This document shows, piece after piece, positions 1-64,000 of a stretch of 64,000 nucleotides of DNA. The notes beneath the pieces were generated by a model. The model was not told the origin of the DNA, searched no databases, and was given only the letters and a program-made list of their open reading frames with translations. The DNA lies in assembly GCA_026414975.1 (NCBI GenBank), contig JAOAHZ010000002.1, positions 1 through 64,000 on the forward strand, given 5' to 3'. This stretch comes from Bacteroidia bacterium. GTDB taxonomy: Bacteria; Bacteroidota; Bacteroidia; SpSt-205. The number at the start of each line of letters is the position of its first letter. Position 1 is the first letter of the stretch. A program made the translations under genes and the position numbers.

Positions 1-2
1 GC

Positions 3-518
3 AAAGTGCGGATTCGGTTCTCTGGGCCGCGATGGTATCAAGCAGGGGCTCGGGCTTACATCACCACGGACAGTTTTTTTGTGAATGACAATCAGCATAT
101 CGTGGAAAAAATCCTTTTCCATGCAGGGCTTAATGCTGCGGGGGAGCGCATCATCCGCGACACGGTGGTATCGCATCGGTTTATCACGCCCAATGGCACC
201 GTTCAGTGGAGTGCGGTGCGTGAGTTTCGCCAGACGCAGGGACAGAATACTTGGATGCGCTGGGACGACATATGGTTCATCGGGGGAGGTGCCCAGGGGA
301 CCTCTCGGAGAGGCAATCCTTTCACCACACAAATCACCGACTCCCTCAAACTCGTTGGTAGCTGTGAGTTCGGACATCCTGTAAAAGGTATCTGGCAACT
401 CAGCACTCAAAATCGGACGGTCATTCTCAACTACGATCCGTACAATAATCAAGCCTGTGACCGGGTAGCTTCTATCCAGGTCAATAACGGCAATCCGGTC
501 AACATTACCCTCAGATAA
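3..518 (+). CDS. C-terminal part of a hypothetical, probably secreted protein
   Basis: The reading frame is open to the left edge, so this is the 3' end of a longer gene; the GTG at 6 is not necessarily its start. The visible 171 residues are rich in Thr, Asn, Gln and aromatic residues, with several short beta-strand-like stretches and few charges, as is usual for exported Bacteroidota proteins. Two Cys lie in the last 50 residues (in GSCEFGHP and NQACDRV) and could form a disulfide. I see no T9SS C-terminal domain and do not recognise the family. The gene stops at TAA and is followed 24 bases later by a strong hairpin terminator. Confidence 0.6.
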   Translation, partial: KVRIRFSGPRWYQAGARAYITTDSFFVNDNQHIVEKILFHAGLNAAGERIIRDTVVSHRFITPNGTVQWSAVREFRQTQGQNTWMRWDDIWFIGGGAQGTSRRGNPFTTQITDSLKLVGSCEFGHPVKGIWQLSTQNRTVILNYDPYNNQACDRVASIQVNNGNPVNITLR

Positions 519-542
519 AAATCTGATAGCTATCCTTCAAAA

Positions 543-577
543 GGTCCCCCGCCCGCGATAGCGGGGGACCCTTCTTT
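543..577. terminator. Hairpin terminator, probably bidirectional
   Basis: A perfect 10-bp inverted repeat (GGTCCCCCGC at 543-552, GCGGGGGACC at 561-570) with an 8-base loop is followed by CTTCTTTA on the plus strand and preceded by AAAA, which reads as a short T run on the minus strand. It lies between two convergent genes. The rest of 578-745 shows nothing recognisable. Confidence 0.75.
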
Positions 578-745
578 ACCCTAAAGCTGGGCCAAAAAGA
601 TATGCTGATGAGGAGCCTATCATACTCCCACAACTCAAGTTCGGGTTAGACGGGGATTATCCAGGGGCAAATACTCTAAAAGCCTTACGACCCCATATCC
701 GCAGCCGGTAGAGTATATCCCAAACCTCCCGCAATCGGAGGAAAG

Positions 746-2059
746 TTAGATAAGTAAGCACGCAAGACCCGCAATCCACCCTAAGGCCAAGCAGTTGAGC
801 CAAAATCCATATCGCCTCATCACTTCAAATGGTACCCCCCCTATAGAACAGGCCAAGGCATTCGGTGGGGTGGCCACAGGCAGCATAAAGGCTGCGCTGG
901 TTGCAATTCCCGTGAAGATGAGACTTTCAGGGGGTAAGCTCACCTTTTGAAGAAGGGGAAGAAGAAGAGGCGCGCTCAGAGCCACTAAGGCCGTGTTAGA
1001 GAGCAGTTCTGTGAGCCAGAGAGGAATGCCTATAGCTGCCCATAAAAAAAGACATGGTGAAGTATGGCTCAATAGAGGATAAGCCCACTCTACAAGCCGA
1101 GCTGAGAGTCCGGATAGTTCCAAAAGTTTAGCGAGAGCGAGGCTACCGCCGAAAAGCCATAAAACCTCCCAAGGGATGCGCCGACCTTCCTGAAAGGACA
1201 GAAGAGGCTTGCCTTGAGCCCGAAGAATAAACAAGCTCACCCCGCCCAAGAGAGCAACATTCCACGAAGGCAGAGGGAGAAAGAGCCACCCCCCTATCGT
1301 ACAGAGCAGCACTATCAGCGTCCAATGGGCACTGGGTGTAAGGCGCACGGATTTGTTAGCTTCTAAGGATACAAAGCCTGAAGGAGAACGCAATACGATG
1401 TAAGCTAAGCCTAACATACCCAGCCCCGCAGGAGCCCCAAACTTGAGCCAGGTCAGGTAAGAAATAGGATGTCCCTGAGCTTCCAAAAGCTGGGCTATGA
1501 TTCCGTTAGGAGCTGATCCAGTGAGAGTTATGACTCCTCCGATGGAGGAGGCCCATGCTATACCTAACCCTAAGCGCCATTTATTCTCATTAGGTAGGGG
1601 TAGCCGAGATGTAATGGGCAGAATGAGCGCCGCCACACTGGTGTTATTCAGCAGAGTAGAGAACCCGGCTGCAAGAATCATGAACCCAAGTAGTAAACGT
1701 TGATGGCTACCTTTCGTCCAGCGAAGAACTCGCTGCTGAAAATAATCCGCCAATCCATGATTTTCCACTGCCTTAGCTATCCAGAAAGAGCCCAAGAATA
1801 ACCCGATGATCGGCTGGGCATAGGCATTCCATAGCAAAGCGGCATCCTTCAAGCCCATGAAACTCAAGAAGGGAACGCTGAGGGCAGGTAAAGTAGCCGT
1901 TACATAATAAGGCAAAGCATTCAAAACCCACCAAAACGCCATCAGTAGGATTACAAAGAGAGCACTAGCTTGGGGTAAAGGTAGCCCCCATTTATACGCT
2001 GCCAGGCTTAAGAGAGTGGCTCCCCCAAGAGCCCCAAAAGATTTTTTCAGAGAAGACAT
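746..2059 (-). CDS. DASS/SLC13-family anion:sodium symporter
   Basis: A 437-residue polytopic membrane protein with about eleven hydrophobic segments. It carries the duplicated signature of the divalent anion:Na+ symporter family: an NNTS motif at about 138-141 followed by TGSAPNG at about 180, and in the second half LSNTA followed by TPPNAL. In this family the paired SNT-type loops bind sodium and substrate. Known substrates are dicarboxylates, citrate or sulfate; the sequence does not tell me which. The gene is divergent from valS and shares a short intergenic region with it. Its own box TAGCTTTG ends 13 bases upstream of the ATG, leaving a leader of roughly 8 bases. Family assignment is firm, substrate unknown. 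Confidence 0.85.
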   Translation of the reverse strand: MSSLKKSFGALGGATLLSLAAYKWGLPLPQASALFVILLMAFWWVLNALPYYVTATLPALSVPFLSFMGLKDAALLWNAYAQPIIGLFLGSFWIAKAVENHGLADYFQQRVLRWTKGSHQRLLLGFMILAAGFSTLLNNTSVAALILPITSRLPLPNENKWRLGLGIAWASSIGGVITLTGSAPNGIIAQLLEAQGHPISYLTWLKFGAPAGLGMLGLAYIVLRSPSGFVSLEANKSVRLTPSAHWTLIVLLCTIGGWLFLPLPSWNVALLGGVSLFILRAQGKPLLSFQEGRRIPWEVLWLFGGSLALAKLLELSGLSARLVEWAYPLLSHTSPCLFLWAAIGIPLWLTELLSNTALVALSAPLLLPLLQKVSLPPESLIFTGIATSAAFMLPVATPPNALACSIGGVPFEVMRRYGFWLNCLALGWIAGLACLLI

Positions 2060-2072
2060 AAGAGTTGAGCCA

Positions 2073-2080
2073 CAAAGCTA
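2073..2080 (-). promoter_or_regulatory. TAnnTTTG promoter box of the DASS transporter
   Basis: TAGCTTTG on the minus strand, ending 13 bases before the ATG at 2059. It is back to back with the valS box, 16 bases away. Confidence 0.55.
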
Positions 2081-2096
2081 TGCAGCAGGGGGCCTC

Positions 2097-2104
2097 TATC
2101 TTTG
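2097..2104 (+). promoter_or_regulatory. TAnnTTTG promoter box of valS
   Basis: TATCTTTG ends 6 bases before the ATG at 2111. The TTG inside this box would extend the valS frame by three codons but is better read as promoter than as a start codon. Confidence 0.65.
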
Positions 2105-2110
2105 CGGTAT

Positions 2111-4771
2111 ATGGAGAGCCGGTATGCCCCCCAAGCAGTAGAAGCACGCTGGCGAGCCGTCTGGGAAAAATACCAAACCTATCGCAGCCAACCCGATGCC
2201 CGTCCCCCCTATACCATCGTCATGCCCCCTCCAAATGTAACGGGCGTTCTACATATGGGACACGTGCTTAATAACACCCTCCAAGACATTTTAGCTCGCT
2301 TCTACCGCATGAGAGGATACAATGTATGCTGGGTCCCGGGTACAGACCACGCCTCCATAGCTACAGAAGCCAAGGTCGTGGCGCGCTTACGCAGTCAAGG
2401 CCTACAAAAGCATGAAATAGGGCGAGAAGCCTTTCTTCGTGAAGCATGGAAATGGACCGAAGAGCATAGCGGGATTATCGTGCAGCAGCTTAAGACACTC
2501 GGTGTGAGTGCAGACTGGCAGCGCTACCGATTCACCTTAGAGCCCTCTCTTTACAGAGCCGTTATCGAGACTTTTGTACGCCTTTATCGTGATGGGCTTA
2601 TTTACCGGGGTAAGCGCATGATACATTGGGACCCTGTAGCCCTCACTGCCTTATCCGATGAGGAGGTCCTCTACAAAGAGCATGAGTCTGAGCTGTGCTA
2701 TGTACGGTATGTCGCAGACAAAGGAGACTATTTAGTTATAGCGACGGTTCGTCCAGAGACTATATTGGCCGATGTAGCTGTTGCAGTACGCCCAGCGGAT
2801 GAGCGATACAAAAGCTGGATAGGACGCCAAGTCAGGGTTCCGCTTACTGACCGGTATGTCCCTGTGATAGCCGATGAAGCCGTAGATGCTGATTTCGGTA
2901 CGGGCTGTCTGAAGGTAACACCTGCACATGATCCGAAGGATTACGAGATTGGGCAACGCCATAAACTGCCTATCATTGACGTTTTCACGGCTGATGCACG
3001 CCTAAACGAGAACGCAGGCCCCTATAAGGGACTCTCCCGTGAGGAAGCCCGACGCCGAATAATCCACGACCTCCATGAAGCCGGGCTGATAGAAAAAATA
3101 GAGCCCTACAAGCACAGTGTAGGACACTCTGAACGAACCGATGCGGTGGTAGAACCAAGACTTTCTGAGCAGTGGTTCGTACGAATGAAACCCCTCGCAG
3201 AGTTAGCTCAGCAAGCTGTAGAAGCAGGCGATATCCTGCTCGTACCAGAACGATTTTCGGCTATTTATCACCACTGGCTGGAGAATATAAAGGACTGGTG
3301 CATTTCCCGACAGCTCTGGTGGGGGCATCGCATCCCCGCTTGGTACGCACCGGATGGGCAGATTTTTGTAGCCGTTTCGGAGAGCGAGGCTTACGCCCAG
3401 GCGCAAGCAGCCGGCTATGACCCCCGAACCCTTCGACAAGATGACGATGTACTTGACACTTGGTTCTCCTCCTGGCTGTGGCCACTGAGTGTATTTGACT
3501 TTTTTGAAGACCCCCGCAATCCCGACTTTCAGTATTATTATCCCACCCAGGTTCTGGTCACGGCCCCGGAGATTCTATTCTTCTGGGTGGCACGCATGAT
3601 CATGGCAGGCTATTACTTTACTGGAAAAAAGCCTTTCTCAACCGTCTATCTCCATGGGATTGTACGCGATAAACAGCGACGAAAGATGAGCAAATCGCTG
3701 GGGAATTCCCCCGATCCCTTGAATCTCATACAAGCTTACGGAGCCGATGCTGTCCGAATGGGGATTATTATGAGTGCCCCAGCCGGAAATGACCTGCTTT
3801 TTGATGAAGCGCTCTGCGAGCAAGGCAAAAATTTCTGCAACAAGCTCTGGAATAGCTTCCGTCTGCTGCATCTATGGCGACAACGCACCCAAGACCAGCC
3901 TTCAGACTCCCCCTTGGCCTGGGAAGCCTACAGGTGGTTTGAAGCCTATTTGAGTCTCGTTGAGGCGGAAGTAGAGAAAATGATCCGCGAATACCGCTTC
4001 TACGAATGCTCGCATAAGTTATACAGCTTTGTTTGGGATCAGTTTTGCAGTTGGTATTTAGAAGCACTGAAACCTACACCGCCTGCTCCTTTGCTGGAAA
4101 AGGTAGAAGACCAAGCCGTTCGCATACTGAGACTTCTCCACCCCTTCATGCCTTACATTACAGAAGAGCTCTGGCATCAGCTTACCGAAGCCCCCGAAGA
4201 ACTTTCTCTAAGCCACTCCTCCTACTCTCCCGTAGACCAATCGGAGGTAGACTGGTTTCTATTGGATGCGGTGCGATTAGCTCAAACATCCATCTCTAAG
4301 ATTCGTCAAATCAAACAGGCCCTTCATTTATCTGACCTAAAAGCTATGCGGATAGCAGGTTATCAAGCCAAGATGGCCCCCATTCTCAAGCTCTGGCTTG
4401 AGCATTTTCTTGAAGTACCCCTACTGCACCCTTCGGATCGGGGTGAAACAGACCATTTATTGAGGCTTCCGATAAGGGCTACGGGCGTGGAATCAGACTT
4501 TAGAACTCGTTCAACTTTATACCAAGAGATTTTCTACTTAGACGCGGGCATAGAAGAGCACAAGAGAATGGAGATGGTAAATATGCTAAAAAAGGAACTG
4601 CGGGAAGCAGAGAGCTTCCGAGAAAGCATCCTACGAAAGTTAGAGAATCAGCAGTTTATCCAGAAAGCCCCCCAGGAAATCGTAGAAAAGGAACAGAAAA
4701 AACTCAGCGATATAGAAGTCCGTTTGAGTTGGATTAGGGAACAGTTAGAAGCGATGGGCGCAACTCTGTAA
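2111..4771 (+). CDS. valS: Valyl-tRNA synthetase
   Basis: Class I aminoacyl-tRNA synthetase that charges tRNA-Val in the cytoplasm. The frame shows PPPNVTGVLHMGH, with the HIGH-type motif HMGH near residue 48, the inserted CP1 editing domain (GTGCLKVTPAHDP), the KMSKS motif within RRKMSKSLGNS near residue 525, the anticodon-binding domain, and a C-terminal coiled-coil arm rich in Glu/Lys (about the last 65 residues), which is typical of ValRS. The length of 886 residues is normal. I start it at the ATG at 2111 (MESRYAPQ), because the alternative TTG at 2102 lies inside the promoter box TATCTTTG that ends 6 bases upstream. Confidence 0.97.
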   Translation: MESRYAPQAVEARWRAVWEKYQTYRSQPDARPPYTIVMPPPNVTGVLHMGHVLNNTLQDILARFYRMRGYNVCWVPGTDHASIATEAKVVARLRSQGLQKHEIGREAFLREAWKWTEEHSGIIVQQLKTLGVSADWQRYRFTLEPSLYRAVIETFVRLYRDGLIYRGKRMIHWDPVALTALSDEEVLYKEHESELCYVRYVADKGDYLVIATVRPETILADVAVAVRPADERYKSWIGRQVRVPLTDRYVPVIADEAVDADFGTGCLKVTPAHDPKDYEIGQRHKLPIIDVFTADARLNENAGPYKGLSREEARRRIIHDLHEAGLIEKIEPYKHSVGHSERTDAVVEPRLSEQWFVRMKPLAELAQQAVEAGDILLVPERFSAIYHHWLENIKDWCISRQLWWGHRIPAWYAPDGQIFVAVSESEAYAQAQAAGYDPRTLRQDDDVLDTWFSSWLWPLSVFDFFEDPRNPDFQYYYPTQVLVTAPEILFFWVARMIMAGYYFTGKKPFSTVYLHGIVRDKQRRKMSKSLGNSPDPLNLIQAYGADAVRMGIIMSAPAGNDLLFDEALCEQGKNFCNKLWNSFRLLHLWRQRTQDQPSDSPLAWEAYRWFEAYLSLVEAEVEKMIREYRFYECSHKLYSFVWDQFCSWYLEALKPTPPAPLLEKVEDQAVRILRLLHPFMPYITEELWHQLTEAPEELSLSHSSYSPVDQSEVDWFLLDAVRLAQTSISKIRQIKQALHLSDLKAMRIAGYQAKMAPILKLWLEHFLEVPLLHPSDRGETDHLLRLPIRATGVESDFRTRSTLYQEIFYLDAGIEEHKRMEMVNMLKKELREAESFRESILRKLENQQFIQKAPQEIVEKEQKKLSDIEVRLSWIREQLEAMGATL

Positions 4772-4822
4772 AGTTTCGGGTAAAGAGGGGGTTATGCTCC
4801 TTTTTCCTCAAAAGCATAATAC

Positions 4823-6634
4823 TCACACCATCTGAATATTATACAGCCGAGCGTATAGCCCTCCCTGATTGAGGAGGTCGTCGTGAGTGCCCTCTTCTAC
4901 GAGGTTTCCTTCATGCAGCACATAGATCCAATCCGCCTGTCGGACGGTAGAGAGCCGATGAGCTATGAGGAGCAGCGTGTAAGTGCGGGGTAGCTGGGAG
5001 AGCGCTTCATGAATTCGGGCTTCAGACTCGCTGTCTAACGCCGAGGTAGCTTCATCAAGGATCAAGAGCTGAGGCTGGCGATAGAGAGCTCGAGCCAGCG
5101 CTAACCGCTGTCGCTGGCCCCCAGAGAACCGCTGTCCACGCTCCCCAACCATCGTATAGAGTTTATCAGGTAGCTCTTCCACGAAGCTGCGAGCTTGAGC
5201 CATCTCTAAGGCAGCCCAAACTCGCGCTTCATCAGGCGGTCCTTCGGAACCGTACGTTATATTCTCCAAGAGCGTAGCATGGAAGAGCATACCGTCTTGC
5301 GGCACGATCCCCAAAAGGCGCCTATAAGAGCGAGGGTCTATTTGCCTCAGAGGAATGCCATCCACCCAGATTTCACCAGAGGTGGGCTGATAGAAGCCTG
5401 CAATAAGGTCAGCCAAAGTGGTCTTTCCCCCCCCGGACGGCCCCACGAAAGCTACCCGACTACCTACAGGTATTTCCAAAGAGATATTCCGCAGTACCTC
5501 CTTATCTCCATACCGAAAGGATACCCCCCTCAAACAAATGCTACGGCGTATCTCTCGGATCGGCGTGAGTCCTTGTTGATATTCCGTAGAAAGAGGCTGC
5601 CGAAGGAGACTTTCTATACGGCGAAAGGAAACAATGGCTTTTTGCAAGCGAGAAAGCGCTTGGCTGAAAGTTTTCATTGGGCTCAGAAACTGCCCAAAAA
5701 TCGCTATGAAGGTGATAAATTCAGAGGCCTTGAGAGAGCCCTGTAGGACTGAGAAAGTTCCGTAGTACAAAATACCCACTACCACAAACACACTGAGCAC
5801 CTCGGTAAGTGGCGAGGCAAGCTCCATTCGCCGCCTTAGAGCTGTCATGAATCGGGTATATTGGGCGTTAGCGGTTATGAAACGCTTCTGTTCTCGGTCC
5901 TCTGCTCCGAAAGCCTTGACGGTCCGGACGCCTGTGAGGTACTCGTCCAAAATCCCCAACATAACATCCATTCTCTGCTGGCCCTGATGAGCTCGACGAC
6001 GCAAAGTGCGAGCTAAGCGGCTGATCATCCACCCTGTAAGCGGCAATACCAGAATTGATACAACCGTGAGTTTCCACGAAAGAATCGTCATCGCCCCTAA
6101 ATAAAATAGCATGGTCAAAGGGTCATTCAAAAGGTTGTAAATCGTCCCTACGGTTGCTTCTTGAATGATCTGAACATCCTGCGTAGCTAAGTTGAGCAAC
6201 TTACCCTTTTTATTTCGTATGAAAAACCCAAGGGGTAGCTGAGTCAAATGGACAAAAAGCCGATTTCTTAGCTGTTCTACGATGGTATTCTCAAACCGAA
6301 CCATGTGCCAGGATGCCAAATACCGGAAGGCATTTTTCAGCAAAATGGCTATGACGATGACGAGGCTGAAATAAAGCAGAGCCTGCATGGCTCCTTCCTC
6401 CTGCCGAAAGAGATAGAGCTGATAAAAAAGATATCGCTTCCAGCTCTCGATGGAAAAGGTATCAGGATATGAGGCAGGCGCAGCCTCCTGCACAAAAAGT
6501 ATCTCCAAAAACGGTATGATGAGCGCAAGGGAAAATACATTAAAGAAGTTGAACAGCAGAAAAGCTGAGAGAGCGATATATAAGCGTGGAGCCGCAGCTT
6601 TACCAAAAGCGAAGATGCGCAGAGCGGTACGCAC
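4823..6634 (-). CDS. ABC exporter with fused permease and ATPase (MsbA-like)
   Basis: A 603-residue half-transporter. The N-terminal ~330 residues form a six-helix ABC exporter domain (EKxxGxLLNLATQD-type coupling region). The C-terminal ATPase carries Walker A GPSGGGKTT near 395, the Q-loop in IVPQDG, the signature FSGGQRQRLALARAL near 505, Walker B LLILDEATSALD and the H-loop IAHRLST. It acts as a homodimer in the inner membrane. In Bacteroidota such proteins export lipid A precursors, lipids, peptides or drugs; the substrate cannot be read here. The start is GTG, placed exactly 4 bases after the promoter box TACCTTTG. It is convergent with valS. Confidence 0.9.
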   Translation of the reverse strand: MRTALRIFAFGKAAAPRLYIALSAFLLFNFFNVFSLALIIPFLEILFVQEAAPASYPDTFSIESWKRYLFYQLYLFRQEEGAMQALLYFSLVIVIAILLKNAFRYLASWHMVRFENTIVEQLRNRLFVHLTQLPLGFFIRNKKGKLLNLATQDVQIIQEATVGTIYNLLNDPLTMLFYLGAMTILSWKLTVVSILVLPLTGWMISRLARTLRRRAHQGQQRMDVMLGILDEYLTGVRTVKAFGAEDREQKRFITANAQYTRFMTALRRRMELASPLTEVLSVFVVVGILYYGTFSVLQGSLKASEFITFIAIFGQFLSPMKTFSQALSRLQKAIVSFRRIESLLRQPLSTEYQQGLTPIREIRRSICLRGVSFRYGDKEVLRNISLEIPVGSRVAFVGPSGGGKTTLADLIAGFYQPTSGEIWVDGIPLRQIDPRSYRRLLGIVPQDGMLFHATLLENITYGSEGPPDEARVWAALEMAQARSFVEELPDKLYTMVGERGQRFSGGQRQRLALARALYRQPQLLILDEATSALDSESEARIHEALSQLPRTYTLLLIAHRLSTVRQADWIYVLHEGNLVEEGTHDDLLNQGGLYARLYNIQMV

Positions 6635-6638
6635 AGAT

Positions 6639-6646
6639 CAAAGGTA
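6639..6646 (-). promoter_or_regulatory. TAnnTTTG box 4 bases before a GTG start
   Basis: TACCTTTG on the minus strand, followed by ATCT and then the GTG start of the ABC exporter. A leaderless message is implied. Confidence 0.65.
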
Positions 6647-6835
6647 CTGAGTAAAGAGAGGTTTTACAGGTTGAGCCTGCTTAGCGTTAGAGCTGCGAGG
6701 ATCAGAGCAAAAGAGAAGCTCAAGGTCTCATGCATTTTGACCATCTCTTCACGAACCCAAAGAAGCTCAAATAGTTAGGATATCGCCATCGCCTCAGACA
6801 AGGCTCCTCCTTTGGTGTTTTGAGACAAAAAAGCT

Positions 6836-6843
6836 TACCTTTG
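6836..6843 (+). promoter_or_regulatory. TAnnTTTG box 4 bases before the hydroxylase ATG
   Basis: TACCTTTG followed by TAGC and ATG. A TTTG at 6811-6814 lies 21 bases upstream of the box, a plausible -33 element for the Bacteroidota primary sigma factor. Confidence 0.7.
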
Positions 6844-6847
6844 TAGC

Positions 6848-7480
6848 ATGGCTGGCAAACCCAGAAAAGACCGCTTTAGCTACCCCCAAGTCTTTTTCAA
6901 GCAACCGTGGGAGTGGCTAAGCAGATATAGAGACATCAATACCTATGTTGTCATGGTATTTTATGGCCTTATTTCAACTGGCATGTTAATCTATGCTTGG
7001 TTAGGACAAGGGTTATCGGGATGGGTTATGGGGGCCCTTTTCCTTGGAGGGCTGCTCACTTGGACGCTTGCTGAGTATATCCTCCACCGGTTTGTTCTTC
7101 ATTATGTAGAAGATAGCCCAATCATTCAGCGCTGGCACAACTTCATGCACGGTGCGCACCACGACGTACCGAGAGATTTGCGCTTTGTTACAGCTTCCCC
7201 CTTCATCACTCTGCCAATTGCCCTTTTGTTCTGGGGACTTTTTTGGCTCTTACTCGGCTGGACATGGGTTTGGGCCTTTTACGCTGGCTTTGGGATAGGA
7301 TATGTACTATACGAATATGTTCACTATGCCATCCATCGTTATCCCCACCCTCCCTTCCCATTCTTGAGAGGACTCTGGCAAAACCATAATCTCCACCACT
7401 TTAAAGCTCCAGAGAAGCGATTTGGCGTGACAACCACTCTGTGGGACAGGATTTTTGGAACCTATGAGGTTAGCCCTTAG
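6848..7480 (+). CDS. Fatty acid hydroxylase superfamily membrane enzyme
   Basis: A 210-residue membrane di-iron hydroxylase with four hydrophobic segments. The histidine clusters of the FA2H/sterol desaturase superfamily are all visible: EYILHRFVLH near 77-87, HNFMHGAHHD near 96-105, HYAIHRY near 158, and NHNLHHF near 178. The arrangement HxxxMHGxHH matches fatty acid 2-hydroxylases that act on sphingolipid acyl chains, so a role in hydroxylating membrane (sphingo)lipid acyl chains is likely but inferred. It appears monocistronic. The ATG is 4 bases downstream of TACCTTTG, with no Shine-Dalgarno sequence. Confidence 0.88.
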   Translation: MAGKPRKDRFSYPQVFFKQPWEWLSRYRDINTYVVMVFYGLISTGMLIYAWLGQGLSGWVMGALFLGGLLTWTLAEYILHRFVLHYVEDSPIIQRWHNFMHGAHHDVPRDLRFVTASPFITLPIALLFWGLFWLLLGWTWVWAFYAGFGIGYVLYEYVHYAIHRYPHPPFPFLRGLWQNHNLHHFKAPEKRFGVTTTLWDRIFGTYEVSP

Positions 7481-7541
7481 ATACCGGGCCAACTGGTTTT
7501 AGAGAGAATTAGTTTGGCCAACCCTACCCTTCTAACTCAGG

Positions 7542-7563
7542 AGCAGGGCGGGTATGCTTTTTT
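7542..7563 (+). terminator. Weak hairpin plus T run after the hydroxylase
   Basis: AGCA and TGCT form a short 4-bp stem around a 9-base loop, followed by six T. The stem is weak and the call tentative. The remaining intergenic sequence to 7724 shows nothing else. Confidence 0.3.
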
Positions 7564-7724
7564 ATGACAGGCATGCATCCTCTAGGTTGCTGGTTATCTT
7601 ATCTTTCCCCCATAATTGGACACCTGCGCTCTGAGGGGGGCATAAGGAGAAAATGAGGAGTCGGGCAAGGAGAAGTGAGAACCCTCTTAGAGAAAGGAAC
7701 CCCAGGAATTCCTCAGACCACAGG

Positions 7725-7732
7725 TATATTTG
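7725..7732 (+). promoter_or_regulatory. TAnnTTTG box of the radical SAM-psd-mqnD operon
   Basis: TATATTTG ends 6 bases before the ATG at 7739. It is the only box of this form seen ahead of the five overlapping genes 7739-11547. Confidence 0.65.
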
Positions 7733-7738
7733 AGATGA

Positions 7739-8767
7739 ATGAAGTGGTCATGGATGCTGGGAGGGTGCATAGCCACATGCCGCATGCTTACACCCCGACG
7801 GGCATGGAGAGGGGTCTCAGTAGGTCTGAGCTATCTCCTTGCGCGTATGAGAGTAGCATGGCATCCACCAAAGTATCCCCTTTTCATCGGCATAGAACCA
7901 ACGACGGCATGCAACCTTCGGTGTCCTCAATGTATCTCTGGGCTACGAGCCTTTACCCGACCTACGGGACGATTAGACCCAGCCTTACTGGAGCGAATCA
8001 TGGAAGAGCTGCATCCTCACCTGTGGGGCGTGCTCTTCTATTTTCAAGGCGAGCCGCTGCTTCATCCCCACATAGGGCGCTTGATTCTTATCGTAAGCCG
8101 ATACAAGCTGCTATCGTCCCTCAGCACTAATGGACACTTCCTCAGTGAGGAAAAGTGCTACGAGCTTATCACCGCTGGCCTGACCCACCTGCGAATATCC
8201 TTAGACGGCATGACACCCGAAACCTACAAGCAGTATCGCATAGATGGCGACTTATCCACCGTACAAAGTGGAATCCGCCGCCTCCTTCACCTGCGCAAAG
8301 CTATGCGCAGCCGCTTCCCCTTAGTGGAGCTCCAGTTTATTGCCTTTCGGCACAATCTACACGAGATACCTACTTTCCTACAGTGGGCACGAGAAATAGG
8401 GGTAGAGCTGGCCCGAGTCAAGACCGCTCAGATTTTAGAGCTTTCGCCCGAGGCGTATCATACCTGGATTCCAGACAAGCAGAGTCGGTATGTACAGGCA
8501 CCTGACGGAACCATTCGCTTGAAACACCCCATACCTAATCGCTGCTGGCGCTTATGGCGGGCGGCTGAGGTTACGTGGGATGGGCGCGTTTTACCTTGCT
8601 GTTTTGATAAAGATGCTACACATGCCTTCGGTTCCCTCCACCAATCTCGCTTTAGTGAAATCTGGCACAGCTCTGAAGCAGAATCGTTTCGGAAAGGCGT
8701 TTTTCAAGCGAGAGAAAGTATAGATATTTGCCAGAACTGCACGGAAGGGGTTCGTACATGGCTATAG
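7739..8767 (+). CDS. Radical SAM protein with SPASM domain
   Basis: A 342-residue iron-sulfur enzyme. The radical SAM motif CNLRCPQC (CxxxCxxC) lies near residues 58-65, after an N-terminal extension of about 40 residues. The C-terminal SPASM region begins near NRCW, contains DGRVLPCCFDKD and ends with DICQNC, giving the Cys set for one or two auxiliary 4Fe-4S clusters. Such proteins modify peptides or carry out other difficult chemistry; the substrate is unknown. It is the first gene of an operon: its stop overlaps the start of psd by ten bases. The ATG at 7739 is 6 bases after the promoter box; another ATG at 7735 is out of frame. Confidence 0.85.
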   Translation: MKWSWMLGGCIATCRMLTPRRAWRGVSVGLSYLLARMRVAWHPPKYPLFIGIEPTTACNLRCPQCISGLRAFTRPTGRLDPALLERIMEELHPHLWGVLFYFQGEPLLHPHIGRLILIVSRYKLLSSLSTNGHFLSEEKCYELITAGLTHLRISLDGMTPETYKQYRIDGDLSTVQSGIRRLLHLRKAMRSRFPLVELQFIAFRHNLHEIPTFLQWAREIGVELARVKTAQILELSPEAYHTWIPDKQSRYVQAPDGTIRLKHPIPNRCWRLWRAAEVTWDGRVLPCCFDKDATHAFGSLHQSRFSEIWHSSEAESFRKGVFQARESIDICQNCTEGVRTWL

Positions 8768-9423
8768 TTCGCTTTCATCGGGAAGGATGGGCCTGGATTA
8801 CAGCTACCATGGGGATTGGGACGGTAGGGATTCTCTTAGCTCTCTGGCTCAGGCCCCCAGCTTGGCTTGGCTGGACTTTAGGAGGGCTCTGGCTGGTGTG
8901 GGCAGCGCTTCTGCTCAATTTCTTCCGCTACCCTAAGCGACCCTGCCCAAGTGAGCCCCATCTCATCTACGCACCTTGCGATGGAAAGGTCGTGGAAGTA
9001 TGTCCTACTTTTGAGCCCAAGCACTTTCATGCAGAAATGCTTCAAATCAGCATATTCATGTCCCCTCTCAACGTGCATGTCAACTGGGCTCCCGCACCAG
9101 GCACGCTTAGGGTCAAAGAACATATGTCGGGGACTTATTTGGTAGCTTGGCACCCAAAGGCCTCGCTCCTGAATGAACAAACCTTTCTGGCGGTAGAGGA
9201 CACGACTACTGAACGCTACTACGCCCTGAGACAAATAGCTGGCATCTTAGCTCGCCGCATTTCTACTTATCCTTCCGTCGGCTCTACCTTGAAAGCCGGA
9301 GAAGAAATCGGTTTCATCAAGTTCGGCTCACGCGTGGACGTGCTCCTCCCCCTCAATGCCCAAGCCAAAGTGCGCCCCGGAGATAGAGTACGAGGAGCTC
9401 TAACTCCAATCGCTCAGTGGTAA
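8758..9423 (+). CDS. psd: Phosphatidylserine decarboxylase family proenzyme
   Basis: A 221-residue protein of the short PSD class (archaeal/Bacteroidota type A). It has two N-terminal hydrophobic segments, the region FMSPLNVHVNW, and the self-cleavage site GS within KFGSRVDVLLP near residue 190, where the Ser becomes the pyruvoyl cofactor. It converts phosphatidylserine to phosphatidylethanolamine at the inner membrane. I start at the ATG at 8758 (MAIVRFHREGW), since RFHREG is the usual family N-terminus; this overlaps the upstream stop. The following kinase gene overlaps the stop codon as TAATG, so the genes are translationally coupled. Confidence 0.88.
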   Translation: MAIVRFHREGWAWITATMGIGTVGILLALWLRPPAWLGWTLGGLWLVWAALLLNFFRYPKRPCPSEPHLIYAPCDGKVVEVCPTFEPKHFHAEMLQISIFMSPLNVHVNWAPAPGTLRVKEHMSGTYLVAWHPKASLLNEQTFLAVEDTTTERYYALRQIAGILARRISTYPSVGSTLKAGEEIGFIKFGSRVDVLLPLNAQAKVRPGDRVRGALTPIAQW

Positions 9424-10031
9424 TGCACATCGCTCTCGCCGGCAATATTGGCTCAGGCAAAACGTATGCCACCTACATCTTGAGCCAAGCCCTTCGTTAC
9501 GAAGCAGCCTACGAGGATGATAAGGAAAACCCGTTTTTGTTAGACTTCTATCAAGACATGGTGCGCTGGGCTTTCCCCATGCAGATTTATCTCCTGAATA
9601 AGCGGTTAGAGACCACCCTTCAAATCCAGCGCAGCGGGAAAGATTACATCCAAGACCGTACAATGTACGAAGATGCTGAGGTATTTGCGCCAGTTCTGCG
9701 GGAAATGAACATTCTGCCAGCGCGTGAATACGAAGTCTATCGGGCTCTTTTTGAGAAAATAGCTTCGCTTGTGCGCCCGCCTGACCTACTTGTTTATCTG
9801 CGGGCTTCGGTACCTACCCTGGTGGATCAAATACTAGCCCGAGGACGCCCCTACGAGGAAAATATCAGCTTAGAATATCTACGCAAGCTCAACCAGGCCT
9901 ATGATGCTTGGTATGAGCAATATGAACGGGGACCGAAAATCATGGTAGTCATGGATGCGCTTCACGGACGCGAGGATGGCCCCGCCCAACTGGTTGATCA
10001 GGTCGTACGACGAGTTGTTAGTTTATTCTGA
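9423..10031 (+). CDS. Deoxynucleoside kinase family protein
   Basis: A P-loop kinase of about 202 residues. Walker A is GNIGSGKT at residues 7-14. The middle has the DR motif in QDRTMYED, typical of dCK/dGK-type kinases, and the C-terminal half contains the lid region ARGRPYEENI with its Arg residues. It phosphorylates deoxynucleosides for nucleotide salvage; whether it prefers purines or pyrimidines is not clear. The start ATG overlaps the psd stop (TAATG) and its own stop overlaps the mqnD start (TGATG). Confidence 0.85.
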   Translation: MHIALAGNIGSGKTYATYILSQALRYEAAYEDDKENPFLLDFYQDMVRWAFPMQIYLLNKRLETTLQIQRSGKDYIQDRTMYEDAEVFAPVLREMNILPAREYEVYRALFEKIASLVRPPDLLVYLRASVPTLVDQILARGRPYEENISLEYLRKLNQAYDAWYEQYERGPKIMVVMDALHGREDGPAQLVDQVVRRVVSLF

Positions 10032-10861
10032 TGCGGAGGCCCCTCACGGTCGCTATCAGTCCTTGTCCAAATGATACCTTCGTATGGGGTGCTATAGCCC
10101 TGGGGTACGTGAAGGTCCCCTTTTCCCTTCGCTTCCGTTATGAGGATATTCAGACCCTCAACCAGCTGGCACACAGAGGAGAGGCTGATATTTTGAAAAT
10201 CTCCTTCTACCAATACGCCCTTTTACCCCGAGGCAGCTATCAGCTTCTATCGGCTGGAGCGGCACTGGGCTACGGGGTCGGCCCCCTCTTAGTCGCCCGA
10301 AGGCGCCTAAGTAACACTGAACTATCCTCAGCCCGAATAGGGATTCCGGGAAAAGGAACGACCGCCTACAGCCTTCTGCGTTTTTTCTTACCTCAGGCCG
10401 AGCACTTAGTGGAAATGCGATATGAAAAGCTCATGCCCGCTGTAGCTCGGGGAGACTTAGAGGCGGCTGTCATCATTCATGAGAGCCGCTTCACTTACAA
10501 GCAGTGGGGGCTGGTGTGCTTACAAGACCTGGGCGAATACTGGACTCAAGTAACTGGCTATCCTATACCTCTTGGGGGCGTAGCGGTGCGCCGAGGCTTA
10601 CCTCGTCGGCTTATCAGCCGAGCACTGCGCTATAGCCTACGCCTCGCATGGCAAGGTAAAGTACCCGGCTTGAACGCTTACATCGGTACTTACGCTCAGG
10701 AACTAAACCCCTCCGTGCAAAAGGCCCATATAGACTTGTATGTCAATTCATTCACCCAGCGACTCGGCCCCGTAGGAAGCCAGGCCGTGCGCTTCTATCT
10801 CCGTTGGGTGCAGCAGCAATCCCGAGTTTACTCTAACTTTACATATCCCTCTCTACTTTGA
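10031..10861 (+). CDS. mqnD: 1,4-dihydroxy-6-naphthoate synthase (futalosine menaquinone pathway)
   Basis: A 276-residue protein with the periplasmic-binding-protein-like fold used by MqnA/MqnD. The N-terminal SPCPNDTFVWGA (about 10-21) and the later GEADILKISFYQY and IGIPGKGTTAY are characteristic of MqnD, which converts cyclic de-hypoxanthinylfutalosine to 1,4-dihydroxy-6-naphthoate. This means that menaquinone is made by the futalosine route rather than by MenF-MenD. It lies in the middle of the operon, start-overlapping with the kinase. The other mqn genes are not in this window. Confidence 0.9.
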   Translation: MRRPLTVAISPCPNDTFVWGAIALGYVKVPFSLRFRYEDIQTLNQLAHRGEADILKISFYQYALLPRGSYQLLSAGAALGYGVGPLLVARRRLSNTELSSARIGIPGKGTTAYSLLRFFLPQAEHLVEMRYEKLMPAVARGDLEAAVIIHESRFTYKQWGLVCLQDLGEYWTQVTGYPIPLGGVAVRRGLPRRLISRALRYSLRLAWQGKVPGLNAYIGTYAQELNPSVQKAHIDLYVNSFTQRLGPVGSQAVRFYLRWVQQQSRVYSNFTYPSLL

Positions 10862-10866
10862 GGCGG

Positions 10867-11547
10867 ATGCTCAACCGAAAAGTACTCGTCGTGGATGACG
10901 AGCCTGATGTCCTTGAGATACTCTCCTACAATCTCAAGCAAGAAGGGTATGAGCCGCTTTTAGCTGAAGAAGGAGAAGCCGCCTTGAGACTAGCTCAGCA
11001 GCATCAGCCTGCGGTAGTCCTTTTAGATATCATGATGCCGGGGATAGATGGATTAGAAGTCTGTCGGCGCTTGCGCAAATTGCCTGAGACTCGGGAGAGT
11101 TATATCATCTTCCTCACGGCACGCTCCGAGGAGTTTGCTGAACTGGCGGGTTTTGAAGCCGGAGCCGATGACTTCTTGGTAAAACCTGTCCGCCCTCGTT
11201 CCCTCCTGAGTCGTCTTAAAGCTCTTTCGCGCCGCGCAACCCCTTTGCAGCGGCTTCAGTTCCCGGGCATAGAAATCGTACCTGATGAGTACGCCGTACA
11301 TAAGGAGGGCCAGGTCATTCCCCTCTCTAAAAAGGAGTTTGAGCTACTTTTCGCCTTAGCAAGCCGTCCCTATAAGTACTTTTCCCGAGATACTCTGCTG
11401 GATAGAGTTTGGGGTAGTGATACTTTCGTGATTCCCCGCACTGTAGATGTCCATATTCGGAAGCTCAGAGAAAAAATAGGCGCAGGATACATAGAAACCC
11501 TCAAAGGTGTCGGGTACCGTTTTGTGCCAGAGCCTCAGGAAGAGTAA
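10867..11547 (+). CDS. OmpR/PhoB-family response regulator
   Basis: A receiver domain (about residues 5-120), with the acidic pocket DDE near 10, the phospho-acceptor Asp near 54 in VVLLDIMMPG, and the conserved Lys in FLVKPVR near 106, is followed by a winged-helix DNA-binding domain ending in TVDVHIRKLREKIG and GVGYRF. It is a transcription factor driven by phosphorylation. No sensor kinase gene is adjacent, so it is an orphan here. It closes the five-gene operon; I choose the ATG at 10867 (MLNRKVLVVDDE) over the TTG at 10858, which overlaps the mqnD stop. No terminator is obvious downstream. Confidence 0.92.
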   Translation: MLNRKVLVVDDEPDVLEILSYNLKQEGYEPLLAEEGEAALRLAQQHQPAVVLLDIMMPGIDGLEVCRRLRKLPETRESYIIFLTARSEEFAELAGFEAGADDFLVKPVRPRSLLSRLKALSRRATPLQRLQFPGIEIVPDEYAVHKEGQVIPLSKKEFELLFALASRPYKYFSRDTLLDRVWGSDTFVIPRTVDVHIRKLREKIGAGYIETLKGVGYRFVPEPQEE

Positions 11548-11721
11548 GGCGGCCGTTATTCATACATTTCCCTTGTTGTGTCTCAAGCTACGCTCCGCTC
11601 GTAGGACGTGCATCTTTATCTCAAAGCAAAGCGCCGAAGAACCCCACCCCAACTGGGAGATCGTAGCGCAAAGACCGTAGAGCCTGATACGCTATAAAGC
11701 GGCTATCTTGGGTATTCAAGG

Positions 11722-12750
11722 CTACGGCGTATTGAGCGGCTCGCCGGGGTCTATCTCTTCAAGAACGGGGAAAATAGTGGTGGGGTCTAAGAACTCCCCC
11801 ACATATTCTGAACTGGATATATAACGCACTATGCCAAACTTATCTATCAAATACGCTGCAGGTAAAGGGATACCTGCTTCGTACCCAGCGGCCGTGGCTT
11901 GAAGGAATGAGTTTGTGTAGGCGTTTCCGTATCGGCGGATGACGCTAAAGGTATCATCGGAGAGCATTTGAAACGATACGCCCAGTCGCTTTATCATGTC
12001 CCGATTCACGCCAAGGGGGTCTGGACCGATGCCCAAGATGACGACATTTTTAGCGTAAAACTTCTCTTTGTTTTTCTCATACGTCCGCAGCATCATGTGG
12101 CATCCAGGACACCAGTCCCCCCGTACAAAAAGGAGAAGCACAGGATTCTTATGCAGGAAATCGGAGAGACGATAAATACGTCCATCCGTCCCTTGAAGAG
12201 CGAAATCCGGAGCTTTATCCCCGACCTTGACCGCATAGCCACCAGATGAGCCCTTGACGATAAACGGGGCATCTTGGATATAGCCCGCTGAAATCACTGC
12301 GCCAGGCAAAGCACTCACCATCGCCCCCCAAGGCATAACTCCCTCTTTAGCTCCCAGCTTGAGTAGAAGGAATATCCCAACCCCTATCAAAGCGGGTTCT
12401 ACCCACAGATAACGAGTATAAGTAAAACGATGCATGTACCTCTGCCGTACCGTGAGCGCTAAGCCAAAGACTATTGTAGCCGGCAAAGCCAATAGTAGCT
12501 TATCCGTCCATGGATAAGGCAAGCTAAGAGCGAGCAGCGTATTGCCTGCAAAAGTGGCTGCATACTGGATCGGCCCCGTAAAGCGCTGAAAATCCAGTCC
12601 AATGAGCAGACTACCTAACCCACCGACCCACGAGGCATATTCGGCGTAAGGTAGATTTAGGGCATACGCTATAGCTCCGTACAATTGCATCAGCAAGCCG
12701 GTATAAGTGGGAAGCGGTATGGTATTCCACAATTCCCTCATAGCTTCCAC
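11722..12750 (-). CDS. Membrane-anchored thioredoxin-fold (peroxiredoxin/TlpA-like) protein
   Basis: A 342-residue protein. The N-terminal ~150 residues contain about four hydrophobic segments. The C-terminal half is an AhpC/TSA-type thioredoxin domain beginning near VGDKAPDFAL, with the redox motif CPGC in RGDWCPGCHMM and the downstream cis-Pro region GIPLPAAYLID. It probably acts as a thiol-disulfide reductase or peroxidase with the domain tethered to the membrane. The start is taken as the GTG at 12750, 10 bases after the upstream stop; the ATG three codons later is an alternative. It probably shares a message with the PAS-phosphatase gene. Confidence 0.75.
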   Translation of the reverse strand: MEAMRELWNTIPLPTYTGLLMQLYGAIAYALNLPYAEYASWVGGLGSLLIGLDFQRFTGPIQYAATFAGNTLLALSLPYPWTDKLLLALPATIVFGLALTVRQRYMHRFTYTRYLWVEPALIGVGIFLLLKLGAKEGVMPWGAMVSALPGAVISAGYIQDAPFIVKGSSGGYAVKVGDKAPDFALQGTDGRIYRLSDFLHKNPVLLLFVRGDWCPGCHMMLRTYEKNKEKFYAKNVVILGIGPDPLGVNRDMIKRLGVSFQMLSDDTFSVIRRYGNAYTNSFLQATAAGYEAGIPLPAAYLIDKFGIVRYISSSEYVGEFLDPTTIFPVLEEIDPGEPLNTP

Positions 12751-12760
12751 TAGACAAACT

Positions 12761-13930
12761 TTAGGCTTTTATCTCAAAAGCTACGATAAGTACATCATCT
12801 ATCTGCTCAAAGCTACCCTTCCAATCATGAAAAAAGGTCAAGAGAGCTTCCTTTTGCTGAGCTAAGGGCAGAGAGGATGTATCCTCAAGAATTCGTTTGA
12901 AAGGACCTGTCATTAGCTTTTTGCCCTTCGGTCCACCAAACTGGTCTGCATACCCGTCTGTACTTAGAAAAATACGCATGCCGGGTTGAAGGGGCAGCAC
13001 ATGATCTTCCCAAGTGTGGTCAGGTGGCGTAGCACCTCCAATAGCGTACCGCTCCCCCTTTGCCTCGCAGAGCCTACCGTCCTGCACATACAACAGAGGT
13101 CGTCCAGCTGAAGCCCACCATAAAGAAGTAGCCGAGGGATCAAACCGAATGAGGATTGCATCAGCCCCATCTCTCACCTTTTCTACATTCAGGATAGCTG
13201 CCAAACTCCGATGAAAGCTCGTCAGAAGCTGCGCTGGAGTCGGTATAGGAATAGATTGAAAAGCTTGATTGATGAGAGCGAGAGAGAGCATCACCATCAT
13301 TGCTCCAGGCACACCATGCCCCGTACAGTCTCCAAGAAGCACATATTTATACCCCTCTCGCTGCCCTATCCAGTAGAAATCCCCGCTAACGATATCGCGG
13401 GGAATGTAAATGACAAAGCTGTCGTAGCCTAACTGAGCTACCTCGGCGGGCGGCGGCAAAGCCGCAATCTGGAGACGACGGGCGTATTGAATGCTTTCCA
13501 ACAGTTTCCGGTTTTGGTCTTCTATAATCCGCTGAAGTCGCAGGCGTTCCCTTATGTCCCGAATGTAGAGAATAATCGCCGGCTGCCCAGCGAACTTATC
13601 CAGTCGGGTGCTGATTTCTACGGGGATACTTTCCCCTGATGCATGAAGTAGAAAGAGTTCAGTTGACACCGCCCCACCAGCCTCCCAAGCATCGGCTATG
13701 AGCTCAGCACTCCGACTCACAGAGGCAGGCGCACAAATGTGGGTGAACATACCTCCAGTCAAGTCGGCTGGGGCATAGCCAAGCAGCTTGGCAACACTGG
13801 GATTAGCGTACAAGATTTGCCCAGACGAAGCATGTACGATGATAATCACATCATTTGCCCCTTCCACAATCTCCCGGAAGGGAATATCCCTAACCGTTAG
13901 CGCCTGTTGTACCTTAGTCCAAAACCCCAT
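12761..13930 (-). CDS. PAS domain plus SpoIIE-type PP2C phosphatase
   Basis: A 389-residue signalling protein. A PAS domain (about 15-130: VEGANDVIIIVHASSG, with RDIRERLRLQ closing it) is joined by a coiled-coil linker to a SpoIIE/RsbU-type serine phosphatase domain. Metal-binding motifs are visible as SGDFYW, GDCTGHGVPGAMM, STDGYADQ and QIDDVLIVA. Such proteins dephosphorylate anti-anti-sigma factors or other signalling partners in response to a sensed signal. No transmembrane segment is seen, so it should be cytoplasmic. A TATATTTG box lies 17 bases upstream of the ATG, giving a leader of about 12 bases. Confidence 0.9.
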   Translation of the reverse strand: MGFWTKVQQALTVRDIPFREIVEGANDVIIIVHASSGQILYANPSVAKLLGYAPADLTGGMFTHICAPASVSRSAELIADAWEAGGAVSTELFLLHASGESIPVEISTRLDKFAGQPAIILYIRDIRERLRLQRIIEDQNRKLLESIQYARRLQIAALPPPAEVAQLGYDSFVIYIPRDIVSGDFYWIGQREGYKYVLLGDCTGHGVPGAMMVMLSLALINQAFQSIPIPTPAQLLTSFHRSLAAILNVEKVRDGADAILIRFDPSATSLWWASAGRPLLYVQDGRLCEAKGERYAIGGATPPDHTWEDHVLPLQPGMRIFLSTDGYADQFGGPKGKKLMTGPFKRILEDTSSLPLAQQKEALLTFFHDWKGSFEQIDDVLIVAFEIKA

Positions 13931-13947
13931 GGCAAAAAGGATTTAGA

Positions 13948-13955
13948 CAAATATA
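13948..13955 (-). promoter_or_regulatory. TAnnTTTG box of the PAS-phosphatase gene
   Basis: TATATTTG on the minus strand, 17 bases before the ATG at 13930: one of the minority of boxes here that leave a real leader. Confidence 0.5.
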
Positions 13956-14092
13956 GTCCATTTGATTAGATACTGTTCTGTAAGCACAATAGTGTGGCGC
14001 GTAATAGTCAGATTAGATGGCCGATCGGAGCTTTGCTGGGTTTCAGATAGGACGATGCCCTGTGAGCGAGCATAGCATCTGAGAGCGGCTGT

Positions 14093-15040
14093 TCAGTTGA
14101 GGTTTGCTATAGCCAGTTCGCAGTGCTTTTGTATATCCTCATGGATATGGTTGTAGGGCCGAGGCTGAAAAGCGTGTCCCGTAAGACGCTGATACACTTC
14201 TATGTATCGTTCTCGGGCTTCCTGTATAACCTCAGGCGCTAAGGGCGGCGGTGTAGCGTTGGGCTGTCCCTGAAAGCCCTGACGCATAAGCCACTCTCGT
14301 ACATATTCTTTCGTGAGGTGAATTTGAGGGTCTTGGCGGGCTTGTCGCTCGTAATACCCCTCCAGCTTGAGGTAACGGGCGCTGTCAGGCGTATGCACTT
14401 CATCAGCCAGGAGAACTTCACCCTCCCACTCCCCAAACTCATATTTAGCATCGCAGAGGAGCATTCCGCCCCGTTCGGCGATTTCTACCCCTTTTTTGAA
14501 GAGATTGAAGGCATATTCTCGGATCCGCTCCCACTGAGGGGCCGGAACAAGCCCTGACTCCACTATCTCCCGTTCGGATATCTCCACATCGTGGCCAATT
14601 ACCGACTTAGTCGTAGGAGTAAGAATGGGCTCGGGCAAAAGGTCATTCTCTATCAGCCCATCTGGCAAGCGCACCCCACTGATAAGCCGATTTCCAGTTC
14701 GATAAAGCCGCCACGCATACCCCACTAAACACCGACGGATGATTACTTCTACAGGAAATACCCTTACCCGTCGCATGAGAAGGACATTAGGGTCAGGTGT
14801 AGCTATCCATGCAGAGGGTATCTCACCTTGATAGGTTCGGAACATAAAATCCGAAATACCCGTCAGGACCTGACCTTTGTGAGGAATAGTCTCCGACAAG
14901 ACGGTGTCAAAAGCAGAAATACGATCGGTTGTTACGATTAGAAGGTACTCGTGGTCTATCTCATACACATCCCGCACCTTTCCCCGATAAAAGCCTGTCT
15001 GACGAGGCAGGTTGAAGTGAGTTTCACGTAAAGTGTTCAT
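14093..15040 (-). CDS. purC: Phosphoribosylaminoimidazole-succinocarboxamide (SAICAR) synthase
   Basis: A 315-residue enzyme of purine biosynthesis that joins CAIR and aspartate using ATP. Hallmarks are YRGKVRDVYEI near the N-terminus, TTDRISAFD, the central RRCLVGYAWRLY, the GHDVEISE stretch and DAKYEFGEW. The length matches the longer form of the enzyme found in Bacteroidota and eukaryotes (about 300 residues rather than 240). It starts 12 bases after the yebC stop and is very likely co-transcribed with it. No separate promoter box is evident. Confidence 0.96.
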   Translation of the reverse strand: MNTLRETHFNLPRQTGFYRGKVRDVYEIDHEYLLIVTTDRISAFDTVLSETIPHKGQVLTGISDFMFRTYQGEIPSAWIATPDPNVLLMRRVRVFPVEVIIRRCLVGYAWRLYRTGNRLISGVRLPDGLIENDLLPEPILTPTTKSVIGHDVEISEREIVESGLVPAPQWERIREYAFNLFKKGVEIAERGGMLLCDAKYEFGEWEGEVLLADEVHTPDSARYLKLEGYYERQARQDPQIHLTKEYVREWLMRQGFQGQPNATPPPLAPEVIQEARERYIEVYQRLTGHAFQPRPYNHIHEDIQKHCELAIANLN

Positions 15041-15052
15041 AAACCCATGTTT

Positions 15053-15805
15053 TCACGAAACAGCGGCGTAGCGAGCTGCAATTTCATCTGTCATAGCTAA
15101 GTTGTGATACACCTTTTGAACATCATCGTGTTCTTCTAACTGCTCTATGAGCCGTATGGCTTTCTGGGCTTCATCCCAAGAAAGTTGGACATAAGAGTTA
15201 GGAACCCAAGCTAAAGAGGCTTCTTCGGGTTCCACGTTGAGCCTATCCAGAGCTTCCTGCACGGCCCCGAAGTCCTCGTAGCTGCAAGTGATGATAGCTG
15301 CGCCTTCGCCGATTTCTACATCTTCGGCGCCCGCTTCTATCATAGCTTCTAAGAAAGCTTCTTCGCTAGGAAGCCGTTCGGCAGGGACGGTAAATACGCC
15401 TTTACGCGTGAAGAGGTAAGAGACCGAGCCAGAGGTGGCTAAACTCCCTCCACTGCGCGAAAAGAGCGTTCTTAGCTGAGATACGGTGCGATTGGTATTG
15501 TCGGTCATAGCCTCTATGAGCACAGCAATGCCCCCCGGTGCATACCCTTCATACAAGACTTCGGTGTAATTGTCTGCACCCGAGCCGCCCTTAGAGATAG
15601 CGCGCTCTATTACATCCTTGGGCATGTTAGCTCGGCGCGCATTTTGGATAGCCAAACGAAGGCGAGGGTTGAAGTCTGGATTAGGCCCGCCTTCTCGGGC
15701 AGCAACGGTGATTTCGCGCACAAGCCGTGTGAAGAGGGCTCCTCGCCGGGCATCCACGACCGCTTTCTTACGCTTTATCTGGGCCCACTTACTATGACCC
15801 GCCAT
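15053..15805 (-). CDS. yebC: YebC/TACO1-family regulatory protein
   Basis: A 250-residue protein starting with the family hallmark MAGHSKWAQIKRKK, followed by the conserved core ARRANMPKDVIERAI and YEGYAPGG. The family is described as DNA-binding regulators or as factors that help ribosomes translate difficult (for example proline-rich) stretches. The start at 15805 is fixed by MAGHSKW and by the promoter box TATCTTTG that ends exactly 4 bases upstream; the in-frame extension upstream runs through the promoter. It is the first gene of a yebC-purC pair. Confidence 0.95.
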   Translation of the reverse strand: MAGHSKWAQIKRKKAVVDARRGALFTRLVREITVAAREGGPNPDFNPRLRLAIQNARRANMPKDVIERAISKGGSGADNYTEVLYEGYAPGGIAVLIEAMTDNTNRTVSQLRTLFSRSGGSLATSGSVSYLFTRKGVFTVPAERLPSEEAFLEAMIEAGAEDVEIGEGAAIITCSYEDFGAVQEALDRLNVEPEEASLAWVPNSYVQLSWDEAQKAIRLIEQLEEHDDVQKVYHNLAMTDEIAARYAAVS

Positions 15806-15809
15806 ACAG

Positions 15810-15817
15810 CAAAGATA
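15810..15817 (-). promoter_or_regulatory. TAnnTTTG box 4 bases before yebC
   Basis: TATCTTTG, then CTGT, then the ATG of MAGHSKW. The start is independently fixed by family homology, which makes this one of the best cases for a leaderless message. Confidence 0.75.
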
Positions 15818-15826
15818 CAAAGCCTC

Positions 15827-17227
15827 TTAGCGTTTTTTCTTGAGGAAAGCGTAAGCAGGCAGCCCTACTCCAACCCAACCTATTACCGTGAGAAAGCTTC
15901 GGATTTCTACCCCCTCAGAGAGACACGGCTCTACAGCCGTGATTAGCACCGCCACACTTGCTGGAATCATCAGAGGAGCCAGCAAAAGTCTCATTCCTCG
16001 TCCCTTGTATCCCATTCCAAGCGAGAGTAAAGTCATACTCCCATAAGCCGCTAGCGTAGTCCATGCGCTGGCTACATAGCCAAACCTTGGGATTCCATAC
16101 AGATTGCCCAGCCACGTAATCAGACTTCCTGTACCCGTTATGAGAATTCCAATAGCTGGGTTCGCCCGACGCTTATACCAAATAGAGGCTTGTATAAGAG
16201 ACCCCGTAAGCAGATTAGCCCAAAGGAGGATAGAAATGACTCGGAAGCATTCATGATACGCTTCGGGGAAAATCGGACGGGGCAGAAGCCCTCCCCAGCG
16301 AGTAGTCAGTAGAGGTTTTACCCATAAGAGGAGAAAAGTGAGCCCAGCCAAAGCTATGGCGTGATATAAAACCCAGCTGCGCAGGAAGAACCGCTCGCTA
16401 TGTCGATATCGGCCCAAAAGTAAAGGCTCGCCAGCCTGCCGGTAAGCTTGAACAAAAAGGGCTAGCGCCATCGCAGCCTTATAGGCGGCCCCATACAGAG
16501 CTGTCTCAGTCAGGCTGTACCGAGCTAAAAGCACTCGGTCTAACACATCATTGGTCGCCCCTAAAAGTCCCATGAAAGCCAAGACTATGCCATATCGGAG
16601 AAGAAGTGAAACCGCGGGCGTATTATCCATCGGAGAACGCACAGATGGGCCCCATAGCAGCCCCCATGCCAACCGCAAAAAAGAAGCAAAAAGATTGGCC
16701 CATAAAATGAATCGCAATCCATAGCTACGCAATCCCACTCCCCATACATTGAGCAGCATGAATAGACCAACATGGCTCAGTTGAATCACAGCAAACCGTA
16801 CAGGAGCTCCAAGAGCACGCTGATAGGCTAAAGCAAAACTGCCTAAAGCATCTATCGTCCATATACCAATAGTCAGCCACAAAAGCTCCTCCTGCGAAGC
16901 GTAACCCAACGAAGCCGATACAAACGGAACCATGACCATTAGCGGTACATTCAGCATTACCGCAAACCCTAATAAGAGTCCCAGAACCTTCCAAAATGTG
17001 CCACCCATTCTATCTTTCTCCCCAAAGCGAAAGTAAGCTGTCTCCATCCCTAATCCCGTCGCTATGAGTCCAAACACCATCCAAGAGTACAGCTCCGATA
17101 AACGCCCATAATCTTCCACAGAAAGCCTATGTACATACAGAGGGGTAAGCAGCCAGTTCAAAAATCGAGCCGTAGCACTCGTCAGTCCATACACTGCTCC
17201 ATGGTAAAGAAGCCTTCGCAGCGACAC
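15827..17227 (-). CDS. Polysaccharide/lipid flippase (MATE/MOP superfamily, Wzx-like)
   Basis: A 466-residue polytopic protein with about twelve to fourteen hydrophobic helices. It begins with the MOP-superfamily polysaccharide biosynthesis pattern (YGLTSATARFLNWLLTPLYVHRLS and EDYGRLSELYSWM). Such proteins move undecaprenyl-linked sugars or other lipid-linked units across the inner membrane. No glycan gene cluster surrounds it, so the substrate is unknown. The start is GTG (then SLRRLLYH), exactly 4 bases after the box TACATTTG. It is divergent from the secreted protein gene at 17291. Confidence 0.85.
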   Translation of the reverse strand: MSLRRLLYHGAVYGLTSATARFLNWLLTPLYVHRLSVEDYGRLSELYSWMVFGLIATGLGMETAYFRFGEKDRMGGTFWKVLGLLLGFAVMLNVPLMVMVPFVSASLGYASQEELLWLTIGIWTIDALGSFALAYQRALGAPVRFAVIQLSHVGLFMLLNVWGVGLRSYGLRFILWANLFASFLRLAWGLLWGPSVRSPMDNTPAVSLLLRYGIVLAFMGLLGATNDVLDRVLLARYSLTETALYGAAYKAAMALALFVQAYRQAGEPLLLGRYRHSERFFLRSWVLYHAIALAGLTFLLLWVKPLLTTRWGGLLPRPIFPEAYHECFRVISILLWANLLTGSLIQASIWYKRRANPAIGILITGTGSLITWLGNLYGIPRFGYVASAWTTLAAYGSMTLLSLGMGYKGRGMRLLLAPLMIPASVAVLITAVEPCLSEGVEIRSFLTVIGWVGVGLPAYAFLKKKR

Positions 17228-17231
17228 AGCT

Positions 17232-17239
17232 CAAATGTA
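17232..17239 (-). promoter_or_regulatory. TAnnTTTG box 4 bases before a GTG start
   Basis: TACATTTG, then AGCT, then the GTG of the flippase gene. Confidence 0.65.
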
Positions 17240-17276
17240 GGCTTCTCTCGGACGAGTTTGGGACGATAAGATTTTG

Positions 17277-17284
17277 TATTTTGG
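17277..17284 (+). promoter_or_regulatory. Near-consensus promoter box
   Basis: TATTTTGG (one mismatch to TAnnTTTG) ends 6 bases before the ATG at 17291. A TTTG at 17257-17260 is a possible -33 element. Confidence 0.4.
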
Positions 17285-17290
17285 TCAGGT

Positions 17291-18070
17291 ATGAAAAGCT
17301 TGTATGTAAGCTGGCTGCTTCTCCTTATGAGCGGAAAGCTCATAGCTCAGCAGAAAGTTGCCTTCCACATCGTCGTACTTCATGACGCCCAAAAAGAACC
17401 CATAGCTGAATACTACCTTGCCGAAGAAAAGGGAGAGCCTATGCTCGCACCTACCCTGCACAGCTTGCTTAAGGAAAAAGACAAGCTCACCATTTACCTG
17501 TATCACTATGGACCTCCAAACAAGAGCAAGGACGCACAAGTCATCCAGTTAATCTGCCGCATTGTTGAAAAATACAATACAGAAGGGCGCTTTTTCTATC
17601 AGCGCATATGGAGTCCAGAAACGCAACCTACCTTGGAGTCTATCAGAGGTACCGCTTCAACTGACGATCCCTCAAAAGTTAGAGAGATGGAAGTATTCGA
17701 AACGTTAGAAAAAGCGATGAAAAGAGCCCGAGATGCTCATAGAAGCCGAGAGGAAGAAATCCGAGAAGCCGCCAAGCTCTGGCAAAACCATCTCCTACTA
17801 CAGGATAGCTTGAAAAGTCCGCACAATACTCCGGCCTTAGATGAAATTAGGACCGAGTCTCATAACGGTCTTCTTACAATTGTTCTACCTCAGAAAGACA
17901 TCCAGAGGGCCAAGGTCCGAATCACTTCATTTGAAGGCCATATCCTTTATGAAGGAGAAATACGAGGACCAAATCTCACCCTCAACATAGGCAGCTACAA
18001 AGGACCTCTGATAGTCCAGATAACCGATGAAAAGGGTAGGCAATACCTGAGAACAATCCTCGTAGAATAA
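17291..18070 (+). CDS. Hypothetical secreted protein with a T9SS-like C-terminal domain
   Basis: A 259-residue protein that I do not recognise as a named family. It has an N-terminal signal peptide (about residues 1-20, SWLLLLMSGKLIAQQ), a charged and probably helical middle rich in Glu/Lys (about 100-175), and a C-terminal beta-strand region with features of a T9SS sorting domain: VRITSFEGHILYEG, then a Gly-containing turn and the terminal GPLIVQITDEKG. It is probably exported to the outside or to the cell surface; no enzyme motif is seen. It is followed by a separate small-RNA-like region. Confidence 0.65.
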   Translation: MKSLYVSWLLLLMSGKLIAQQKVAFHIVVLHDAQKEPIAEYYLAEEKGEPMLAPTLHSLLKEKDKLTIYLYHYGPPNKSKDAQVIQLICRIVEKYNTEGRFFYQRIWSPETQPTLESIRGTASTDDPSKVREMEVFETLEKAMKRARDAHRSREEEIREAAKLWQNHLLLQDSLKSPHNTPALDEIRTESHNGLLTIVLPQKDIQRAKVRITSFEGHILYEGEIRGPNLTLNIGSYKGPLIVQITDEKGRQYLRTILVE

Positions 18071-18151
18071 GGGCTTCAAGGCTTAGCCACTCCACGACCC
18101 TTCAAGAGCACGCAAGAGATCAGAAATAAGGATTTGTGAAAGAAAATTTCT

Positions 18152-18159
18152 TACCTTAG
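18152..18159 (+). promoter_or_regulatory. Promoter box for the candidate small RNA
   Basis: TACCTTAG (one mismatch) with TTTG at 18133-18136 upstream. With the start geometry inferred elsewhere, the transcript would begin near 18164. Confidence 0.45.
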
Positions 18160-18163
18160 CACC

Positions 18164-18252
18164 GGGCAAGTCGCAAGTATCGTTGCTCTTTCTGTAGAAG
18201 CAAGCCCGAGAGAGGAGAGCGCAGCCAGGGCAAAAGCCCTGGCTTTTTATTT
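18164..18252 (+). ncRNA. Candidate structured small RNA upstream of aspS
   Basis: An 89-base unit bounded by a promoter-like box and a strong terminator, with no plausible protein frame. Visible pairings: GGGC 18164-18167 with GCCC 18204-18207, enclosing TTGC 18183-18186 with GCAA 18200-18203, and an inner TTC/GAA capped by TGTA. A purine-rich single strand (18208-18223) then leads to the terminator. It does not show the SRP RNA core or tmRNA features. It is separate from aspS, which has its own promoter after the terminator. Confidence 0.5.
18224..18252 (+). terminator. Strong intrinsic terminator upstream of aspS
   Basis: A perfect 8-bp stem (GCCAGGGC / GCCCTGGC) with an AAAA loop is followed by TTTTTATTT. 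It ends the candidate small RNA or the message of the preceding gene, 24 bases before the aspS promoter box. Confidence 0.85.
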
Positions 18253-18276
18253 GGAGAGCTCATGGGAGGGGTCGCG

Positions 18277-18284
18277 TACTTTTG
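18277..18284 (+). promoter_or_regulatory. TAnnTTTG box 4 bases before the aspS GTG
   Basis: TACTTTTG, then CGGG, then GTG at 18289. TTTG at 18250-18253 is a possible -33 element that overlaps the T run of the terminator. Confidence 0.65.
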
Positions 18285-18288
18285 CGGG

Positions 18289-20001
18289 GTGGAACCCACT
18301 TCCTACAGAACGCATGGATGCGGTAACCTCCGGCTGAGCCAGGTTGGACAGACCATTCGAGTAGCTGGTTGGGTACGACGAGTTCGTGATTTGGGGCGAT
18401 TCGTGTTTGTGGATGTACGAGACCGCAGCGGAATCCTGCAGCTAGTAGCTTTAGAGGGAACGCAGCCCTATGAAATCCTACGAAGTTTAGGACGCGAGTG
18501 GGTCATCCAAGCCGAAGGAATCCTCCAGCAACGAGAAAGCCCCAATCCCGAGCTCCCTACTGGCGAGGTAGAGCTTAGAGTAGAAAAAGTGCAGGTTTTG
18601 AATACCTCTAACACCCCACCCTTTCTTATAGAGGACGAGACAGACGGCCAAGAGGAGCTGCGACTGCGTTACCGGTATTTAGACCTAAGACGACCCATCC
18701 AGCAGAGGCGACTGGAGCTGCGGGCCGAAGTGATCCGAACCTGCCGAGAATACCTTCGACGACGCGGCTTTTTGGAGGTAGAAACACCTATGCTCATTCG
18801 TTCCACACCTGAGGGAGCCCGAGATTTTCTCGTGCCCTCCCGGCTCAAACCTGGTAGCTTTTACGCCCTTCCCCAGTCACCTCAGCTTCTCAAACAGCTC
18901 CTTATGATAGCGGGATACGACCGCTACTTCCAAGTCGCCCGGTGTTTCCGAGACGAGGACTATCGGGGAGACCGTCAGGCAGAGTTCACTCAACTGGACT
19001 GCGAAATGAGCTTTGTTACTCAAGCCGAGATTTTAGAGACATTCGAGGGGCTGGTTAGAGAGGTGCATCGCAAAGTAGCTGATACGGATTTAGAGGATTT
19101 TCCGCGTCTGACCTACACTGAAGCTATGCAGCGCTATGGGTCAGACAAGCCTGACCTTCGCTACAGTCTTGAGTGGACTGAGGTTACCTCTTGGGCTCAA
19201 ACTCAACCTGTCCCCTTTTGGCAAAGTCGGCGTACCTTCTGGCTGTGGCTGCCAGAGAAGAAAGCCTCCCGCAAACAGCAAGAGGCATGGCAGACTATAG
19301 CCAAGGAAAACGGAGCCAGCAGTTTAGCGTTTATCCATCAAGAGGGAGCACATCGAACCTCCTCCTTAGCTAAGTTCATCGCCTTAGATGAAATACAGCT
19401 GCCAGGCGATGGAATGGGCTTATGGCTTACAACGGATAAACTATCTGCTCTTGGTGCCGTACGACAAGCTATCATTCACGACCTAAACTTGACTCCAGAC
19501 AAACCTTGGTCGGTGCTTTGGATAGTTGATTTTCCCCTTTTTGAAGAGGGCGAAAACGGAGAGCTGGTCGCAGCCCACCATCCGTTTGTCCATCCTCATC
19601 CAGAGGACATAGACCGAATCGAAACAGACCCATTGAGCGTTCGGGCTCTGGCTTACGACCTAGTTATCAATGGTAACGAAATCATGAGCGGAAGCCTGCG
19701 ATGCCACATACCCGAACTCCAAATGCGAATCTTCCGAAGGCTGGGCTTATCGGAGGCAGAGGCAAGAGAAAAATTTGGATTTCTTTTAGATGCTCTGGGC
19801 TATGGAGCTCCTCCCCATGGGGGGTGTGCATTCGGCATAGACCGATGGGTGATGCTTTTAGCGGGTGCCCGCAGCTTACGCGAGGTGATACCCTTTCCGA
19901 AAACCGCCAGTGGAGCTGACTTAATGTTAGGGGCTCCCGCTCCTATAGACCCTCAGCAGCACGCTGAGCTCCTTCGTTGGCTAGGTCAAGAGTCTATCTA
20001 A
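18289..20001 (+). CDS. aspS: Aspartyl-tRNA synthetase
   Basis: A class II synthetase of 570 residues that charges tRNA-Asp. It shows the N-terminal OB-fold anticodon-binding domain (YRTHGCGNLRLSQVGQ), motif 1 and 2 regions including CFRDEDYRGDRQAEFTQLD, the GAD insertion of bacterial-type enzymes, and motif 3 in GIDRWVMLLAGARSLREVI. I place the start at the GTG at 18289 (then EPTSYRTHG), because YRTH is close to the N-terminus in the family and the promoter box lies 4 bases upstream. An in-frame ATG at 18262 lies between the terminator and the promoter box and is unlikely to be used. Confidence 0.95.
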   Translation: MEPTSYRTHGCGNLRLSQVGQTIRVAGWVRRVRDLGRFVFVDVRDRSGILQLVALEGTQPYEILRSLGREWVIQAEGILQQRESPNPELPTGEVELRVEKVQVLNTSNTPPFLIEDETDGQEELRLRYRYLDLRRPIQQRRLELRAEVIRTCREYLRRRGFLEVETPMLIRSTPEGARDFLVPSRLKPGSFYALPQSPQLLKQLLMIAGYDRYFQVARCFRDEDYRGDRQAEFTQLDCEMSFVTQAEILETFEGLVREVHRKVADTDLEDFPRLTYTEAMQRYGSDKPDLRYSLEWTEVTSWAQTQPVPFWQSRRTFWLWLPEKKASRKQQEAWQTIAKENGASSLAFIHQEGAHRTSSLAKFIALDEIQLPGDGMGLWLTTDKLSALGAVRQAIIHDLNLTPDKPWSVLWIVDFPLFEEGENGELVAAHHPFVHPHPEDIDRIETDPLSVRALAYDLVINGNEIMSGSLRCHIPELQMRIFRRLGLSEAEAREKFGFLLDALGYGAPPHGGCAFGIDRWVMLLAGARSLREVIPFPKTASGADLMLGAPAPIDPQQHAELLRWLGQESI

Positions 20002-20006
20002 CCCTT

Positions 20007-20014
20007 TACCTTTG
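20007..20014 (+). promoter_or_regulatory. TAnnTTTG box after aspS
   Basis: TACCTTTG ends 11 bases before the ATG at 20026, starting 5 bases after the aspS stop codon. Confidence 0.55.
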
Positions 20015-20025
20015 TTAGCTACCTT

Positions 20026-20277
20026 ATGCGAGTCGGTCCGAAAGCCCTCGCAGACTTAGAGGCCCTTTTCCGTCGCAATGGCTACAAGCTGAAATATCTC
20101 AAAGGTTCGTTTCGGGGAGGGGCATGTCGCCTCTACGAAAATAAGCTGGTCGTCATCAATGCGGTTTATCCTCTCCATGGTCGCGCGAGAGCCCTCGCTA
20201 CCATAGCTGAGCAGCTCTCCGAGCATCTGGACATAACCCCTCAGGAGAGAGAATTGATTCAGCGGCTAGCCCTTTGA
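20026..20277 (+). CDS. Small conserved hypothetical protein
   Basis: An 83-residue basic protein (many Arg and Lys, few Asp) with no signal peptide or membrane segment. The pattern RVGPKALADLEALFRRNGYK, a central Gly/Arg turn, KLVVINAVYPLHGRA and a final helical stretch resembles short uncharacterised proteins common in Bacteroidota; I know of no function. It is coupled to the next gene: its TGA overlaps a TTG start (TTGA). The pair has its own promoter box. Confidence 0.7.
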   Translation: MRVGPKALADLEALFRRNGYKLKYLKGSFRGGACRLYENKLVVINAVYPLHGRARALATIAEQLSEHLDITPQERELIQRLAL

Positions 20278-21038
20278 AAATCCACTTCTTAGGTACAGGC
20301 ACCTCTCAAGGTATCCCGATTTTAGGCTGCACCTGCGAAGTATGCCGGTCGTCTGATCCCAGGGATAAAAGGCTGCGTACCTCCCTCGCCTTATCTATCC
20401 GGGATAAAATCTGGGTCATAGACACAGGACCGGACTTCAGGTATCAAGCCTTTCGGGCGCGCTTGCCCACCGTGGATGCCATTCTATTTACCCACGCCCA
20501 CAAAGACCACACGGCTGGCTTAGATGATGTGCGCCCCTTCAACTACCTCCAAAACAAACGCATACCCATCTACGGCGATGCCCAAACGCTCCAGCAAATC
20601 AAGATGGAGTTTGCCTATGCTTTTGATGGTCCTCCTTATCCTGGCATTCCCCAACTTACCCCATGGGAGATAGAACCCTATGTGCCCTTTAGCCTTCATG
20701 GCACAGAAGTGATACCGTTTTCAGTCATGCACTACAAGCTACCCGTTCTGGGCTTCCGCATAGAGAAGCTGGTGTATATCACTGACGCCAGCTTCATTCC
20801 AGAAGCAAGCTGGGAATACCTGTATGAAGCAGAGGTGCTCATCCTAAACGCGCTCCGCAAGGAACCTCACCTATCCCACTTTCATTTAGAGGCAGCGATT
20901 GAGGTCGTGAGGAAAGCTCGTCCTAAGCGTGCTTACTTCGTACATATTAGCCATCTCATGGGTCGACATGCAGAGGTAGAAGCCCTTCTACCCCCTCCTA
21001 TTCACTTGGCTTATGATGGGTTAGAAATGGCTCTATGA
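20274..21038 (+). CDS. Metallo-beta-lactamase-fold hydrolase (PhnP-like)
   Basis: A 254-residue metal hydrolase. It starts with MKIHFLGTGTSQGIP, continues with a Cys cluster (GCTCEVCRSSDPRD) that in PhnP-type proteins binds a structural zinc, and has the metal motif THAHKDHTAGLDD near residue 78, a later HYKLPVLGF, and the ITDASF and HISH segments. PhnP relatives hydrolyse cyclic phosphodiesters; the real substrate is unknown. The start is TTG, overlapping the upstream stop. The last 41 bases overlap the end of the convergent gene at 20998. Confidence 0.82.
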   Translation: MKIHFLGTGTSQGIPILGCTCEVCRSSDPRDKRLRTSLALSIRDKIWVIDTGPDFRYQAFRARLPTVDAILFTHAHKDHTAGLDDVRPFNYLQNKRIPIYGDAQTLQQIKMEFAYAFDGPPYPGIPQLTPWEIEPYVPFSLHGTEVIPFSVMHYKLPVLGFRIEKLVYITDASFIPEASWEYLYEAEVLILNALRKEPHLSHFHLEAAIEVVRKARPKRAYFVHISHLMGRHAEVEALLPPPIHLAYDGLEMAL

Positions 21039-21960
21039 GGGGAGAAGACCCCGAAAGACGCATGCGTCGAAAGGTCTTCCAGGCTGCCCGCCAGAGCTGA
21101 ACCCGAACCTCCTTGGGCGGAACCGAATCCTCAAAGGCAATCTGATATTCGGCCTGCCAGAGGCGGGTAAGCATTTGCTGCAAAGCAGGATGGCTTCTCA
21201 GGGAAGCTAACTCGGACAAAGTCAAGCTCCCTGGATGAATAGAGGCGTAAGGGCGCAGCAGTGCTTTGACTGCCCCGATGAACTCTAAGAAACGCTCAGG
21301 CTGAGGCTTGCGCCAGCGATAAAGCCATGCTTGCCACCGCACCCACAAGTACAAGCGCCGCATTAGCCGATACACCCATGGCCTATATAAGGGATAAAGC
21401 CCCATTCCGAAGAGAACTAAGCCCAGCCCAATAAATACCAAGGACCAAGGAACCTCCAGCTCTACCGACTCTGCGGAAGGTCTCTCAGGAGGAATAGAAA
21501 AGTCCGCCAGAGGCATCAGACTGTCAGGAGGTAGAGGGGGTATTTTCACTACCGTAATCATGGTGTCTTTGCCCCAAGTCCAGCGAACCCCCTCCGGAGA
21601 AGCCTCCCAAAAGCGAATCCACACATATAAAGTTTCGCCTCGTTCAAAAGCATTCAGCCTCTCTACGCCCAAAGGCAAGACTTTCGTACCCACCTTATGT
21701 ACTAGGACAGGTTCAGCTAAATAAGCTGTATCAGGAGGCAAGGATGCATGAAGAGCAAAAAGGGCGCTGAGTAGCTCAAGAAGATGGTCCCTCAGTAAGT
21801 AGCAGCATGCACCAAGCATCCCAAGAGGAGAAGCGTACGCTTGGTCAAAAAGGCGGCAACCTACCAAGCAAACCCACCGAGCCAAACTCACGACTTTAGT
21901 CGGATAAACCGCTCTCTTGAAGGACGAGAGATCTCCCCAGTCTGCAGAAAGACATATCAA
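20998..21960 (-). CDS. Hypothetical membrane protein
   Basis: A protein of up to 320 residues of unknown function. It has a hydrophobic stretch near residues 50-68 that could be a signal peptide, a beta-rich domain ending in Pro-rich segments, a clear transmembrane helix near 170-190 (SLVFIGLGLVLFGMGL), and a basic, Trp/Arg-rich helical cytoplasmic tail. This layout resembles BatD-like or oxygen-tolerance-type membrane proteins, but I see no decisive motif. The TTG at 21960 overlaps the upstream radical SAM stop (TTGA); an ATG at 21819 (MLGACCYLLR) placing the signal-like helix at the N-terminus is an equally plausible start. Confidence 0.6.
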   Translation of the reverse strand: MICLSADWGDLSSFKRAVYPTKVVSLARWVCLVGCRLFDQAYASPLGMLGACCYLLRDHLLELLSALFALHASLPPDTAYLAEPVLVHKVGTKVLPLGVERLNAFERGETLYVWIRFWEASPEGVRWTWGKDTMITVVKIPPLPPDSLMPLADFSIPPERPSAESVELEVPWSLVFIGLGLVLFGMGLYPLYRPWVYRLMRRLYLWVRWQAWLYRWRKPQPERFLEFIGAVKALLRPYASIHPGSLTLSELASLRSHPALQQMLTRLWQAEYQIAFEDSVPPKEVRVQLWRAAWKTFRRMRLSGSSPLIEPFLTHHKPSE

Positions 21961-23240
21961 GCCTGTACAGGCAAGTATCGCTGAATGAAAGAATGAGTGG
22001 GATTGAAGTAGCCATACCGCAGGTGAGGAAAATCACGCCGTAGAAGTTGCATGAGGCGATAAATCCCTACGGGCCTTTGAAGTGCTTCTGAAGTGAAACC
22101 CATGCGTTCTATGTACCAATCAGGGTCTATGTTGAAGTTACGCCACTGAATCATATGAAGATGAGTATCAGCTATGAGCTTTTTGAGAGCGTGGATTTCG
22201 GCGGGCTGGTCGGTAAAGCCAGGGAGAGTAAAGTAGTTGATAGAGACCCACTTCCCCAGGCGCGCGGCTCGGCTTATGGATTCTTTGACCATGGAAAAAG
22301 TGTAGTTGCGAGGACGATAGTATCGCTCATACCATTCGGGCTGAGCGCTATTGAGGCTGACACGAAAGCTATCTACTCCGGCCCGAGCGAGCCTTTCTAT
22401 GATGGAGGGCCAGGCCCCATTGGTGTTGAGGTTGATAAGGCCGCGCTGGGTCTTTTGGCGGATAAGCTGCACCGCTTTTTCTATGACGCGCCAGGCGAGA
22501 AGGGGTTCTCCCTCACAGCCTTGTCCGAAGCTGACTATAGGGGCTGGGGCTCGGTCTAAGTGATATACCGCCAGTTCGGCAATCTCTTCAGGGGTGGGAA
22601 TAAAAGTAAGCCGCTCCTGAGAACTGGGAATAGGCGATTCTTGGGGTTCTTGGAGGGATATACAGCCGATGCAGGCGGCATTACAAGCCGGAGCGGTAGG
22701 CAAAGGGCATTCCCATCGACCGAGAGCCAGATTGCGCGCAGCAGGACAGCAATACCGTTCTACGCAGTTTTCCATTAGGTGCTGAACGAGGCGATTTTGA
22801 GGAAAGCGCCGTCTGAGCTCTTTGGCACCCTGAGCTATTGCCGATGCCTGGAACCTATCTGCATCTTGTCGAGGCTGAGGGTCTATGCGAATAGCCGGTA
22901 CATAAAATCGCCCCTTGTCCCAAGCAACCGCAGTATAGGCATAGAGAGGTAGAGTGGGAGCGCCAGGGAGCTTCTCATAAGCCGCAGAAGCTAATTGGGT
23001 ATGAGCGGGAGCTATGAAGGCGGCCACCGCCCACCCTTTGTCGTAGGTCCGAAGGTTCCCGGTTGGATCGACCCCCACGGGCCGCCTCCCTACTAGGTGA
23101 AATAATGTGCTGCCTTTGGGTAAAGGTATCCAGCGTTCGTAGGCCTGCCAAGGAAAGAACCAATAAGCACTGCGCCCAACCGCCTGCCAGCGAGGCTCAT
23201 CGTATATCTCTCCCGATGCATCCGCCCAAACTAACCTCAT
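21957..23240 (-). CDS. Radical SAM enzyme with a large N-terminal domain
   Basis: A 427-residue protein. The first ~150 residues are a beta-rich domain containing GVDPTGNLRTYDKGWAVAA. A Cys group (ENCVERYCCPAARN) follows and then the radical SAM core, with CNAACIGC near residue 190, the GCEGEPLL and NLNTNGAWP segments, and SVRVSLNSA-type strands (here FRVSLNSAQPE). The extra Cys before the core could bind a second cluster. The substrate is unknown. The ATG is 6 bases after the box TATCTTTG. It is divergent from kdsB and coupled to the membrane protein gene downstream. Confidence 0.8.
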   Translation of the reverse strand: MRLVWADASGEIYDEPRWQAVGRSAYWFFPWQAYERWIPLPKGSTLFHLVGRRPVGVDPTGNLRTYDKGWAVAAFIAPAHTQLASAAYEKLPGAPTLPLYAYTAVAWDKGRFYVPAIRIDPQPRQDADRFQASAIAQGAKELRRRFPQNRLVQHLMENCVERYCCPAARNLALGRWECPLPTAPACNAACIGCISLQEPQESPIPSSQERLTFIPTPEEIAELAVYHLDRAPAPIVSFGQGCEGEPLLAWRVIEKAVQLIRQKTQRGLINLNTNGAWPSIIERLARAGVDSFRVSLNSAQPEWYERYYRPRNYTFSMVKESISRAARLGKWVSINYFTLPGFTDQPAEIHALKKLIADTHLHMIQWRNFNIDPDWYIERMGFTSEALQRPVGIYRLMQLLRRDFPHLRYGYFNPTHSFIQRYLPVQA

Positions 23241-23246
23241 CCTTTA

Positions 23247-23254
23247 CAAAGATA
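23247..23254 (-). promoter_or_regulatory. TAnnTTTG box of the radical SAM gene
   Basis: TATCTTTG, then TAAAGG, then ATG at 23240. The AAAGG could also serve as a weak ribosome contact. Confidence 0.6.
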
Positions 23255-23268
23255 TCGGCATTTGGCAT

Positions 23269-23276
23269 TAGGTTTG
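23269..23276 (+). promoter_or_regulatory. TAnnTTTG box of kdsB
   Basis: TAGGTTTG ends 16 bases before the kdsB ATG, 15 bases away from the divergent radical SAM box. Confidence 0.5.
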
Positions 23277-23292
23277 CGCATATCTGACTGAT

Positions 23293-24033
23293 ATGCGCAT
23301 TTTGGGTGTTATTCCAGCCAGATACCATTCACAACGGCTACCTGGTAAGGTTCTACTTTCTCTAAGGGGAAAGCCTATTGTACAGCATGTGTATGAAAGA
23401 GCACGCCCGGTCTTTGGTGATGACCTCCTCGTTGCTACCGATGACATGCGAGTCGTAGAAGCTATGGAGAAAATTGGGGGGAGAGCTATTATGACCCGTT
23501 CTACCCACACCTCTGGTACAGAGCGAGTAGGTGAGGTAGCCGAACGATTCGTGTATGATGCTTACGTCAATATCCAGGCTGACGAGCCCTTTATTGAAAC
23601 CGATCACCTCAAAAAGCTCATTCAACTCTTATCCAAGCACCCCCTTGCAAGTCTAATGGCTCGCATAAATAAAGTAGAAGACCTTCTCTCACCCTCTGTA
23701 GTAAAAGTGGTCGTGGCGAAGGATGGACGGGCCCTGTACTTCTCTCGTTCTCTGGTGCCACATCCTCGGGATGTCCCTCTCACCAGTCAGGAAGTTCTGG
23801 CTCGGTATGGGTTCTTCCGCCATATCGGATTGTATGGGTATCATCGGTCAGTCCTAATGGAAATCGTAACGCTCTCGCCATCACCCTTAGAAGAAGCAGA
23901 ACAGCTTGAACAGCTTCGCTGGCTTTATCACGGCTACTCCATTTGGCTCCAAGAAACCTTTTATCGCGGCATAGGCATAGACACCCAAGAGGATTATGAG
24001 ACAGCCCAGCATCTGGCTCAAACCCTTCTCTAA
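23293..24033 (+). CDS. kdsB: 3-deoxy-manno-octulosonate cytidylyltransferase (CMP-KDO synthetase)
   Basis: A 246-residue nucleotidyltransferase that activates KDO with CTP for lipopolysaccharide core synthesis. It opens with GVIPARYHSQRLPGKVL, the nucleotide-binding signature, and contains VATDD, MTRSTHTSGTERV, NIQADEPFI, RYGFFRHIGLYGY and the final GIGIDTQEDYE that is typical of KdsB. This shows an LPS-type outer membrane. The 3' end overlaps the start of the lipoprotein protease gene by 38 bases. Confidence 0.95.
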   Translation: MRILGVIPARYHSQRLPGKVLLSLRGKPIVQHVYERARPVFGDDLLVATDDMRVVEAMEKIGGRAIMTRSTHTSGTERVGEVAERFVYDAYVNIQADEPFIETDHLKKLIQLLSKHPLASLMARINKVEDLLSPSVVKVVVAKDGRALYFSRSLVPHPRDVPLTSQEVLARYGFFRHIGLYGYHRSVLMEIVTLSPSPLEEAEQLEQLRWLYHGYSIWLQETFYRGIGIDTQEDYETAQHLAQTLL

Positions 24034-24787
24034 AGGAAGCTGGATAGCTATCATCTTAGCCGGGAGCTGCCGAACTCGTTTAGACCAACCAACGATACCT
24101 TTGCCTGAAGCTCAACCCTACTACTTTAGAGATGCTACGGCAGAGATAGAGCGGGGACGCCGTATGATTGCCCAACACCTGATGCCCTTCGTATATCGTT
24201 TGGAGGTAACAGCGAAGTATAGATACCGCACAGAACACTATCGGGGAACTGGATGGCAATGGCAAGATGAGTTCATCTGGACTTGTGAGCACCTCATACC
24301 CTCAGAAGCTGAAACCCATATAGAGGTATGGGACAAGGAGGGAACCTGTACAGAGGCGGAGTTAGTCTGGCGGGATACCCTCGTAGATGCGGCTATCCTG
24401 CGGGTGAAAGGGTATGTAAAGGGAGGGCTTTCAACGCGAGACGATTCTGTCCCAGGTATTGGCGAGACTGTGTATACGCTGGGGGCACCCTTAGGCTTAC
24501 TTGGCACTTTACAGGAAGGATTCATCTCGGCTGAAGGTCGGCTTTTAGGAACGAAGGCTCAGCATATCGTTTTGCAGTTATCGCTACCGGCTCAATCGGG
24601 CAGTTCCGGCAGCCCCGTCGTAGATCGCCAAGGACGAGTCGTGGGTATGATCTCTAACATAGCCAGTTTATCGGGAGGCTACGAGGGGATTAGCTTTGCT
24701 ATACCTGCGCAGGTATTGAAGCGAGTATGGGAGCGCTATCGTAGTTTTGCCGCCAATGACACGCAAGGATATAGCTCGGGTCGTTAG
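23996..24787 (+). CDS. Trypsin-like serine protease lipoprotein (HtrA-like, no PDZ)
   Basis: A 263-residue protein whose N-terminus ends in a lipobox-like IILAGSC near residue 24, suggesting lipid anchoring to a membrane facing the periplasm. The chymotrypsin fold shows a candidate catalytic triad: His in WTCEHLI near 98, Asp in DTLVDAAILRV near 131, and Ser in QSGSSGSPVVD near 204, with GEGISFAIPAQVL-like final strands. No PDZ domain follows, unlike DegP. It is a likely envelope protease; its target is unknown. The start overlaps the end of kdsB, and its last codons contain the promoter and start of the next gene. Confidence 0.75.
   Translation: MRQPSIWLKPFSKGSWIAIILAGSCRTRLDQPTIPLPEAQPYYFRDATAEIERGRRMIAQHLMPFVYRLEVTAKYRYRTEHYRGTGWQWQDEFIWTCEHLIPSEAETHIEVWDKEGTCTEAELVWRDTLVDAAILRVKGYVKGGLSTRDDSVPGIGETVYTLGAPLGLLGTLQEGFISAEGRLLGTKAQHIVLQLSLPAQSGSSGSPVVDRQGRVVGMISNIASLSGGYEGISFAIPAQVLKRVWERYRSFAANDTQGYSSGR
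24742..24749 (+). promoter_or_regulatory. Intragenic TAnnTTTG box of the HU-like gene
   Basis: TAGTTTTG inside the protease coding sequence, 6 bases before the ATG at 24756. Confidence 0.55.
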
Positions 24788-25064
24788 CGAAAAAACAGGC
24801 TTGTCTCGAAGAGACTCAGAAGCGGTAGTGGTAGCTCTTTTCGCGGCGATGCGAGAGAGTCTGCTTCAGGGCGACTCTATAACGGTTCGAGGCTTCGGTA
24901 CCTTCGGACTGAAATATCAACGAGCCCGAAAGGGACGACTCATTCGCACAGGGAAAGAAATCCCTATTCCCCCGCGAGTACGGGTTTACTTTGAGCCCTC
25001 TCCTCACCTCCAGGCTGCCGTCTCAGAAAGAAAAGACCTACTTGAACGCTTCGCCCAGAAGTGA
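24756..25064 (+). CDS. HU/IHF-family DNA-binding protein
   Basis: A 102-residue histone-like protein. It has the two N-terminal helices (MTRKDIARVVSEKTGLSRRD), the central RGFGTFGLKYQ hallmark, the basic arm ARKGRLIRTGKEIPIP and the VYFEPSPHL strand. It should dimerise and bend DNA. The start is the ATG at 24756; the TTG three codons upstream belongs to the promoter box. The gene lies partly inside the 3' end of the protease gene (32-base overlap) in another frame and has its own promoter there. Confidence 0.9.
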   Translation: MTRKDIARVVSEKTGLSRRDSEAVVVALFAAMRESLLQGDSITVRGFGTFGLKYQRARKGRLIRTGKEIPIPPRVRVYFEPSPHLQAAVSERKDLLERFAQK

Positions 25065-25620
25065 GCAGCGGCGCTTGATTGTCTGGAGCTTGACAGGTTT
25101 AGCGGCGGCAGCAGGTCTTTTCTTCTTAGGTCAGCGCCGGTCAGTCCTTTCCAAGCCCTCCGCTCAGGAGGAGATAAGTCTTGCTTTTTGGCAAGCAGAA
25201 GCAGGCACACCCCCTACACCAGAAAAGAAAAAGTACCTCGCCTCTCTCCTAAATCAGATTCCCGACTCCTCCGCCTCATCCTACGCCTTGGCCGTTACCT
25301 ATCTTCTAATCTATGGTGCTGAGGAGCTCTCCGCCCCGCCTATGGTGTATATCCAGCGCCTTCAACAACTGCGCTCGGTGCCTTCTGTATTAGCTTACCT
25401 CGGGCGGCTTGCCTATCACACGGGACAAATAGAAAAAGCTCAAAAGTATCTCCGAGAAGCGATTGAATCAGACCCTACTTGCGGAACCGCTTATCTTTTC
25501 CTCAGCCGGATTGAGTCAGACTCAGCGTGTGCATGGCTCACTCGAGGGGCTCAAGCCACTTACACACCGGCGGAGCGCCTTTTTAGAGATCAGCTCAAGG
25601 CCCGTTTGAGTTGCTCTTAG
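25042..25620 (+). CDS. Membrane-anchored TPR-like protein
   Basis: About 192 residues: a short basic N-terminus, one transmembrane helix (VWSLTGLAAAAGLFFL), then a helical region with tetratricopeptide-like repeats, the clearest being LGRLAYHTGQIEKAQKYLREAIESDPTC-type. It is probably inner-membrane-anchored with the repeats in the periplasm, acting as a protein scaffold. The start is uncertain: TTG at 24991, 25042 or 25075 are all in frame. I chose 25042 because it gives a modest 23-base overlap with the HU gene. The 3' end overlaps the convergent gene by 26 bases. Confidence 0.6.
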   Translation: MNASPRSEQRRLIVWSLTGLAAAAGLFFLGQRRSVLSKPSAQEEISLAFWQAEAGTPPTPEKKKYLASLLNQIPDSSASSYALAVTYLLIYGAEELSAPPMVYIQRLQQLRSVPSVLAYLGRLAYHTGQIEKAQKYLREAIESDPTCGTAYLFLSRIESDSACAWLTRGAQATYTPAERLFRDQLKARLSCS

Positions 25621-27367
25621 ACTCCACTTCCCCACCCCACACCTCTTCCCGCAGAAGCTCCCCTTTAGGACTGAAGTAGCGCCATCGTCCCACTTTTTGC
25701 CCTTGTTCGTAAAAGCCCTGCACCTTGATAAGGCCGTTCGGGAAATATTCCACATACTCCCCTTCCATCTGAGAGTCAATCAAGGTATATCGGCGCTTGA
25801 CCACCCCATTTGGATAATACTCCTCTTGAGGCCCATCGGTCATCGTATCTTTTTCTATCTCAGCGAGCACTTGAATAGACTTACCCAGTGTATCGCTTCG
25901 CTGCTGCGACTTATCTTCCGCCCGCCAAAGGGCTCTAAGCTCTATTTTCACATGCAAGCTGTCTGAGCGGCTAAGGGTCAAGTAGATTTGATGGAACGGA
26001 TGCAGCTCTTGCTGCCAACGATCGGTCGCAGAAGGAGCAAGCCAGCCTTCGAGCCAAGAAGGTCGCTGGCAGTCTAAGTACCCCCCCACGAGAACCTTCT
26101 CTACGGAGAACCCCGGAAAGTCCGAGCGGCTATACAGACTCTGACGACTTAGAAAGGCATCTATCCATTCTCGGAGCGGGCCTGGGTTTCTGGCAAAAAG
26201 GAGCCACTCGCCCACCTGCATCAGATATGGACGCTCCCACCCCTTGAATGCTTCTCCATAGAGCCAACGAAAAAGCCCCCCTACCCGCACTTGATGAATA
26301 GAATAACCCCGATAGCTAAGGACCTTATCTTGGGGGAAAATCGACAGCTTATCCCCTGTCCACAAGCGGTACAGCAGATACAGTTCAGTTCCGTACACCA
26401 AGCCCACCTCTCCAGCCAGGCGAGAAAAGAAGTCCGCATAAGAGAGCCGTAGATTTTTTTCTGCCTCACGGATTTCTACTCGATGCTGGGGATACAGATG
26501 AGCATGAAAAAGGGAATCAAACACCCCCACGCGCAGCATGAATAGCGCCGTCGTAGAAGGAGGGCAAAGGTCTGCTAAGGAGGGGGAAGTCTGAGCTAAA
26601 TGACGCCAAATAGGAGCCGAAGCAAGCGCCCGTCCCTTGAGGATAAGACCTTCCTCGGTGAAGCGAAGCTCCATTTGAAGGGTATCTAAGGCATAAAGCG
26701 CATTCAACAAAGGATGATCCAAGAGTCTTTGAAGAGCCTTTCCGGTTGTGAGGAGTAGGAAGGCTCCCTGCTCTTCTAAAAGCGCCTTTCCCCATTCCTC
26801 TGGAAGCTCAGCCACCCTCTCCCCCGAAAGGAACCGAGTAAGAAGCTGAGGCTGAGTGGAATAAGCCAAGATTTCCCCCGCAGGCGCCAAATACCCCTTT
26901 CTGAGCTTCCAGAGCCCATAGCCCCCTCCAGCATCGATTGTCTCTACCTTCCATGCGTGAAGCTGAGCCAAGCGCTGCATTTCTCCTCGCCAATCTCCTA
27001 TCCGAGCGAGAAAAGGAGCGTCTATAAGGTATAGGGTCCCCTCTGGATAAGTCGCAATCAGCAAGGCATGTCCGGCCAGCCAGTTTTGTATATCTGCATC
27101 GGCATGCAATAGAGAATCCCAAGCTTGACCCAATGAAGCTAAAGAGGCCAGATGGGGACTCTGATTCAGATCATCGCTAAGGGGGCTGTGTTGAATCGCT
27201 CGCCACATCTGACTGAAAGAGGGCGTATAAGCCACGAGCAAGTAATCGGCTGGAATGTTCTGCCAGAGAGAGGGGCGCTGAGGCGCGCGCATGAAACGCC
27301 TGTACATCCACGTCCCACCTAAGACCAAGATCAGAAAAAGAAAAAATCCCGCTGCGAGACGACGCAT
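25595..27367 (-). CDS. Large membrane-anchored protein with C-terminal YwqK/MORN-like repeats
   Basis: 590 residues from the ATG at 27367 (MRRLAAGFFLF). There is an N-terminal transmembrane anchor, then a long region of unrecognised fold that resembles DUF3352-type proteins (starting NIPADYLLVAYTPS, with many short beta strands). The C-terminus has tandem repeats of the form EYYPNGVVKRRY, EYFPNGLIKVQG, RYFSPKGELLREE, which are YwqK/MORN-like. The repeats suggest surface or structural interaction rather than a toxin-antitoxin role. The start lies 2 bases after the sod stop, so the two genes form an operon. Confidence 0.7.
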   Translation of the reverse strand: MRRLAAGFFLFLILVLGGTWMYRRFMRAPQRPSLWQNIPADYLLVAYTPSFSQMWRAIQHSPLSDDLNQSPHLASLASLGQAWDSLLHADADIQNWLAGHALLIATYPEGTLYLIDAPFLARIGDWRGEMQRLAQLHAWKVETIDAGGGYGLWKLRKGYLAPAGEILAYSTQPQLLTRFLSGERVAELPEEWGKALLEEQGAFLLLTTGKALQRLLDHPLLNALYALDTLQMELRFTEEGLILKGRALASAPIWRHLAQTSPSLADLCPPSTTALFMLRVGVFDSLFHAHLYPQHRVEIREAEKNLRLSYADFFSRLAGEVGLVYGTELYLLYRLWTGDKLSIFPQDKVLSYRGYSIHQVRVGGLFRWLYGEAFKGWERPYLMQVGEWLLFARNPGPLREWIDAFLSRQSLYSRSDFPGFSVEKVLVGGYLDCQRPSWLEGWLAPSATDRWQQELHPFHQIYLTLSRSDSLHVKIELRALWRAEDKSQQRSDTLGKSIQVLAEIEKDTMTDGPQEEYYPNGVVKRRYTLIDSQMEGEYVEYFPNGLIKVQGFYEQGQKVGRWRYFSPKGELLREEVWGGEVESKSNSNGP

Positions 27368-27369
27368 GC

Positions 27370-28086
27370 TCAGCCAAGCAGAGCCTCTACTTGAGCCCAG
27401 TTCAAATGCTCCCACACCGCCGTGAGGTATTCTAATCGACGGTTTTGGTACCTAAGATAGTAGGCATGCTCCCACACATCAATCCCCAACACAGGCTTGC
27501 CTTGAATCTCAGCGTAGGGCATGAGGGGATTGTCTTGATTAGGTGTGGATAGAATACGCAGCTTGCCCGTTGGAGTGAGTACGAGCCATGCCCACCCCGA
27601 TCCAAAGTGTTTGGCGGCCACATCTAAAAACTGTCCCCGAAAAGCTCCCCAGCTCTCAAACTCTGACGCAATGCGCTTTTGAAGGCTCATGGATGGCTCT
27701 TGTTTCTTGGGAGTGAGGATTTGCCACCAGAATGTGTGATTCCAGTGCCCTCCACCGTGATTGCGAACCGTCATCCGCTGAGCCGAAGGAACTTTTTCCA
27801 AACTGGATAAAAGCTCCTCCAAGGGCACGGTTTGAAAGGCTGTCAAACTCTCCAAGGCCTTGTTGAGGGTATTCACATACGTCGCGTGATGCCCTTGATG
27901 ATGTACATTCATGGTCTGAGCGTCAATCGCTGGTTCTAAAGCATTGTACGAATAGGGAAGGTCTGGGAGCTTATACGGATAAGTGCCTGTGAGGCTATCT
28001 GATTCCCACCGATAGCCTTGACGAGCCCAACCGAGCCGTGAGAGAGCCAAAGCCCCCACACTAAGCAAAAAGGTTCTCCGATTCAT
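27370..28086 (-). CDS. Superoxide dismutase (Fe/Mn family) with an export signal
   Basis: A 238-residue enzyme that turns superoxide into oxygen and hydrogen peroxide. Metal ligands are visible: His in MNVHHQGHH, His in GGHWNHTFWW, and Asp/His in DVWEHAYY. The first ~25 residues form a Tat-type leader (NRRTFLLSVGALALSRLGWA), so the enzyme probably works outside the cytoplasm, which is less common for this family. Whether iron or manganese is used cannot be told. The start is the ATG at 28086, 6 bases after TACCTTTG; the TTG upstream is part of that box. Confidence 0.92.
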   Translation of the reverse strand: MNRRTFLLSVGALALSRLGWARQGYRWESDSLTGTYPYKLPDLPYSYNALEPAIDAQTMNVHHQGHHATYVNTLNKALESLTAFQTVPLEELLSSLEKVPSAQRMTVRNHGGGHWNHTFWWQILTPKKQEPSMSLQKRIASEFESWGAFRGQFLDVAAKHFGSGWAWLVLTPTGKLRILSTPNQDNPLMPYAEIQGKPVLGIDVWEHAYYLRYQNRRLEYLTAVWEHLNWAQVEALLG

Positions 28087-28092
28087 ACACGG

Positions 28093-28100
28093 CAAAGGTA
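28093..28100 (-). promoter_or_regulatory. TAnnTTTG box of the sod gene
   Basis: TACCTTTG, then CCGTGT, then ATG at 28086. Confidence 0.65.
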
Positions 28101-28111
28101 GAGGGTAAAAG

Positions 28112-29578
28112 CTAAGGCTTTTCGCTGGGAACAGGGTAGCGTTTATCTTTTACGCGAGCGAAGCCACCCCGAGCTTTCTGAATGATACCCGTGCGGTTGG
28201 TTTCTACGCCGAGCTTTTCTGCCTCCTTGTAGTATAGGCGAGCATTATGCCAGTCCGCAGCTCTCTCGTAAAGCTGCGCTAAGTACAGAGCTGCATAAGC
28301 CTGCATCCAGCGGTTTTTCTGGGGCACCTGACGAGTAGCCTGATAGTAAGCAAAACGAGCTGACTCCTCCCGATTGGAGCGATGGTACAAGCGTCCGTAG
28401 GTATAATACAGAGCGGTGCGCTGATCGCCCGAGAGACGCGCTACCTGCAGACGCAAAGCCTCCAAAGTATCCTGAGCAGCGCTGTACTGACGACCATGAA
28501 GAAGCCAACGGGCAGCCCATAAACGCCGCTCTACTGTATCCGGAGGCGTCTGTAGCCACTGACGCGCTAAATCCTGAGATAAAAGGTCTTCTTCCCAGAG
28601 TAGTTTTTCATAAGCGATGGCACGCCGCCAGGCCTTTTCAGCTCCTAAGGAGTCGCCTTGACTCCACGCTATATAACCTGACCAGGTCTGGTAAGCCGCC
28701 ACCCCAAAGGGCTGCGTTTGAATCTCGCCGAAAGCATGCCAAGCCTTCAAAGCCTTGTCCCACTTGCCGCTGTATAAATACAACTTACCCAGCCAATAGT
28801 ACGGATACGGAAAGCGACTAATCTGCGGGCGAGCGACAAGCTGAAGGAGTAAAGACTCTGCTTCAGCAAAACGCCCCTCTTCCAATGCATAAAGAGCGAT
28901 AGAAAATCGCCAGAGGTAAGGGGGTTCTTTATGAGCAAAAAGCTCGCGACGACACGTATCTAACCAAGCCGCAGCCAATGTATCTAAGTTTCTCAGCACA
29001 TAGAAGTAAAGCAAACTGGATTCCCACACTGTGTAACTATTAGGCAAACAGGCGCGTCGCAAAGCGTTCAGAGCGCTTTGCCAGCGACTCTCAACTTTAC
29101 CCGGAAGCCAATCTCCATAAGGAGGAGGTATCGTAGCAAAAATCACCTGCCACAGGCCTACCCACTGCTGCGTAAGAGGGTCCTTGAGTAATCCCTTTTG
29201 AAGGAAGCGCCAACTTTTCCACGCTGCATAACCGGCAGAGAGCCAATCCTGTTCCAAAGTATGCAATATGGCCCGCTGAGCATAAACATCAGCGGCTAAC
29301 TCAGGCAAAGCCGGTGCAATCTGCCTCTCAAAGAGACGCTCACTGAGCTGAGTAACCTCCCAAAAACTTTTACGCTCACTGGGGTGAATAGGAAAGAGGG
29401 CTTTGAAGAAAGCTACCCGATGCTGGTCCCAAGTGGCATAAGAGCCATTCCATTCAGCGGTGATCTCACGCTCTGCTGTTTCAAAGTCTAGGTCCCACAG
29501 CGCATACAGAAAGGAGGCCCGCTGCGCACAAAGAACACTAAGGCATAGACTTAGCCACCTCCATGTAAAACGCCTCAT
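28112..29578 (-). CDS. Secreted TPR-repeat protein
   Basis: 488 residues from the ATG at 29578 (MRRFTWRWLSLCLSVLCAQ), which gives a clean signal peptide. The rest is almost entirely alpha-helical with tetratricopeptide-like repeats rich in Ala, Leu, Tyr and Trp (for example the units around YYWLGKLYLYSGKWDKALK and AYAALYLAQLYERAADW). It is probably periplasmic and involved in protein-protein contacts. The start lies inside the 3' end of the zinc-ribbon gene (41-base overlap), so it belongs to the rpoC-nif3-zinc ribbon chain. No enzyme motif is seen. Confidence 0.75.
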   Translation of the reverse strand: MRRFTWRWLSLCLSVLCAQRASFLYALWDLDFETAEREITAEWNGSYATWDQHRVAFFKALFPIHPSERKSFWEVTQLSERLFERQIAPALPELAADVYAQRAILHTLEQDWLSAGYAAWKSWRFLQKGLLKDPLTQQWVGLWQVIFATIPPPYGDWLPGKVESRWQSALNALRRACLPNSYTVWESSLLYFYVLRNLDTLAAAWLDTCRRELFAHKEPPYLWRFSIALYALEEGRFAEAESLLLQLVARPQISRFPYPYYWLGKLYLYSGKWDKALKAWHAFGEIQTQPFGVAAYQTWSGYIAWSQGDSLGAEKAWRRAIAYEKLLWEEDLLSQDLARQWLQTPPDTVERRLWAARWLLHGRQYSAAQDTLEALRLQVARLSGDQRTALYYTYGRLYHRSNREESARFAYYQATRQVPQKNRWMQAYAALYLAQLYERAADWHNARLYYKEAEKLGVETNRTGIIQKARGGFARVKDKRYPVPSEKP

Positions 29579-30329
29579 CCACGAGGAAGCGTCCGCAGCT
29601 TTCACAAATGATAATCTTATCCCGCTGAGTGATCTCCCGATGAAGCTCACGGGGCAAGAGCGTGTAACAGCCCCCACAAGCGTAACGCCCTTCCAACCTT
29701 TCGGTAGGGATGACATGAACGACCGCCTTTCCCCCTCGCAGAGACCGCCTCCGACGCTCAAAAAGCTGAAAGAGTCGAGGGTCTTGCGCTTGAAGGTGCT
29801 GGCTCAGAGCCTTGATTTGCTCCAGAAGCTGGACTTCCTGTTCGGCAGTGTGTTGTTTGATCGCTTCAAGGCGCTGCTCTCGCTCAGCGATTCGCGTTTG
29901 TAGCTCGCGGAGCTTTACTTCATCTTCCCGGTATTTTTGGCGGAAGCTCTCAGCCTTATGTTGCAGGCGCCGAATATCCTGTAAGTTCTTCTCTATCGTG
30001 AGGCGAGTCTCTTTGATTTCCGTCTCAATATCAAAGTACTCCTGATTTGTGCGAACCGCCTCCAGTTTTTTACGCAGCTTTTGTTCATGGTCGCGCAGAC
30101 TATCGTTGCTAACGTGTAAGGCCCCGATCTCAGTTTCTGTCTGACGAATCAGCTCGCCCACTTCTGCCAGCGCATGCTGGAGCGTACTGACCTTGTCGCG
30201 TAAATCTTCTATTTGCTGGGGGAGGTCCCCTTGCCGAGCTCGCACCGCATACAAGCGGTCATACAACACTTGGAGCTGAATAAGCTCCACGAGTCGTTCT
30301 CGGATGAGTGCATTATCTGTGGTGGTCAT
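29538..30329 (-). CDS. Coiled-coil protein with C-terminal C4 zinc ribbon
   Basis: A 263-residue protein. About residues 10-180 form a long coiled coil full of Glu, Arg, Gln and Leu heptads. A C-terminal zinc ribbon follows with two Cys pairs, CGGC in YACGGCYTLL and CESC in IICESCGRFL. This is the pattern of the DUF164/CdsZ-like family, often encoded next to nif3, as here. The role is uncertain; links to translation or secretion have been proposed for relatives. Start and stop of the pair overlap as ATGA with the nif3 gene. Confidence 0.85.
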   Translation of the reverse strand: MTTTDNALIRERLVELIQLQVLYDRLYAVRARQGDLPQQIEDLRDKVSTLQHALAEVGELIRQTETEIGALHVSNDSLRDHEQKLRKKLEAVRTNQEYFDIETEIKETRLTIEKNLQDIRRLQHKAESFRQKYREDEVKLRELQTRIAEREQRLEAIKQHTAEQEVQLLEQIKALSQHLQAQDPRLFQLFERRRRSLRGGKAVVHVIPTERLEGRYACGGCYTLLPRELHREITQRDKIIICESCGRFLVDEAFYMEVAKSMP

Positions 30330-31108
30330 ATCCAGTATTCAATGGGACTGGTTCGTATGCGAGTGGAAAAAATAGGAAGGGTCGGGAAGGACTGTTGCAA
30401 GTAAGCCGCAATATGGTCAGCTATCCGCACTTCAGATTCGTAATGACCAATGTCTATCAGCCAGAGGCGACCTTGAGCTTCAAAGAAGCGATGATAGGGA
30501 ATATCGGCTGTGAGGAAAGCATCCACGCCCATCTTTAGAGCCTCTGGAAGCAGAAAGCTGCCTGCGCCACCACACACCGCCACACGCTGGATGCTTGTCT
30601 GCGGGCCTCGGGCATAGCGCAAAGCAGGAATGCCCAAAGTTTGCTGAACATGCTTGAGGAAGTCCTCCACAGGCAGAGCCGTTGGTCCTACGCCAACGTA
30701 ACCCGCCCCATGATCCCCCCCCTCATTTTTGAGGAAAGACTCCGGTTTGAGGCCCAGCGCACGACAGAGCACGAAACTGACCCCTTCTTTCGCATGGTCT
30801 AAGTTCGTATGCATCGCATACACCGCAACCTCGGCTCGGATAAAATCATAAATCATTCGGTCCGCAAAGCTATCCCAAAGGAGGCGCTGTTTCTGGCCAA
30901 ACCAGATGGGATGATGTGTAATAACTAAGTTGGCTGAGAGAGCTTGAGCTTCTTGGAGGATAGCTGGGCTGATGTCCAAGGCCGTCAATATAGCCGATAC
31001 AGAGCGATCAGGCTCCCCCCACAATAGGCCTACCGTATCATAACTTTCGGCCCAATCAGGAGGAGCCCATGCCTCCAGTTGGCGTATAACCTCACGGATT
31101 TGGGTCAC
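30326..31108 (-). CDS. NIF3-like dinuclear metal protein
   Basis: A 260-residue member of the NIF3 (GTP cyclohydrolase I type 2 homolog) family. Metal-binding motifs are visible as THHPIWF near residue 65 and MHTNLDHA near 98, with the C-terminal part carrying DIPYHRFFEAQ and DIGHYESE. Members form toroidal hexamers with two metal ions per subunit; the cellular substrate is not settled. The GTG start overlaps the rpoC stop by four bases (GTGA), which attaches this gene to the RNA polymerase operon. Confidence 0.9.
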   Translation of the reverse strand: MTQIREVIRQLEAWAPPDWAESYDTVGLLWGEPDRSVSAILTALDISPAILQEAQALSANLVITHHPIWFGQKQRLLWDSFADRMIYDFIRAEVAVYAMHTNLDHAKEGVSFVLCRALGLKPESFLKNEGGDHGAGYVGVGPTALPVEDFLKHVQQTLGIPALRYARGPQTSIQRVAVCGGAGSFLLPEALKMGVDAFLTADIPYHRFFEAQGRLWLIDIGHYESEVRIADHIAAYLQQSFPTLPIFSTRIRTSPIEYWI

Positions 31109-34100
31109 GAGCTGGAAGCTCCTTGTTCCTTCTTTTTCCGACTCGTACGGGTGGAAGCCTTGGTCCTATCTGAGCTTTGTGAGACGGTGGAGCGAACCTT
31201 AGGGGTTTGAGCTGACTGAGGCTTCTGAACGGGAGGCAGCTCCAGTAGCTCGGGAACAGGCAGCTTGTACTCCACTTGCTCTCGTAGGCGTTCTATGTAG
31301 CCCGTGCCAGCCGGTATCTTCTGTCCAGTGATGACATTTTCTTTCAACCCGACCAGTTCATCGGTGCGAGCCGTGACCGCTGCATCTATTAGGACGCGAA
31401 TGGTCTCTTGGAATGAAGCGGCAGAGAGCCAGCTACGAGTCGTAGCAGCAGCTTTAGATATACCTAAGAGTTTGGGCTGAGCGATAGCTGGTCGAGCCGG
31501 ACGAGCCTGGATTTCAGGTCGTCCCTCCGCTCGCAAGGCTTCATTCGCTTCTTCCAACTGCATCTGGGTGATAAAAGAACCTACCTGAACCTCTACCGAT
31601 CCGCCGGGGTCCGTAACAATGTACTTTCCAGCGAGGAGAGAGTTCTCTTGGAAGTACTCGGATTTATCCACCACTTCCTCGGGCAGGAATATAGTGTCTC
31701 CCGGTTCTACAATCTCCACCTTCTGAAGCATCTGCCGCAAAATGATCTCTAAATGCTTGGTACTGATACGCACAGCCTGGGGAGCATAAATAAGCTGGAT
31801 GTTGCGCAGGAGGTACTCAGCCACAGCCGAGACCCCGAGAATCCGTAAAATATCATGGGGACTGATGGGGCCATCGCAGAGAGGCTGTCCCGCCCGAACT
31901 TTATCTCCATCCTGAACGAGAAGCAAGCGAGAGGTAGGCACCTGATGCAAGACCGAGATTTTTCCATCTGAGGATACAACTTCCAGCTCTTGACGAGTAG
32001 AGCGGCGGCGAGTGCGCATGCGAACGATACCATCTATCTCAGCCAAGACAGCCGCTCCGTTGGGTGAGCGAGCTTCAAAAAGCTCCGTAACCTTAGGTAG
32101 CCCTCCTGTGATGTCAGCGGTTTTAGCTGCTTGAACCGGAGTCCGAGCGAGAATCGTCCCAGGAGCCACCCGATCACCATCTTTCACCATGAGACGAGCA
32201 TTCACGGGGAGGGTAAAAGTCTCCAACACTTCGCCGTAATCATTGAGTATCTCAATCGCCGGTGTGAGAAACCGATCTGCCGATTCTGTAACAATGTATT
32301 CATCCTGCTGAGACTCCTCTATGTGTTCTTTGCGGTAGGTCTTACCCTCTAAAAGGCTTTGCCAGCGTACAATACCGCCCTCACTCGTGAGGATATGGCG
32401 TGCATAGGGGTCCCAGGTACAGATTTCTTGCCCCTTGGAAACAAGCTGACCTGGAACAACCTTCAAAGTGGAAGCATATGGCACATCTGCCCGCCAAATG
32501 ACCTGACCTGTCTGAGGATGACGAATGAAAACCTCCGTCGTGCGACTCAGCACGACGACTTCATTCTCACCCCGATAAAGACGCTCTACCGTGCGTAGGT
32601 CCTCGCTGAATTCGACGATACCTTCGTATTTAGCTTTGAGGGCATTTTGACCAGCTATGCGCTGGGCTGCCCCGCCTGTGTGGAATGTACGCAAGGTAAG
32701 TTGAGTTCCAGGCTCACCGATGGATTGAGCGGCGATGATGCCCACAGCTTCGCCAATCTCTACGAGACGCCCAATAGCTAAATGCCGACCATAGCACTTC
32801 TGGCAAATCCCACGCTCGGCTTCGCAGGTAATAGGCGAGCGAACCTCCACCGATTCTATGCCCGCTTCTTCTATTACTTTGGCTATCTCATCGGTAATCT
32901 CTTCTCCAGCCCCACATAGCTTATCGCCTGTGAGAGGATGGTAAATATCGTTCAGAGAAAACCGCCCCGCTATACGAGACGATAGCGACTCTACTAGTTC
33001 ATCGTTCTCATCGTATAGAGCTGTAATACGCAGGCCTCTCAGCGTCCCGCAGTCGTGTTCCGTGATAACGACATCCTGAGCCACATCTACGAGTTTGCGG
33101 GTGAGATAGCCAGCGTCCGCTGTCTTGAGGGCGGTGTCAGCCAGTCCTTTTCGGGCGCCGTGAGTAGAGATGAAGTATTCTATTACATTTAGCCCTTCTC
33201 GGAGGCTGGAGAGGATGGGCGTCTCTATAATCTCCCTAGCGCCGAGGCGGCGCTGAGGTTTATTCATTAGACCCCGCAAGGCGCAGAGCTGACGGACTTG
33301 TTCCCGAGACCCCCGAGCCCCCGAGTGCATCATCATGTAAATAGGGTTGAAGCCATTTTCGTGTGACTTTAGCTCTCGAATAAGCTGGTCGGTGATTTCA
33401 TTAGAGGTCCGAGTCCAGAGGTCGATGATTTTATTGTAGCGCTCGCCATCGCTTATTAGCCCCATAGCATACTCTTGTCGGATTTCTTCACGCTGCTGGA
33501 AGGCCTCCTGAATAAGCCGTTCGCGGTTGGAGGGCACTATCACATCGTGCAAGGTGAAAGATAACCCACCCTTGAAAGCCGACTGAAACCCTAACTCCTT
33601 GATTTTATCCAAGAACTCGGCCGTACGGCGATGATCGGTGCGACGGAAAACTTCCATAATCACATCTCGGATAGCCCCTTTTGTGAGGAGCCCGTTCACG
33701 TAGGGCATCTCGGGCGGGAGGGTTTGATTGAAGATGACCCGTCCAGCGGTAGTAGTGATGCGCTTCCACCGACCTATGACTTCTTGATACTTATCCTCTG
33801 GCTCATCTCCAAGAACCCAAACCGGCTTATCGGCTGGAAGGCGCACCGTTACAATAGCATGCATGTCTATCTGCCCAGCGTGGTAGGCTTGGAGAACATC
33901 TATGGTATCGGCAAAGGTGGTGTTTTCACCCTTGGCCCCTCGGCGCAGCTTTGTGATATAGTACAAGCCCAGTACCATGTCTTGAGACGGTACAGCGATA
34001 GGGGCTCCGTTGGCGGGATGGAGGATATTGTGGCTGGAAAGGAGGAGAACCTGAGCTTCCATAATGGCAGCTTGGCTCAGGGGTACATGTACGGCCATCT

Positions 34101-35613
34101 GGTCCCCGTCAAAATCAGCATTGTAGCCAGTGCAGACGAGAGGATGGAGTTGGATGGCCTTCCCTTCTACAAGGCGAGGTTGAAAGGCTTGAATCCCTAA
34201 TCGGTGCAAAGTGGGGGCGCGATTGAGAAGCACAGGATGGCCTCGCAAGACATTTTCCAGAATAGGCCAAATCCGCGGATCTTTACGTTCTACCAGCCGA
34301 CGACCGGACTTTTCAGTGCGGGCAATGCGCTGCGCCAGTAGGTCCCGAATGATAAAGGGCTTGAAGAGCTCCACCGCCATGTCTTTGGGCAACCCACACT
34401 CATGGAGCTTGAGGTGCGGCCCCACGACTATCACCGAGCGCCCCGAATAATCCACTCGCTTACCGAGGAGGTTTTGGCGAAATCGTCCTTGCTTACCCTT
34501 GATGTTTTCGCTGAGTGAACGAAGGATGCGCCCTGACGCACTTTCGGCTGAGGCACGCGTTTGATTGCGCTTACGAGCGCTGTCTAAGAGCGCATCCACG
34601 GACTCTTGAAGCATGCGGCGTTCATTATTGAGCAAAATCTCGGGGGTACGGTTTTCCATCATGCGCTTGAGACGATTATTGCGCTGGATGAGGCGACGAT
34701 ATAGATCGTTAAGATCAGCGGCGGTGAAGCGCCCCCCTGGCAGCGGAATCAACGGTCGCAGTTCGGGAGGCACTACCGGTATCACCCGAAGGATCATCCA
34801 TTCCGGGCGATTCTCTACCCGGCGATTAGCGGCGCGAAACTCCTCCACTATCTTGAGGCGGCGGAGAATATCGCTTCGGCGCTGTATAGAAATCTCGTTA
34901 GCGAGTTGAGCGCGCAGTTCAGCCGCTAACTTATCTAAGTCCAACCGGCTGAGAAGGATATCTAAGGCCTGAGCGCCCATCTTAGCTACGAAGGATTCAG
35001 GCCGAATGTTAGGATTCTCCTTGGCTAAGTTGCGGAGGTGGCGAAGAATATCGTGATACTCCTCTGTCGTAAGCAGATCACCTACTTCTAAAGATTTCGG
35101 GTCTCGAGCTTCCTTACTGCGGCGCACATATTTCAGCACATGAATCGCATCCCCCACCTCTATGACGACATAACGGTCGTAATAGACAATCTGCTCTAAC
35201 CGCTTGGAGTTGTAGTTGAGGAGGGCGCCAAGTTTAGGGGGATTGTGGCGGAAATACCAAGGATGAACGACAGGTTCTTGGAGAGAGATGTGGCCCATGC
35301 GAACCCGACGCCACTTTTTCTCAATCACTTCTACTCCACAGCGGTCGCAGCGAATCCCTTTATACCGCGCGCCTTTGTACTTACCGCAGGCGCACTCATA
35401 GTCCTTGACAGGACCAAAGATGCGCTCACAGAAAAGCCCACCCATCTCGGGCTTGTGCGTGCGATAATCTATCGTCTCGGCCCGAATGACTTCACCTCGA
35501 CTCCACTCTAAGATACGGTTGGGTGAAGCCAACGCTAACGTAACCCGTCGTATCGGTATGGGTATGGTTACGACGGATAGGCGAGAAGTTAGTTGATTCT
35601 TAGTCTGTTCCAT
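31105..35613 (-). CDS. rpoC: DNA-directed RNA polymerase subunit beta'
   Basis: A 1502-residue catalytic subunit of RNA polymerase. It has the N-terminal zinc finger (ECACGKY...CDRC), the active-site NADFDGDQMAVH near residue 500 with the three Mg-binding Asp, the bridge-helix region and the second Cys set CEAERGICQKC. The length is normal for Bacteroidota. It follows rpoB after 15 bases; there is no Shine-Dalgarno sequence before the ATG (TTATCCT precedes it). The final ~50 residues are a basic, Ser/Thr-rich tail. It is coupled to nif3 by an overlapping stop/start. Confidence 0.98.
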   Translation of the reverse strand: MEQTKNQLTSRLSVVTIPIPIRRVTLALASPNRILEWSRGEVIRAETIDYRTHKPEMGGLFCERIFGPVKDYECACGKYKGARYKGIRCDRCGVEVIEKKWRRVRMGHISLQEPVVHPWYFRHNPPKLGALLNYNSKRLEQIVYYDRYVVIEVGDAIHVLKYVRRSKEARDPKSLEVGDLLTTEEYHDILRHLRNLAKENPNIRPESFVAKMGAQALDILLSRLDLDKLAAELRAQLANEISIQRRSDILRRLKIVEEFRAANRRVENRPEWMILRVIPVVPPELRPLIPLPGGRFTAADLNDLYRRLIQRNNRLKRMMENRTPEILLNNERRMLQESVDALLDSARKRNQTRASAESASGRILRSLSENIKGKQGRFRQNLLGKRVDYSGRSVIVVGPHLKLHECGLPKDMAVELFKPFIIRDLLAQRIARTEKSGRRLVERKDPRIWPILENVLRGHPVLLNRAPTLHRLGIQAFQPRLVEGKAIQLHPLVCTGYNADFDGDQMAVHVPLSQAAIMEAQVLLLSSHNILHPANGAPIAVPSQDMVLGLYYITKLRRGAKGENTTFADTIDVLQAYHAGQIDMHAIVTVRLPADKPVWVLGDEPEDKYQEVIGRWKRITTTAGRVIFNQTLPPEMPYVNGLLTKGAIRDVIMEVFRRTDHRRTAEFLDKIKELGFQSAFKGGLSFTLHDVIVPSNRERLIQEAFQQREEIRQEYAMGLISDGERYNKIIDLWTRTSNEITDQLIRELKSHENGFNPIYMMMHSGARGSREQVRQLCALRGLMNKPQRRLGAREIIETPILSSLREGLNVIEYFISTHGARKGLADTALKTADAGYLTRKLVDVAQDVVITEHDCGTLRGLRITALYDENDELVESLSSRIAGRFSLNDIYHPLTGDKLCGAGEEITDEIAKVIEEAGIESVEVRSPITCEAERGICQKCYGRHLAIGRLVEIGEAVGIIAAQSIGEPGTQLTLRTFHTGGAAQRIAGQNALKAKYEGIVEFSEDLRTVERLYRGENEVVVLSRTTEVFIRHPQTGQVIWRADVPYASTLKVVPGQLVSKGQEICTWDPYARHILTSEGGIVRWQSLLEGKTYRKEHIEESQQDEYIVTESADRFLTPAIEILNDYGEVLETFTLPVNARLMVKDGDRVAPGTILARTPVQAAKTADITGGLPKVTELFEARSPNGAAVLAEIDGIVRMRTRRRSTRQELEVVSSDGKISVLHQVPTSRLLLVQDGDKVRAGQPLCDGPISPHDILRILGVSAVAEYLLRNIQLIYAPQAVRISTKHLEIILRQMLQKVEIVEPGDTIFLPEEVVDKSEYFQENSLLAGKYIVTDPGGSVEVQVGSFITQMQLEEANEALRAEGRPEIQARPARPAIAQPKLLGISKAAATTRSWLSAASFQETIRVLIDAAVTARTDELVGLKENVITGQKIPAGTGYIERLREQVEYKLPVPELLELPPVQKPQSAQTPKVRSTVSQSSDRTKASTRTSRKKKEQGASSS

Positions 35614-35628
35614 AGGATAAGTTTCAGG

Positions 35629-38600
35629 TTAGTCAAACTTTACATCTAAAGCAAGTCCACGCAGCTCATTGACAAGCACTTGGAAGGAATCCGGCACACC
35701 GAAGTAAGTAATGTTCTCTCCTTTGATGATGGCTTCATGGGCCTTCATGCGCCCTTCAATGTCGTCGGACTTGATGGTGAGCATTTCTTGGAGAAGGGTG
35801 GCGGCCCCGAAAGCCTCCAGCGCCCAAACCTCCATCTCACCGAAGCGTTGTCCTCCGAAGTGAGAGCGTCCTCCGAGGGGCTGAGAGGTAACGACTCCAT
35901 ACGGACCGACCGAACGCGCATGCATCTTATCATCCACCATGTGGTCTAACTTGAGCATATAGATAACGCCGACAGTAGCGGGTTGATCAAACCTTTCTCC
36001 CGTCTGCCCGTCGTATAAATACACGCGCCCATCCCGAGGCAGACCAGCCTTTTCTAACCATTGATTCACTTCTTCATAGCTGGCCCCAGCAAAAGGAGGG
36101 ACCTCAAACTTTACCCCGAGCTTTTGCCCAGCCCAGCCCAAGATGGCTTCATAGATTTGCCCAATATTCATCCGAGACGGAACCCCCAGAGGATTCAAAA
36201 CAATATCCACAGGCGTTCCATCTTCTAAGTACGGCATGTCTTCTATGGGAGCGACTTTAGCGATGACGCCCTTGTTGCCATGGCGCCCCGCTAGTTTATC
36301 GCCGACCTTGATTTTACGCTTAGAAGCGACATACACCTTAGCCATTTTGAGGACGCCATTCGGAAGCTCATCCCCTGACGCTAAGTGCTGTTTCTCGCGC
36401 TGGGCATCGGCCTGGTACCGACTGTATAGGGCCACATAGTTTTGGAAGAGACGCTCTATGAGGAGATTTGTATCAGGGTCGGTAGTCCAGCCAGTTGGAT
36501 TGAGGTCTTCAAAGCGCAGCGAGCTAAGCCACTTTTCAGAGGCTTTCTTCGTAGTGGGGAGTAACTCCTTACCGAACTTATCTCGGATGGAGACGAGTTT
36601 TTTACCATCTAAAAGGCGCATCAACTTCCGCACCATTTCTTGACGGAGGGCACTTACCTGACGTTGGAAGTTTTCATCTATCTCCTTCTCACGCTGACGG
36701 CGCTCCTCTGAGGAAGAAGGGCGACGGTCCTTGCGATACAGATAGGTGGCGATGACGTACCCATGCGTGGCAGGCGGCATAACGAGAGAGGTACTCTTGA
36801 CCTCAGCGCTCCGCTCTCCGAAAATCTGCCTCAAGAGCTTCTCCTCAGGCGTGAGCTCAGAACTTTGACCCTTAGGTGTAACCTTACCCACCAAGATGTC
36901 GCCTTCTCGTACTTCCGTCCCTACCGCTACGATGCCATTCTCGTCCAAGAATCGAGTACGGTCTTCGCTTTCGTTGGGTAGCTCTCGGGTCAGCTCCTCA
37001 GGGCCTGCTTTTGTCTCTCGTACCTCCACTTCATATTCCTGAATGTTGATGCTGGTAAGTACATCATCTTGAACGAGACGTTGGGAGATAACAATGGCAT
37101 CCTCAAAGTTGTACCCCTGCCAGGGCATGAAAGCGACGAGGAGATTTTTTCCAAGAGCCAGTTCCCCATTTTCTATGGAAAAGCCTTCTACGAGAGGTTG
37201 GCCTTTTTCTACCCGCTGACCTTTTCGGACGATGGGGCGGAGATTGATACAAGTGCTCTCGTTGGTGCGCCGAAACTTAGGAATCTCGTACGTAACCACA
37301 TCAGAGGAGAAGCTAATAAGCTCTTCCTCAGGAGGGCGTTCGTACCGTATGCGGATGCGCTGGGCATCTACATATTCTACGACGCCGGGGTATTCGGCGT
37401 AGATCAGCACGCGGCTGTCCCGAGCGACATGCTTCTCCATGCCTGTACCAACAATAGGAGCCTCAGGGCGAAGAAGGGGTACCGCCTGCCGCTGCATATT
37501 AGAGCCCATGAGGGCGCGGTTTGCATCATCGTGCTCTAAGAAGGGAATGAGGCTGGCCGAAAGTCCCAAGAGTTGATCGGTAGCTACATCGGTATAAGCC
37601 ACCTCCTCCACAGACGTCTCGGGATACTCCCCTTCATAGCGCACTTGAATCTCAGTCGGTGTGTGTCCATTCAAGAATGGCCTCAGAGGAGCAATCGGGA
37701 ATCTCTCTTCCTGGTCTGGGGTCAGATAAACCGTCTCATCTAACTTAGGCTTGCCATTCCGAACGGGATGATAGGGTGTTTCTAAAAAGCCTAACTCATT
37801 TACCCGGGCGTAGATAGCCAAGGAGTTGATAAGACCGATGTTGGCTCCCTCTGGAGTCTCTATGGGACAAATCCGTCCATAGTGCGAGTAATGGACATCT
37901 CTCGCTTCGAATCCAGCGTGCTCGCGTGACAGCCCACCCGGTCCTACCGCCGTAATACGGCGCTTGTGGGCTAATTCCGAGAGAGGATTGGTCTGATCTA
38001 AGAGCTGGCTTAGCTGTCCCTGAGAAAAGAAGTTATTGATGACCCCCGTGAAAGGACGCTGATTAATAACCTCCGAAGGCTGAAAGTTTTCGGACTCGTA
38101 GGTGCTCATTTTTTCTCGTATGGCACGAGCCAGACGAGCCAGCCCCGTGGAAACCTGTAAATAGACCTGTTCCCCGACTGTGCGCACGCGCCGATGACTG
38201 AGGTGATCTTCCTCATCGCCTTCAGCCTCTCCCGTTAGAAGGCTTTGGAGGCGGCGAATAATAGCTGCCACATCTTCTAAACGAAGGGTAGGGTCCGTAA
38301 ACTCTTGCTTCCCGTATAGCTTGCGGTTGATTTGAAAGCGACCAACCACACCTAAATCATACCTCTTATCAGAGAGAACCTGCTTCTCTACAAAAGCCCG
38401 GGCCGCTTCTTCATCGGAGGCATTTTCTATGCCCCGCAGAAGTTTATATATCTCTACACAAGCTGAGGACAAGGAATGGCTGGGGTCCTTAGCCAGCGTG
38501 GCCAGAATGATATGTTTGTTATCCACATGCTCGGACTTTACTAAGTAAATCGTGTCACCAAGGGGCAGCTTACGAAGCTGCTCCCAATCTTCAGCCGTAA

Positions 38601-39432
38601 GCACATGCCCAATCTCGAAGACCGTATTGATGCGGGAGACCCGAGAGGTTTCACCCGTCTCTGGATCGGTATAATCTTGTTGGTCTATGGTAGAAATGCG
38701 CGTAGCTAACTTGCGACCGATGTATTGGCTGAACTGCTTCTCAGAGCGAATCTGGCTGAGCTTCACTTCATCAGCCAGCCCAAAATAACTCACTATATCC
38801 CCATCCGAACTCAAGCCCATGGCCCGAAGCAAGAGGGTAACAGGCACAGCCTTTTTTCTATCAAAATACACCCGAGTATAACCCGTGGAGTCCGTAGCGA
38901 ACTCTATCCAGGTACCCTTCTGAGGTATCACTCGGGCTCCATAAGTCATTTCGGAAGTTCCAGCTCGGGAGGTGGCTGAAAAAAGAATACCCGGGGAACG
39001 ATGAAGTTGGTTGATAACAACGCGCTCTACTCCATTTACAATGAAAGTTCCCTGGGGAGTCATATAGGGGATAATCCCCAAGAAGACCCACTCTTCTTTC
39101 GGTGTGAATATCTGATTATCAGGCTTAAGAGCTCGGAGGGTAAATCGGACTTTGAGTTGAACGCCGTAAGTGAGACCCCGTATCTTGCATTCCTCGGGGG
39201 TGTAACGAGGAGGCTCCAGCAGATATCCGGCAAAGTCCATTTCGTACTCCTCCCGACTGTCCCGCACTGGGAAATGCTCCTTGAATGCTTTATACAGCCC
39301 CTCGGACTCTTGTTTCTCCGGTGGAGTGTATAGGTCCATAAACTTGCGGAAGGAGTCCAACTGAACCGAGAGTAAGTCAGGTACAGGTACGGTAGCCTGA
39401 TGTTTTGAAAAACGAAAGCGAGTCTGACTCAT
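35629..39432 (-). CDS. rpoB: DNA-directed RNA polymerase subunit beta
   Basis: The 1267-residue beta subunit. Recognisable parts are RFRFSKHQATVPVPDLLSVQ at the N-terminus, the rifampicin-pocket region (FFSQGQLSQLLDQTNPLSEL, HKRRITAVGPGG), WQGYNFEDAIVIS, GDKLAGRHGNKGVI and the C-terminal GGRSHFGGQRFGEMEVWALEA clamp segment. It acts with beta' in the core enzyme. It follows rplL after a 96-base gap that holds a hairpin with a T-rich tail. The ATG is preceded by AACCT rather than a purine-rich site. Confidence 0.98.
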   Translation of the reverse strand: MSQTRFRFSKHQATVPVPDLLSVQLDSFRKFMDLYTPPEKQESEGLYKAFKEHFPVRDSREEYEMDFAGYLLEPPRYTPEECKIRGLTYGVQLKVRFTLRALKPDNQIFTPKEEWVFLGIIPYMTPQGTFIVNGVERVVINQLHRSPGILFSATSRAGTSEMTYGARVIPQKGTWIEFATDSTGYTRVYFDRKKAVPVTLLLRAMGLSSDGDIVSYFGLADEVKLSQIRSEKQFSQYIGRKLATRISTIDQQDYTDPETGETSRVSRINTVFEIGHVLTAEDWEQLRKLPLGDTIYLVKSEHVDNKHIILATLAKDPSHSLSSACVEIYKLLRGIENASDEEAARAFVEKQVLSDKRYDLGVVGRFQINRKLYGKQEFTDPTLRLEDVAAIIRRLQSLLTGEAEGDEEDHLSHRRVRTVGEQVYLQVSTGLARLARAIREKMSTYESENFQPSEVINQRPFTGVINNFFSQGQLSQLLDQTNPLSELAHKRRITAVGPGGLSREHAGFEARDVHYSHYGRICPIETPEGANIGLINSLAIYARVNELGFLETPYHPVRNGKPKLDETVYLTPDQEERFPIAPLRPFLNGHTPTEIQVRYEGEYPETSVEEVAYTDVATDQLLGLSASLIPFLEHDDANRALMGSNMQRQAVPLLRPEAPIVGTGMEKHVARDSRVLIYAEYPGVVEYVDAQRIRIRYERPPEEELISFSSDVVTYEIPKFRRTNESTCINLRPIVRKGQRVEKGQPLVEGFSIENGELALGKNLLVAFMPWQGYNFEDAIVISQRLVQDDVLTSINIQEYEVEVRETKAGPEELTRELPNESEDRTRFLDENGIVAVGTEVREGDILVGKVTPKGQSSELTPEEKLLRQIFGERSAEVKSTSLVMPPATHGYVIATYLYRKDRRPSSSEERRQREKEIDENFQRQVSALRQEMVRKLMRLLDGKKLVSIRDKFGKELLPTTKKASEKWLSSLRFEDLNPTGWTTDPDTNLLIERLFQNYVALYSRYQADAQREKQHLASGDELPNGVLKMAKVYVASKRKIKVGDKLAGRHGNKGVIAKVAPIEDMPYLEDGTPVDIVLNPLGVPSRMNIGQIYEAILGWAGQKLGVKFEVPPFAGASYEEVNQWLEKAGLPRDGRVYLYDGQTGERFDQPATVGVIYMLKLDHMVDDKMHARSVGPYGVVTSQPLGGRSHFGGQRFGEMEVWALEAFGAATLLQEMLTIKSDDIEGRMKAHEAIIKGENITYFGVPDSFQVLVNELRGLALDVKFD

Positions 39433-39447
39433 AGGTTAGGATTGGAT

Positions 39448-39497
39448 TAGAGTATAAAACAAAAGAACCCGCCCCTTAGCCTTGCATGGGCTAAGAG
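39448..39497 (-). terminator. Putative attenuator hairpin between rplL and rpoB
   Basis: On the minus strand, CTTAGCC (39495-39489) and GGCTAAG (39481-39475) form a perfect 7-bp stem around a 7-base loop, followed by GGGCGGGTTCTTTTGTTTTATA. The T-rich tail is interrupted, so partial termination fits better than full termination, as known for the rplL-rpoB interval in E. coli. Confidence 0.5.
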
Positions 39498-39528
39498 TGG
39501 GGGAGAGGGATACGAAGGAGCGACGCAC

Positions 39529-39912
39529 TTACTTAACCTCAACGTCGGCTCCGAGTTCAGCGAGCTGCTGGCGGATTTGTTCGGCTTCCTCTTTAGAGAT
39601 TTTTTCTTTGATAGGCTGGGGTGCTTTATCTACCAGGTCTTTCGCTTCTTTGAGACCTAATCCTGTGATGTTTTTGACGACTTTAACGACATCCAGTTTC
39701 CGTTCGCCCGGAGCTTTAAGGATGACGTCAAACTCGGTTTTAGCGGGAGCTGAGGCTTCTTGAGGAGGAGCAACCGGTCCGGCTGCAACCATGACCGGAG
39801 CAGCAGCGGCGGGCTTGATACCATACTCTTGCTCTAAAATAGAGGCGAGTTCATTCACTTCTTTTACGGTGAGATTCACCAGAGTTTCTGCGAGTGCTTT
39901 TAGGTCAGCCAT
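39529..39912 (-). CDS. rplL: Ribosomal protein bL12 (L7/L12)
   Basis: A 127-residue stalk protein: N-terminal dimerisation domain ([16 protein letters not shown]), an Ala/Pro-rich flexible hinge near 36-60, and the C-terminal factor-binding domain ([22 protein letters not shown]). It forms the ribosomal stalk with L10 and recruits elongation factors. It lies 16 bases after rplJ. Confidence 0.98.
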
Positions 39913-39928
39913 AGGTTATACGGATAGG

Positions 39929-40462
39929 TTAGGTATGTCGTTCAGAAAGGGTTTTGAGAAGGCCAGCGATGGTTTGGCCTGAACTCTGCAGGGCTTGTAC
40001 TACCTGATGGAGAGGTGCTTGGAGACGAGCGATGAGCTCCGCCAAGAGGTCTTGTTTAGACTTGAGGCGGGTAAGAGCCTCCAAGTGCTCTTCGCCTACA
40101 AAGAGCATACCCTCTACATAAGCAGCTTTGAGGACAGGATAATCTTTGTTCGTCTCCTTGCGAAATCCTTCCAACACCTGGGCGGGAGCTTTGGGATCGC
40201 TGGCGCATGGAATAAGCCCCGTCATCTCCTTCAAGACAGGTGCAAAACTGGAAGGTTCAGATATGCCTGCTCTTTCTAAAGCTTTCGCCAAGAGGGTATT
40301 TTTGACGATGTATAAACGAAGGCCCTTTTCGTAGAGACGACGACGAAAAGCGAGGGTTTCGGCTGCATTCATGGGGCCCGGCTTGAGCAGGTAAAAGCCT
40401 GAGGCTTTCTCCAAAGTATGAGTCAGTTCAGCGATAAGCTGAGTCTTTTCTTCACGAGTCAT
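39929..40462 (-). CDS. rplJ: Ribosomal protein uL10
   Basis: A 177-residue stalk base protein, starting MTREEKTQLIAELTHTL, with the conserved KGLRLYIVKNTLLAKALE and a C-terminal helix that carries L12 dimers. It overlaps the rplA stop by four bases (ATGA), so there is no room for the long L10 leader that regulates rplJL in many bacteria. Confidence 0.97.
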   Translation of the reverse strand: MTREEKTQLIAELTHTLEKASGFYLLKPGPMNAAETLAFRRRLYEKGLRLYIVKNTLLAKALERAGISEPSSFAPVLKEMTGLIPCASDPKAPAQVLEGFRKETNKDYPVLKAAYVEGMLFVGEEHLEALTRLKSKQDLLAELIARLQAPLHQVVQALQSSGQTIAGLLKTLSERHT

Positions 40463-41145
40463 AAACGGCTCCGATCTAATAAAATGGCAGGACTCATCGT
40501 AGTAGATAGATAAGCTGACAAGATATAGGTGCCCTTAACACCTGAAGGTCGCAAACTTTCTATGGCCTTGAGGGCTTCTATAGCGTTTTCGCGCAGCTTT
40601 TCAGTAGGGAAGGAAGCTTTCCCGATAGGAAGATGAACGACACCCGTTTTATCGTTACGGATTTCTATTTTCCCAGCTTTGAGTTCTCGGACGGCTCGAG
40701 CGATATCAGGCGTAACGGTACCACTTTTAGGATTAGGCATAAGTCCTCGAGGACCCAAGATTTTCCCAAGGCGGGCAACTTTGGGCATCACGTCGGGCGT
40801 GCAAACGACTGCGTCAAACTCTAACCAGCCTTGCTCTATCTTAGAAACATACTCATCTAACCCTGCGTAGTCTGCTCCGGCGTTCAGAGCTTCTTTTTCT
40901 TTATCGGGGGCTACGAGCGCAAGGACTCGCACGGACCGACCCGTGCCATGGGGAAGAGCCACAGTCCCCCTGACGAGCTGGTTAGCCTGACGAGGGTCTA
41001 TATTCAAGTCTACCGACAGCTCCACCGTGGCATCAAACTTCTCAAACCGTATCTTCTTCAAAGTCTCTATAGCTTCGGTGAGAGCGTAAGGGCGCGGCTC
41101 TATCACCCTGAGCGCTGAAAGGTATTTCTTTCCACGACGGGCCAT
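40459..41145 (-). CDS. rplA: Ribosomal protein uL1
   Basis: A 228-residue 50S protein with the signature LGPRGLMPNPKSGTVT and the N-terminal RRGKKYLSALRVI. It binds 23S rRNA at the L1 stalk, and in many bacteria it represses translation of its own message. It starts 2 bases after rplK. Confidence 0.97.
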   Translation of the reverse strand: MARRGKKYLSALRVIEPRPYALTEAIETLKKIRFEKFDATVELSVDLNIDPRQANQLVRGTVALPHGTGRSVRVLALVAPDKEKEALNAGADYAGLDEYVSKIEQGWLEFDAVVCTPDVMPKVARLGKILGPRGLMPNPKSGTVTPDIARAVRELKAGKIEIRNDKTGVVHLPIGKASFPTEKLRENAIEALKAIESLRPSGVKGTYILSAYLSTTMSPAILLDRSRL

Positions 41146-41147
41146 AA

Positions 41148-41576
41148 CTATCGTTCGCCTTGGATAATAAGTCCCATGCTACGAGCGGTGCCGGCTATCA
41201 TATTCATAGCAGCTTCCACCGTATAGCAGTTTAAGTCCGGCATTTTCTTCTCGGCGATCTCCCGAATCTGAGCCCAAGTTATCGTGCCTACTTTCTTGCG
41301 ATTAGGCTCGGCCGAGCCTTTCTCTATCTTAGCTGCTTTTTTGAGGAGCTCAGCAGCCGGAGGGGTCTTTATAATAAAGTCAAAACTCTTGTCCTTGTAA
41401 ATGGTAATGACCACAGGCAGCACTTCACCAGGACGATCTTGCGTTCGAGCATTAAACTGCTTACAGAACTCCATGATATTTACCCCTTTGGAGCCCAAAG
41501 CAGGTCCTATGGGAGGGGCAGGGTTAGCTTGTCCCCCCTTAATCTGGAGCTTGACAATAGCGGCTATTTCCTTCAT
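41148..41576 (-). CDS. rplK: Ribosomal protein uL11
   Basis: A 142-residue 50S protein of normal length: [20 protein letters not shown] near the N-terminus and the C-terminal RNA-binding domain ending in AGTARSMGL. The Pro-rich N-terminal segment interacts with release and elongation factors. It overlaps nusG by four bases. Confidence 0.98.
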
Positions 41577-42115
41577 ACCTTTTCTGCGTGAGAATAGGGA
41601 AGTTCTACAGGTGTTTCACGGTTGAAAATTTTGACCCTAACTTGAATTCGCTGTTTTTCAGGGTATACCTCAGCTATGTACCCCTCAAATCCAGAAAAAG
41701 GACCTTCCACAATGCGAACGAGCTGACCTGGTTCAAAACTTTGTCCACTTTCCACCGCCGCCGAAACAGCTCGAGCACGCGACAGAATAGGGGCGATTTC
41801 GTTTTCTGACATCGGTATTGGGAAGGAACCTCTGGCAGGTGATACAAAATACATTACATCAGGCACACCCCGTAAAGCCTGGATTAGCTCGGGAAGGCGC
41901 TCCTCGGCCACTACCTCCAAGAAGAGATAACCCGGCAAAAAGACCCGCTCTCGTTCCCTTTTCTTTACCCCCTTTCGCTCTTCCAGCACCCGCTCTGCCG
42001 GAACGAGAATGTCTCTCACACAATAATCTAGACCCTGCCGAACCAGTTCATTCTGAATGCGGTGGGAGACTTTTTTCTCCTGAGATGCCCGCACTTTTAG
42101 TGCATACCAAGCCAT
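41573..42115 (-). CDS. nusG: Transcription termination/antitermination factor NusG
   Basis: A 180-residue protein with an NGN domain ([16 protein letters not shown], then [19 protein letters not shown]) and a C-terminal KOW domain ([21 protein letters not shown]). It binds RNA polymerase and links it to Rho or to the ribosome. It lies 4 bases after secE. Confidence 0.97.
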
Positions 42116-42119
42116 CGCC

Positions 42120-42314
42120 TCAAAAGATAGAGTAGATTGCTCGCATAATCGTGCTAAAGAGCAGGTCTATAAGGCCTATGACGATAGCCAAGAGGAGGCT
42201 GCCCACCAACACAGCTACCGTCGTGCTGAAAAGCTGCTGAAAGGAAGGCCACTCCACCTTGTCGCGCCATTCGGTGTAGTAATCCTTCCACAGCTTTGTC
42301 AGTTTTTCTCGCAT
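42120..42314 (-). CDS. secE: Preprotein translocase subunit SecE
   Basis: A 64-residue single-span form: an amphipathic N-terminal helix (KLWKDYYTEWRDKVEWPSFQQL) followed by one transmembrane helix (VAVLVGSLLLAIVIGLIDLLF). It is part of the SecYEG channel. Its ATG is separated by only two bases (CA) from the discriminator base of tRNA-Trp, so any ribosome contact upstream would have to lie inside the tRNA. Confidence 0.95.
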   Translation of the reverse strand: MREKLTKLWKDYYTEWRDKVEWPSFQQLFSTTVAVLVGSLLLAIVIGLIDLLFSTIMRAIYSIF

Positions 42315-42316
42315 TG

Positions 42317-42389
<73 letters not shown>

Positions 42390-42399
42390 GTGAGGCGGG

Positions 42400-42407
42400 C
42401 AAAGTTA
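42400..42407 (-). promoter_or_regulatory. TAnnTTTG box fused to the tuf stop codon
   Basis: TAACTTTG: its TAA is the stop codon of tuf. It ends 10 bases before tRNA-Trp and could start the tRNA-Trp-secE-nusG-ribosomal-rpoBC transcript independently of tuf. Confidence 0.6.
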
Positions 42408-43592
42408 ATCTAAAATTTCCGTAACTTGACCCGCACCGATGGTGCGCCCCCCTTCGCGTATAGCGAAGCGAAGCCCTTTTTCCATGGCAATAGGATAGAT
42501 CAGCTCCACCTCAATGCTAACATTATCGCCAGGCATGACCATCGGCACATCAGGCGGGAGCTTGATTGTACCTGTAACATCCGCTGTACGGAAGAAGAAC
42601 TGCGGACGGTAATTAGTGGTAAAAGGCGTATGCCGTCCTCCCTCTTCTTTGGTGAGGATATACACTTCGGCTTTGAAGCGCTTATGGGGAGTAACGCTGT
42701 TGGGAGCACATACAACCATGCCGCGCCGAACTTGGTCCTTATCAATACCGCGCAGCAAGAGTCCTACGTTATCGCCTGCCTGCCCTTCCTCCAAAAGCTT
42801 GCGGAACATTTCTATACCCGTAACGACAGAGGTCAGTTTCTCCTCACGCAGACCTACAATATCAACGGGCTCGTTGAGTTTTATACGCCCCCGCTCTATT
42901 CGCCCCGTTACGACGGTACCACGACCCGTGATAGAGACCACATCTTCAACCGGCATCAGGAATGGCTTATCTACGATCCGCTGAGGCGTCGGGATGTAAG
43001 TATCTAGGGTCTCAATCAGTTCTACAACCTTTGCTTCCCATTTAGGGTCCCCATTAAGCGCGCCAAGCGCCGAGCCCCGTATGATAGGAGTGGTATCACC
43101 AGGGTAGCCGTAGAAGTTCAAAAGGTCCCGAATTTCCATTTCGGCTAGCTCCAAAAGCTCCTCGTCATCTACCATATCTACCTTATTCAGAAAGACAACG
43201 ATGTGAGGCACCCCAACCTGCCGAGCGAGGAGAATATGCTCTCGAGTCTGAGCTTTGGGGCCATCGGTTGCAGCTACTACAAGAATAGCTGCATCCATTT
43301 GCGCAGCGCCCGTCACCATGTTCTTCACATAGTCTGCATGCCCAGGACAATCAATATGAGCATAATGCCGCTTGTCGCTACTGTATTCTACATGAGCTGT
43401 ATTGATGGTAATGCCCCGCTCTCGTTCCTCAGGGGCATTGTCTATGGAGTCATAAGAACGTTCCTGAGCCAACCCCTTTTTCGCCAGCACCTTCGTGATA
43501 GCGGCAGTAAGGGTGGTCTTACCATGGTCTACATGCCCGATCGTACCTACGTTCACATGTTCTTTATCGCGGACGAAAACCTCTTTAGCCAT
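42405..43592 (-). CDS. tuf: Elongation factor Tu
   Basis: A 395-residue GTPase that delivers aminoacyl-tRNA to the ribosome. G motifs are visible: [10 protein letters not shown] near residue 18, [19 protein letters not shown], and [10 protein letters not shown] in the G5 region; domains 2 and 3 follow with the [14 protein letters not shown] segment. The ATG follows a leader of about 70 bases that holds a tRNA-like fold ending 5 bases upstream. The stop codon TAA is part of the next promoter box. Confidence 0.98.
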
Positions 43593-43597
43593 ATAGT

Positions 43598-43656
43598 GCT
43601 GCCTTCCGGAGTCGAACCGGCCTTCCCCTTTAGGGAGCTCCCCGAGCTATGACAGC
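43598..43656 (-). ncRNA. tRNA-like fold without anticodon arm in the tuf leader
   Basis: A 59-base element that can form a closing stem GCTGTC/GGCAGC (one G-U), a D-arm-like hairpin AGCTC-GGG-GAGCT, a short hairpin CCC-TAAAG-GGG, and a T-arm-like hairpin CCGG-TTCGACT-CCGG with a canonical T-loop. It starts with the AT-AGCTC order of a tRNA D-arm. No 5-bp/7-base anticodon arm can be drawn, so it is not a normal tRNA. It may be a decayed tRNA gene or a tRNA mimic that serves as a processing or regulatory handle. Confidence 0.6.
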
Positions 43657-43667
43657 CGAAAGCGGTG

Positions 43668-43675
43668 CAAAGGTA
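43668..43675 (-). promoter_or_regulatory. TAnnTTTG box of tuf
   Basis: TACCTTTG, 11 bases before the closing stem of the tRNA-like element; the predicted transcript starts near 43663. A T-rich run precedes it, and TTG further upstream is a candidate -33 element. Confidence 0.65.
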
Positions 43676-43703
43676 AAAAAAATTCATCACACAAGCCCTA
43701 TCC

Positions 43704-44303
43704 TCAGCCCCCGAAATAGAAGGCAAGTCGAAGCGTAAACCAGAGGGGATTTATGCGCCCTCCTTTGGATGACTTGATATTGATGAAGCTGTATGCTGTT
43801 CGCAAATCCACCGCGAAAGGTGTATCGCCTTCATAAGAGAAGCCTAACCCCCCTAAAAGCGAGCCGGCATATCGGTTGTATAAGCTGGCGTTATTTGAAA
43901 AGCTGCCTCCATCGGGCTTAGACCTGGCTGATAAGAGGATATCAGCTTGGGCCCCTACCGAGGCAGTAAGACCTGCTCCCGCTTCTCCAATAGGCAGCCA
44001 TTGGACTCGCACATAAAGAGGTACTTGAAGAGTAAGAAGGCGATTAGTGGAACGGGTCGTCGTCTGAGCTGCCCCACCCTCCTCTTCACGCCACCCAGCT
44101 AAGGAGCCCAACAAGTCCATGCCTATCACAGCCATTTCGGTGAAAAAGACTTCCCCAGAGATACCTCCAGCAAACCCCGTAACAAAGTAGTCTTTGCGCA
44201 TTTCTCCTTTTGCGCTGGTGGCTTGCGGTGCCAAAACCACCCCGATCCGAGCTTGGGCCCACAGAATACCTAAGAAAGCTACGAGTAGTACTAACTGGCT
44301 CAT
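43704..44303 (-). CDS. Outer membrane beta-barrel protein
   Basis: A 199-residue protein with a signal peptide (LVLLVAFLGILWAQA) and a series of alternating hydrophobic/polar strands ending in an aromatic residue followed by two Gly (RLAFYFGG), as in porin-like small barrels of Bacteroidota. The function is unknown. The ATG is only 4 bases after the last base of tRNA-Thr, so the two are on one transcript with no leader of its own. It sits between tRNA-Thr and tuf, which are adjacent in many bacteria, suggesting that it was inserted between them. Confidence 0.75.
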   Translation of the reverse strand: MSQLVLLVAFLGILWAQARIGVVLAPQATSAKGEMRKDYFVTGFAGGISGEVFFTEMAVIGMDLLGSLAGWREEEGGAAQTTTRSTNRLLTLQVPLYVRVQWLPIGEAGAGLTASVGAQADILLSARSKPDGGSFSNNASLYNRYAGSLLGGLGFSYEGDTPFAVDLRTAYSFINIKSSKGGRINPLWFTLRLAFYFGG

Positions 44304-44307
44304 GTAG

Positions 44308-44379
44308 AGCCATCGGCCGGGATCGAACCGGCGACCTCTTCCTTACCAAGGAAGTGCTCTGCCGCTGAGCTACGATGGC
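44308..44379 (-). tRNA. tRNA-Thr (GGT anticodon)
   Basis: A 72-base cloverleaf with acceptor GCCATCG/CGATGGC, D-arm GCTC/GAGC, anticodon stem CTTCC/GGAAG with loop TTGGTAA (anticodon GGT), T-arm GCCGG-TTCGATC-CCGGC and discriminator T. CCA is not encoded: CTAC and the ATG of the barrel gene follow. Confidence 0.97.
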
Positions 44380-44388
44380 CTCCCACCG

Positions 44389-44396
44389 CAAAAGTA
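44389..44396 (-). promoter_or_regulatory. TAnnTTTG box of tRNA-Thr
   Basis: TACTTTTG ends 9 bases before the tRNA-Thr 5' end. Confidence 0.6.
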
Positions 44397-44429
44397 CGAC
44401 TTTTCTCGTAGATGAAGCTCCCTTTGAGT

Positions 44430-44437
44430 TAACTTTG
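44430..44437 (+). promoter_or_regulatory. TAnnTTTG box 4 bases before lolA-like gene
   Basis: TAACTTTG, then AGGC, then ATG at 44442. Confidence 0.65.
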
Positions 44438-44441
44438 AGGC

Positions 44442-45071
44442 ATGCGTTACACCGCCCTGTATGTCGCTCTCGTATGGGCTCAAGTAGACCCTAAAGCAGA
44501 CCACCTCATTCGCAACTCTCGGAAAAAGTTGAAAGCCATGGATTACATGACAGTCCAGTTTTCTTACACGATGGAAAACTACGCTGACACTACTCAGAAG
44601 CGCATTGCGCGCACAGGTATATTTCGATACCGCCCTAAACATAACAAGTTCGTTGTAGATTTAGGCGACATGGCCGTGCTCTCAGATGGCAAGACCGTGT
44701 GGCAGTTTCTCAAAAAAGAGAAAGAGGTGAATATCTCTACTTACGACCCCAAGGAGAGTTTCAGTTTAGAGCGAGTATTTCGGATTTACGAAGAAGACAT
44801 GAAAGTCAGGCTGGATAAGACCGAAACCTACAAGGGACGCACGACCCATAAAATATCTCTTTTCCCCATCAGCGATGTTACAGACTACTTCCGCATAGAG
44901 GTATGGGTGGATGCTCAGAGCGAACTGCCTCAACGCATGCGCATTTCCAATCGAGACGGTACGGTCGTTGAATACGAACTCAAAAACTATGATACGCGCC
45001 CCATTCCCGACTCGGTGTTTGTATTTGATACAAAGCAGCACCCCGGCGTGAAAGTGATAGATTTACGATGA
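44442..45071 (+). CDS. LolA-family outer membrane lipoprotein carrier
   Basis: A 209-residue periplasmic protein with a short signal peptide (YTALYVALVWAQ) and the LolA fold: MTVQFSYTMENYADT, GIFRYRPKHNKFVVDL, SDGKTVWQFLKK, then the late GRTTHKISLFP and RIEVWVDAQSELPQRM. It is expected to carry lipoproteins across the periplasm to the outer membrane. The ATG is 4 bases after the promoter box. The stop overlaps the start of pyrF by four bases, forming an operon. Confidence 0.88.
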   Translation: MRYTALYVALVWAQVDPKADHLIRNSRKKLKAMDYMTVQFSYTMENYADTTQKRIARTGIFRYRPKHNKFVVDLGDMAVLSDGKTVWQFLKKEKEVNISTYDPKESFSLERVFRIYEEDMKVRLDKTETYKGRTTHKISLFPISDVTDYFRIEVWVDAQSELPQRMRISNRDGTVVEYELKNYDTRPIPDSVFVFDTKQHPGVKVIDLR

Positions 45072-45832
45072 GCCCCGCCCAGCTTTATGAATCTATACTC
45101 CAAAAGCAAAGCCTGCTTTGTGTGGCTTTAGACCCTTCTGAAGTTGCCTTTTCAGCCGAAACACCCCTATCACCTGAGCGAGCCGAGCATCGTCTTTATG
45201 AAGTCATAGAGAAAACCACCCCCTATGCTGTCGCTTACAAGCTGAACACGGCTTTCTACGAACGCTGGGGGGAAAAAGGCTGGGAGCTACTGCGGCGGGT
45301 GCGAGAGGCTTTGCCTTCTGACTGTCTATGCATCGCTGACGCCAAACGAGGAGACATCGCTCATACCAACCGATACTACGCTCAAGCGTTCTATGAGGAA
45401 CTCAAGTTTGATGCGCTTACCGTCCATGTGTATATGGGGTGGGAAGCCCTAAGTCCCTTCTTAGAGTACAGGGACAAATGGGTGTTTGGATTACTGAGGA
45501 CGACGGAGGCAGCTCCATGGCAGACAAGCATATGGCGCAGGGTCATAGAAGAGGCTCCTCTAAATACTGCAGCCACAATTGGGTGGGTTTGGGGGGCTCA
45601 CTATGGACCGGAGCTTTGGGAACTTCGGCAGATACGACCTAACGACTGGCTGCTTATCCCAGGCTTTGGAGCTCAAGGAGGAGAGTTGGCTAAAGAAACC
45701 CCTGCCTTCCCGGCCCTCATCACCGTCGGACGAACGCTTCTACAGCAGCCGGAAGCAGCGGCTGAATGGGCAGCTCGATCAGCTTGCTTCTTGCCGACTT
45801 CTGAGGCGACGGGGAGATTCGAACTCCCGTAA
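45068..45832 (+). CDS. pyrF: Orotidine 5'-phosphate decarboxylase (type 2)
   Basis: A 254-residue enzyme that makes UMP in pyrimidine synthesis. It shows LLCVALDPSE near the N-terminus, the catalytic DAKRGDIAHTN (Asp-Lys-x-x-Asp type), LTVHVYMGWEAL, IPGFGAQGGEL and VGRTLLQ, matching the longer type 2 form. The last ten codons lie antisense over the 3' part of tRNA-Cys, so the C-terminal tail (SEATGRFELP) is dictated by tRNA sequence. It is coupled to the lolA-like gene through ATGA. Confidence 0.93.
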   Translation: MSPAQLYESILQKQSLLCVALDPSEVAFSAETPLSPERAEHRLYEVIEKTTPYAVAYKLNTAFYERWGEKGWELLRRVREALPSDCLCIADAKRGDIAHTNRYYAQAFYEELKFDALTVHVYMGWEALSPFLEYRDKWVFGLLRTTEAAPWQTSIWRRVIEEAPLNTAATIGWVWGAHYGPELWELRQIRPNDWLLIPGFGAQGGELAKETPAFPALITVGRTLLQQPEAAAEWAARSACFLPTSEATGRFELP

Positions 45833-45874
45833 AGGGTTTTGCAGACCCGTGCCTAACCGCTCGGCCACGTCGCC
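45804..45874 (-). tRNA. tRNA-Cys (GCA anticodon)
   Basis: A 71-base cloverleaf with acceptor GGCGACG/CGTCGCC, D-arm GCC/GGC, anticodon loop CTGCAAA (anticodon GCA) on a stem whose outermost pair is mismatched, T-arm GGGAG-TTCGAAT-CTCCC and discriminator T. CCA is not encoded. Its 3' 29 bases overlap the end of pyrF on the other strand. Confidence 0.95.
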
Positions 45875-45881
45875 GCTTAGG

Positions 45882-45889
45882 CAAATATA
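45882..45889 (-). promoter_or_regulatory. TAnnTTTG box of tRNA-Cys
   Basis: TATATTTG ends 7 bases before the tRNA-Cys 5' end. Confidence 0.65.
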
Positions 45890-45896
45890 CAGCCCC

Positions 45897-46601
45897 TCAC
45901 TCATACGCAAGGAGCTTGAGAGGATCCAGGGCTACGCTCCCCAGCCAAGTCTCAATGTGTAAATGCGGAGCGGTAGAATAAACACCCAGCCCCCCAGCGG
46001 AAGCAATGATATCGCCTCCTCGTACCTTTTCCCCCACCCGACGCAGTAAGCGCGAATTGTGCTTATAGATAGAAACCAGCCCATTCGGATGTTGGAGAGC
46101 TATCACATATCCCGTCTCACGAGAGTACTCAGCAAATATCACCGTGCCTTCCGCAATAGCCAGTACAGGATCGCCCCCTCCACAAGTAATATCCACTCCC
46201 CAGTGATCTCTTGCAGGCTGAAATCGTCTCGTTACCTGGCCCTCCACGGGCAAGACATATTGCCCTGACTGAAGGGTAGGGATCAAAGGCAGCGTAGGTA
46301 TCTGAGGACTAGCTCGCATCACCGACTCTAAGCTGCGCAGCTCTTCTATCACCGCTGTGTGATGAGAGAACTTCTGCTCAAGCTGATGGACCCGTTCCAA
46401 GAGCTGGGTGTATCTCTGACGAAACGACCGAGTCGGGTATCCCGGAATCGTATAGCGAAGGGGTGTATAGGCAAAGAAAAGCCACATAAATAGCAGACAT
46501 CCCATCCCCACGAGCCCCCAGGCCCACAGAGGAAGGCGTAATTCCCGTCGGGTCGTACCTTCATCGGCTATCCAGAGTAGCCTGTACTGAGAGCGCCACA
46601 T
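45897..46601 (-). CDS. M23 family metallopeptidase (membrane-anchored)
   Basis: A 234-residue protein with one N-terminal transmembrane helix (LWAWGLVGMGCLLFMWLFFA near 25-45), a coiled-coil stretch (about 65-95) and a C-terminal LytM/M23 domain. Zinc ligands are visible as His/Asp in DHWGVD and His in HLHIE. Such enzymes cut peptidoglycan cross-bridges or activate other cell-wall hydrolases. The ATG is 4 bases after a promoter box that is fused to the stop codon of the aminotransferase gene. Confidence 0.88.
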   Translation of the reverse strand: MWRSQYRLLWIADEGTTRRELRLPLWAWGLVGMGCLLFMWLFFAYTPLRYTIPGYPTRSFRQRYTQLLERVHQLEQKFSHHTAVIEELRSLESVMRASPQIPTLPLIPTLQSGQYVLPVEGQVTRRFQPARDHWGVDITCGGGDPVLAIAEGTVIFAEYSRETGYVIALQHPNGLVSIYKHNSRLLRRVGEKVRGGDIIASAGGLGVYSTAPHLHIETWLGSVALDPLKLLAYE

Positions 46602-46605
46602 GCCT

Positions 46606-46613
46606 CAAATCTA
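46606..46613 (-). promoter_or_regulatory. TAnnTTTG box fused to the aminotransferase stop codon
   Basis: TAGATTTG: its TAG is the stop of the upstream gene. AGGC and the M23 peptidase ATG follow, a spacing of 4. Confidence 0.65.
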
Positions 46614-47828
46614 CAAGGCCTGCAGAGCTTCTAAGAGCCGGTCCAACTCCCAGAGAGCCGTATATACATGAGGCGTGATGCGAATCCCCTGAAGCCCCGC
46701 CCAGTCTATGCCTACCACCAGGAGGCGATACTTCTCTAAAAGGTGATCCGCCAACCTTTGAGGGGTCCAGCCTTCTACTTGGATGGTGGCTAGGGCTCCA
46801 GCAAGTCGCTCTGGTGTGAGCGACCGAACCTTAGGCATCTTAAGAGCCTCACTGAGCCAATATCGCCGAAGAAAGCGGAGTCGCTCTGACTTCCGCTGAA
46901 TCCCCATTCGCTCATGAAAATCCAAAGCCGCTGCGATAGCTTGTTCGGTCGGGATAGAACGGGTCCCTAAGTGCTCAAACTTACGAATATCGTCAGATTT
47001 TCTGTCAGGTGGGGCCGCAAAAAGAGGCCAAATGTCCTTAATTCGTTCCTTTCTCACATACAGCAGACCAGTGCCAAAAGGCGCACACAACCATTTGTGT
47101 AGGCTAACTCCCGCCGCATCACACCCCATAGCGTGAAAGTCCAAGGGAATATGAGCATAGCTATGGGCCGCATCTACAATGGTAAATAGGCCTCGGCGAC
47201 GAGCCTCTTTGATGATTTGTTCTACGGGCACGATCTGTCCGGTCCAGTTGATGAGATGGGTCAAGTGTATCACGCGAGTACGGGTCGTTATCGCATCTAA
47301 ATAGGGAGCTATCAGCTTCTCCTCATCATCGGATGGGAGCAGAAGTCGTACCCAGCGAACCTTTATTTTGTCTCGAGCCTCGCGCTGCTTCCACGCAGCG
47401 ACCATACTGGGGTAGTCGCTCTCAGCTGCAATAACTTCATCCCCAGCCCGTAAATCTAACCCAAAAATGACTGTTTCCAAGGCCTCCGTGGAGTTACGAA
47501 CGATAGCGATTTCTTCGGGATCGGCTCCGCCTATCGCTGCCAAGCGCTGCCGAATGGGCTCCTTCTGATCTTGAAGTCGCCACATCACATAAGCGGGTGC
47601 TTCATTCGCCGCAAGCTCCATCCTAAAAAGGGCCTCTACAACACTGCGCGGATGAGGTGAAACCCCACCATTATTCAGATTGATGATAGAGGGATGAAGC
47701 ATGAACTCAGCTCGTATGGCACGCCAAAAATCCTCCTCGTCAGAAGGCTCCGATAGAGAAGTAGGCGATTCCACCTTAGGAATCAAAGGTAGGCTGAGCA
47801 GGCTCCCCAAAAAAGTCCGCCGGTCCAT
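46611..47828 (-). CDS. Class V aminotransferase-fold PLP enzyme with an export leader
   Basis: A 405-residue PLP enzyme related to isopenicillin-N epimerase and cysteine desulfurase-like proteins. It shows LNNGGVSPHPRSV, RNSTEALETVIFGL, the PLP-binding DAAHSYAHIPLDFH and the Lys-bearing SLHKWLCAPFGTG near residue 245. The N-terminus (MDRRTFLGSLLSLPLIP) is a Tat-type leader, so the folded, cofactor-loaded enzyme is probably exported. The substrate is unknown. The ATG is 5 bases after TAGATTTG. Confidence 0.85.
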   Translation of the reverse strand: MDRRTFLGSLLSLPLIPKVESPTSLSEPSDEEDFWRAIRAEFMLHPSIINLNNGGVSPHPRSVVEALFRMELAANEAPAYVMWRLQDQKEPIRQRLAAIGGADPEEIAIVRNSTEALETVIFGLDLRAGDEVIAAESDYPSMVAAWKQREARDKIKVRWVRLLLPSDDEEKLIAPYLDAITTRTRVIHLTHLINWTGQIVPVEQIIKEARRRGLFTIVDAAHSYAHIPLDFHAMGCDAAGVSLHKWLCAPFGTGLLYVRKERIKDIWPLFAAPPDRKSDDIRKFEHLGTRSIPTEQAIAAALDFHERMGIQRKSERLRFLRRYWLSEALKMPKVRSLTPERLAGALATIQVEGWTPQRLADHLLEKYRLLVVGIDWAGLQGIRITPHVYTALWELDRLLEALQAL

Positions 47829-47833
47829 CCAGT

Positions 47834-47841
47834 CAAATCTA
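47834..47841 (-). promoter_or_regulatory. TAnnTTTG box of the aminotransferase gene
   Basis: TAGATTTG, then ACTGG, then ATG at 47828. Confidence 0.6.
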
Positions 47842-47978
47842 AGCTATGGTCTGGATCAGAGGGCAAAGATCACCGCCATTAGGTCAAGAGAAACCTCTAC
47901 GCCTGTCTCCTTCAGAAGGACATCCAGTTTTGCCTCAGTTCTCGGGAAGAAGTACCTCTGTACCTCTCAGTCGTTCTA

Positions 47979-48935
47979 TCAGGCCACCTTTCTGATAAAC
48001 TGGCGGCGCTGGTATAGTAGCCTGTCCATAGCATATCGGGAGATGATGTAGGTGAAATAAGGCGAGTGCCACAACTTGACATAGTAGTGAAGGGGGCTAC
48101 TTGAATGGGGATAGACGGTCCAGTGATACCTTTTTCCGTTCCAAAGGATTAGCTGCACATCTGCCAGCGGGGAAAGCCCTGCTACTGAGTCAGCTGAGCC
48201 CAACTCATCGGCATAAAAAGGTCCAGTGTAAGCCATCAGGTATTCAGCTACCGAGAGCGAATCTATTGTTTCCCCTGTAGCCATGCGCCAGGACCCCTCT
48301 GGCATAGAGCGTTCCAATCGCCAGCTTTTATCCGGCTCGCCTGCATAATCTACCTGTATCGCTTGAAGGTCAGCGACACGAGCCGAGAAGACTTGATTCG
48401 GCTGCCACACATTCAAATCCGGATAATACCGAGAAGTCAAGTAGCCCTCCAGCCCAGGAAGGAAAACTTCATAAGGCTGGTCGCTGGCGGGCCTCAGCAT
48501 GTAAGTGGCCATCTGATCGGGTGTAGGACCACCGACATAAAAGCGCTCGGTTTGTCCATTTTGAAAGCGTAGAGTTACCTCTATTCGGTGTTCTCGAAGG
48601 AAAGTCAGGACATTCCGAAGGGCGCTTTGGGGAACGGGGGCTCGGGGTACCTGACCCGCAAGCGTCTTGAGGAGGGTCTGAACAGGTTGAGAAAAAGCCT
48701 CCAAGGTATCTCCGATAAGCCAGCCATTTGGAGTGCGGCGCAAATCTATCCGCCGAAAGATCGTGTCATTGTGCTTCTCCACCAAATGCACTTCTATAAT
48801 AGCTCCTGTGTCAGGAAAGGAAAATCGCCTGGCTGCTTCGGCGCGACGCTCAGCGATTTGGCCACCCCAGATCACCAACCCAATACCCCCTAAGAGGGTA
48901 AGGAGTAGCCCGACCGATGCCCAGTTTAGTTTCAT
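47979..48935 (-). CDS. DUF4340-type membrane protein of the gldFG operon
   Basis: A 318-residue protein with one N-terminal transmembrane helix (VGLLLTLLGGIGLVIWGG) and a beta-rich extracytoplasmic domain resembling DUF4340 (VHLVEKHNDTIFRRIDLRR, WLIGD, then FYVGGPTPDQMATYMLR). DUF4340 proteins are regularly encoded next to gldF/gldG-type ABC transporter genes. The function is unknown but is probably joined to that transporter. The start overlaps the gldG stop by four bases. Confidence 0.8.
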   Translation of the reverse strand: MKLNWASVGLLLTLLGGIGLVIWGGQIAERRAEAARRFSFPDTGAIIEVHLVEKHNDTIFRRIDLRRTPNGWLIGDTLEAFSQPVQTLLKTLAGQVPRAPVPQSALRNVLTFLREHRIEVTLRFQNGQTERFYVGGPTPDQMATYMLRPASDQPYEVFLPGLEGYLTSRYYPDLNVWQPNQVFSARVADLQAIQVDYAGEPDKSWRLERSMPEGSWRMATGETIDSLSVAEYLMAYTGPFYADELGSADSVAGLSPLADVQLILWNGKRYHWTVYPHSSSPLHYYVKLWHSPYFTYIISRYAMDRLLYQRRQFIRKVA

Positions 48936-50623
48936 ACCAGAGGACGCCTATACTTGTTTCGCCGCCAAAAGTATAGTCCCACCCCCAGCGCACTGATTAG
49001 AATGAGCGGCCCCCCCAGATTGATAACTTGAATAAGCAGAGAGTGTTTCCGAAGGATATCAGGAGCTAATCGGCGCAGTCGGACGCTTCGGCTGCGAACC
49101 TGGGTTAGGGTACTTTCCCCCGTCAAATAGTCTATGCAGTTCAGGAGAAAGGTGAGGTTATCCAAAGGAACGTAATCAGCCGCTCGGCCTTGTACCTCGG
49201 CGGGCAACGCGAACTCCCCATCCGTAATCCATAAAACTTTCCCAGGCAGACCAGAAGCAGGAAGAAACTTAGCCGTAGGGGGTTTCGGAGCAAAGGCATC
49301 CGTGGGCGGCTCCCGATCCTCAAAAACCGACCTAAATCGCCCCTCACTCAAAATCGCCATAGGGCGGAGGCCTTTACCCCGAAAGTTATCTGGATTCGGG
49401 GGATTTTTGATAGTCAAATCCACGCTGATCATCTGCGTACCCTTGATGGAGCGACTGAGAGGGGAGCTCAAAGCTAAGATAGTATGCTTGACCTCCGGAC
49501 GAGCAATCGTATCTACACTCCCCGCATACCGATACAAAATAGCATCTACCGTACGAGTGATAGGGTGCGGAGGTAACACATATACGATAGGGTAATACAG
49601 CCATTTTTCTGCCCCCCAAATCGGCCCATCGTAGGAGCCTCGGATTACCTCTATATACCCACACGAAAAATCCTGAACCAGATCATAAGCAGGCCGCCAT
49701 CCCCACCGAAAGAAAAGGTCATCCAAGTTAAGCTCGCGCAAAAGCACTAAGGCGGTGCCCTCACTGAGATTGATGCGATGATGATCCAGCAGCCATAAGA
49801 GGCGCCCCCCTCGCAGGAGGTACTGCTCCAGCTCGTACTTCTCTCGTTCAGTGAAGGCGCTATCTGGACCGATGATAAGTACAGCCGCAAAGCCCTCCCC
49901 CGACAAACGCTGCCTTAAGCTCTCGGGTAGGTAAGCCTTAGCAGGGGCAAGCGCTTGACCCTCTCGAACCCGTACGGGCAAAATCCGATAAAATCGCTCC
50001 AGTTCTGCACGTAGCTGAGGCATTTGCTCTAAAGTGTATTCACCGTGCCCTGAGAGTAGGCCCAAAATCGGCTTCTCTCCATAAGTCGCTATTTGGCGAA
50101 GGGCGGCTGCTATTTTGTATTCTACCTCTTGCTCAGCTTCCAAGAGGTCTATTTGTCCGTTTGGGCGCAGGTGCCCTTTCACTAAGTCTATCCAAATATC
50201 CTGCTGCCCACAACGCACCGTAGCAATCGGATAAAGGTACTGGCGACGCGTCTCCGTCTGAGAAACTCTTACATTTATGGGGATCGGTTGAACGCCTCGC
50301 TGCTTAAAGAGGCGTAGAACATCAGGATTTTTGGATGGGTTGATGAAAGTGTAGTTGAGAGGCTTGGGTGCCAGCGCCCGCATCTCCGCCAAAGTCGTCT
50401 CTACAGCTCGCTTGTAGCGCTGAACTGGGTAAGGGAAATCTCCTTCCAAATACACCGTTACATACACACTCTGAGGTAACCGCTTTAGAAGGACTTGCGT
50501 GCCTTGCGAGAGCGTATAACGCTTCTCTTCCGTCAAATCTACCCGTATAAAGTATCGCTGCCCCAACAGATACACAAGCACTACAGCAGCTAAAAGCGTG
50601 AAAAGGGCGACGATAGATTTCAT
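48932..50623 (-). CDS. gldG: Gliding-motility ABC transporter auxiliary component GldG
   Basis: A 563-residue protein with an N-terminal transmembrane helix (VALFTLLAAVVLVYLLG), the domain found in GldG and relatives (RVDLTEEKRYTLSQGTQVLL near the N-terminus, LLSGHGEYTLEQMPQLRAEL and IIGPDSAFTEREKYELEQYLLRGG in the middle) and a C-terminal transmembrane helix (LILISALGVGLYFW). In Flavobacterium, GldA-GldF-GldG form an ABC transporter needed for gliding. It overlaps gldF by four bases. Confidence 0.9.
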   Translation of the reverse strand: MKSIVALFTLLAAVVLVYLLGQRYFIRVDLTEEKRYTLSQGTQVLLKRLPQSVYVTVYLEGDFPYPVQRYKRAVETTLAEMRALAPKPLNYTFINPSKNPDVLRLFKQRGVQPIPINVRVSQTETRRQYLYPIATVRCGQQDIWIDLVKGHLRPNGQIDLLEAEQEVEYKIAAALRQIATYGEKPILGLLSGHGEYTLEQMPQLRAELERFYRILPVRVREGQALAPAKAYLPESLRQRLSGEGFAAVLIIGPDSAFTEREKYELEQYLLRGGRLLWLLDHHRINLSEGTALVLLRELNLDDLFFRWGWRPAYDLVQDFSCGYIEVIRGSYDGPIWGAEKWLYYPIVYVLPPHPITRTVDAILYRYAGSVDTIARPEVKHTILALSSPLSRSIKGTQMISVDLTIKNPPNPDNFRGKGLRPMAILSEGRFRSVFEDREPPTDAFAPKPPTAKFLPASGLPGKVLWITDGEFALPAEVQGRAADYVPLDNLTFLLNCIDYLTGESTLTQVRSRSVRLRRLAPDILRKHSLLIQVINLGGPLILISALGVGLYFWRRNKYRRPLV

Positions 50624-51345
50624 GGATGCTTCCGAGTGAGCTGAATGTGGGACAGTCCCAATCCTAAGGCTATCACGCTTAGAAAGTACAGAATGTCTCG
50701 GCTATCTAAAACACCCCGACTCAAACTTCGGTAGTGTTCCATCAGACTAAGCTGAGCCAGAAGCCCTTGCAGAAACCGCCCCACGGGCAGCTCCGAAGCA
50801 AACTCAAACCCAACGAGCCAGATAAAGCCCAACAGAAGGCCCAGAAGAAAGGCTATAATCGTATGCGCTGTCAGAGTAGAAGCCCAAAAGCCAAGGGCAG
50901 ACAAACAGAGCCCGAGCGCAAAAAGCCCTATGTAGGCCCCTTGAATAGCACCATGGTCTATGGCCCCTCGAGGCTGAGCTAACCACGAGATAGAAGCATA
51001 GAACACACCTGTGGGTACCAGGGCAAAACCTAATACCCCGGCCACGGCAAGGTACTTTGCCAAAATGATCTCCCACCGAGAAAGAGGGGCTGTGGCTAAG
51101 AGCTCATACGAACCCGTGCGAAACTCCTCTGAAAAACTGCGCATGGTAAGAGCTGGAGCTAAAAACAGCATGAACCACGGAGCGATGCTAAAGAAGGAGT
51201 CCATTTCGGCTGCTCCCGTTTGAATCACCCCACCTGAAAAAACCCAAAGGAATAGCCCTGTACCCACGAGAAAAATAGCCCACGTGAGATAGGCAATCAG
51301 AGAGTGCAGCAAGGCGAAAATCTCCTTGCGCCAAAGGGCAAACAC
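50620..51345 (-). CDS. gldF: Gliding-motility ABC transporter permease GldF
   Basis: A 241-residue ABC-2-type permease with six hydrophobic segments. The TMRSFSEEFRTGSYELLATAPLSRWEI stretch (after LFLAPAL) is typical of GldF-type permeases. It would pair with the ATPase GldA, which is not encoded nearby. The start is GTG, exactly 4 bases after a promoter box whose TAA is the stop codon of the preceding MFS gene. It is the first gene of gldF-gldG-DUF4340. Confidence 0.88.
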   Translation of the reverse strand: MFALWRKEIFALLHSLIAYLTWAIFLVGTGLFLWVFSGGVIQTGAAEMDSFFSIAPWFMLFLAPALTMRSFSEEFRTGSYELLATAPLSRWEIILAKYLAVAGVLGFALVPTGVFYASISWLAQPRGAIDHGAIQGAYIGLFALGLCLSALGFWASTLTAHTIIAFLLGLLLGFIWLVGFEFASELPVGRFLQGLLAQLSLMEHYRSLSRGVLDSRDILYFLSVIALGLGLSHIQLTRKHP

Positions 51346-51349
51346 AGCG

Positions 51350-51357
51350 CAAAGTTA
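51350..51357 (-). promoter_or_regulatory. TAnnTTTG box fused to the MFS stop codon
   Basis: TAACTTTG: its TAA is the stop of the MFS gene. CGCT and the gldF GTG follow, a spacing of 4. Confidence 0.65.
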
Positions 51358-52755
51358 TGGCTGTGTAGAAGAATGTGTTCGTCGCAGTCGCCGGTCTGGC
51401 AAAAGGACGATAATCCCACACATGAGCAAACCAAGTCCCGCTGCTCCCCCCATCACCCATCGCATGCCGCTCAGTAGGCTTTCGCCCGATGAGGAGGTGC
51501 TTTGCATCCCGAAAACATATAGGAGATTCACGACAGCTAAGCCCAGCGTGGAGCCTACTTGCCGCATAAACTGAAGGGCGCTGGTAGCCGAACCAATACG
51601 ATTCGGCGGAATATCATTCTGGCCTATAACGCTGAGGAGGGCTTGAAAAGGACCGAGTAGAATAGCCGTAAAAAGCAGGGCTATGAGCAAGACGGGGGTA
51701 GATAAAGTCTTAGGAAGACTCAGAGAGGCCACGCTGAAAAGCCCAGTAAGCAGAAACCCGCTAATGAGCAGAAGAGGTTTATAGCGCCCGTGTTGGCTGA
51801 CCCAAACCCCCACTAAGCTCGTGCTGAGAACAGCTCCTACGGTAAAGCCCAAAAGCAGCCATCCACTTTGTTGAGGCGAATAGTTGAGCACAGCTTGAAG
51901 ATAGAGAGGCAGAAAAGTAACGCCGGTTAGAAATATAGCCCCGAAAAAAAACCCCGTCAAAGCCGCATAACGAAAGGTAGGGATTCCAATGAGGTGCAAG
52001 TCAAAAAGAGGAGCAGGTTGCGTTTTTTCCACTCGTATCCACCGCTGAAGCATTAGGGCACTACTACATAAAAGCAAGAGACTCCATATTGACGAGCCCA
52101 GTCCCCTCGGCCCAAGGAAGGAAAGAGCTAAAAGCAGGGGAACTGTCCATCCTACCATCAGAAGCGCCCCCTTGAAATCCATGGAAGCCTGTTCGGGCGC
52201 AGGACGGGTGAGAAGATAGCGCCACCCAAAGAGCATAGCCACAAGCAAGAAGGGCACATTTCCCCAGAAAACCCAACGCCAACCCACCTTAGCGGTCAAA
52301 AGCCCTCCAATCACCGGACCTATTGCGCCTGCTATACCAAAAAGAGCTCCCACCAGCCCAGCCCAACGGCTTCGCTCTCTCGGTGGAAAAAACCAAGCCA
52401 GGGTCGTAAAGGCTAAAGAAAATAAAGCCCCTCCCCCCAGACCTTGGATTAACCGAAAAGCTAAAAGCTGAGAGAAGTGAATAGAGCTCCCGCATAGAAA
52501 AGAGCCTATCGCAAAAACCCCCAAAGCGCTCAAAAGCACGCTACGGCGAGGTAGGATTTCAACCAAACGACCCGCAATCGGCGCAGCAATCGCACTACCT
52601 AAAAGATAGACCGCTCCTATCCAGCCATACCAAGCCTGCCCCCCTAAATCTGATAGGATTCTCGGTAGGGCCGTAGCCACGACGGTTTGATCTAACGCAG
52701 CCAAAAAAAGTCCTATTAGAACGGCAGCCAGCGTGAAACGATCCTCTCGCCTCAT
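51355..52755 (-). CDS. MFS drug/proton antiporter (DHA2/EmrB-like)
   Basis: A 466-residue major facilitator transporter with about fourteen hydrophobic segments. The N-terminal LDQTVVATALPRI is the DHA2-family motif (LDxTVVNVALP), followed by the loop motif GRLVEILPRRSVLL and the helix 5 motif GIAGAIGPVIGG. It probably exports toxic compounds. A TACTTTTG box lies 22 bases upstream of the ATG, with a purine-rich stretch (AGGGAAGG) just before the start, one of few Shine-Dalgarno-like contexts here. Confidence 0.88.
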   Translation of the reverse strand: MRREDRFTLAAVLIGLFLAALDQTVVATALPRILSDLGGQAWYGWIGAVYLLGSAIAAPIAGRLVEILPRRSVLLSALGVFAIGSFLCGSSIHFSQLLAFRLIQGLGGGALFSLAFTTLAWFFPPRERSRWAGLVGALFGIAGAIGPVIGGLLTAKVGWRWVFWGNVPFLLVAMLFGWRYLLTRPAPEQASMDFKGALLMVGWTVPLLLALSFLGPRGLGSSIWSLLLLCSSALMLQRWIRVEKTQPAPLFDLHLIGIPTFRYAALTGFFFGAIFLTGVTFLPLYLQAVLNYSPQQSGWLLLGFTVGAVLSTSLVGVWVSQHGRYKPLLLISGFLLTGLFSVASLSLPKTLSTPVLLIALLFTAILLGPFQALLSVIGQNDIPPNRIGSATSALQFMRQVGSTLGLAVVNLLYVFGMQSTSSSGESLLSGMRWVMGGAAGLGLLMCGIIVLLPDRRLRRTHSSTQP

Positions 52756-52777
52756 AACCTTCCCTAAGTCGGCATAA

Positions 52778-52785
52778 CAAAAGTA
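52778..52785 (-). promoter_or_regulatory. TAnnTTTG box of the MFS gene
   Basis: TACTTTTG, 22 bases before the ATG at 52755, leaving a leader of about 17 bases with a purine-rich site. Confidence 0.5.
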
Positions 52786-52903
52786 TCTATCCCCTGTGGC
52801 AGGAGCTTAGGCTTTCCTATGAATGAAGATGGAAGGCTAAGCTGGCCCTGCTTTTTCCCGACTAAAGTAGAAGGATGAGGACTCTTATTTTCCTCAGACA
52901 GCC

Positions 52904-52911
52904 TATCTTCG
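52904..52911 (+). promoter_or_regulatory. Near-consensus promoter box of ftsK
   Basis: TATCTTCG (one mismatch to TAnnTTTG), then CTCT, then the ATG at 52916: spacing 4. Confidence 0.5.
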
Positions 52912-52915
52912 CTCT

Positions 52916-55291
52916 ATGACGGGTACCGAAGGCCTTTCCCGACGGCGCATGCTCCTGAGCGTTGGAGTAGGGATTATAGGCCTTTATGGGCTCGTGGCTG
53001 TTCTTTCTTACTTTGCAAGCTACACCATAGACTTACCTGCTTTAGAGGGGGCGCCATCGCCTGTATCTCTAAACAACCCGACCGGTTGGATCGGAGCCAA
53101 AATAGCCCATCGGTTGACTTATCGGGGATTTGGCTGGGCGGGCATCCTGATTCCCTTAGCTTTGCTATATGCTGCCCTTCAGTGGTCTCGGCAACGTCCT
53201 ATACAGCTGAAGGTTCTTGCTTGGGGGGGAGCCGCTCTGTATCTCTTCTCCACCTTTGGTGGCTGGCTTGTTCAGATAGGGTGGGTAGAAGACCTCATAT
53301 GGTGTGGAAGTGTAGGGGCTGCTTTCACTGCTTGGCTGAGTCTGTACATCGGTAGCGTGGGCATTTTTATCATCTGGCTGCTTCTTTTGAGTGCAGCGGT
53401 TGTCGGGCTTTGGGGTATTCCTCGGCGCTTTCGGTTGGCTTACAAGCCCACATCCCCTTTACCCACCGGTGATGCCTCCCCCGAAACAAATGGTGATGCC
53501 CCCCCCTTGGAAACAGACGACGCACCCAATCCTACCCCTCTCTGGTATGAAGTCGTTCATAAGCCCGCCTCCTCCCTCCCTTTGAACACAGACCCTGAGC
53601 CACGGGTTGAGAAAGGCGCCCCCCCCCTAATCATAGAAGGGCCTCACCTTCAATCCATATCTCCCCCCTTGGAGGCGATTCACGGCGAATATCTACCGCC
53701 AGATAAACCTCTCTCTACCTCGCCAGACTTTCCTGACGCTAACGGGCATTCGCATCGGCACCCGAATCCAACCCCTTTTTCTCCCTCTTACATAGAGTCC
53801 TCGTCATCAGGGCGGGAACGCGAAGCCCCTCAACGTCCATCGCTGCCCCCCCTTGAACTCCTAACTCAGACCGAACGACCCACCGGACCCCCTATTTCTC
53901 CTCAAGAGTTAGAAGCTCACAAAGAGCAGATAGTGCGGACTCTCCGCCAATACGGCATAGAACTCACCCGAATATCGGCCACAGTAGGTCCTACCGTAAC
54001 GCTCTTTGAGGTCGTACCAGCACCCGGTATCCGAATCAGCCGCATCAAGAGCTTAGAAGATGACATCGCCTTGAGTTTAGCTGCCTTAGGCATACGCATA
54101 ATCGCCCCTATACCGGGTAAGGGTACGATTGGCATAGAGGTTCCTAATGCTCGCCCCCGTACCGTTCCGCTGATAGAACTCTTAGAGTCTCCTGAATATC
54201 AAAATACCCCTGCCCAGCTACCTCTCGTTATTGGAAAGACGATTACAGGTGAGACCTTCGTGCGTGACTTAGCTCAAATGCCCCACCTTCTCATCGCTGG
54301 CGCAACCGGCCAAGGCAAGTCTGTATCCCTCAACTGCATGATCTTGTCTCTTCTCTACAAGCGCACCCCCGACGAGATACGGCTGGTCTTGATTGACCCT
54401 AAGAAGGTAGAAATGAGCCTCTACCAAGGCTTAGAAGACCACTACTTGGCTGAAATACCTGGGCTGCCCGAACGGATCATCACCGATGTGCGCCATGCTC
54501 TCCCAGCTTTACAGAGTTTAGTCCAAGAGATGGAGCTGCGTTATGAGCTTCTCAAGGAGCTACGAGTAAGGAATATCACTGAATACAACCGACGCTGCCG
54601 CGAGCCCCAAGCCCCTGAAGGACATAACCCCCTCCCTTACCTTGTCCTCATCATTGACGAACTGGCAGACCTGATGATGACTGCTGGAAAGGAAGTAGAG
54701 ACCCCTATTTGTCGCTTAGCCCAGTTAGCCCGAGCGGTAGGTATTCACTTGATAGTCGCTACTCAGCGCCCCTCCGTGAATGTCATTACTGGGCTAATCA
54801 AAGCTAACTTTCCCGTGCGTATCTCCTTTAGGGTTGTATCCCGAGTGGATTCTCGGGTCATCTTGGATGACGATGGAGCAGAACGGCTCGTAGGACGCGG
54901 AGACCTACTGTTTGCAATGGGTACAGAAATGATCCGCCTCCAGAGTGGATTTGTCAGCACAAGCGAAATAGAATCGGTCGTAGCCTACATCCAGCGCCAG
55001 CCCAAACCCAAGCCTTATGTACTACCCGAACCCTCCGTTCAAGATAAGGAAGAGGAAATGGTGGAAGACATGGGCGAACGCGACCCACTCTTCTATGAAG
55101 CGGCTCTCTTGGTTGTTCGGAATCAGTATGGTTCTACTTCCCTCTTACAGAGAAAGTTGGGTGTAGGATTCAATCGGGCTGGCCGGCTAATGGACCAGTT
55201 AGAGCGCGCTGGCATCGTGGGCCCTGCTCGAGGCAGCAAGCCTCGAGAGGTTCTTATTCAGGATGAGGCTCAGCTTCAAGCCCTACTCTAA
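52916..55291 (+). CDS. ftsK: DNA translocase FtsK/SpoIIIE
   Basis: A 791-residue protein. Four N-terminal transmembrane helices (about 12-165) are followed by a Pro/Ser-rich linker (about 180-320). The motor domain has the FtsK alpha region (ISRIKSLEDDIALSLAA), Walker A GATGQGKSVSLN near 463 and Walker B PYLVLIIDELADLMM, and the C-terminal winged-helix gamma domain (about 715-791, STSLLQRKLGVGFNRAGRLMDQLE) binds directional DNA sequences. It pumps DNA during chromosome segregation and division. Confidence 0.96.
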   Translation: MTGTEGLSRRRMLLSVGVGIIGLYGLVAVLSYFASYTIDLPALEGAPSPVSLNNPTGWIGAKIAHRLTYRGFGWAGILIPLALLYAALQWSRQRPIQLKVLAWGGAALYLFSTFGGWLVQIGWVEDLIWCGSVGAAFTAWLSLYIGSVGIFIIWLLLLSAAVVGLWGIPRRFRLAYKPTSPLPTGDASPETNGDAPPLETDDAPNPTPLWYEVVHKPASSLPLNTDPEPRVEKGAPPLIIEGPHLQSISPPLEAIHGEYLPPDKPLSTSPDFPDANGHSHRHPNPTPFSPSYIESSSSGREREAPQRPSLPPLELLTQTERPTGPPISPQELEAHKEQIVRTLRQYGIELTRISATVGPTVTLFEVVPAPGIRISRIKSLEDDIALSLAALGIRIIAPIPGKGTIGIEVPNARPRTVPLIELLESPEYQNTPAQLPLVIGKTITGETFVRDLAQMPHLLIAGATGQGKSVSLNCMILSLLYKRTPDEIRLVLIDPKKVEMSLYQGLEDHYLAEIPGLPERIITDVRHALPALQSLVQEMELRYELLKELRVRNITEYNRRCREPQAPEGHNPLPYLVLIIDELADLMMTAGKEVETPICRLAQLARAVGIHLIVATQRPSVNVITGLIKANFPVRISFRVVSRVDSRVILDDDGAERLVGRGDLLFAMGTEMIRLQSGFVSTSEIESVVAYIQRQPKPKPYVLPEPSVQDKEEEMVEDMGERDPLFYEAALLVVRNQYGSTSLLQRKLGVGFNRAGRLMDQLERAGIVGPARGSKPREVLIQDEAQLQALL

Positions 55292-55297
55292 AAGTTG

Positions 55298-55305
55298 TAC
55301 CTTTC
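55298..55305 (+). promoter_or_regulatory. Near-consensus box before the epimerase gene
   Basis: TACCTTTC (one mismatch), then CCGC, then ATG at 55310: spacing 4. It lies just after the ftsK stop. Confidence 0.4.
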
Positions 55306-55309
55306 CCGC

Positions 55310-56320
55310 ATGTGGTTCATCACTGGCGCTACGGGATTTGTAGGCTACACCTTGCTACAAGAGTGGGCCCGGCGCGGACGACCTGTTCCTCTGCGGTTGT
55401 TAGTGCGTAATCCCCAGCATCCTGTACTTACGCCCTACCTTGGGCAGGTGGAGATTGTGCAAGGCACTTTATCGGACCCCCAAACGCTTATTCAGGGTTG
55501 CCGAGGAGCTGACGCAGTTATCCACGCTGCAGCTGCTATCAGCTTCTCTCCTCGCAGCCGCGCATGGATGCATAAGACAAATGTAGAAGGCACACGCTAT
55601 TTAGTCAATGCCGCATTAGAAGCCGGCGTACCCCGTTTCGTATATGTGAGTTCTATCGCAGCTCTGGGACGACCCGCCTCGCTGGAGGGACCCATCACTG
55701 AGGAAACCCTTTGGCAAGAGTCCCCCTACAACACTTTCTATGGCTATACCAAGTATCTCGGTGAGAAAGAGGTATGGCGCGGGGGAGAGGAAGGACTCGC
55801 CGTGCAAGTGTTCAATCCGGGGATCATTCTCGGACCATACATTGATTGGCACAAAGGTTCGCCGGCCTTCTTTCGGATGGTTCAAAACGGGCTCATTGCA
55901 TACCCAGTTGGTACAAATGGATTTGTCGGCGTGAAAGATGTCGTGCAAGCCTTATTCATGGGCCTGGAGAAGTACCCACACGGATGGGGCGAGCGGTACA
56001 TTTTGGTAGCTGAGAACTGGAAGTACAAGCGTCTTTTCACGGAAATAGCCCGAGCCTTGAAGAAGAGCCCTCCCCGCTTTCCAATTCCTAAGCTTCTGGC
56101 CGTGGGGGTCGGTCTAAGCATGGAATATGTAGGTAAGTGGTTCGGACTGCCCGCAGCGGTCACCCGAGAAACAGCCCGCACTTCCAGCTCTGACTTTCTG
56201 TACGATGGCACAAAAATCACCCGAACCTATCCAGACTTCTCCTACACCCCTCTGACAGAAGTCATCCAAGAGACAGCTAAAATGTTTGTCTCGTCGTATG
56301 CGCGTCCAACTAAACGGTGA
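55310..56320 (+). CDS. NAD-dependent epimerase/dehydratase family protein
   Basis: A 336-residue extended short-chain dehydrogenase. The Rossmann motif GATGFVG is at residues 5-11, followed by DAVIHAAAAISF, the catalytic YxxxK in FYGYTKYLGEKE near 150, and FNPGIILGPYIDW. Relatives act on nucleotide sugars, flavonoid-like or steroid substrates; the true substrate is not clear. I start at the ATG at 55310 (MWFITGATGF); the in-frame TTG five codons upstream lies before the promoter-like box. The end overlaps thiS by 23 bases. Confidence 0.85.
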   Translation: MWFITGATGFVGYTLLQEWARRGRPVPLRLLVRNPQHPVLTPYLGQVEIVQGTLSDPQTLIQGCRGADAVIHAAAAISFSPRSRAWMHKTNVEGTRYLVNAALEAGVPRFVYVSSIAALGRPASLEGPITEETLWQESPYNTFYGYTKYLGEKEVWRGGEEGLAVQVFNPGIILGPYIDWHKGSPAFFRMVQNGLIAYPVGTNGFVGVKDVVQALFMGLEKYPHGWGERYILVAENWKYKRLFTEIARALKKSPPRFPIPKLLAVGVGLSMEYVGKWFGLPAAVTRETARTSSSDFLYDGTKITRTYPDFSYTPLTEVIQETAKMFVSSYARPTKR

Positions 56321-56507
56321 GCCTCTCATCTTGCCCGATGACACGGAAAACATAGAGACACTCCTTCGCCATCTACGGATAGACCCTCAACAGATCGGCA
56401 TCGCTGTAGCGGTGAATCGCCGTGTTATTCCTCGTTCTCAGTGGCGAGAGAAGGTCTTATCGGATGGAGACCAGATAGAACTGGTATATGCCCGTCAAGG
56501 GGGGTGA
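56298..56507 (+). CDS. thiS: Sulfur carrier protein ThiS
   Basis: A 69-residue ubiquitin-like protein starting MRVQLNGEPLIL and ending in Gly-Gly (YARQGG), the site that is adenylated and thiocarboxylated to provide sulfur for the thiazole of thiamine. The fold pattern (DDTENIETLLRHL, IAVAVNRRVIPRSQW, DGDQIELV) is typical. It overlaps both neighbours and is coupled to thiO. Confidence 0.92.
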   Translation: MRVQLNGEPLILPDDTENIETLLRHLRIDPQQIGIAVAVNRRVIPRSQWREKVLSDGDQIELVYARQGG

Positions 56508-57588
56508 GTTTGGGATTATCGGGGCGGGAGCGGCAGGCTTGAGTATTGGCTGGCAGCTTACTCGGCAAGGCAAGGCCCCGATTTTATTTGATGCCAACTT
56601 GCCCGGCGGAGGGGCTATGACCGCCTCTGCTGGCATGCTGTCCCCCGCTTACGAAGCCGAATACGAGGAACTGCCCCTCCTGCGAGCCATGCTTGCCAGC
56701 CGTGAGCGATATCGGGAGTGGGCAGCTCAGCTCGGTGACATAGGCTATGTAGAGTCAGGTACGTATGAGCTGGCGCTGCTACCTGAAGATGTGCCTTATG
56801 TTCAGCGCCGAATGGAGTTTGAGGTTGCCCAAGGGCTTCGGGTCCAATGGCTGGAGGGGCCTGAGCTTCGGCAGCGATTACCTCACTTATCTCCACGCAT
56901 TCCCGGCGGCACTTACGCCCCCGATGAGGGCCACGTCATACCTGAGCTGCTGCGTGATCGTCTCGTAGAGGCTATCCAAAAAGCAGGCGGAATCATCCTC
57001 TCTCACACACCCATCGTCGCTGTAGAGCGGGTAGGTTCTGTCTTTCGCCTCTCCACTCCCTGCGCTTCTTATGAGGTAGAAGTGCTTTTCATCTGTACAG
57101 GTGTGCCTCTGCAAGGACTAAACCAGCCTTTCAAGGTCTATCCCATACGAGGACAAATGATCGCCATAGAAAACCTTGACCCCGATTGGCTGCCTGCTCC
57201 CGTGCGTTATTTCAATAAGCTTACGGGGTATGGATATGCGGTACCAAAGCGAGGCTATATCATCTTAGGAGGGACTACCGAGGAAAAAGGCGCCGACCCT
57301 TCTATAACGGTAGGCGGGGTGCTGGATATTCTGCGGAGAGCTTATTATGTGTTCCCCGACCTTTATGAGCGACGAATCCTACGCTTCTGGGCTGGCCTGC
57401 GACCGGCAACCGCTTCTCGCATGCCTCTCTTCTACCGAGACCCCGAAGCACCTGCTTACTATGTGAATGGCCTCTACCGCAATGGCATACTCCTTCTACC
57501 TCTAATAGGAGAAGGGGCAGTACAGTGGGCCTTAGATGGAAACCTGCCAGCGGAACTCCAGCCTTTCGTCCATTCAGACCAAGCCTAG
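56488..57588 (+). CDS. thiO: Glycine oxidase ThiO-like FAD oxidoreductase
   Basis: A 366-residue FAD enzyme of the DAO family. The dinucleotide-binding motif GIIGAGAAGLSIGW is near residues 8-21, then TASAGMLSPAYE, PDEGHVIP, the YPIRGQMIAIE segment and the C-terminal GLRPATASRMP and GLYRNGILLLP. Next to thiS, it most likely oxidises glycine to the imine used in thiazole synthesis. The start overlaps the thiS end by 20 bases. Other thiazole genes (thiG, thiF) are not in the window. Confidence 0.88.
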   Translation: MPVKGGEFGIIGAGAAGLSIGWQLTRQGKAPILFDANLPGGGAMTASAGMLSPAYEAEYEELPLLRAMLASRERYREWAAQLGDIGYVESGTYELALLPEDVPYVQRRMEFEVAQGLRVQWLEGPELRQRLPHLSPRIPGGTYAPDEGHVIPELLRDRLVEAIQKAGGIILSHTPIVAVERVGSVFRLSTPCASYEVEVLFICTGVPLQGLNQPFKVYPIRGQMIAIENLDPDWLPAPVRYFNKLTGYGYAVPKRGYIILGGTTEEKGADPSITVGGVLDILRRAYYVFPDLYERRILRFWAGLRPATASRMPLFYRDPEAPAYYVNGLYRNGILLLPLIGEGAVQWALDGNLPAELQPFVHSDQA

Positions 57589-57932
57589 TCTAAACCACTG
57601 AATCTTTGAGTCCTCTCCTCGCCTCAGCCCCTTCCTTAGGGCGCTGCAGCCCAAAGCCTTGTCCAACATTCTTTTCCCCACAGCGCCCTGCTGAGGCTTG
57701 GCCATGCCTTCGTTTATGCCTCCTGAATCTCCGTCAGCTCCTCCCTGCGAAGCGCTCTCGTCAAAAAGCTCGTCAGGTTCATGCACAATCGTGATTACAC
57801 CTCAGCTCACTTTCCAAAGTCATGCCTCTTCACCCCTTTACTTTACTCGTTTGTCCGACAAGCACTTATCAAAAACCTATAGCAAATAAGGATTCATTGG
57901 TACAGATATTGTATCAACATAGCTCCCTTAGT
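57589..57932. other. 344-base intergenic region, pyrimidine-rich on the plus strand
   Basis: No convincing coding frame. It holds a long imperfect inverted repeat (57621-57697, listed separately). The stretch 57820-57932 extends the next reading frame upstream, but without protein-like features, and no TAnnTTTG box was found before the start chosen for the next gene. Confidence 0.5.
57621..57697. repeat. Long nested inverted repeat (structured element)
   Basis: GCCTCAGC (57621-57628) pairs with GCTGAGGC (57690-57697), and AGGGCGCTG (57638-57646) pairs with CAGCGCCCT (57681-57689): 17 pairs in all, with a 9-base bulge on one side and a 34-base loop. No T run follows, so it is not a simple terminator. 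Confidence 0.6.
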
Positions 57933-60713
57933 ATGTATACCTTAACATGTAAATGGCTTGCATTCGGAACAATCCTTTCCCTCCTTTGGGCTCAGTCTCC
58001 GTGGATAAACTGGGACGTGTACGCAGACTCTACGGGGAATGGTGCTAATCCCGTCACAGGTCTCACCCCCGTGTGTCGTGACACATTCTGGCTGATTGTA
58101 GACACAGCGGGAATGTCAGCCGCAGGGATTACAGGATATAGGTGGGAACTTCTCAACATTTTTGGAGCTAGTGTAGTGTATGAGGAAAATGGAAGTTCAC
58201 CTGTGCCCTACCCTTTTCCTCCCTTTGGAGGTATATCCAACGTCAGGAAACTGGGCGTGGAATTCTTCTCCACCCCGCCTAACGGGGCTGTTTTACTCAG
58301 AGTCTTTTATGGTTCCAATGAGAGAGCTATCGCCAGACCTCTGAGCATCAAGTCCGCTCCCCTCCTTACCCTGGTTTCACCCTCTCCAGGTCAAGTTTTA
58401 TGTCAAGGGAGCTCGGTTACCTTCCAGTTAAGTGTATCTGGTGCAGACAGCTTCATCGTATCTTACGGGCCTACCCCGGCGGATACATTCAAGAATCGAC
58501 TAACCTTCACCCAAACAGTCCCATCTGTACCTAACTGGAATATCCAGGTAAAGTTATATGCATGCGGCTTCATGTATCCCAACAGCTATAGTTTCCCCAC
58601 TAATCCATCAAGCACTTTCATAGCTCTTCAAGTAGGACCTACGAATACCTTCTGCCCGGGTAGTACTGTTAGTTTTTCAACCTCTTCATGGGTCAATCTC
58701 ACTGGGAGCACCGGTGTCTCTCTCACAGTAGAGGATCCAGGAAATAATGTCGTCTATACATACACTGGCACTTCACTACCTGCCAGCTGGTCTATTCCTA
58801 ATACGGCTGTCAGTGGGAGCTACACCGTGAAGCTTCAAGCATCTTATCCTTGCGGAACAACTAACATGGCTACAGCAGTTTTCAACGTGTACGACGCTTC
58901 TACTCTAACTGCTCCAAGCATTAGTCCCAATAATGGTCCCTACTGCATTGGTACACCTATTCAACTCAGCGCAGGTGGAGCACAAGGGTTAGTGAGCTGG
59001 GACATAGGTAATGATGGCTCTTGGGATTATGTGGGGTCTAACACTATTACTCATACGTTTACAAGCGTACCTTCTGGCGGCATACCGATAAAGATCCGCC
59101 AAGATGTAGGATGCTATAATCGGGAAGATGTGATTACCTGGAATACCTCTGGACCTGCTCAGCCTACAATCTCATCTGGCGGAGCGATTCCCGCTAACGT
59201 AGCATGTCCAGGAAATAATGTTCTATTCAAGTTATATTATCCCTATAACTTTTCTCTCTCTCAGCCCGGCAACACCTTAGAATGGCAGGCTTCATGGCTA
59301 AACTCTGGCAATCCATTCAATGGCTATAGCTTAGATACCATCCTACCAGCCCCGCCTACTACCGGCTTTCATATGATTACCTATACTATAACAAACAGCT
59401 GTGGTTCATTTTCCTCCAGCATAACTTTCAGCGTAGGTAATCCCACAAATCCCCCAGTTCCCACTGTGCTCGGCAGAGCATGCGCATCAGGAGGCACTGT
59501 CCAAGTCATAGCTCCAAACGAAAGCGGTCTGCAGAGCATCTACTACCTAAGCCTTGCTGGATCGCCGATTGGACCTATTAGCCCGGGAGACACCACTACA
59601 ATCAATGTGCCGAGTGGTGGATTATCTCTGACTGTAGAGTACGATTACGGATGCACTAAAGGTTATCGGAATCTGAATATTATACCCTCTAATGAGCCAG
59701 CTGTGATACAAAACTCTATGATAACACCGAATATTACTTGTTCTGGCGCACCTATCAATCTGAATGTTTTTGGTCGTTATGGACAAGAGCTCAGAGTATA
59801 CCACGGTTCCACTCTCCTCTATCAAACCGCTCTGCCTTCTCAGAGTCATCCCTTCTTTAATCTAAATGCCAACATCACAGCTCCTTCCACATCAGGTACC
59901 CTTATGATAGTCGCAATCGGGTGCGGGGGTAATGATACAGCCTATCATGCCTTGTCTATCTCAGGAAATGGAGCGGTAGCAAGTTTCACGACTCCTATGA
60001 GCGCTTGCGTAGGACAACCGGTAACCTTCCAGCGTACAGGTAATAATAGTGGCATTCATTCCGCCATTTGGGACTTCGGGGACAACACAACCTTGTACGA
60101 TACGGCTATGAGCGTGTCGCACGTATATACCCGGCCAGGCACCTACACTATATATCTACAAATCCAGAGTATCTGCGGCTTCACTTCTATGAACAAAACT
60201 ATCCACATTTATGCTGCCCCTCCTACCCTCTCTGGAATCAGTGTAGTCGCATCGGGTAATCAAATCACTTACAGCGTGAACGCCACTGATGCCGACTCAG
60301 TCAAGTGGTTTTTTGATTTTCCTAATTCTACGCCTTCGGCCTTAGGTCTTTCGGGAACCTATACATACACCAGCAGTGGTCTCTATACAGTCGCAGCAAT
60401 CGCTTACAACGGATGCGGTACGGACACCTTGACTCAGAACGTTAATGTCATAGGTACTAACCTCGTCAATCCTAACCTTTCAAGTCAGTGGACTTTATAC
60501 CCTAACCCCGCTCGCCATGAGATTTTCCTAAACCATCCAAGTTATGTTGGAAACGCTCAAATACGAGTCTATGACATCCAAGGGCGCCTAACGCATCAGC
60601 AAACTATTCATCAGCTACCTGCTCAAATCTGGCTCCATATGCCAGCTGGGCTCTATCATGTACAGATTATCTCGGAGCAAGGTACGGAGACTTTGCGCCT
60701 TGTCATAGAGTAA
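57933..60713 (+). CDS. Large secreted protein with PKD/Ig-like domains and T9SS sorting domain
   Basis: 926 residues from the ATG at 57933, which gives a signal peptide (KWLAFGTILSLLWAQ). The body is a string of beta-sandwich, Ig-like repeats rich in Ser, Thr, Asn and Gly, each carrying Cys, and a clear PKD domain near residues 680-760 (AIWDFGDNTT, HVYTRPGTYTIYL). The last ~75 residues are a T9SS type A sorting domain (WTLYPNPARHEIFL, IRVYDIQGRL, PAGLYHVQI). It is exported and probably fixed to the cell surface, as an adhesin-like or structural protein. It is more AT-rich than its neighbours, and a terminator follows. Confidence 0.88.
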   Translation: MYTLTCKWLAFGTILSLLWAQSPWINWDVYADSTGNGANPVTGLTPVCRDTFWLIVDTAGMSAAGITGYRWELLNIFGASVVYEENGSSPVPYPFPPFGGISNVRKLGVEFFSTPPNGAVLLRVFYGSNERAIARPLSIKSAPLLTLVSPSPGQVLCQGSSVTFQLSVSGADSFIVSYGPTPADTFKNRLTFTQTVPSVPNWNIQVKLYACGFMYPNSYSFPTNPSSTFIALQVGPTNTFCPGSTVSFSTSSWVNLTGSTGVSLTVEDPGNNVVYTYTGTSLPASWSIPNTAVSGSYTVKLQASYPCGTTNMATAVFNVYDASTLTAPSISPNNGPYCIGTPIQLSAGGAQGLVSWDIGNDGSWDYVGSNTITHTFTSVPSGGIPIKIRQDVGCYNREDVITWNTSGPAQPTISSGGAIPANVACPGNNVLFKLYYPYNFSLSQPGNTLEWQASWLNSGNPFNGYSLDTILPAPPTTGFHMITYTITNSCGSFSSSITFSVGNPTNPPVPTVLGRACASGGTVQVIAPNESGLQSIYYLSLAGSPIGPISPGDTTTINVPSGGLSLTVEYDYGCTKGYRNLNIIPSNEPAVIQNSMITPNITCSGAPINLNVFGRYGQELRVYHGSTLLYQTALPSQSHPFFNLNANITAPSTSGTLMIVAIGCGGNDTAYHALSISGNGAVASFTTPMSACVGQPVTFQRTGNNSGIHSAIWDFGDNTTLYDTAMSVSHVYTRPGTYTIYLQIQSICGFTSMNKTIHIYAAPPTLSGISVVASGNQITYSVNATDADSVKWFFDFPNSTPSALGLSGTYTYTSSGLYTVAAIAYNGCGTDTLTQNVNVIGTNLVNPNLSSQWTLYPNPARHEIFLNHPSYVGNAQIRVYDIQGRLTHQQTIHQLPAQIWLHMPAGLYHVQIISEQGTETLRLVIE

Positions 60714-60734
60714 TCCTCGCCTTACTCCGAATCG

Positions 60735-60769
60735 GGAGAGGGGGCGGTGTAGGCTCCCTCTCCTTTTTT
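60735..60769 (+). terminator. Intrinsic terminator of the T9SS cargo gene
   Basis: GGAGAGGG (60735-60742) and CCCTCTCC (60756-60763) form a perfect 8-bp stem with a 13-base loop, followed by six T. Confidence 0.85.
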
Positions 60770-60838
60770 CCTTTAGGTACCTGTCTCGTCTCTACACAAG
60801 AGGGCGAGGAATCTTAAGTGCGGGATTAGGATATAGCC

Positions 60839-61513
60839 CTATCTCTCCTGAGTGCCCGCCTCGCATATTTGGCGAGCCTGCCTAAAGATCATTAGCCACT
60901 CCTCCCAGCGCAGGCGACCCGTGCGAGTATTCTGCTGACTTGGATGATAGGACAAAATGATGGCATAATGGTCTATCCAGTGAATCTCTCCATGACGAAA
61001 AGGAGGAAACTTTCTCTGAGGAAAGAGCTGACGGAGCTGCTTATAGGCGACATGACCTAATGGCACTATAACCCTTACCGTAGAGCTAAGCAGCGCCCAC
61101 TCCATTGAAAGATAAGGGAAACAAGCAGCAAGCTCAGAAGGGAGCGGTTTGTTCTGAGGGGGGACACAGCGTATAGCCGCTGAAATGAAGGCCCTCTGCA
61201 AGACAAGTCCATCGCCGGAATGGGAGCTATGCGGCTGATTAGCAAAGCCCGTCAGGTAGAGCGCTCGGTAGAGCCAGTCGCCCGAGCTATCCCCGGTAAA
61301 CATGCGTCCAGTTCGGTTAGCCCCATGGGCAGCAGGCGCCAATCCTATTAACCAGAGCCATGCGGCTCTGTCCCCGAAACCAGTCACGCCCTTAGACCAG
61401 TAAGTCCATCCTCGGTAACGGGGCGGTGGTGAAGACCCAACCGACTCCCGATAAGCCACCAACCGAGGACAGCGTCTGCATGATGGAATCTCCTCCTCCA
61501 AACGACCCCACAT
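60839..61513 (-). CDS. Uracil-DNA glycosylase, family 5 (UdgB-like)
   Basis: 224 residues from the ATG at 61513. The hallmark GLAPAAHGANRTGRMFTGD carries the uracil-pocket residues of the family 5 enzymes, and Cys near 12 and 15 (SCRRC) plus later Cys in RCVPPQNK and AACFPYL fit the four ligands of the 4Fe-4S cluster. It removes uracil (and other deaminated bases) from DNA. Family 4/5 enzymes are frequent in thermophiles. It lies 7 bases after the nuoA stop; an upstream in-frame GTG would overlap nuoA and is less likely. Confidence 0.88.
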   Translation of the reverse strand: MWGRLEEEIPSCRRCPRLVAYRESVGSSPPPRYRGWTYWSKGVTGFGDRAAWLWLIGLAPAAHGANRTGRMFTGDSSGDWLYRALYLTGFANQPHSSHSGDGLVLQRAFISAAIRCVPPQNKPLPSELAACFPYLSMEWALLSSTVRVIVPLGHVAYKQLRQLFPQRKFPPFRHGEIHWIDHYAIILSYHPSQQNTRTGRLRWEEWLMIFRQARQICEAGTQER

Positions 61514-61520
61514 CCCACCC

Positions 61521-61886
61521 TTACAGCGTCTGCCGACTCCAGTCAAAAATCCCCTTACGCCACAAATAGATATACCCTACAGCTAATATCGCCGTAAAAG
61601 ATACAAATATCCCGAAAGCCCACACTGGATCTTCCCGAAAGAAGGTAACCCAAGGGTACATGAGAGCCACTTCTACATCAAATACGGTGAAAAGCATGGC
61701 GACTTTGTAGTAATGAACCGAAAAGCGTTGGCGGGTCGTACCAACGGGATCCATGCCGCTTTCGTAGGGTATCATTTTTTGTGGGGTCAGCCGGCGAGGG
61801 CCTAATATCGTCGGAGCAAACACCAAGAGCAAACCGACAACCATCCCTAAGCCTAATAAGACGATTCCACCCAAGTAAGCCATCAT
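61521..61886 (-). CDS. nuoA: NADH-quinone oxidoreductase subunit A
   Basis: A 121-residue membrane subunit of respiratory complex I with three transmembrane helices. The signatures PYESGMDPVG, RFSVHYYKVAMLFTVFDVEVA and the final YIYLWRKGIFDW are diagnostic. No other nuo genes are next to it, so complex I genes are split in this genome or nuoA stands apart. The start is the ATG at 61886, 6 bases after TACCTTTG; the in-frame TTG upstream is part of the box. Confidence 0.95.
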   Translation of the reverse strand: MMAYLGGIVLLGLGMVVGLLLVFAPTILGPRRLTPQKMIPYESGMDPVGTTRQRFSVHYYKVAMLFTVFDVEVALMYPWVTFFREDPVWAFGIFVSFTAILAVGYIYLWRKGIFDWSRQTL

Positions 61887-61892
61887 CTCAAG

Positions 61893-61900
61893 CAAAGGTA
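61893..61900 (-). promoter_or_regulatory. TAnnTTTG box of nuoA
   Basis: TACCTTTG, two bases after the stop codon of the preceding gene, followed by CTTGAG and ATG at 61886. Confidence 0.65.
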
Positions 61901-61902
61901 GT

Positions 61903-63789
61903 TTATCGGATGATTGTTACCGTTCCTACCCGTCGGAGGCTCTGCCCTGAAAACAGTCGCGCATCAAAAACAAAGGTGTAGCTATCTTCTGGAACGGGAC
62001 TTCCATTAGAGTCTGTTCCATCCCACTGCGGGTTTCCAATGATTTCTTTCACCAAAAGACCCCAACGAGAGTAAATTCTCAATCTACTCCACTCTAAGGG
62101 AGGCGCAACAATGATGAAGAGGTCGTTAACGCCGTCTCCATTAGGAGAGAAGGCTGTAGGCACAAATATACCTGAGAATGGCCGCACCCAAATGACCCGA
62201 ATGAAGGTATCCAGGCATCCTTCCGAACTGCGAGCGATGAGGACAACCTCGTATACAGTATCCCGAGGGAAACTGTAAGTCAAGAGGGGGGCTTGAGAAA
62301 CCAAAGTGCCTCCGATGATCCATTGCCATGCAGCTCCTCCCCGAGAGCTGTCTATGAGAGTAATAGGCTGACCAACCTCGATAGAATCGGAAGGTACCAC
62401 CACAAAATAAGCCGTGGGTGCTGGATAGACATACAGAACAAATGGGGAGCTCTCCACTGAGCCGCATGCCTGTAACACCTGAACGAAGTAGGTGCCAGCT
62501 TCGCGAACGACCAGCACTGAGTCAGTGGCGCCTATGATTGGAAGCCCGTCTCGGAACCACTGGTAACTCAGCGCAGGAGAAGCTACCAGACGCAGGCTAT
62601 CCCCCCAACAAATCCCCTGAGGCGACTCAGGCGAAATACTAACGGAAGGAGCGGGCAACCCCCTCACCTCTACTGAGGCGCTCACGGCAGTGCATCCGAA
62701 AGGGTTAGTAGCAGACACGGTATATACTCCGGGAGCATAAATCCACACACTACTCCCTTGAAGGCCATGACTCCATGTGTAGGTCCAGCCTGGAACAGGG
62801 TTTTCCACGGCAAGCTCCAGAGAATCGCCAGGACATAGCTCATGAGGTCCCTCAGGAATAATCCGCACGCTGGGCTGCCGAACTGCCAGAGCAAAAGGGG
62901 TAGGCGAGAAAACGCTGACCGACTGGGTCATCCAACTAAATCCTCCACTGGAGCTTAAGATACCCCCAACGCTATCCCACTGGGTGCCGCTCCAGTGAGC
63001 GGCTGCATCATAAGGCCCATCTCGAATGGGATCAAACGCTATCTCTAATAAAGCATTGGGCGGACCTGAGATATGGTGGAAGAAGTCAGGATTAATCAGA
63101 CATAGACGAACATCTCGCCTGCTTCGGTCGTAGCCTTCAACCGTAGCATCGGAGGGAGCAAAGCGCCCCGCATACAGTCCATTTCCTAAAGGCGTAATAT
63201 AAATGGGACGATACCGAAGCACTGGCAACGAGTCACCTAATGGGAAAACATAGCGTTCTCCAGCTATACACTCGCGCTCCAAAGCCCCACCCTGAGCTGA
63301 TCTCACAAATCCCGCATTCCGCACAATAGAGTTAGGGGAAGCCTGACGATGGTGAAGCGTTTCTGCGTGCGTATTGAGCATTTGGTTACCTAAATCCAAC
63401 CAATGACGCACATAAGCCGATAGAGCTAAGTTCTTACTGGAGGTTCCCCGAAGCTCCAGCGTGTCAAAATGGATGGGGTCTGTTCCAGTTATCCACTGGT
63501 AGCCTCCCCATAACTGGACTTTACCGGGCGGCACAGGTGCTCCGTTGGGAAAGGCAGGTAGAAACATCACATTGCCCGCTTGATTGTCTAAGGTATCCGT
63601 TATGAAAAAAGCCCCCGATTGATACCAGCGTCCGCCTTGGCGATTAGTTACACTGCCTACGACACTGAGGATAGTGCCTGGCTCCACCCGAATCACCTCC
63701 CCCCAGTTACTTAGAGTCTGAGAGAAGCTCAGTCCAACCAAGAGGAAAGGGATTGAGAGGCTCACCCTATCGCAGAAGCTACAACTCAT
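61903..63789 (-). CDS. Secreted protein with gliding-type C-terminal domain (CHU_C/T9SS type B)
   Basis: 628 residues from the ATG at 63789, giving a signal peptide (RVSLSIPFLLVGLSFSQ). The middle carries Ig-like or PKD-like domains (PGDSLELAVENPVPGWTYTW, GDSLRLVASPALSYQW, then a PKD-like AAWQWIIGGT). The last ~85 residues are the gliding-associated C-terminal domain: PTAFSPNGDGVNDLF, RLRIYSRWGLLV, WDGTDSNGSPVPEDSYTF. It is exported by T9SS and probably held at the surface. A TATATTTG box ends 7 bases before the ATG; an in-frame upstream ATG at 63864 is not supported. Confidence 0.88.
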   Translation of the reverse strand: MSCSFCDRVSLSIPFLLVGLSFSQTLSNWGEVIRVEPGTILSVVGSVTNRQGGRWYQSGAFFITDTLDNQAGNVMFLPAFPNGAPVPPGKVQLWGGYQWITGTDPIHFDTLELRGTSSKNLALSAYVRHWLDLGNQMLNTHAETLHHRQASPNSIVRNAGFVRSAQGGALERECIAGERYVFPLGDSLPVLRYRPIYITPLGNGLYAGRFAPSDATVEGYDRSRRDVRLCLINPDFFHHISGPPNALLEIAFDPIRDGPYDAAAHWSGTQWDSVGGILSSSGGFSWMTQSVSVFSPTPFALAVRQPSVRIIPEGPHELCPGDSLELAVENPVPGWTYTWSHGLQGSSVWIYAPGVYTVSATNPFGCTAVSASVEVRGLPAPSVSISPESPQGICWGDSLRLVASPALSYQWFRDGLPIIGATDSVLVVREAGTYFVQVLQACGSVESSPFVLYVYPAPTAYFVVVPSDSIEVGQPITLIDSSRGGAAWQWIIGGTLVSQAPLLTYSFPRDTVYEVVLIARSSEGCLDTFIRVIWVRPFSGIFVPTAFSPNGDGVNDLFIIVAPPLEWSRLRIYSRWGLLVKEIIGNPQWDGTDSNGSPVPEDSYTFVFDARLFSGQSLRRVGTVTIIR

Positions 63790-63796
63790 GGGTAAG

Positions 63797-63804
63797 CAAA
63801 TATA
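63797..63804 (-). promoter_or_regulatory. TAnnTTTG box of the CHU_C protein gene
   Basis: TATATTTG, then CTTACCC, then ATG at 63789. Confidence 0.65.
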
Positions 63805-63869
63805 CCACTTAGCTTGATTTGAAGAAGCTATGAGGGAGCTCTGAAGTCGTTTCCAACCAAACACTGTTG

Positions 63870-63877
63870 TATATTTG
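63870..63877 (+). promoter_or_regulatory. TAnnTTTG box of the gene at the right edge
   Basis: TATATTTG, then CCAC, then ATG at 63882: spacing 4. Confidence 0.65.
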
Positions 63878-63881
63878 CCAC

Positions 63882-64000
63882 ATGGATTTCCTCATAGCTG
63901 GGGTCATCTGGATGCAAGCCGCCTGGTGTGGCACAGATGACTTTGTTGGACAAGTGGACCCTGACTGGGAATTTCGTCGCCTGCTCTTGGAGGGAGCAGC
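63882..64000 (+). CDS. N-terminal start of a gene cut by the right edge
   Basis: An open frame from the ATG at 63882 to the window end, 39 codons visible. The first ~15 residues are hydrophobic (MDFLIAGVIWMQAAWC) and look like a signal peptide or lipoprotein leader, followed by GTDDFVGQVDPDWEFRR. Support comes from the promoter box 4 bases upstream and the leader-like start. The family is unknown. Confidence 0.55.
   Translation, partial: MDFLIAGVIWMQAAWCGTDDFVGQVDPDWEFRRLLLEGA

Follow-up and report, generated by a model that had tools for sequence, protein, structure and literature searches.

A conserved tRNA-like leader on tuf in a Bacteroidia genus as a candidate tRNA-derived processing signal

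Why should the leader of an elongation factor Tu gene fold like a tRNA that has lost its anticodon arm? This question is raised by a 64,000-nt stretch of DNA (the window), part of a 217,744-bp bacterial chromosome contig with a tuf-secE-nusG-rplK region. The minus strand of the window carries rpoB-rplL-rplJ-rplA-rplK-nusG-(secE)-tRNA-Trp-tuf, as in Bacteroidota, and tuf (42405-43592, minus strand) encodes a 395-aa EF-Tu, is the only EF-Tu gene of the genome and has its AUG starting at 43592; throughout, 5' ends and start codons are predictions. From the letters alone, a 59-base tRNA-like fold had been noted in the tuf leader and read in three ways: as a decayed tRNA, as a mimic sensed by EF-Tu, or as a handle for RNase P or RNase Z.

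The fold spans 43598-43656 of the minus strand (G1 at 43656, C72 at 43598) and occupies the tuf leader. Read 5' to 3', it begins with the acceptor-stem strand GCUGUCA (43650-43656), the first six bases of which pair, followed by UA as a U8-A9-like linker (43648-43649) and a reduced D-arm, GCUC-GGG-GAGC (43637-43647), with at least two adjacent G residues in its loop and a GG step in 11/11 species. A short hairpin, UCCCU-AAA-GGGGA (43624-43636), stands at the place of the anticodon arm; its stem is present in each species despite variable sequence and length. After AGG comes the T-arm CCGG-UUCGACU-CCGG (43606-43620), near-invariant in the 11 species with one compensated change from C-G to U-A, and then AA and the 3' acceptor strand GGCAGC (43598-43603), which covaries with its 5' partner across the 11 species. 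A discriminator-like A73 (43597; A in 9/11 species) and the linker CUAU (43593-43596), the predicted 5' end of a processed tuf mRNA, lead to the AUG. The first linker base is an invariant C, and the linker is 4 nt long, but 3 nt in two species. Upstream, a Bacteroidota -7 promoter box, TACCTTTG (43668-43675), is separated from the acceptor stem by 11 nt in 10/11 species and by 9 nt in the remaining one. In the window these 11 nt, CACCGCTTTCG (43657-43667), probably contain the transcription start, which the position of the box places near 43663, and a short 5' extension. Two details of the sequence-only reading changed: position 43675, taken as the start of the message, is where the -7 box begins, and the tiny hairpin occupies the position of an anticodon arm. 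Its placement of the fold between promoter and ATG applies to 11/11 species. In the opening tuf codons GAG GTT TTC (43575-43592 and relatives), synonymous positions vary less than in the remainder of the gene (mean codon identity 0.75 in the first codons vs 0.59), which may reflect codon bias or a start-region signal.

That a conserved tRNA-like leader exists on tuf we regard as practically certain. The case for the fold rests on the comparison of species rather than on energy, since single-sequence folding with flanks gave a different, long hairpin as the minimum and no significance (z 0.23). When the window's core was folded from its true first to its true last base, the reduced cloverleaf came out as the minimum, at -24.2 kcal/mol. 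This structure is the minimum also in five other species and lies within 0.1 kcal/mol of it in L090; in L088 and L089 the four helices are all present but the acceptor stem is shifted, and L083 and L091 fold differently, L091 poorly. The z score of the window's core alone, -1.2, is not significant, and the mean over the 11 species is -1.65 (combined, about -5.5).

The element was found at the identical place in 11/11 genomes of the genus, that of the window and ten further species. The average difference between these species is 67% at fourfold-degenerate tuf sites and 6% in the T-arm. When the acceptor stem was paired manually, 68/77 pairs were standard, against an average of 56 when the strands were swapped between species, and 1 of 200,000 such shuffles reached 68. 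Mapped on a tree built from tuf and the sequence that follows it, pair positions 3, 4 and 5 alternate among U-A, C-G, G-C and A-U, changing 4, 3 and 5 times with one unpaired cell in total; since branches within the genus have weak support, these counts are approximate. The model-based alignment contains nine pairs with double changes, and its covariation was 0.329 vs 0.200 when shuffled and 0.098-0.184 when slid. The D-arm and the T-arm are conserved rather than covarying, and the T-loop has UUCGA in every species. The outermost T-stem pair (49-65) is mismatched in most species, and the D-loop has just 3-4 nt. RNAalifold, run on the covariance-model alignment, swapped the D-arm for another helix with little covariation, because the 3- and 4-nt D-loops were misaligned. 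The comparison of tuf leaders from close relatives, which the sequence-only reading had named as its own test, thus bears out a fold without an anticodon arm whose stems are still paired.

Standard classification does not recognize the element. Neither ARAGORN nor Rfam called a tRNA at the fold, which is no member of the Rfam tRNA family (RF00005), having no decodable anticodon arm and a hairpin loop that varies among species. The best Rfam clan match was sub-threshold (tRNA-Sec, 15.8 bits vs 47), and this and other near-matches below threshold (Plastid-ycf2 antisense, snoRNAs) were taken as chance or generic tRNA likeness. Recognition by threonyl-tRNA synthetase (ThrRS) was considered because G1-C72 and C2-G71, the bacterial threonine identity pairs, are invariant in the fold, but the fold has no anticodon.

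The distribution of the element points to a narrow origin. A covariance model search found one element per genus genome (58-78 bits), with ordinary tRNAs as the next-best matches. The best other match in the own genome is an intact tRNA-Thr(GGU) (44307-44379, minus strand; 41.6 bits), the likely parent of the fold. A pattern of a T-arm near the EF-Tu start occurred in 9/395 genomes of the class, all in the genus, the two genus members that it missed differing in its EF-Tu part; a T-arm abutting tuf was found in 0/384 other genomes of the class. In G011, a genome of the same family, the 5' end of tuf is missing, so that it is not informative on the genus boundary. G012, a relative from the same order, lacks the element; an intact tRNA-Thr precedes its tuf by 21 nt. 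Other members of the class usually have tRNA-Thr, Tyr, Gly and Thr, in this order, ahead of tuf; the Tyr-Gly(TCC) pair, usually before tuf in Bacteroidia, sits elsewhere in the genus (L155, L157). In L087 and L090, the element closely follows an intact tRNA-Thr that has a -7 box of its own and a like layout, and in L087 the 3' acceptor strand of the element (CGATGGC) is that of its tRNA-Thr. The simplest origin would be that a tRNA-Thr unit was duplicated in tandem and one copy then lost its anticodon arm. No second element was found in the genus, since the short model matches L155, L156 and L157 proved to be ordinary tRNAs; a further one, L158, was not a tRNA call. A search of four genomes for a T-arm near an ATG returned real tRNAs, tmRNA-like 3' ends and the tuf element, with no second pseudo-tRNA among the matches inspected.

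The spacing between fold and AUG recurs after real tRNAs. The tRNA-Trp(CCA) gene (42316-42389, minus strand) lies 15 nt past the tuf stop, and the ATG of a 64-aa ORF (42120-42314, minus strand), named secE from its position and length, follows its discriminator by 2 nt; this distance is 2-3 nt in 11/11 species. Likewise, the ATG of a 199-aa ORF with a signal-peptide-like start (43704-44303, minus strand) lies 4 nt (CUAC) after the tRNA-Thr discriminator, and the distance is 2-7 nt in the six species having that ORF; it was not found after tRNA-Thr in L086, L087, L089 and L090. The two junctions in the window read U-CUAC-AUG after tRNA-Thr and A-CUAU-AUG after the tuf element, and the linkers between tRNAs and ORFs (ctac, ct, ca, c) resemble those between fold and AUG (ctat, ccat, ctgt, ctt). 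An ATG-initiated ORF begins 0-6 nt after the discriminator of 7/34 terminal tRNAs in the own genome, for which the statistics rest on about 464 kb, and of 5/34 in G005, compared with 1/247 tRNAs elsewhere in the class, that one in the same-order relative (Fisher 1.5e-6). Five junctions (His, Leu-TAA, Arg-TCG, Ser-TGA and Trp) are common to the own genome and G005. Such junctions, several conserved between species, look like a bacterial form of tRNA punctuation. Genes 1-5 nt past a tRNA discriminator were seen in the window at 42312-42389 and 44301-44379, at L172, L175, L181, L183 and L191, and in G005 at L241, L247, L252, L262 and L266.

The lineage also appears, from the placement of its promoter boxes, to make many leaderless mRNAs. 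We scanned the window (1-64000) and G000 contigs C34, C54 and C11 for the box TAnnTTTG and found it 12-16 nt before the ATG in 45/301 own genes, vs 5/234 in three control genomes of other Bacteroidia. The distances peak at exactly 12 nt (24 genes; TAnnTTTGnnnnATG), with at most 8 in any neighbouring bin. In G051, 5/30 had the box at a leaderless-type distance. The start signals of tuf differ from those elsewhere in the class: A occupies -3 in 70% and -6 in 65% of 84 other Bacteroidia tuf leaders, whose last 25 nt are 19% GC, vs A-3 in 0/11, A-6 in 0/11 and 59% GC in the genus. Initiation in Bacteroidia depends on adenines and low structure, and Flavobacterium tuf carries such adenines (PMC9976891).

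These observations bear on the element as a tRNA-derived processing signal, a bacterial "t-element" that would trim the tuf mRNA nearly to its first codon, a reading to which we give about an even chance, leaning slightly in its favour. From the sequences we infer a duplication route, cleavage, leaderless translation and any regulatory benefit as follows. Duplication of a tRNA-Thr(GGU) gene together with its promoter would have placed two copies ahead of tuf; the upstream one would have stayed a tRNA, and the downstream one would have lost the anticodon arm while retaining acceptor stem, D-arm and T-arm. Transcription would begin a few bases ahead of the fold, and in the nascent leader the acceptor stem and T-arm would stack and a tRNA-like elbow would form. 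RNase Z is the endonuclease for pre-tRNAs that lack CCA, and RNase P acts at the 5' side. RNase Z, probably with RNase P at the 5' side, would take the fold for a pre-tRNA and cut after the discriminator, yielding a tuf mRNA that starts with CUAU-AUG and is practically leaderless. The 3' end of the message would be set by tRNA-Trp, as in mitochondrial tRNA punctuation. The genome encodes RNase P RNA and an RNase Z (E 5e-78, yet at 261.6 below the curated cut-off of 293). Both enzymes read the tRNA elbow (PMC4810234), and mascRNA and menRNA, which are RNase P/Z substrates, have a reduced D-arm with two G residues and a compact hairpin on the anticodon side (PMC11693755). Because a tRNA must be matured, the message for a gene that starts 1-5 nt behind a real tRNA has presumably been freed of that tRNA before translation; since the tuf element has parts of the mascRNA/menRNA type and a similar distance to the AUG, we propose a pseudo-tRNA kept as a processing mark. 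Real tRNAs standing 1-5 nt before starts in the same way, together with the many leaderless-looking mRNAs, make the cleavage handle the best supported of the three early readings, with the cleavage itself a prediction. Speaking against it are the outer T-stem mismatch in most species, the 3-4 nt D-loop, the poor L091 fold and the RNase Z score below cut-off. Moreover, processing alone does not explain why the fold was retained, because a promoter adjoining the ATG, common here, gives a leaderless mRNA without any fold. Possible reasons are a stable-RNA-type promoter unable to start with AUG, coupling of EF-Tu to the tRNA-processing load, or EF-Tu binding.

Known systems share parts of this arrangement. 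Plant mitochondrial t-elements are tRNA-derived, tRNA-like structures at mRNA ends that are not working tRNAs and are reportedly cut by RNase P/RNase Z to define the end (PMC11658184); a CCA tail and the absence of aminoacylation also mark the class. The tuf element resembles them in its homology to a tRNA gene (the tRNA-Thr(GGU) match and the tandem layouts above), its tRNA-like secondary structure and its place at a predicted mRNA end. Unlike them, it lies on a bacterial chromosome, all described cases being from plant mitochondrial genomes, is attached to tuf, covaries genus-wide and ends 4 nt before a start codon, and its cleavage is predicted. It may therefore work like a t-element, but its location on a bacterial chromosome sets it apart from the described members. 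In animal mitochondrial tRNA punctuation (PMC4394434), as here, protein genes are tightly bounded by tRNAs, and near-leaderless mRNAs are predicted; the difference is that this is a bacterium with many promoters, that only some genes are involved and that one punctuator is no longer a tRNA. mascRNA and menRNA, alike in the parts named above, are cut from long noncoding RNAs in the vertebrate nucleus. The yjdF riboswitch (PMC9142559) is likewise a tRNA-homologous fold in a bacterial mRNA leader and controls translation of the next gene, but it has a ligand-binding junction and a Shine-Dalgarno switch and is related to tRNA-Lys; its Rfam covariance model gave no match to the element at the gathering threshold or at E<=10. 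In the E. coli thrS operator (PMC9976931), too, the leader of a translation gene contains a tRNA mimic, but what it presents to a synthetase is a likeness of the anticodon arm, and the tuf element has no anticodon. In an incomplete search of the literature, we found no bacterial mRNA case, no tRNA-like tuf leader and no EF-Tu binding its own mRNA.

Four other explanations were weighed against the processing signal. First, the uncut fold could act in cis as a translation enhancer that aids ribosome loading and replaces the A-rich leader of other Bacteroidia tuf genes, which we consider unlikely. In vitro, a tRNA in the leader increased translation 2-6.3-fold, and the tRNA-like yjdF aptamer gave a gain of 60% that required two G residues in the D-loop (PMC9142559); the genus keeps the D-loop GG and the T-loop UUCGA while having lost the A-rich signals. 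However, the constructs in that study had an enhancer and a Shine-Dalgarno sequence between tRNA and AUG, where the tuf leader has 4 nt only, and other genes here directly follow real tRNAs, which need to be cut out to function.

Second, free EF-Tu could bind the leader as an acceptor/T-arm mimic and block AUG access or RNase Z, so that tuf translation drops when EF-Tu exceeds aminoacyl-tRNA. The fold occurs only before tuf, which is single-copy, it keeps the tRNA half that EF-Tu touches, and its end, 4 nt before the AUG, is a place from which a bound protein would obstruct initiation; the autoregulation of tufB reported in Salmonella (Brandis 2016, as cited in PMC6134099) was also counted in its favour. 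Against these points, the T-stem pair 49-65, in the region read by EF-Tu, is mismatched in most species. Tight EF-Tu binding depends on a free 3' end and an amino acid, and the fold has neither. The position is also not special to EF-Tu, because ordinary tRNAs before unrelated genes show the same AUG spacing. A mimic sensed by EF-Tu, as suggested from the letters alone, is possible, the positive evidence being its position, but autoregulation by this route seems to us distinctly unlikely.

Third, the fold might shield the 5' end of the tuf mRNA from decay or provide the context of a strong, stable-RNA-type promoter, with no tRNA-specific recognition. The fold does take up nearly the whole 5' end, and in several species the first bases to be transcribed (CACCGC-like) are similar to those at the tRNA-Thr promoter. 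A generic cap, however, could do without the fixed AUG distance, the D-loop GG and the near-invariant UUCGA in the T-loop, and we hold this explanation to be improbable. Finally, a functionless random remnant of a decayed tRNA gene is almost certainly the wrong explanation: descent from a tRNA-Thr copy with loss of the anticodon arm stands, but mere decay is rejected because the stems have coevolved across 11 species that are close to saturation at synonymous sites, with fixed spacing on both sides and presence in 11/11 genomes, and the species-swap test speaks against an alignment artefact.

A wider view, which we hold to be doubtful, is that the genus uses tRNAs and one pseudo-tRNA as punctuation for near-leaderless mRNAs, and that the tuf pseudo-tRNA in addition ties the supply of EF-Tu either to the processing of tRNAs or to the level of free EF-Tu, so that EF-Tu and its ligand would be joined in a feedback loop. 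If the processing model is right, tRNA punctuation and t-elements, hitherto described in organelles, would extend to a free bacterial chromosome, and the two jobs of a tRNA gene would have been split between copies, one staying a tRNA and the other keeping the cutting signal only. The tuf element would then offer a concrete, testable RNA with which to ask how the cell adjusts EF-Tu levels to tRNA, a long-standing question, and would point to a Bacteroidota lineage that has traded the usual A-rich start signals for leaderless starts.
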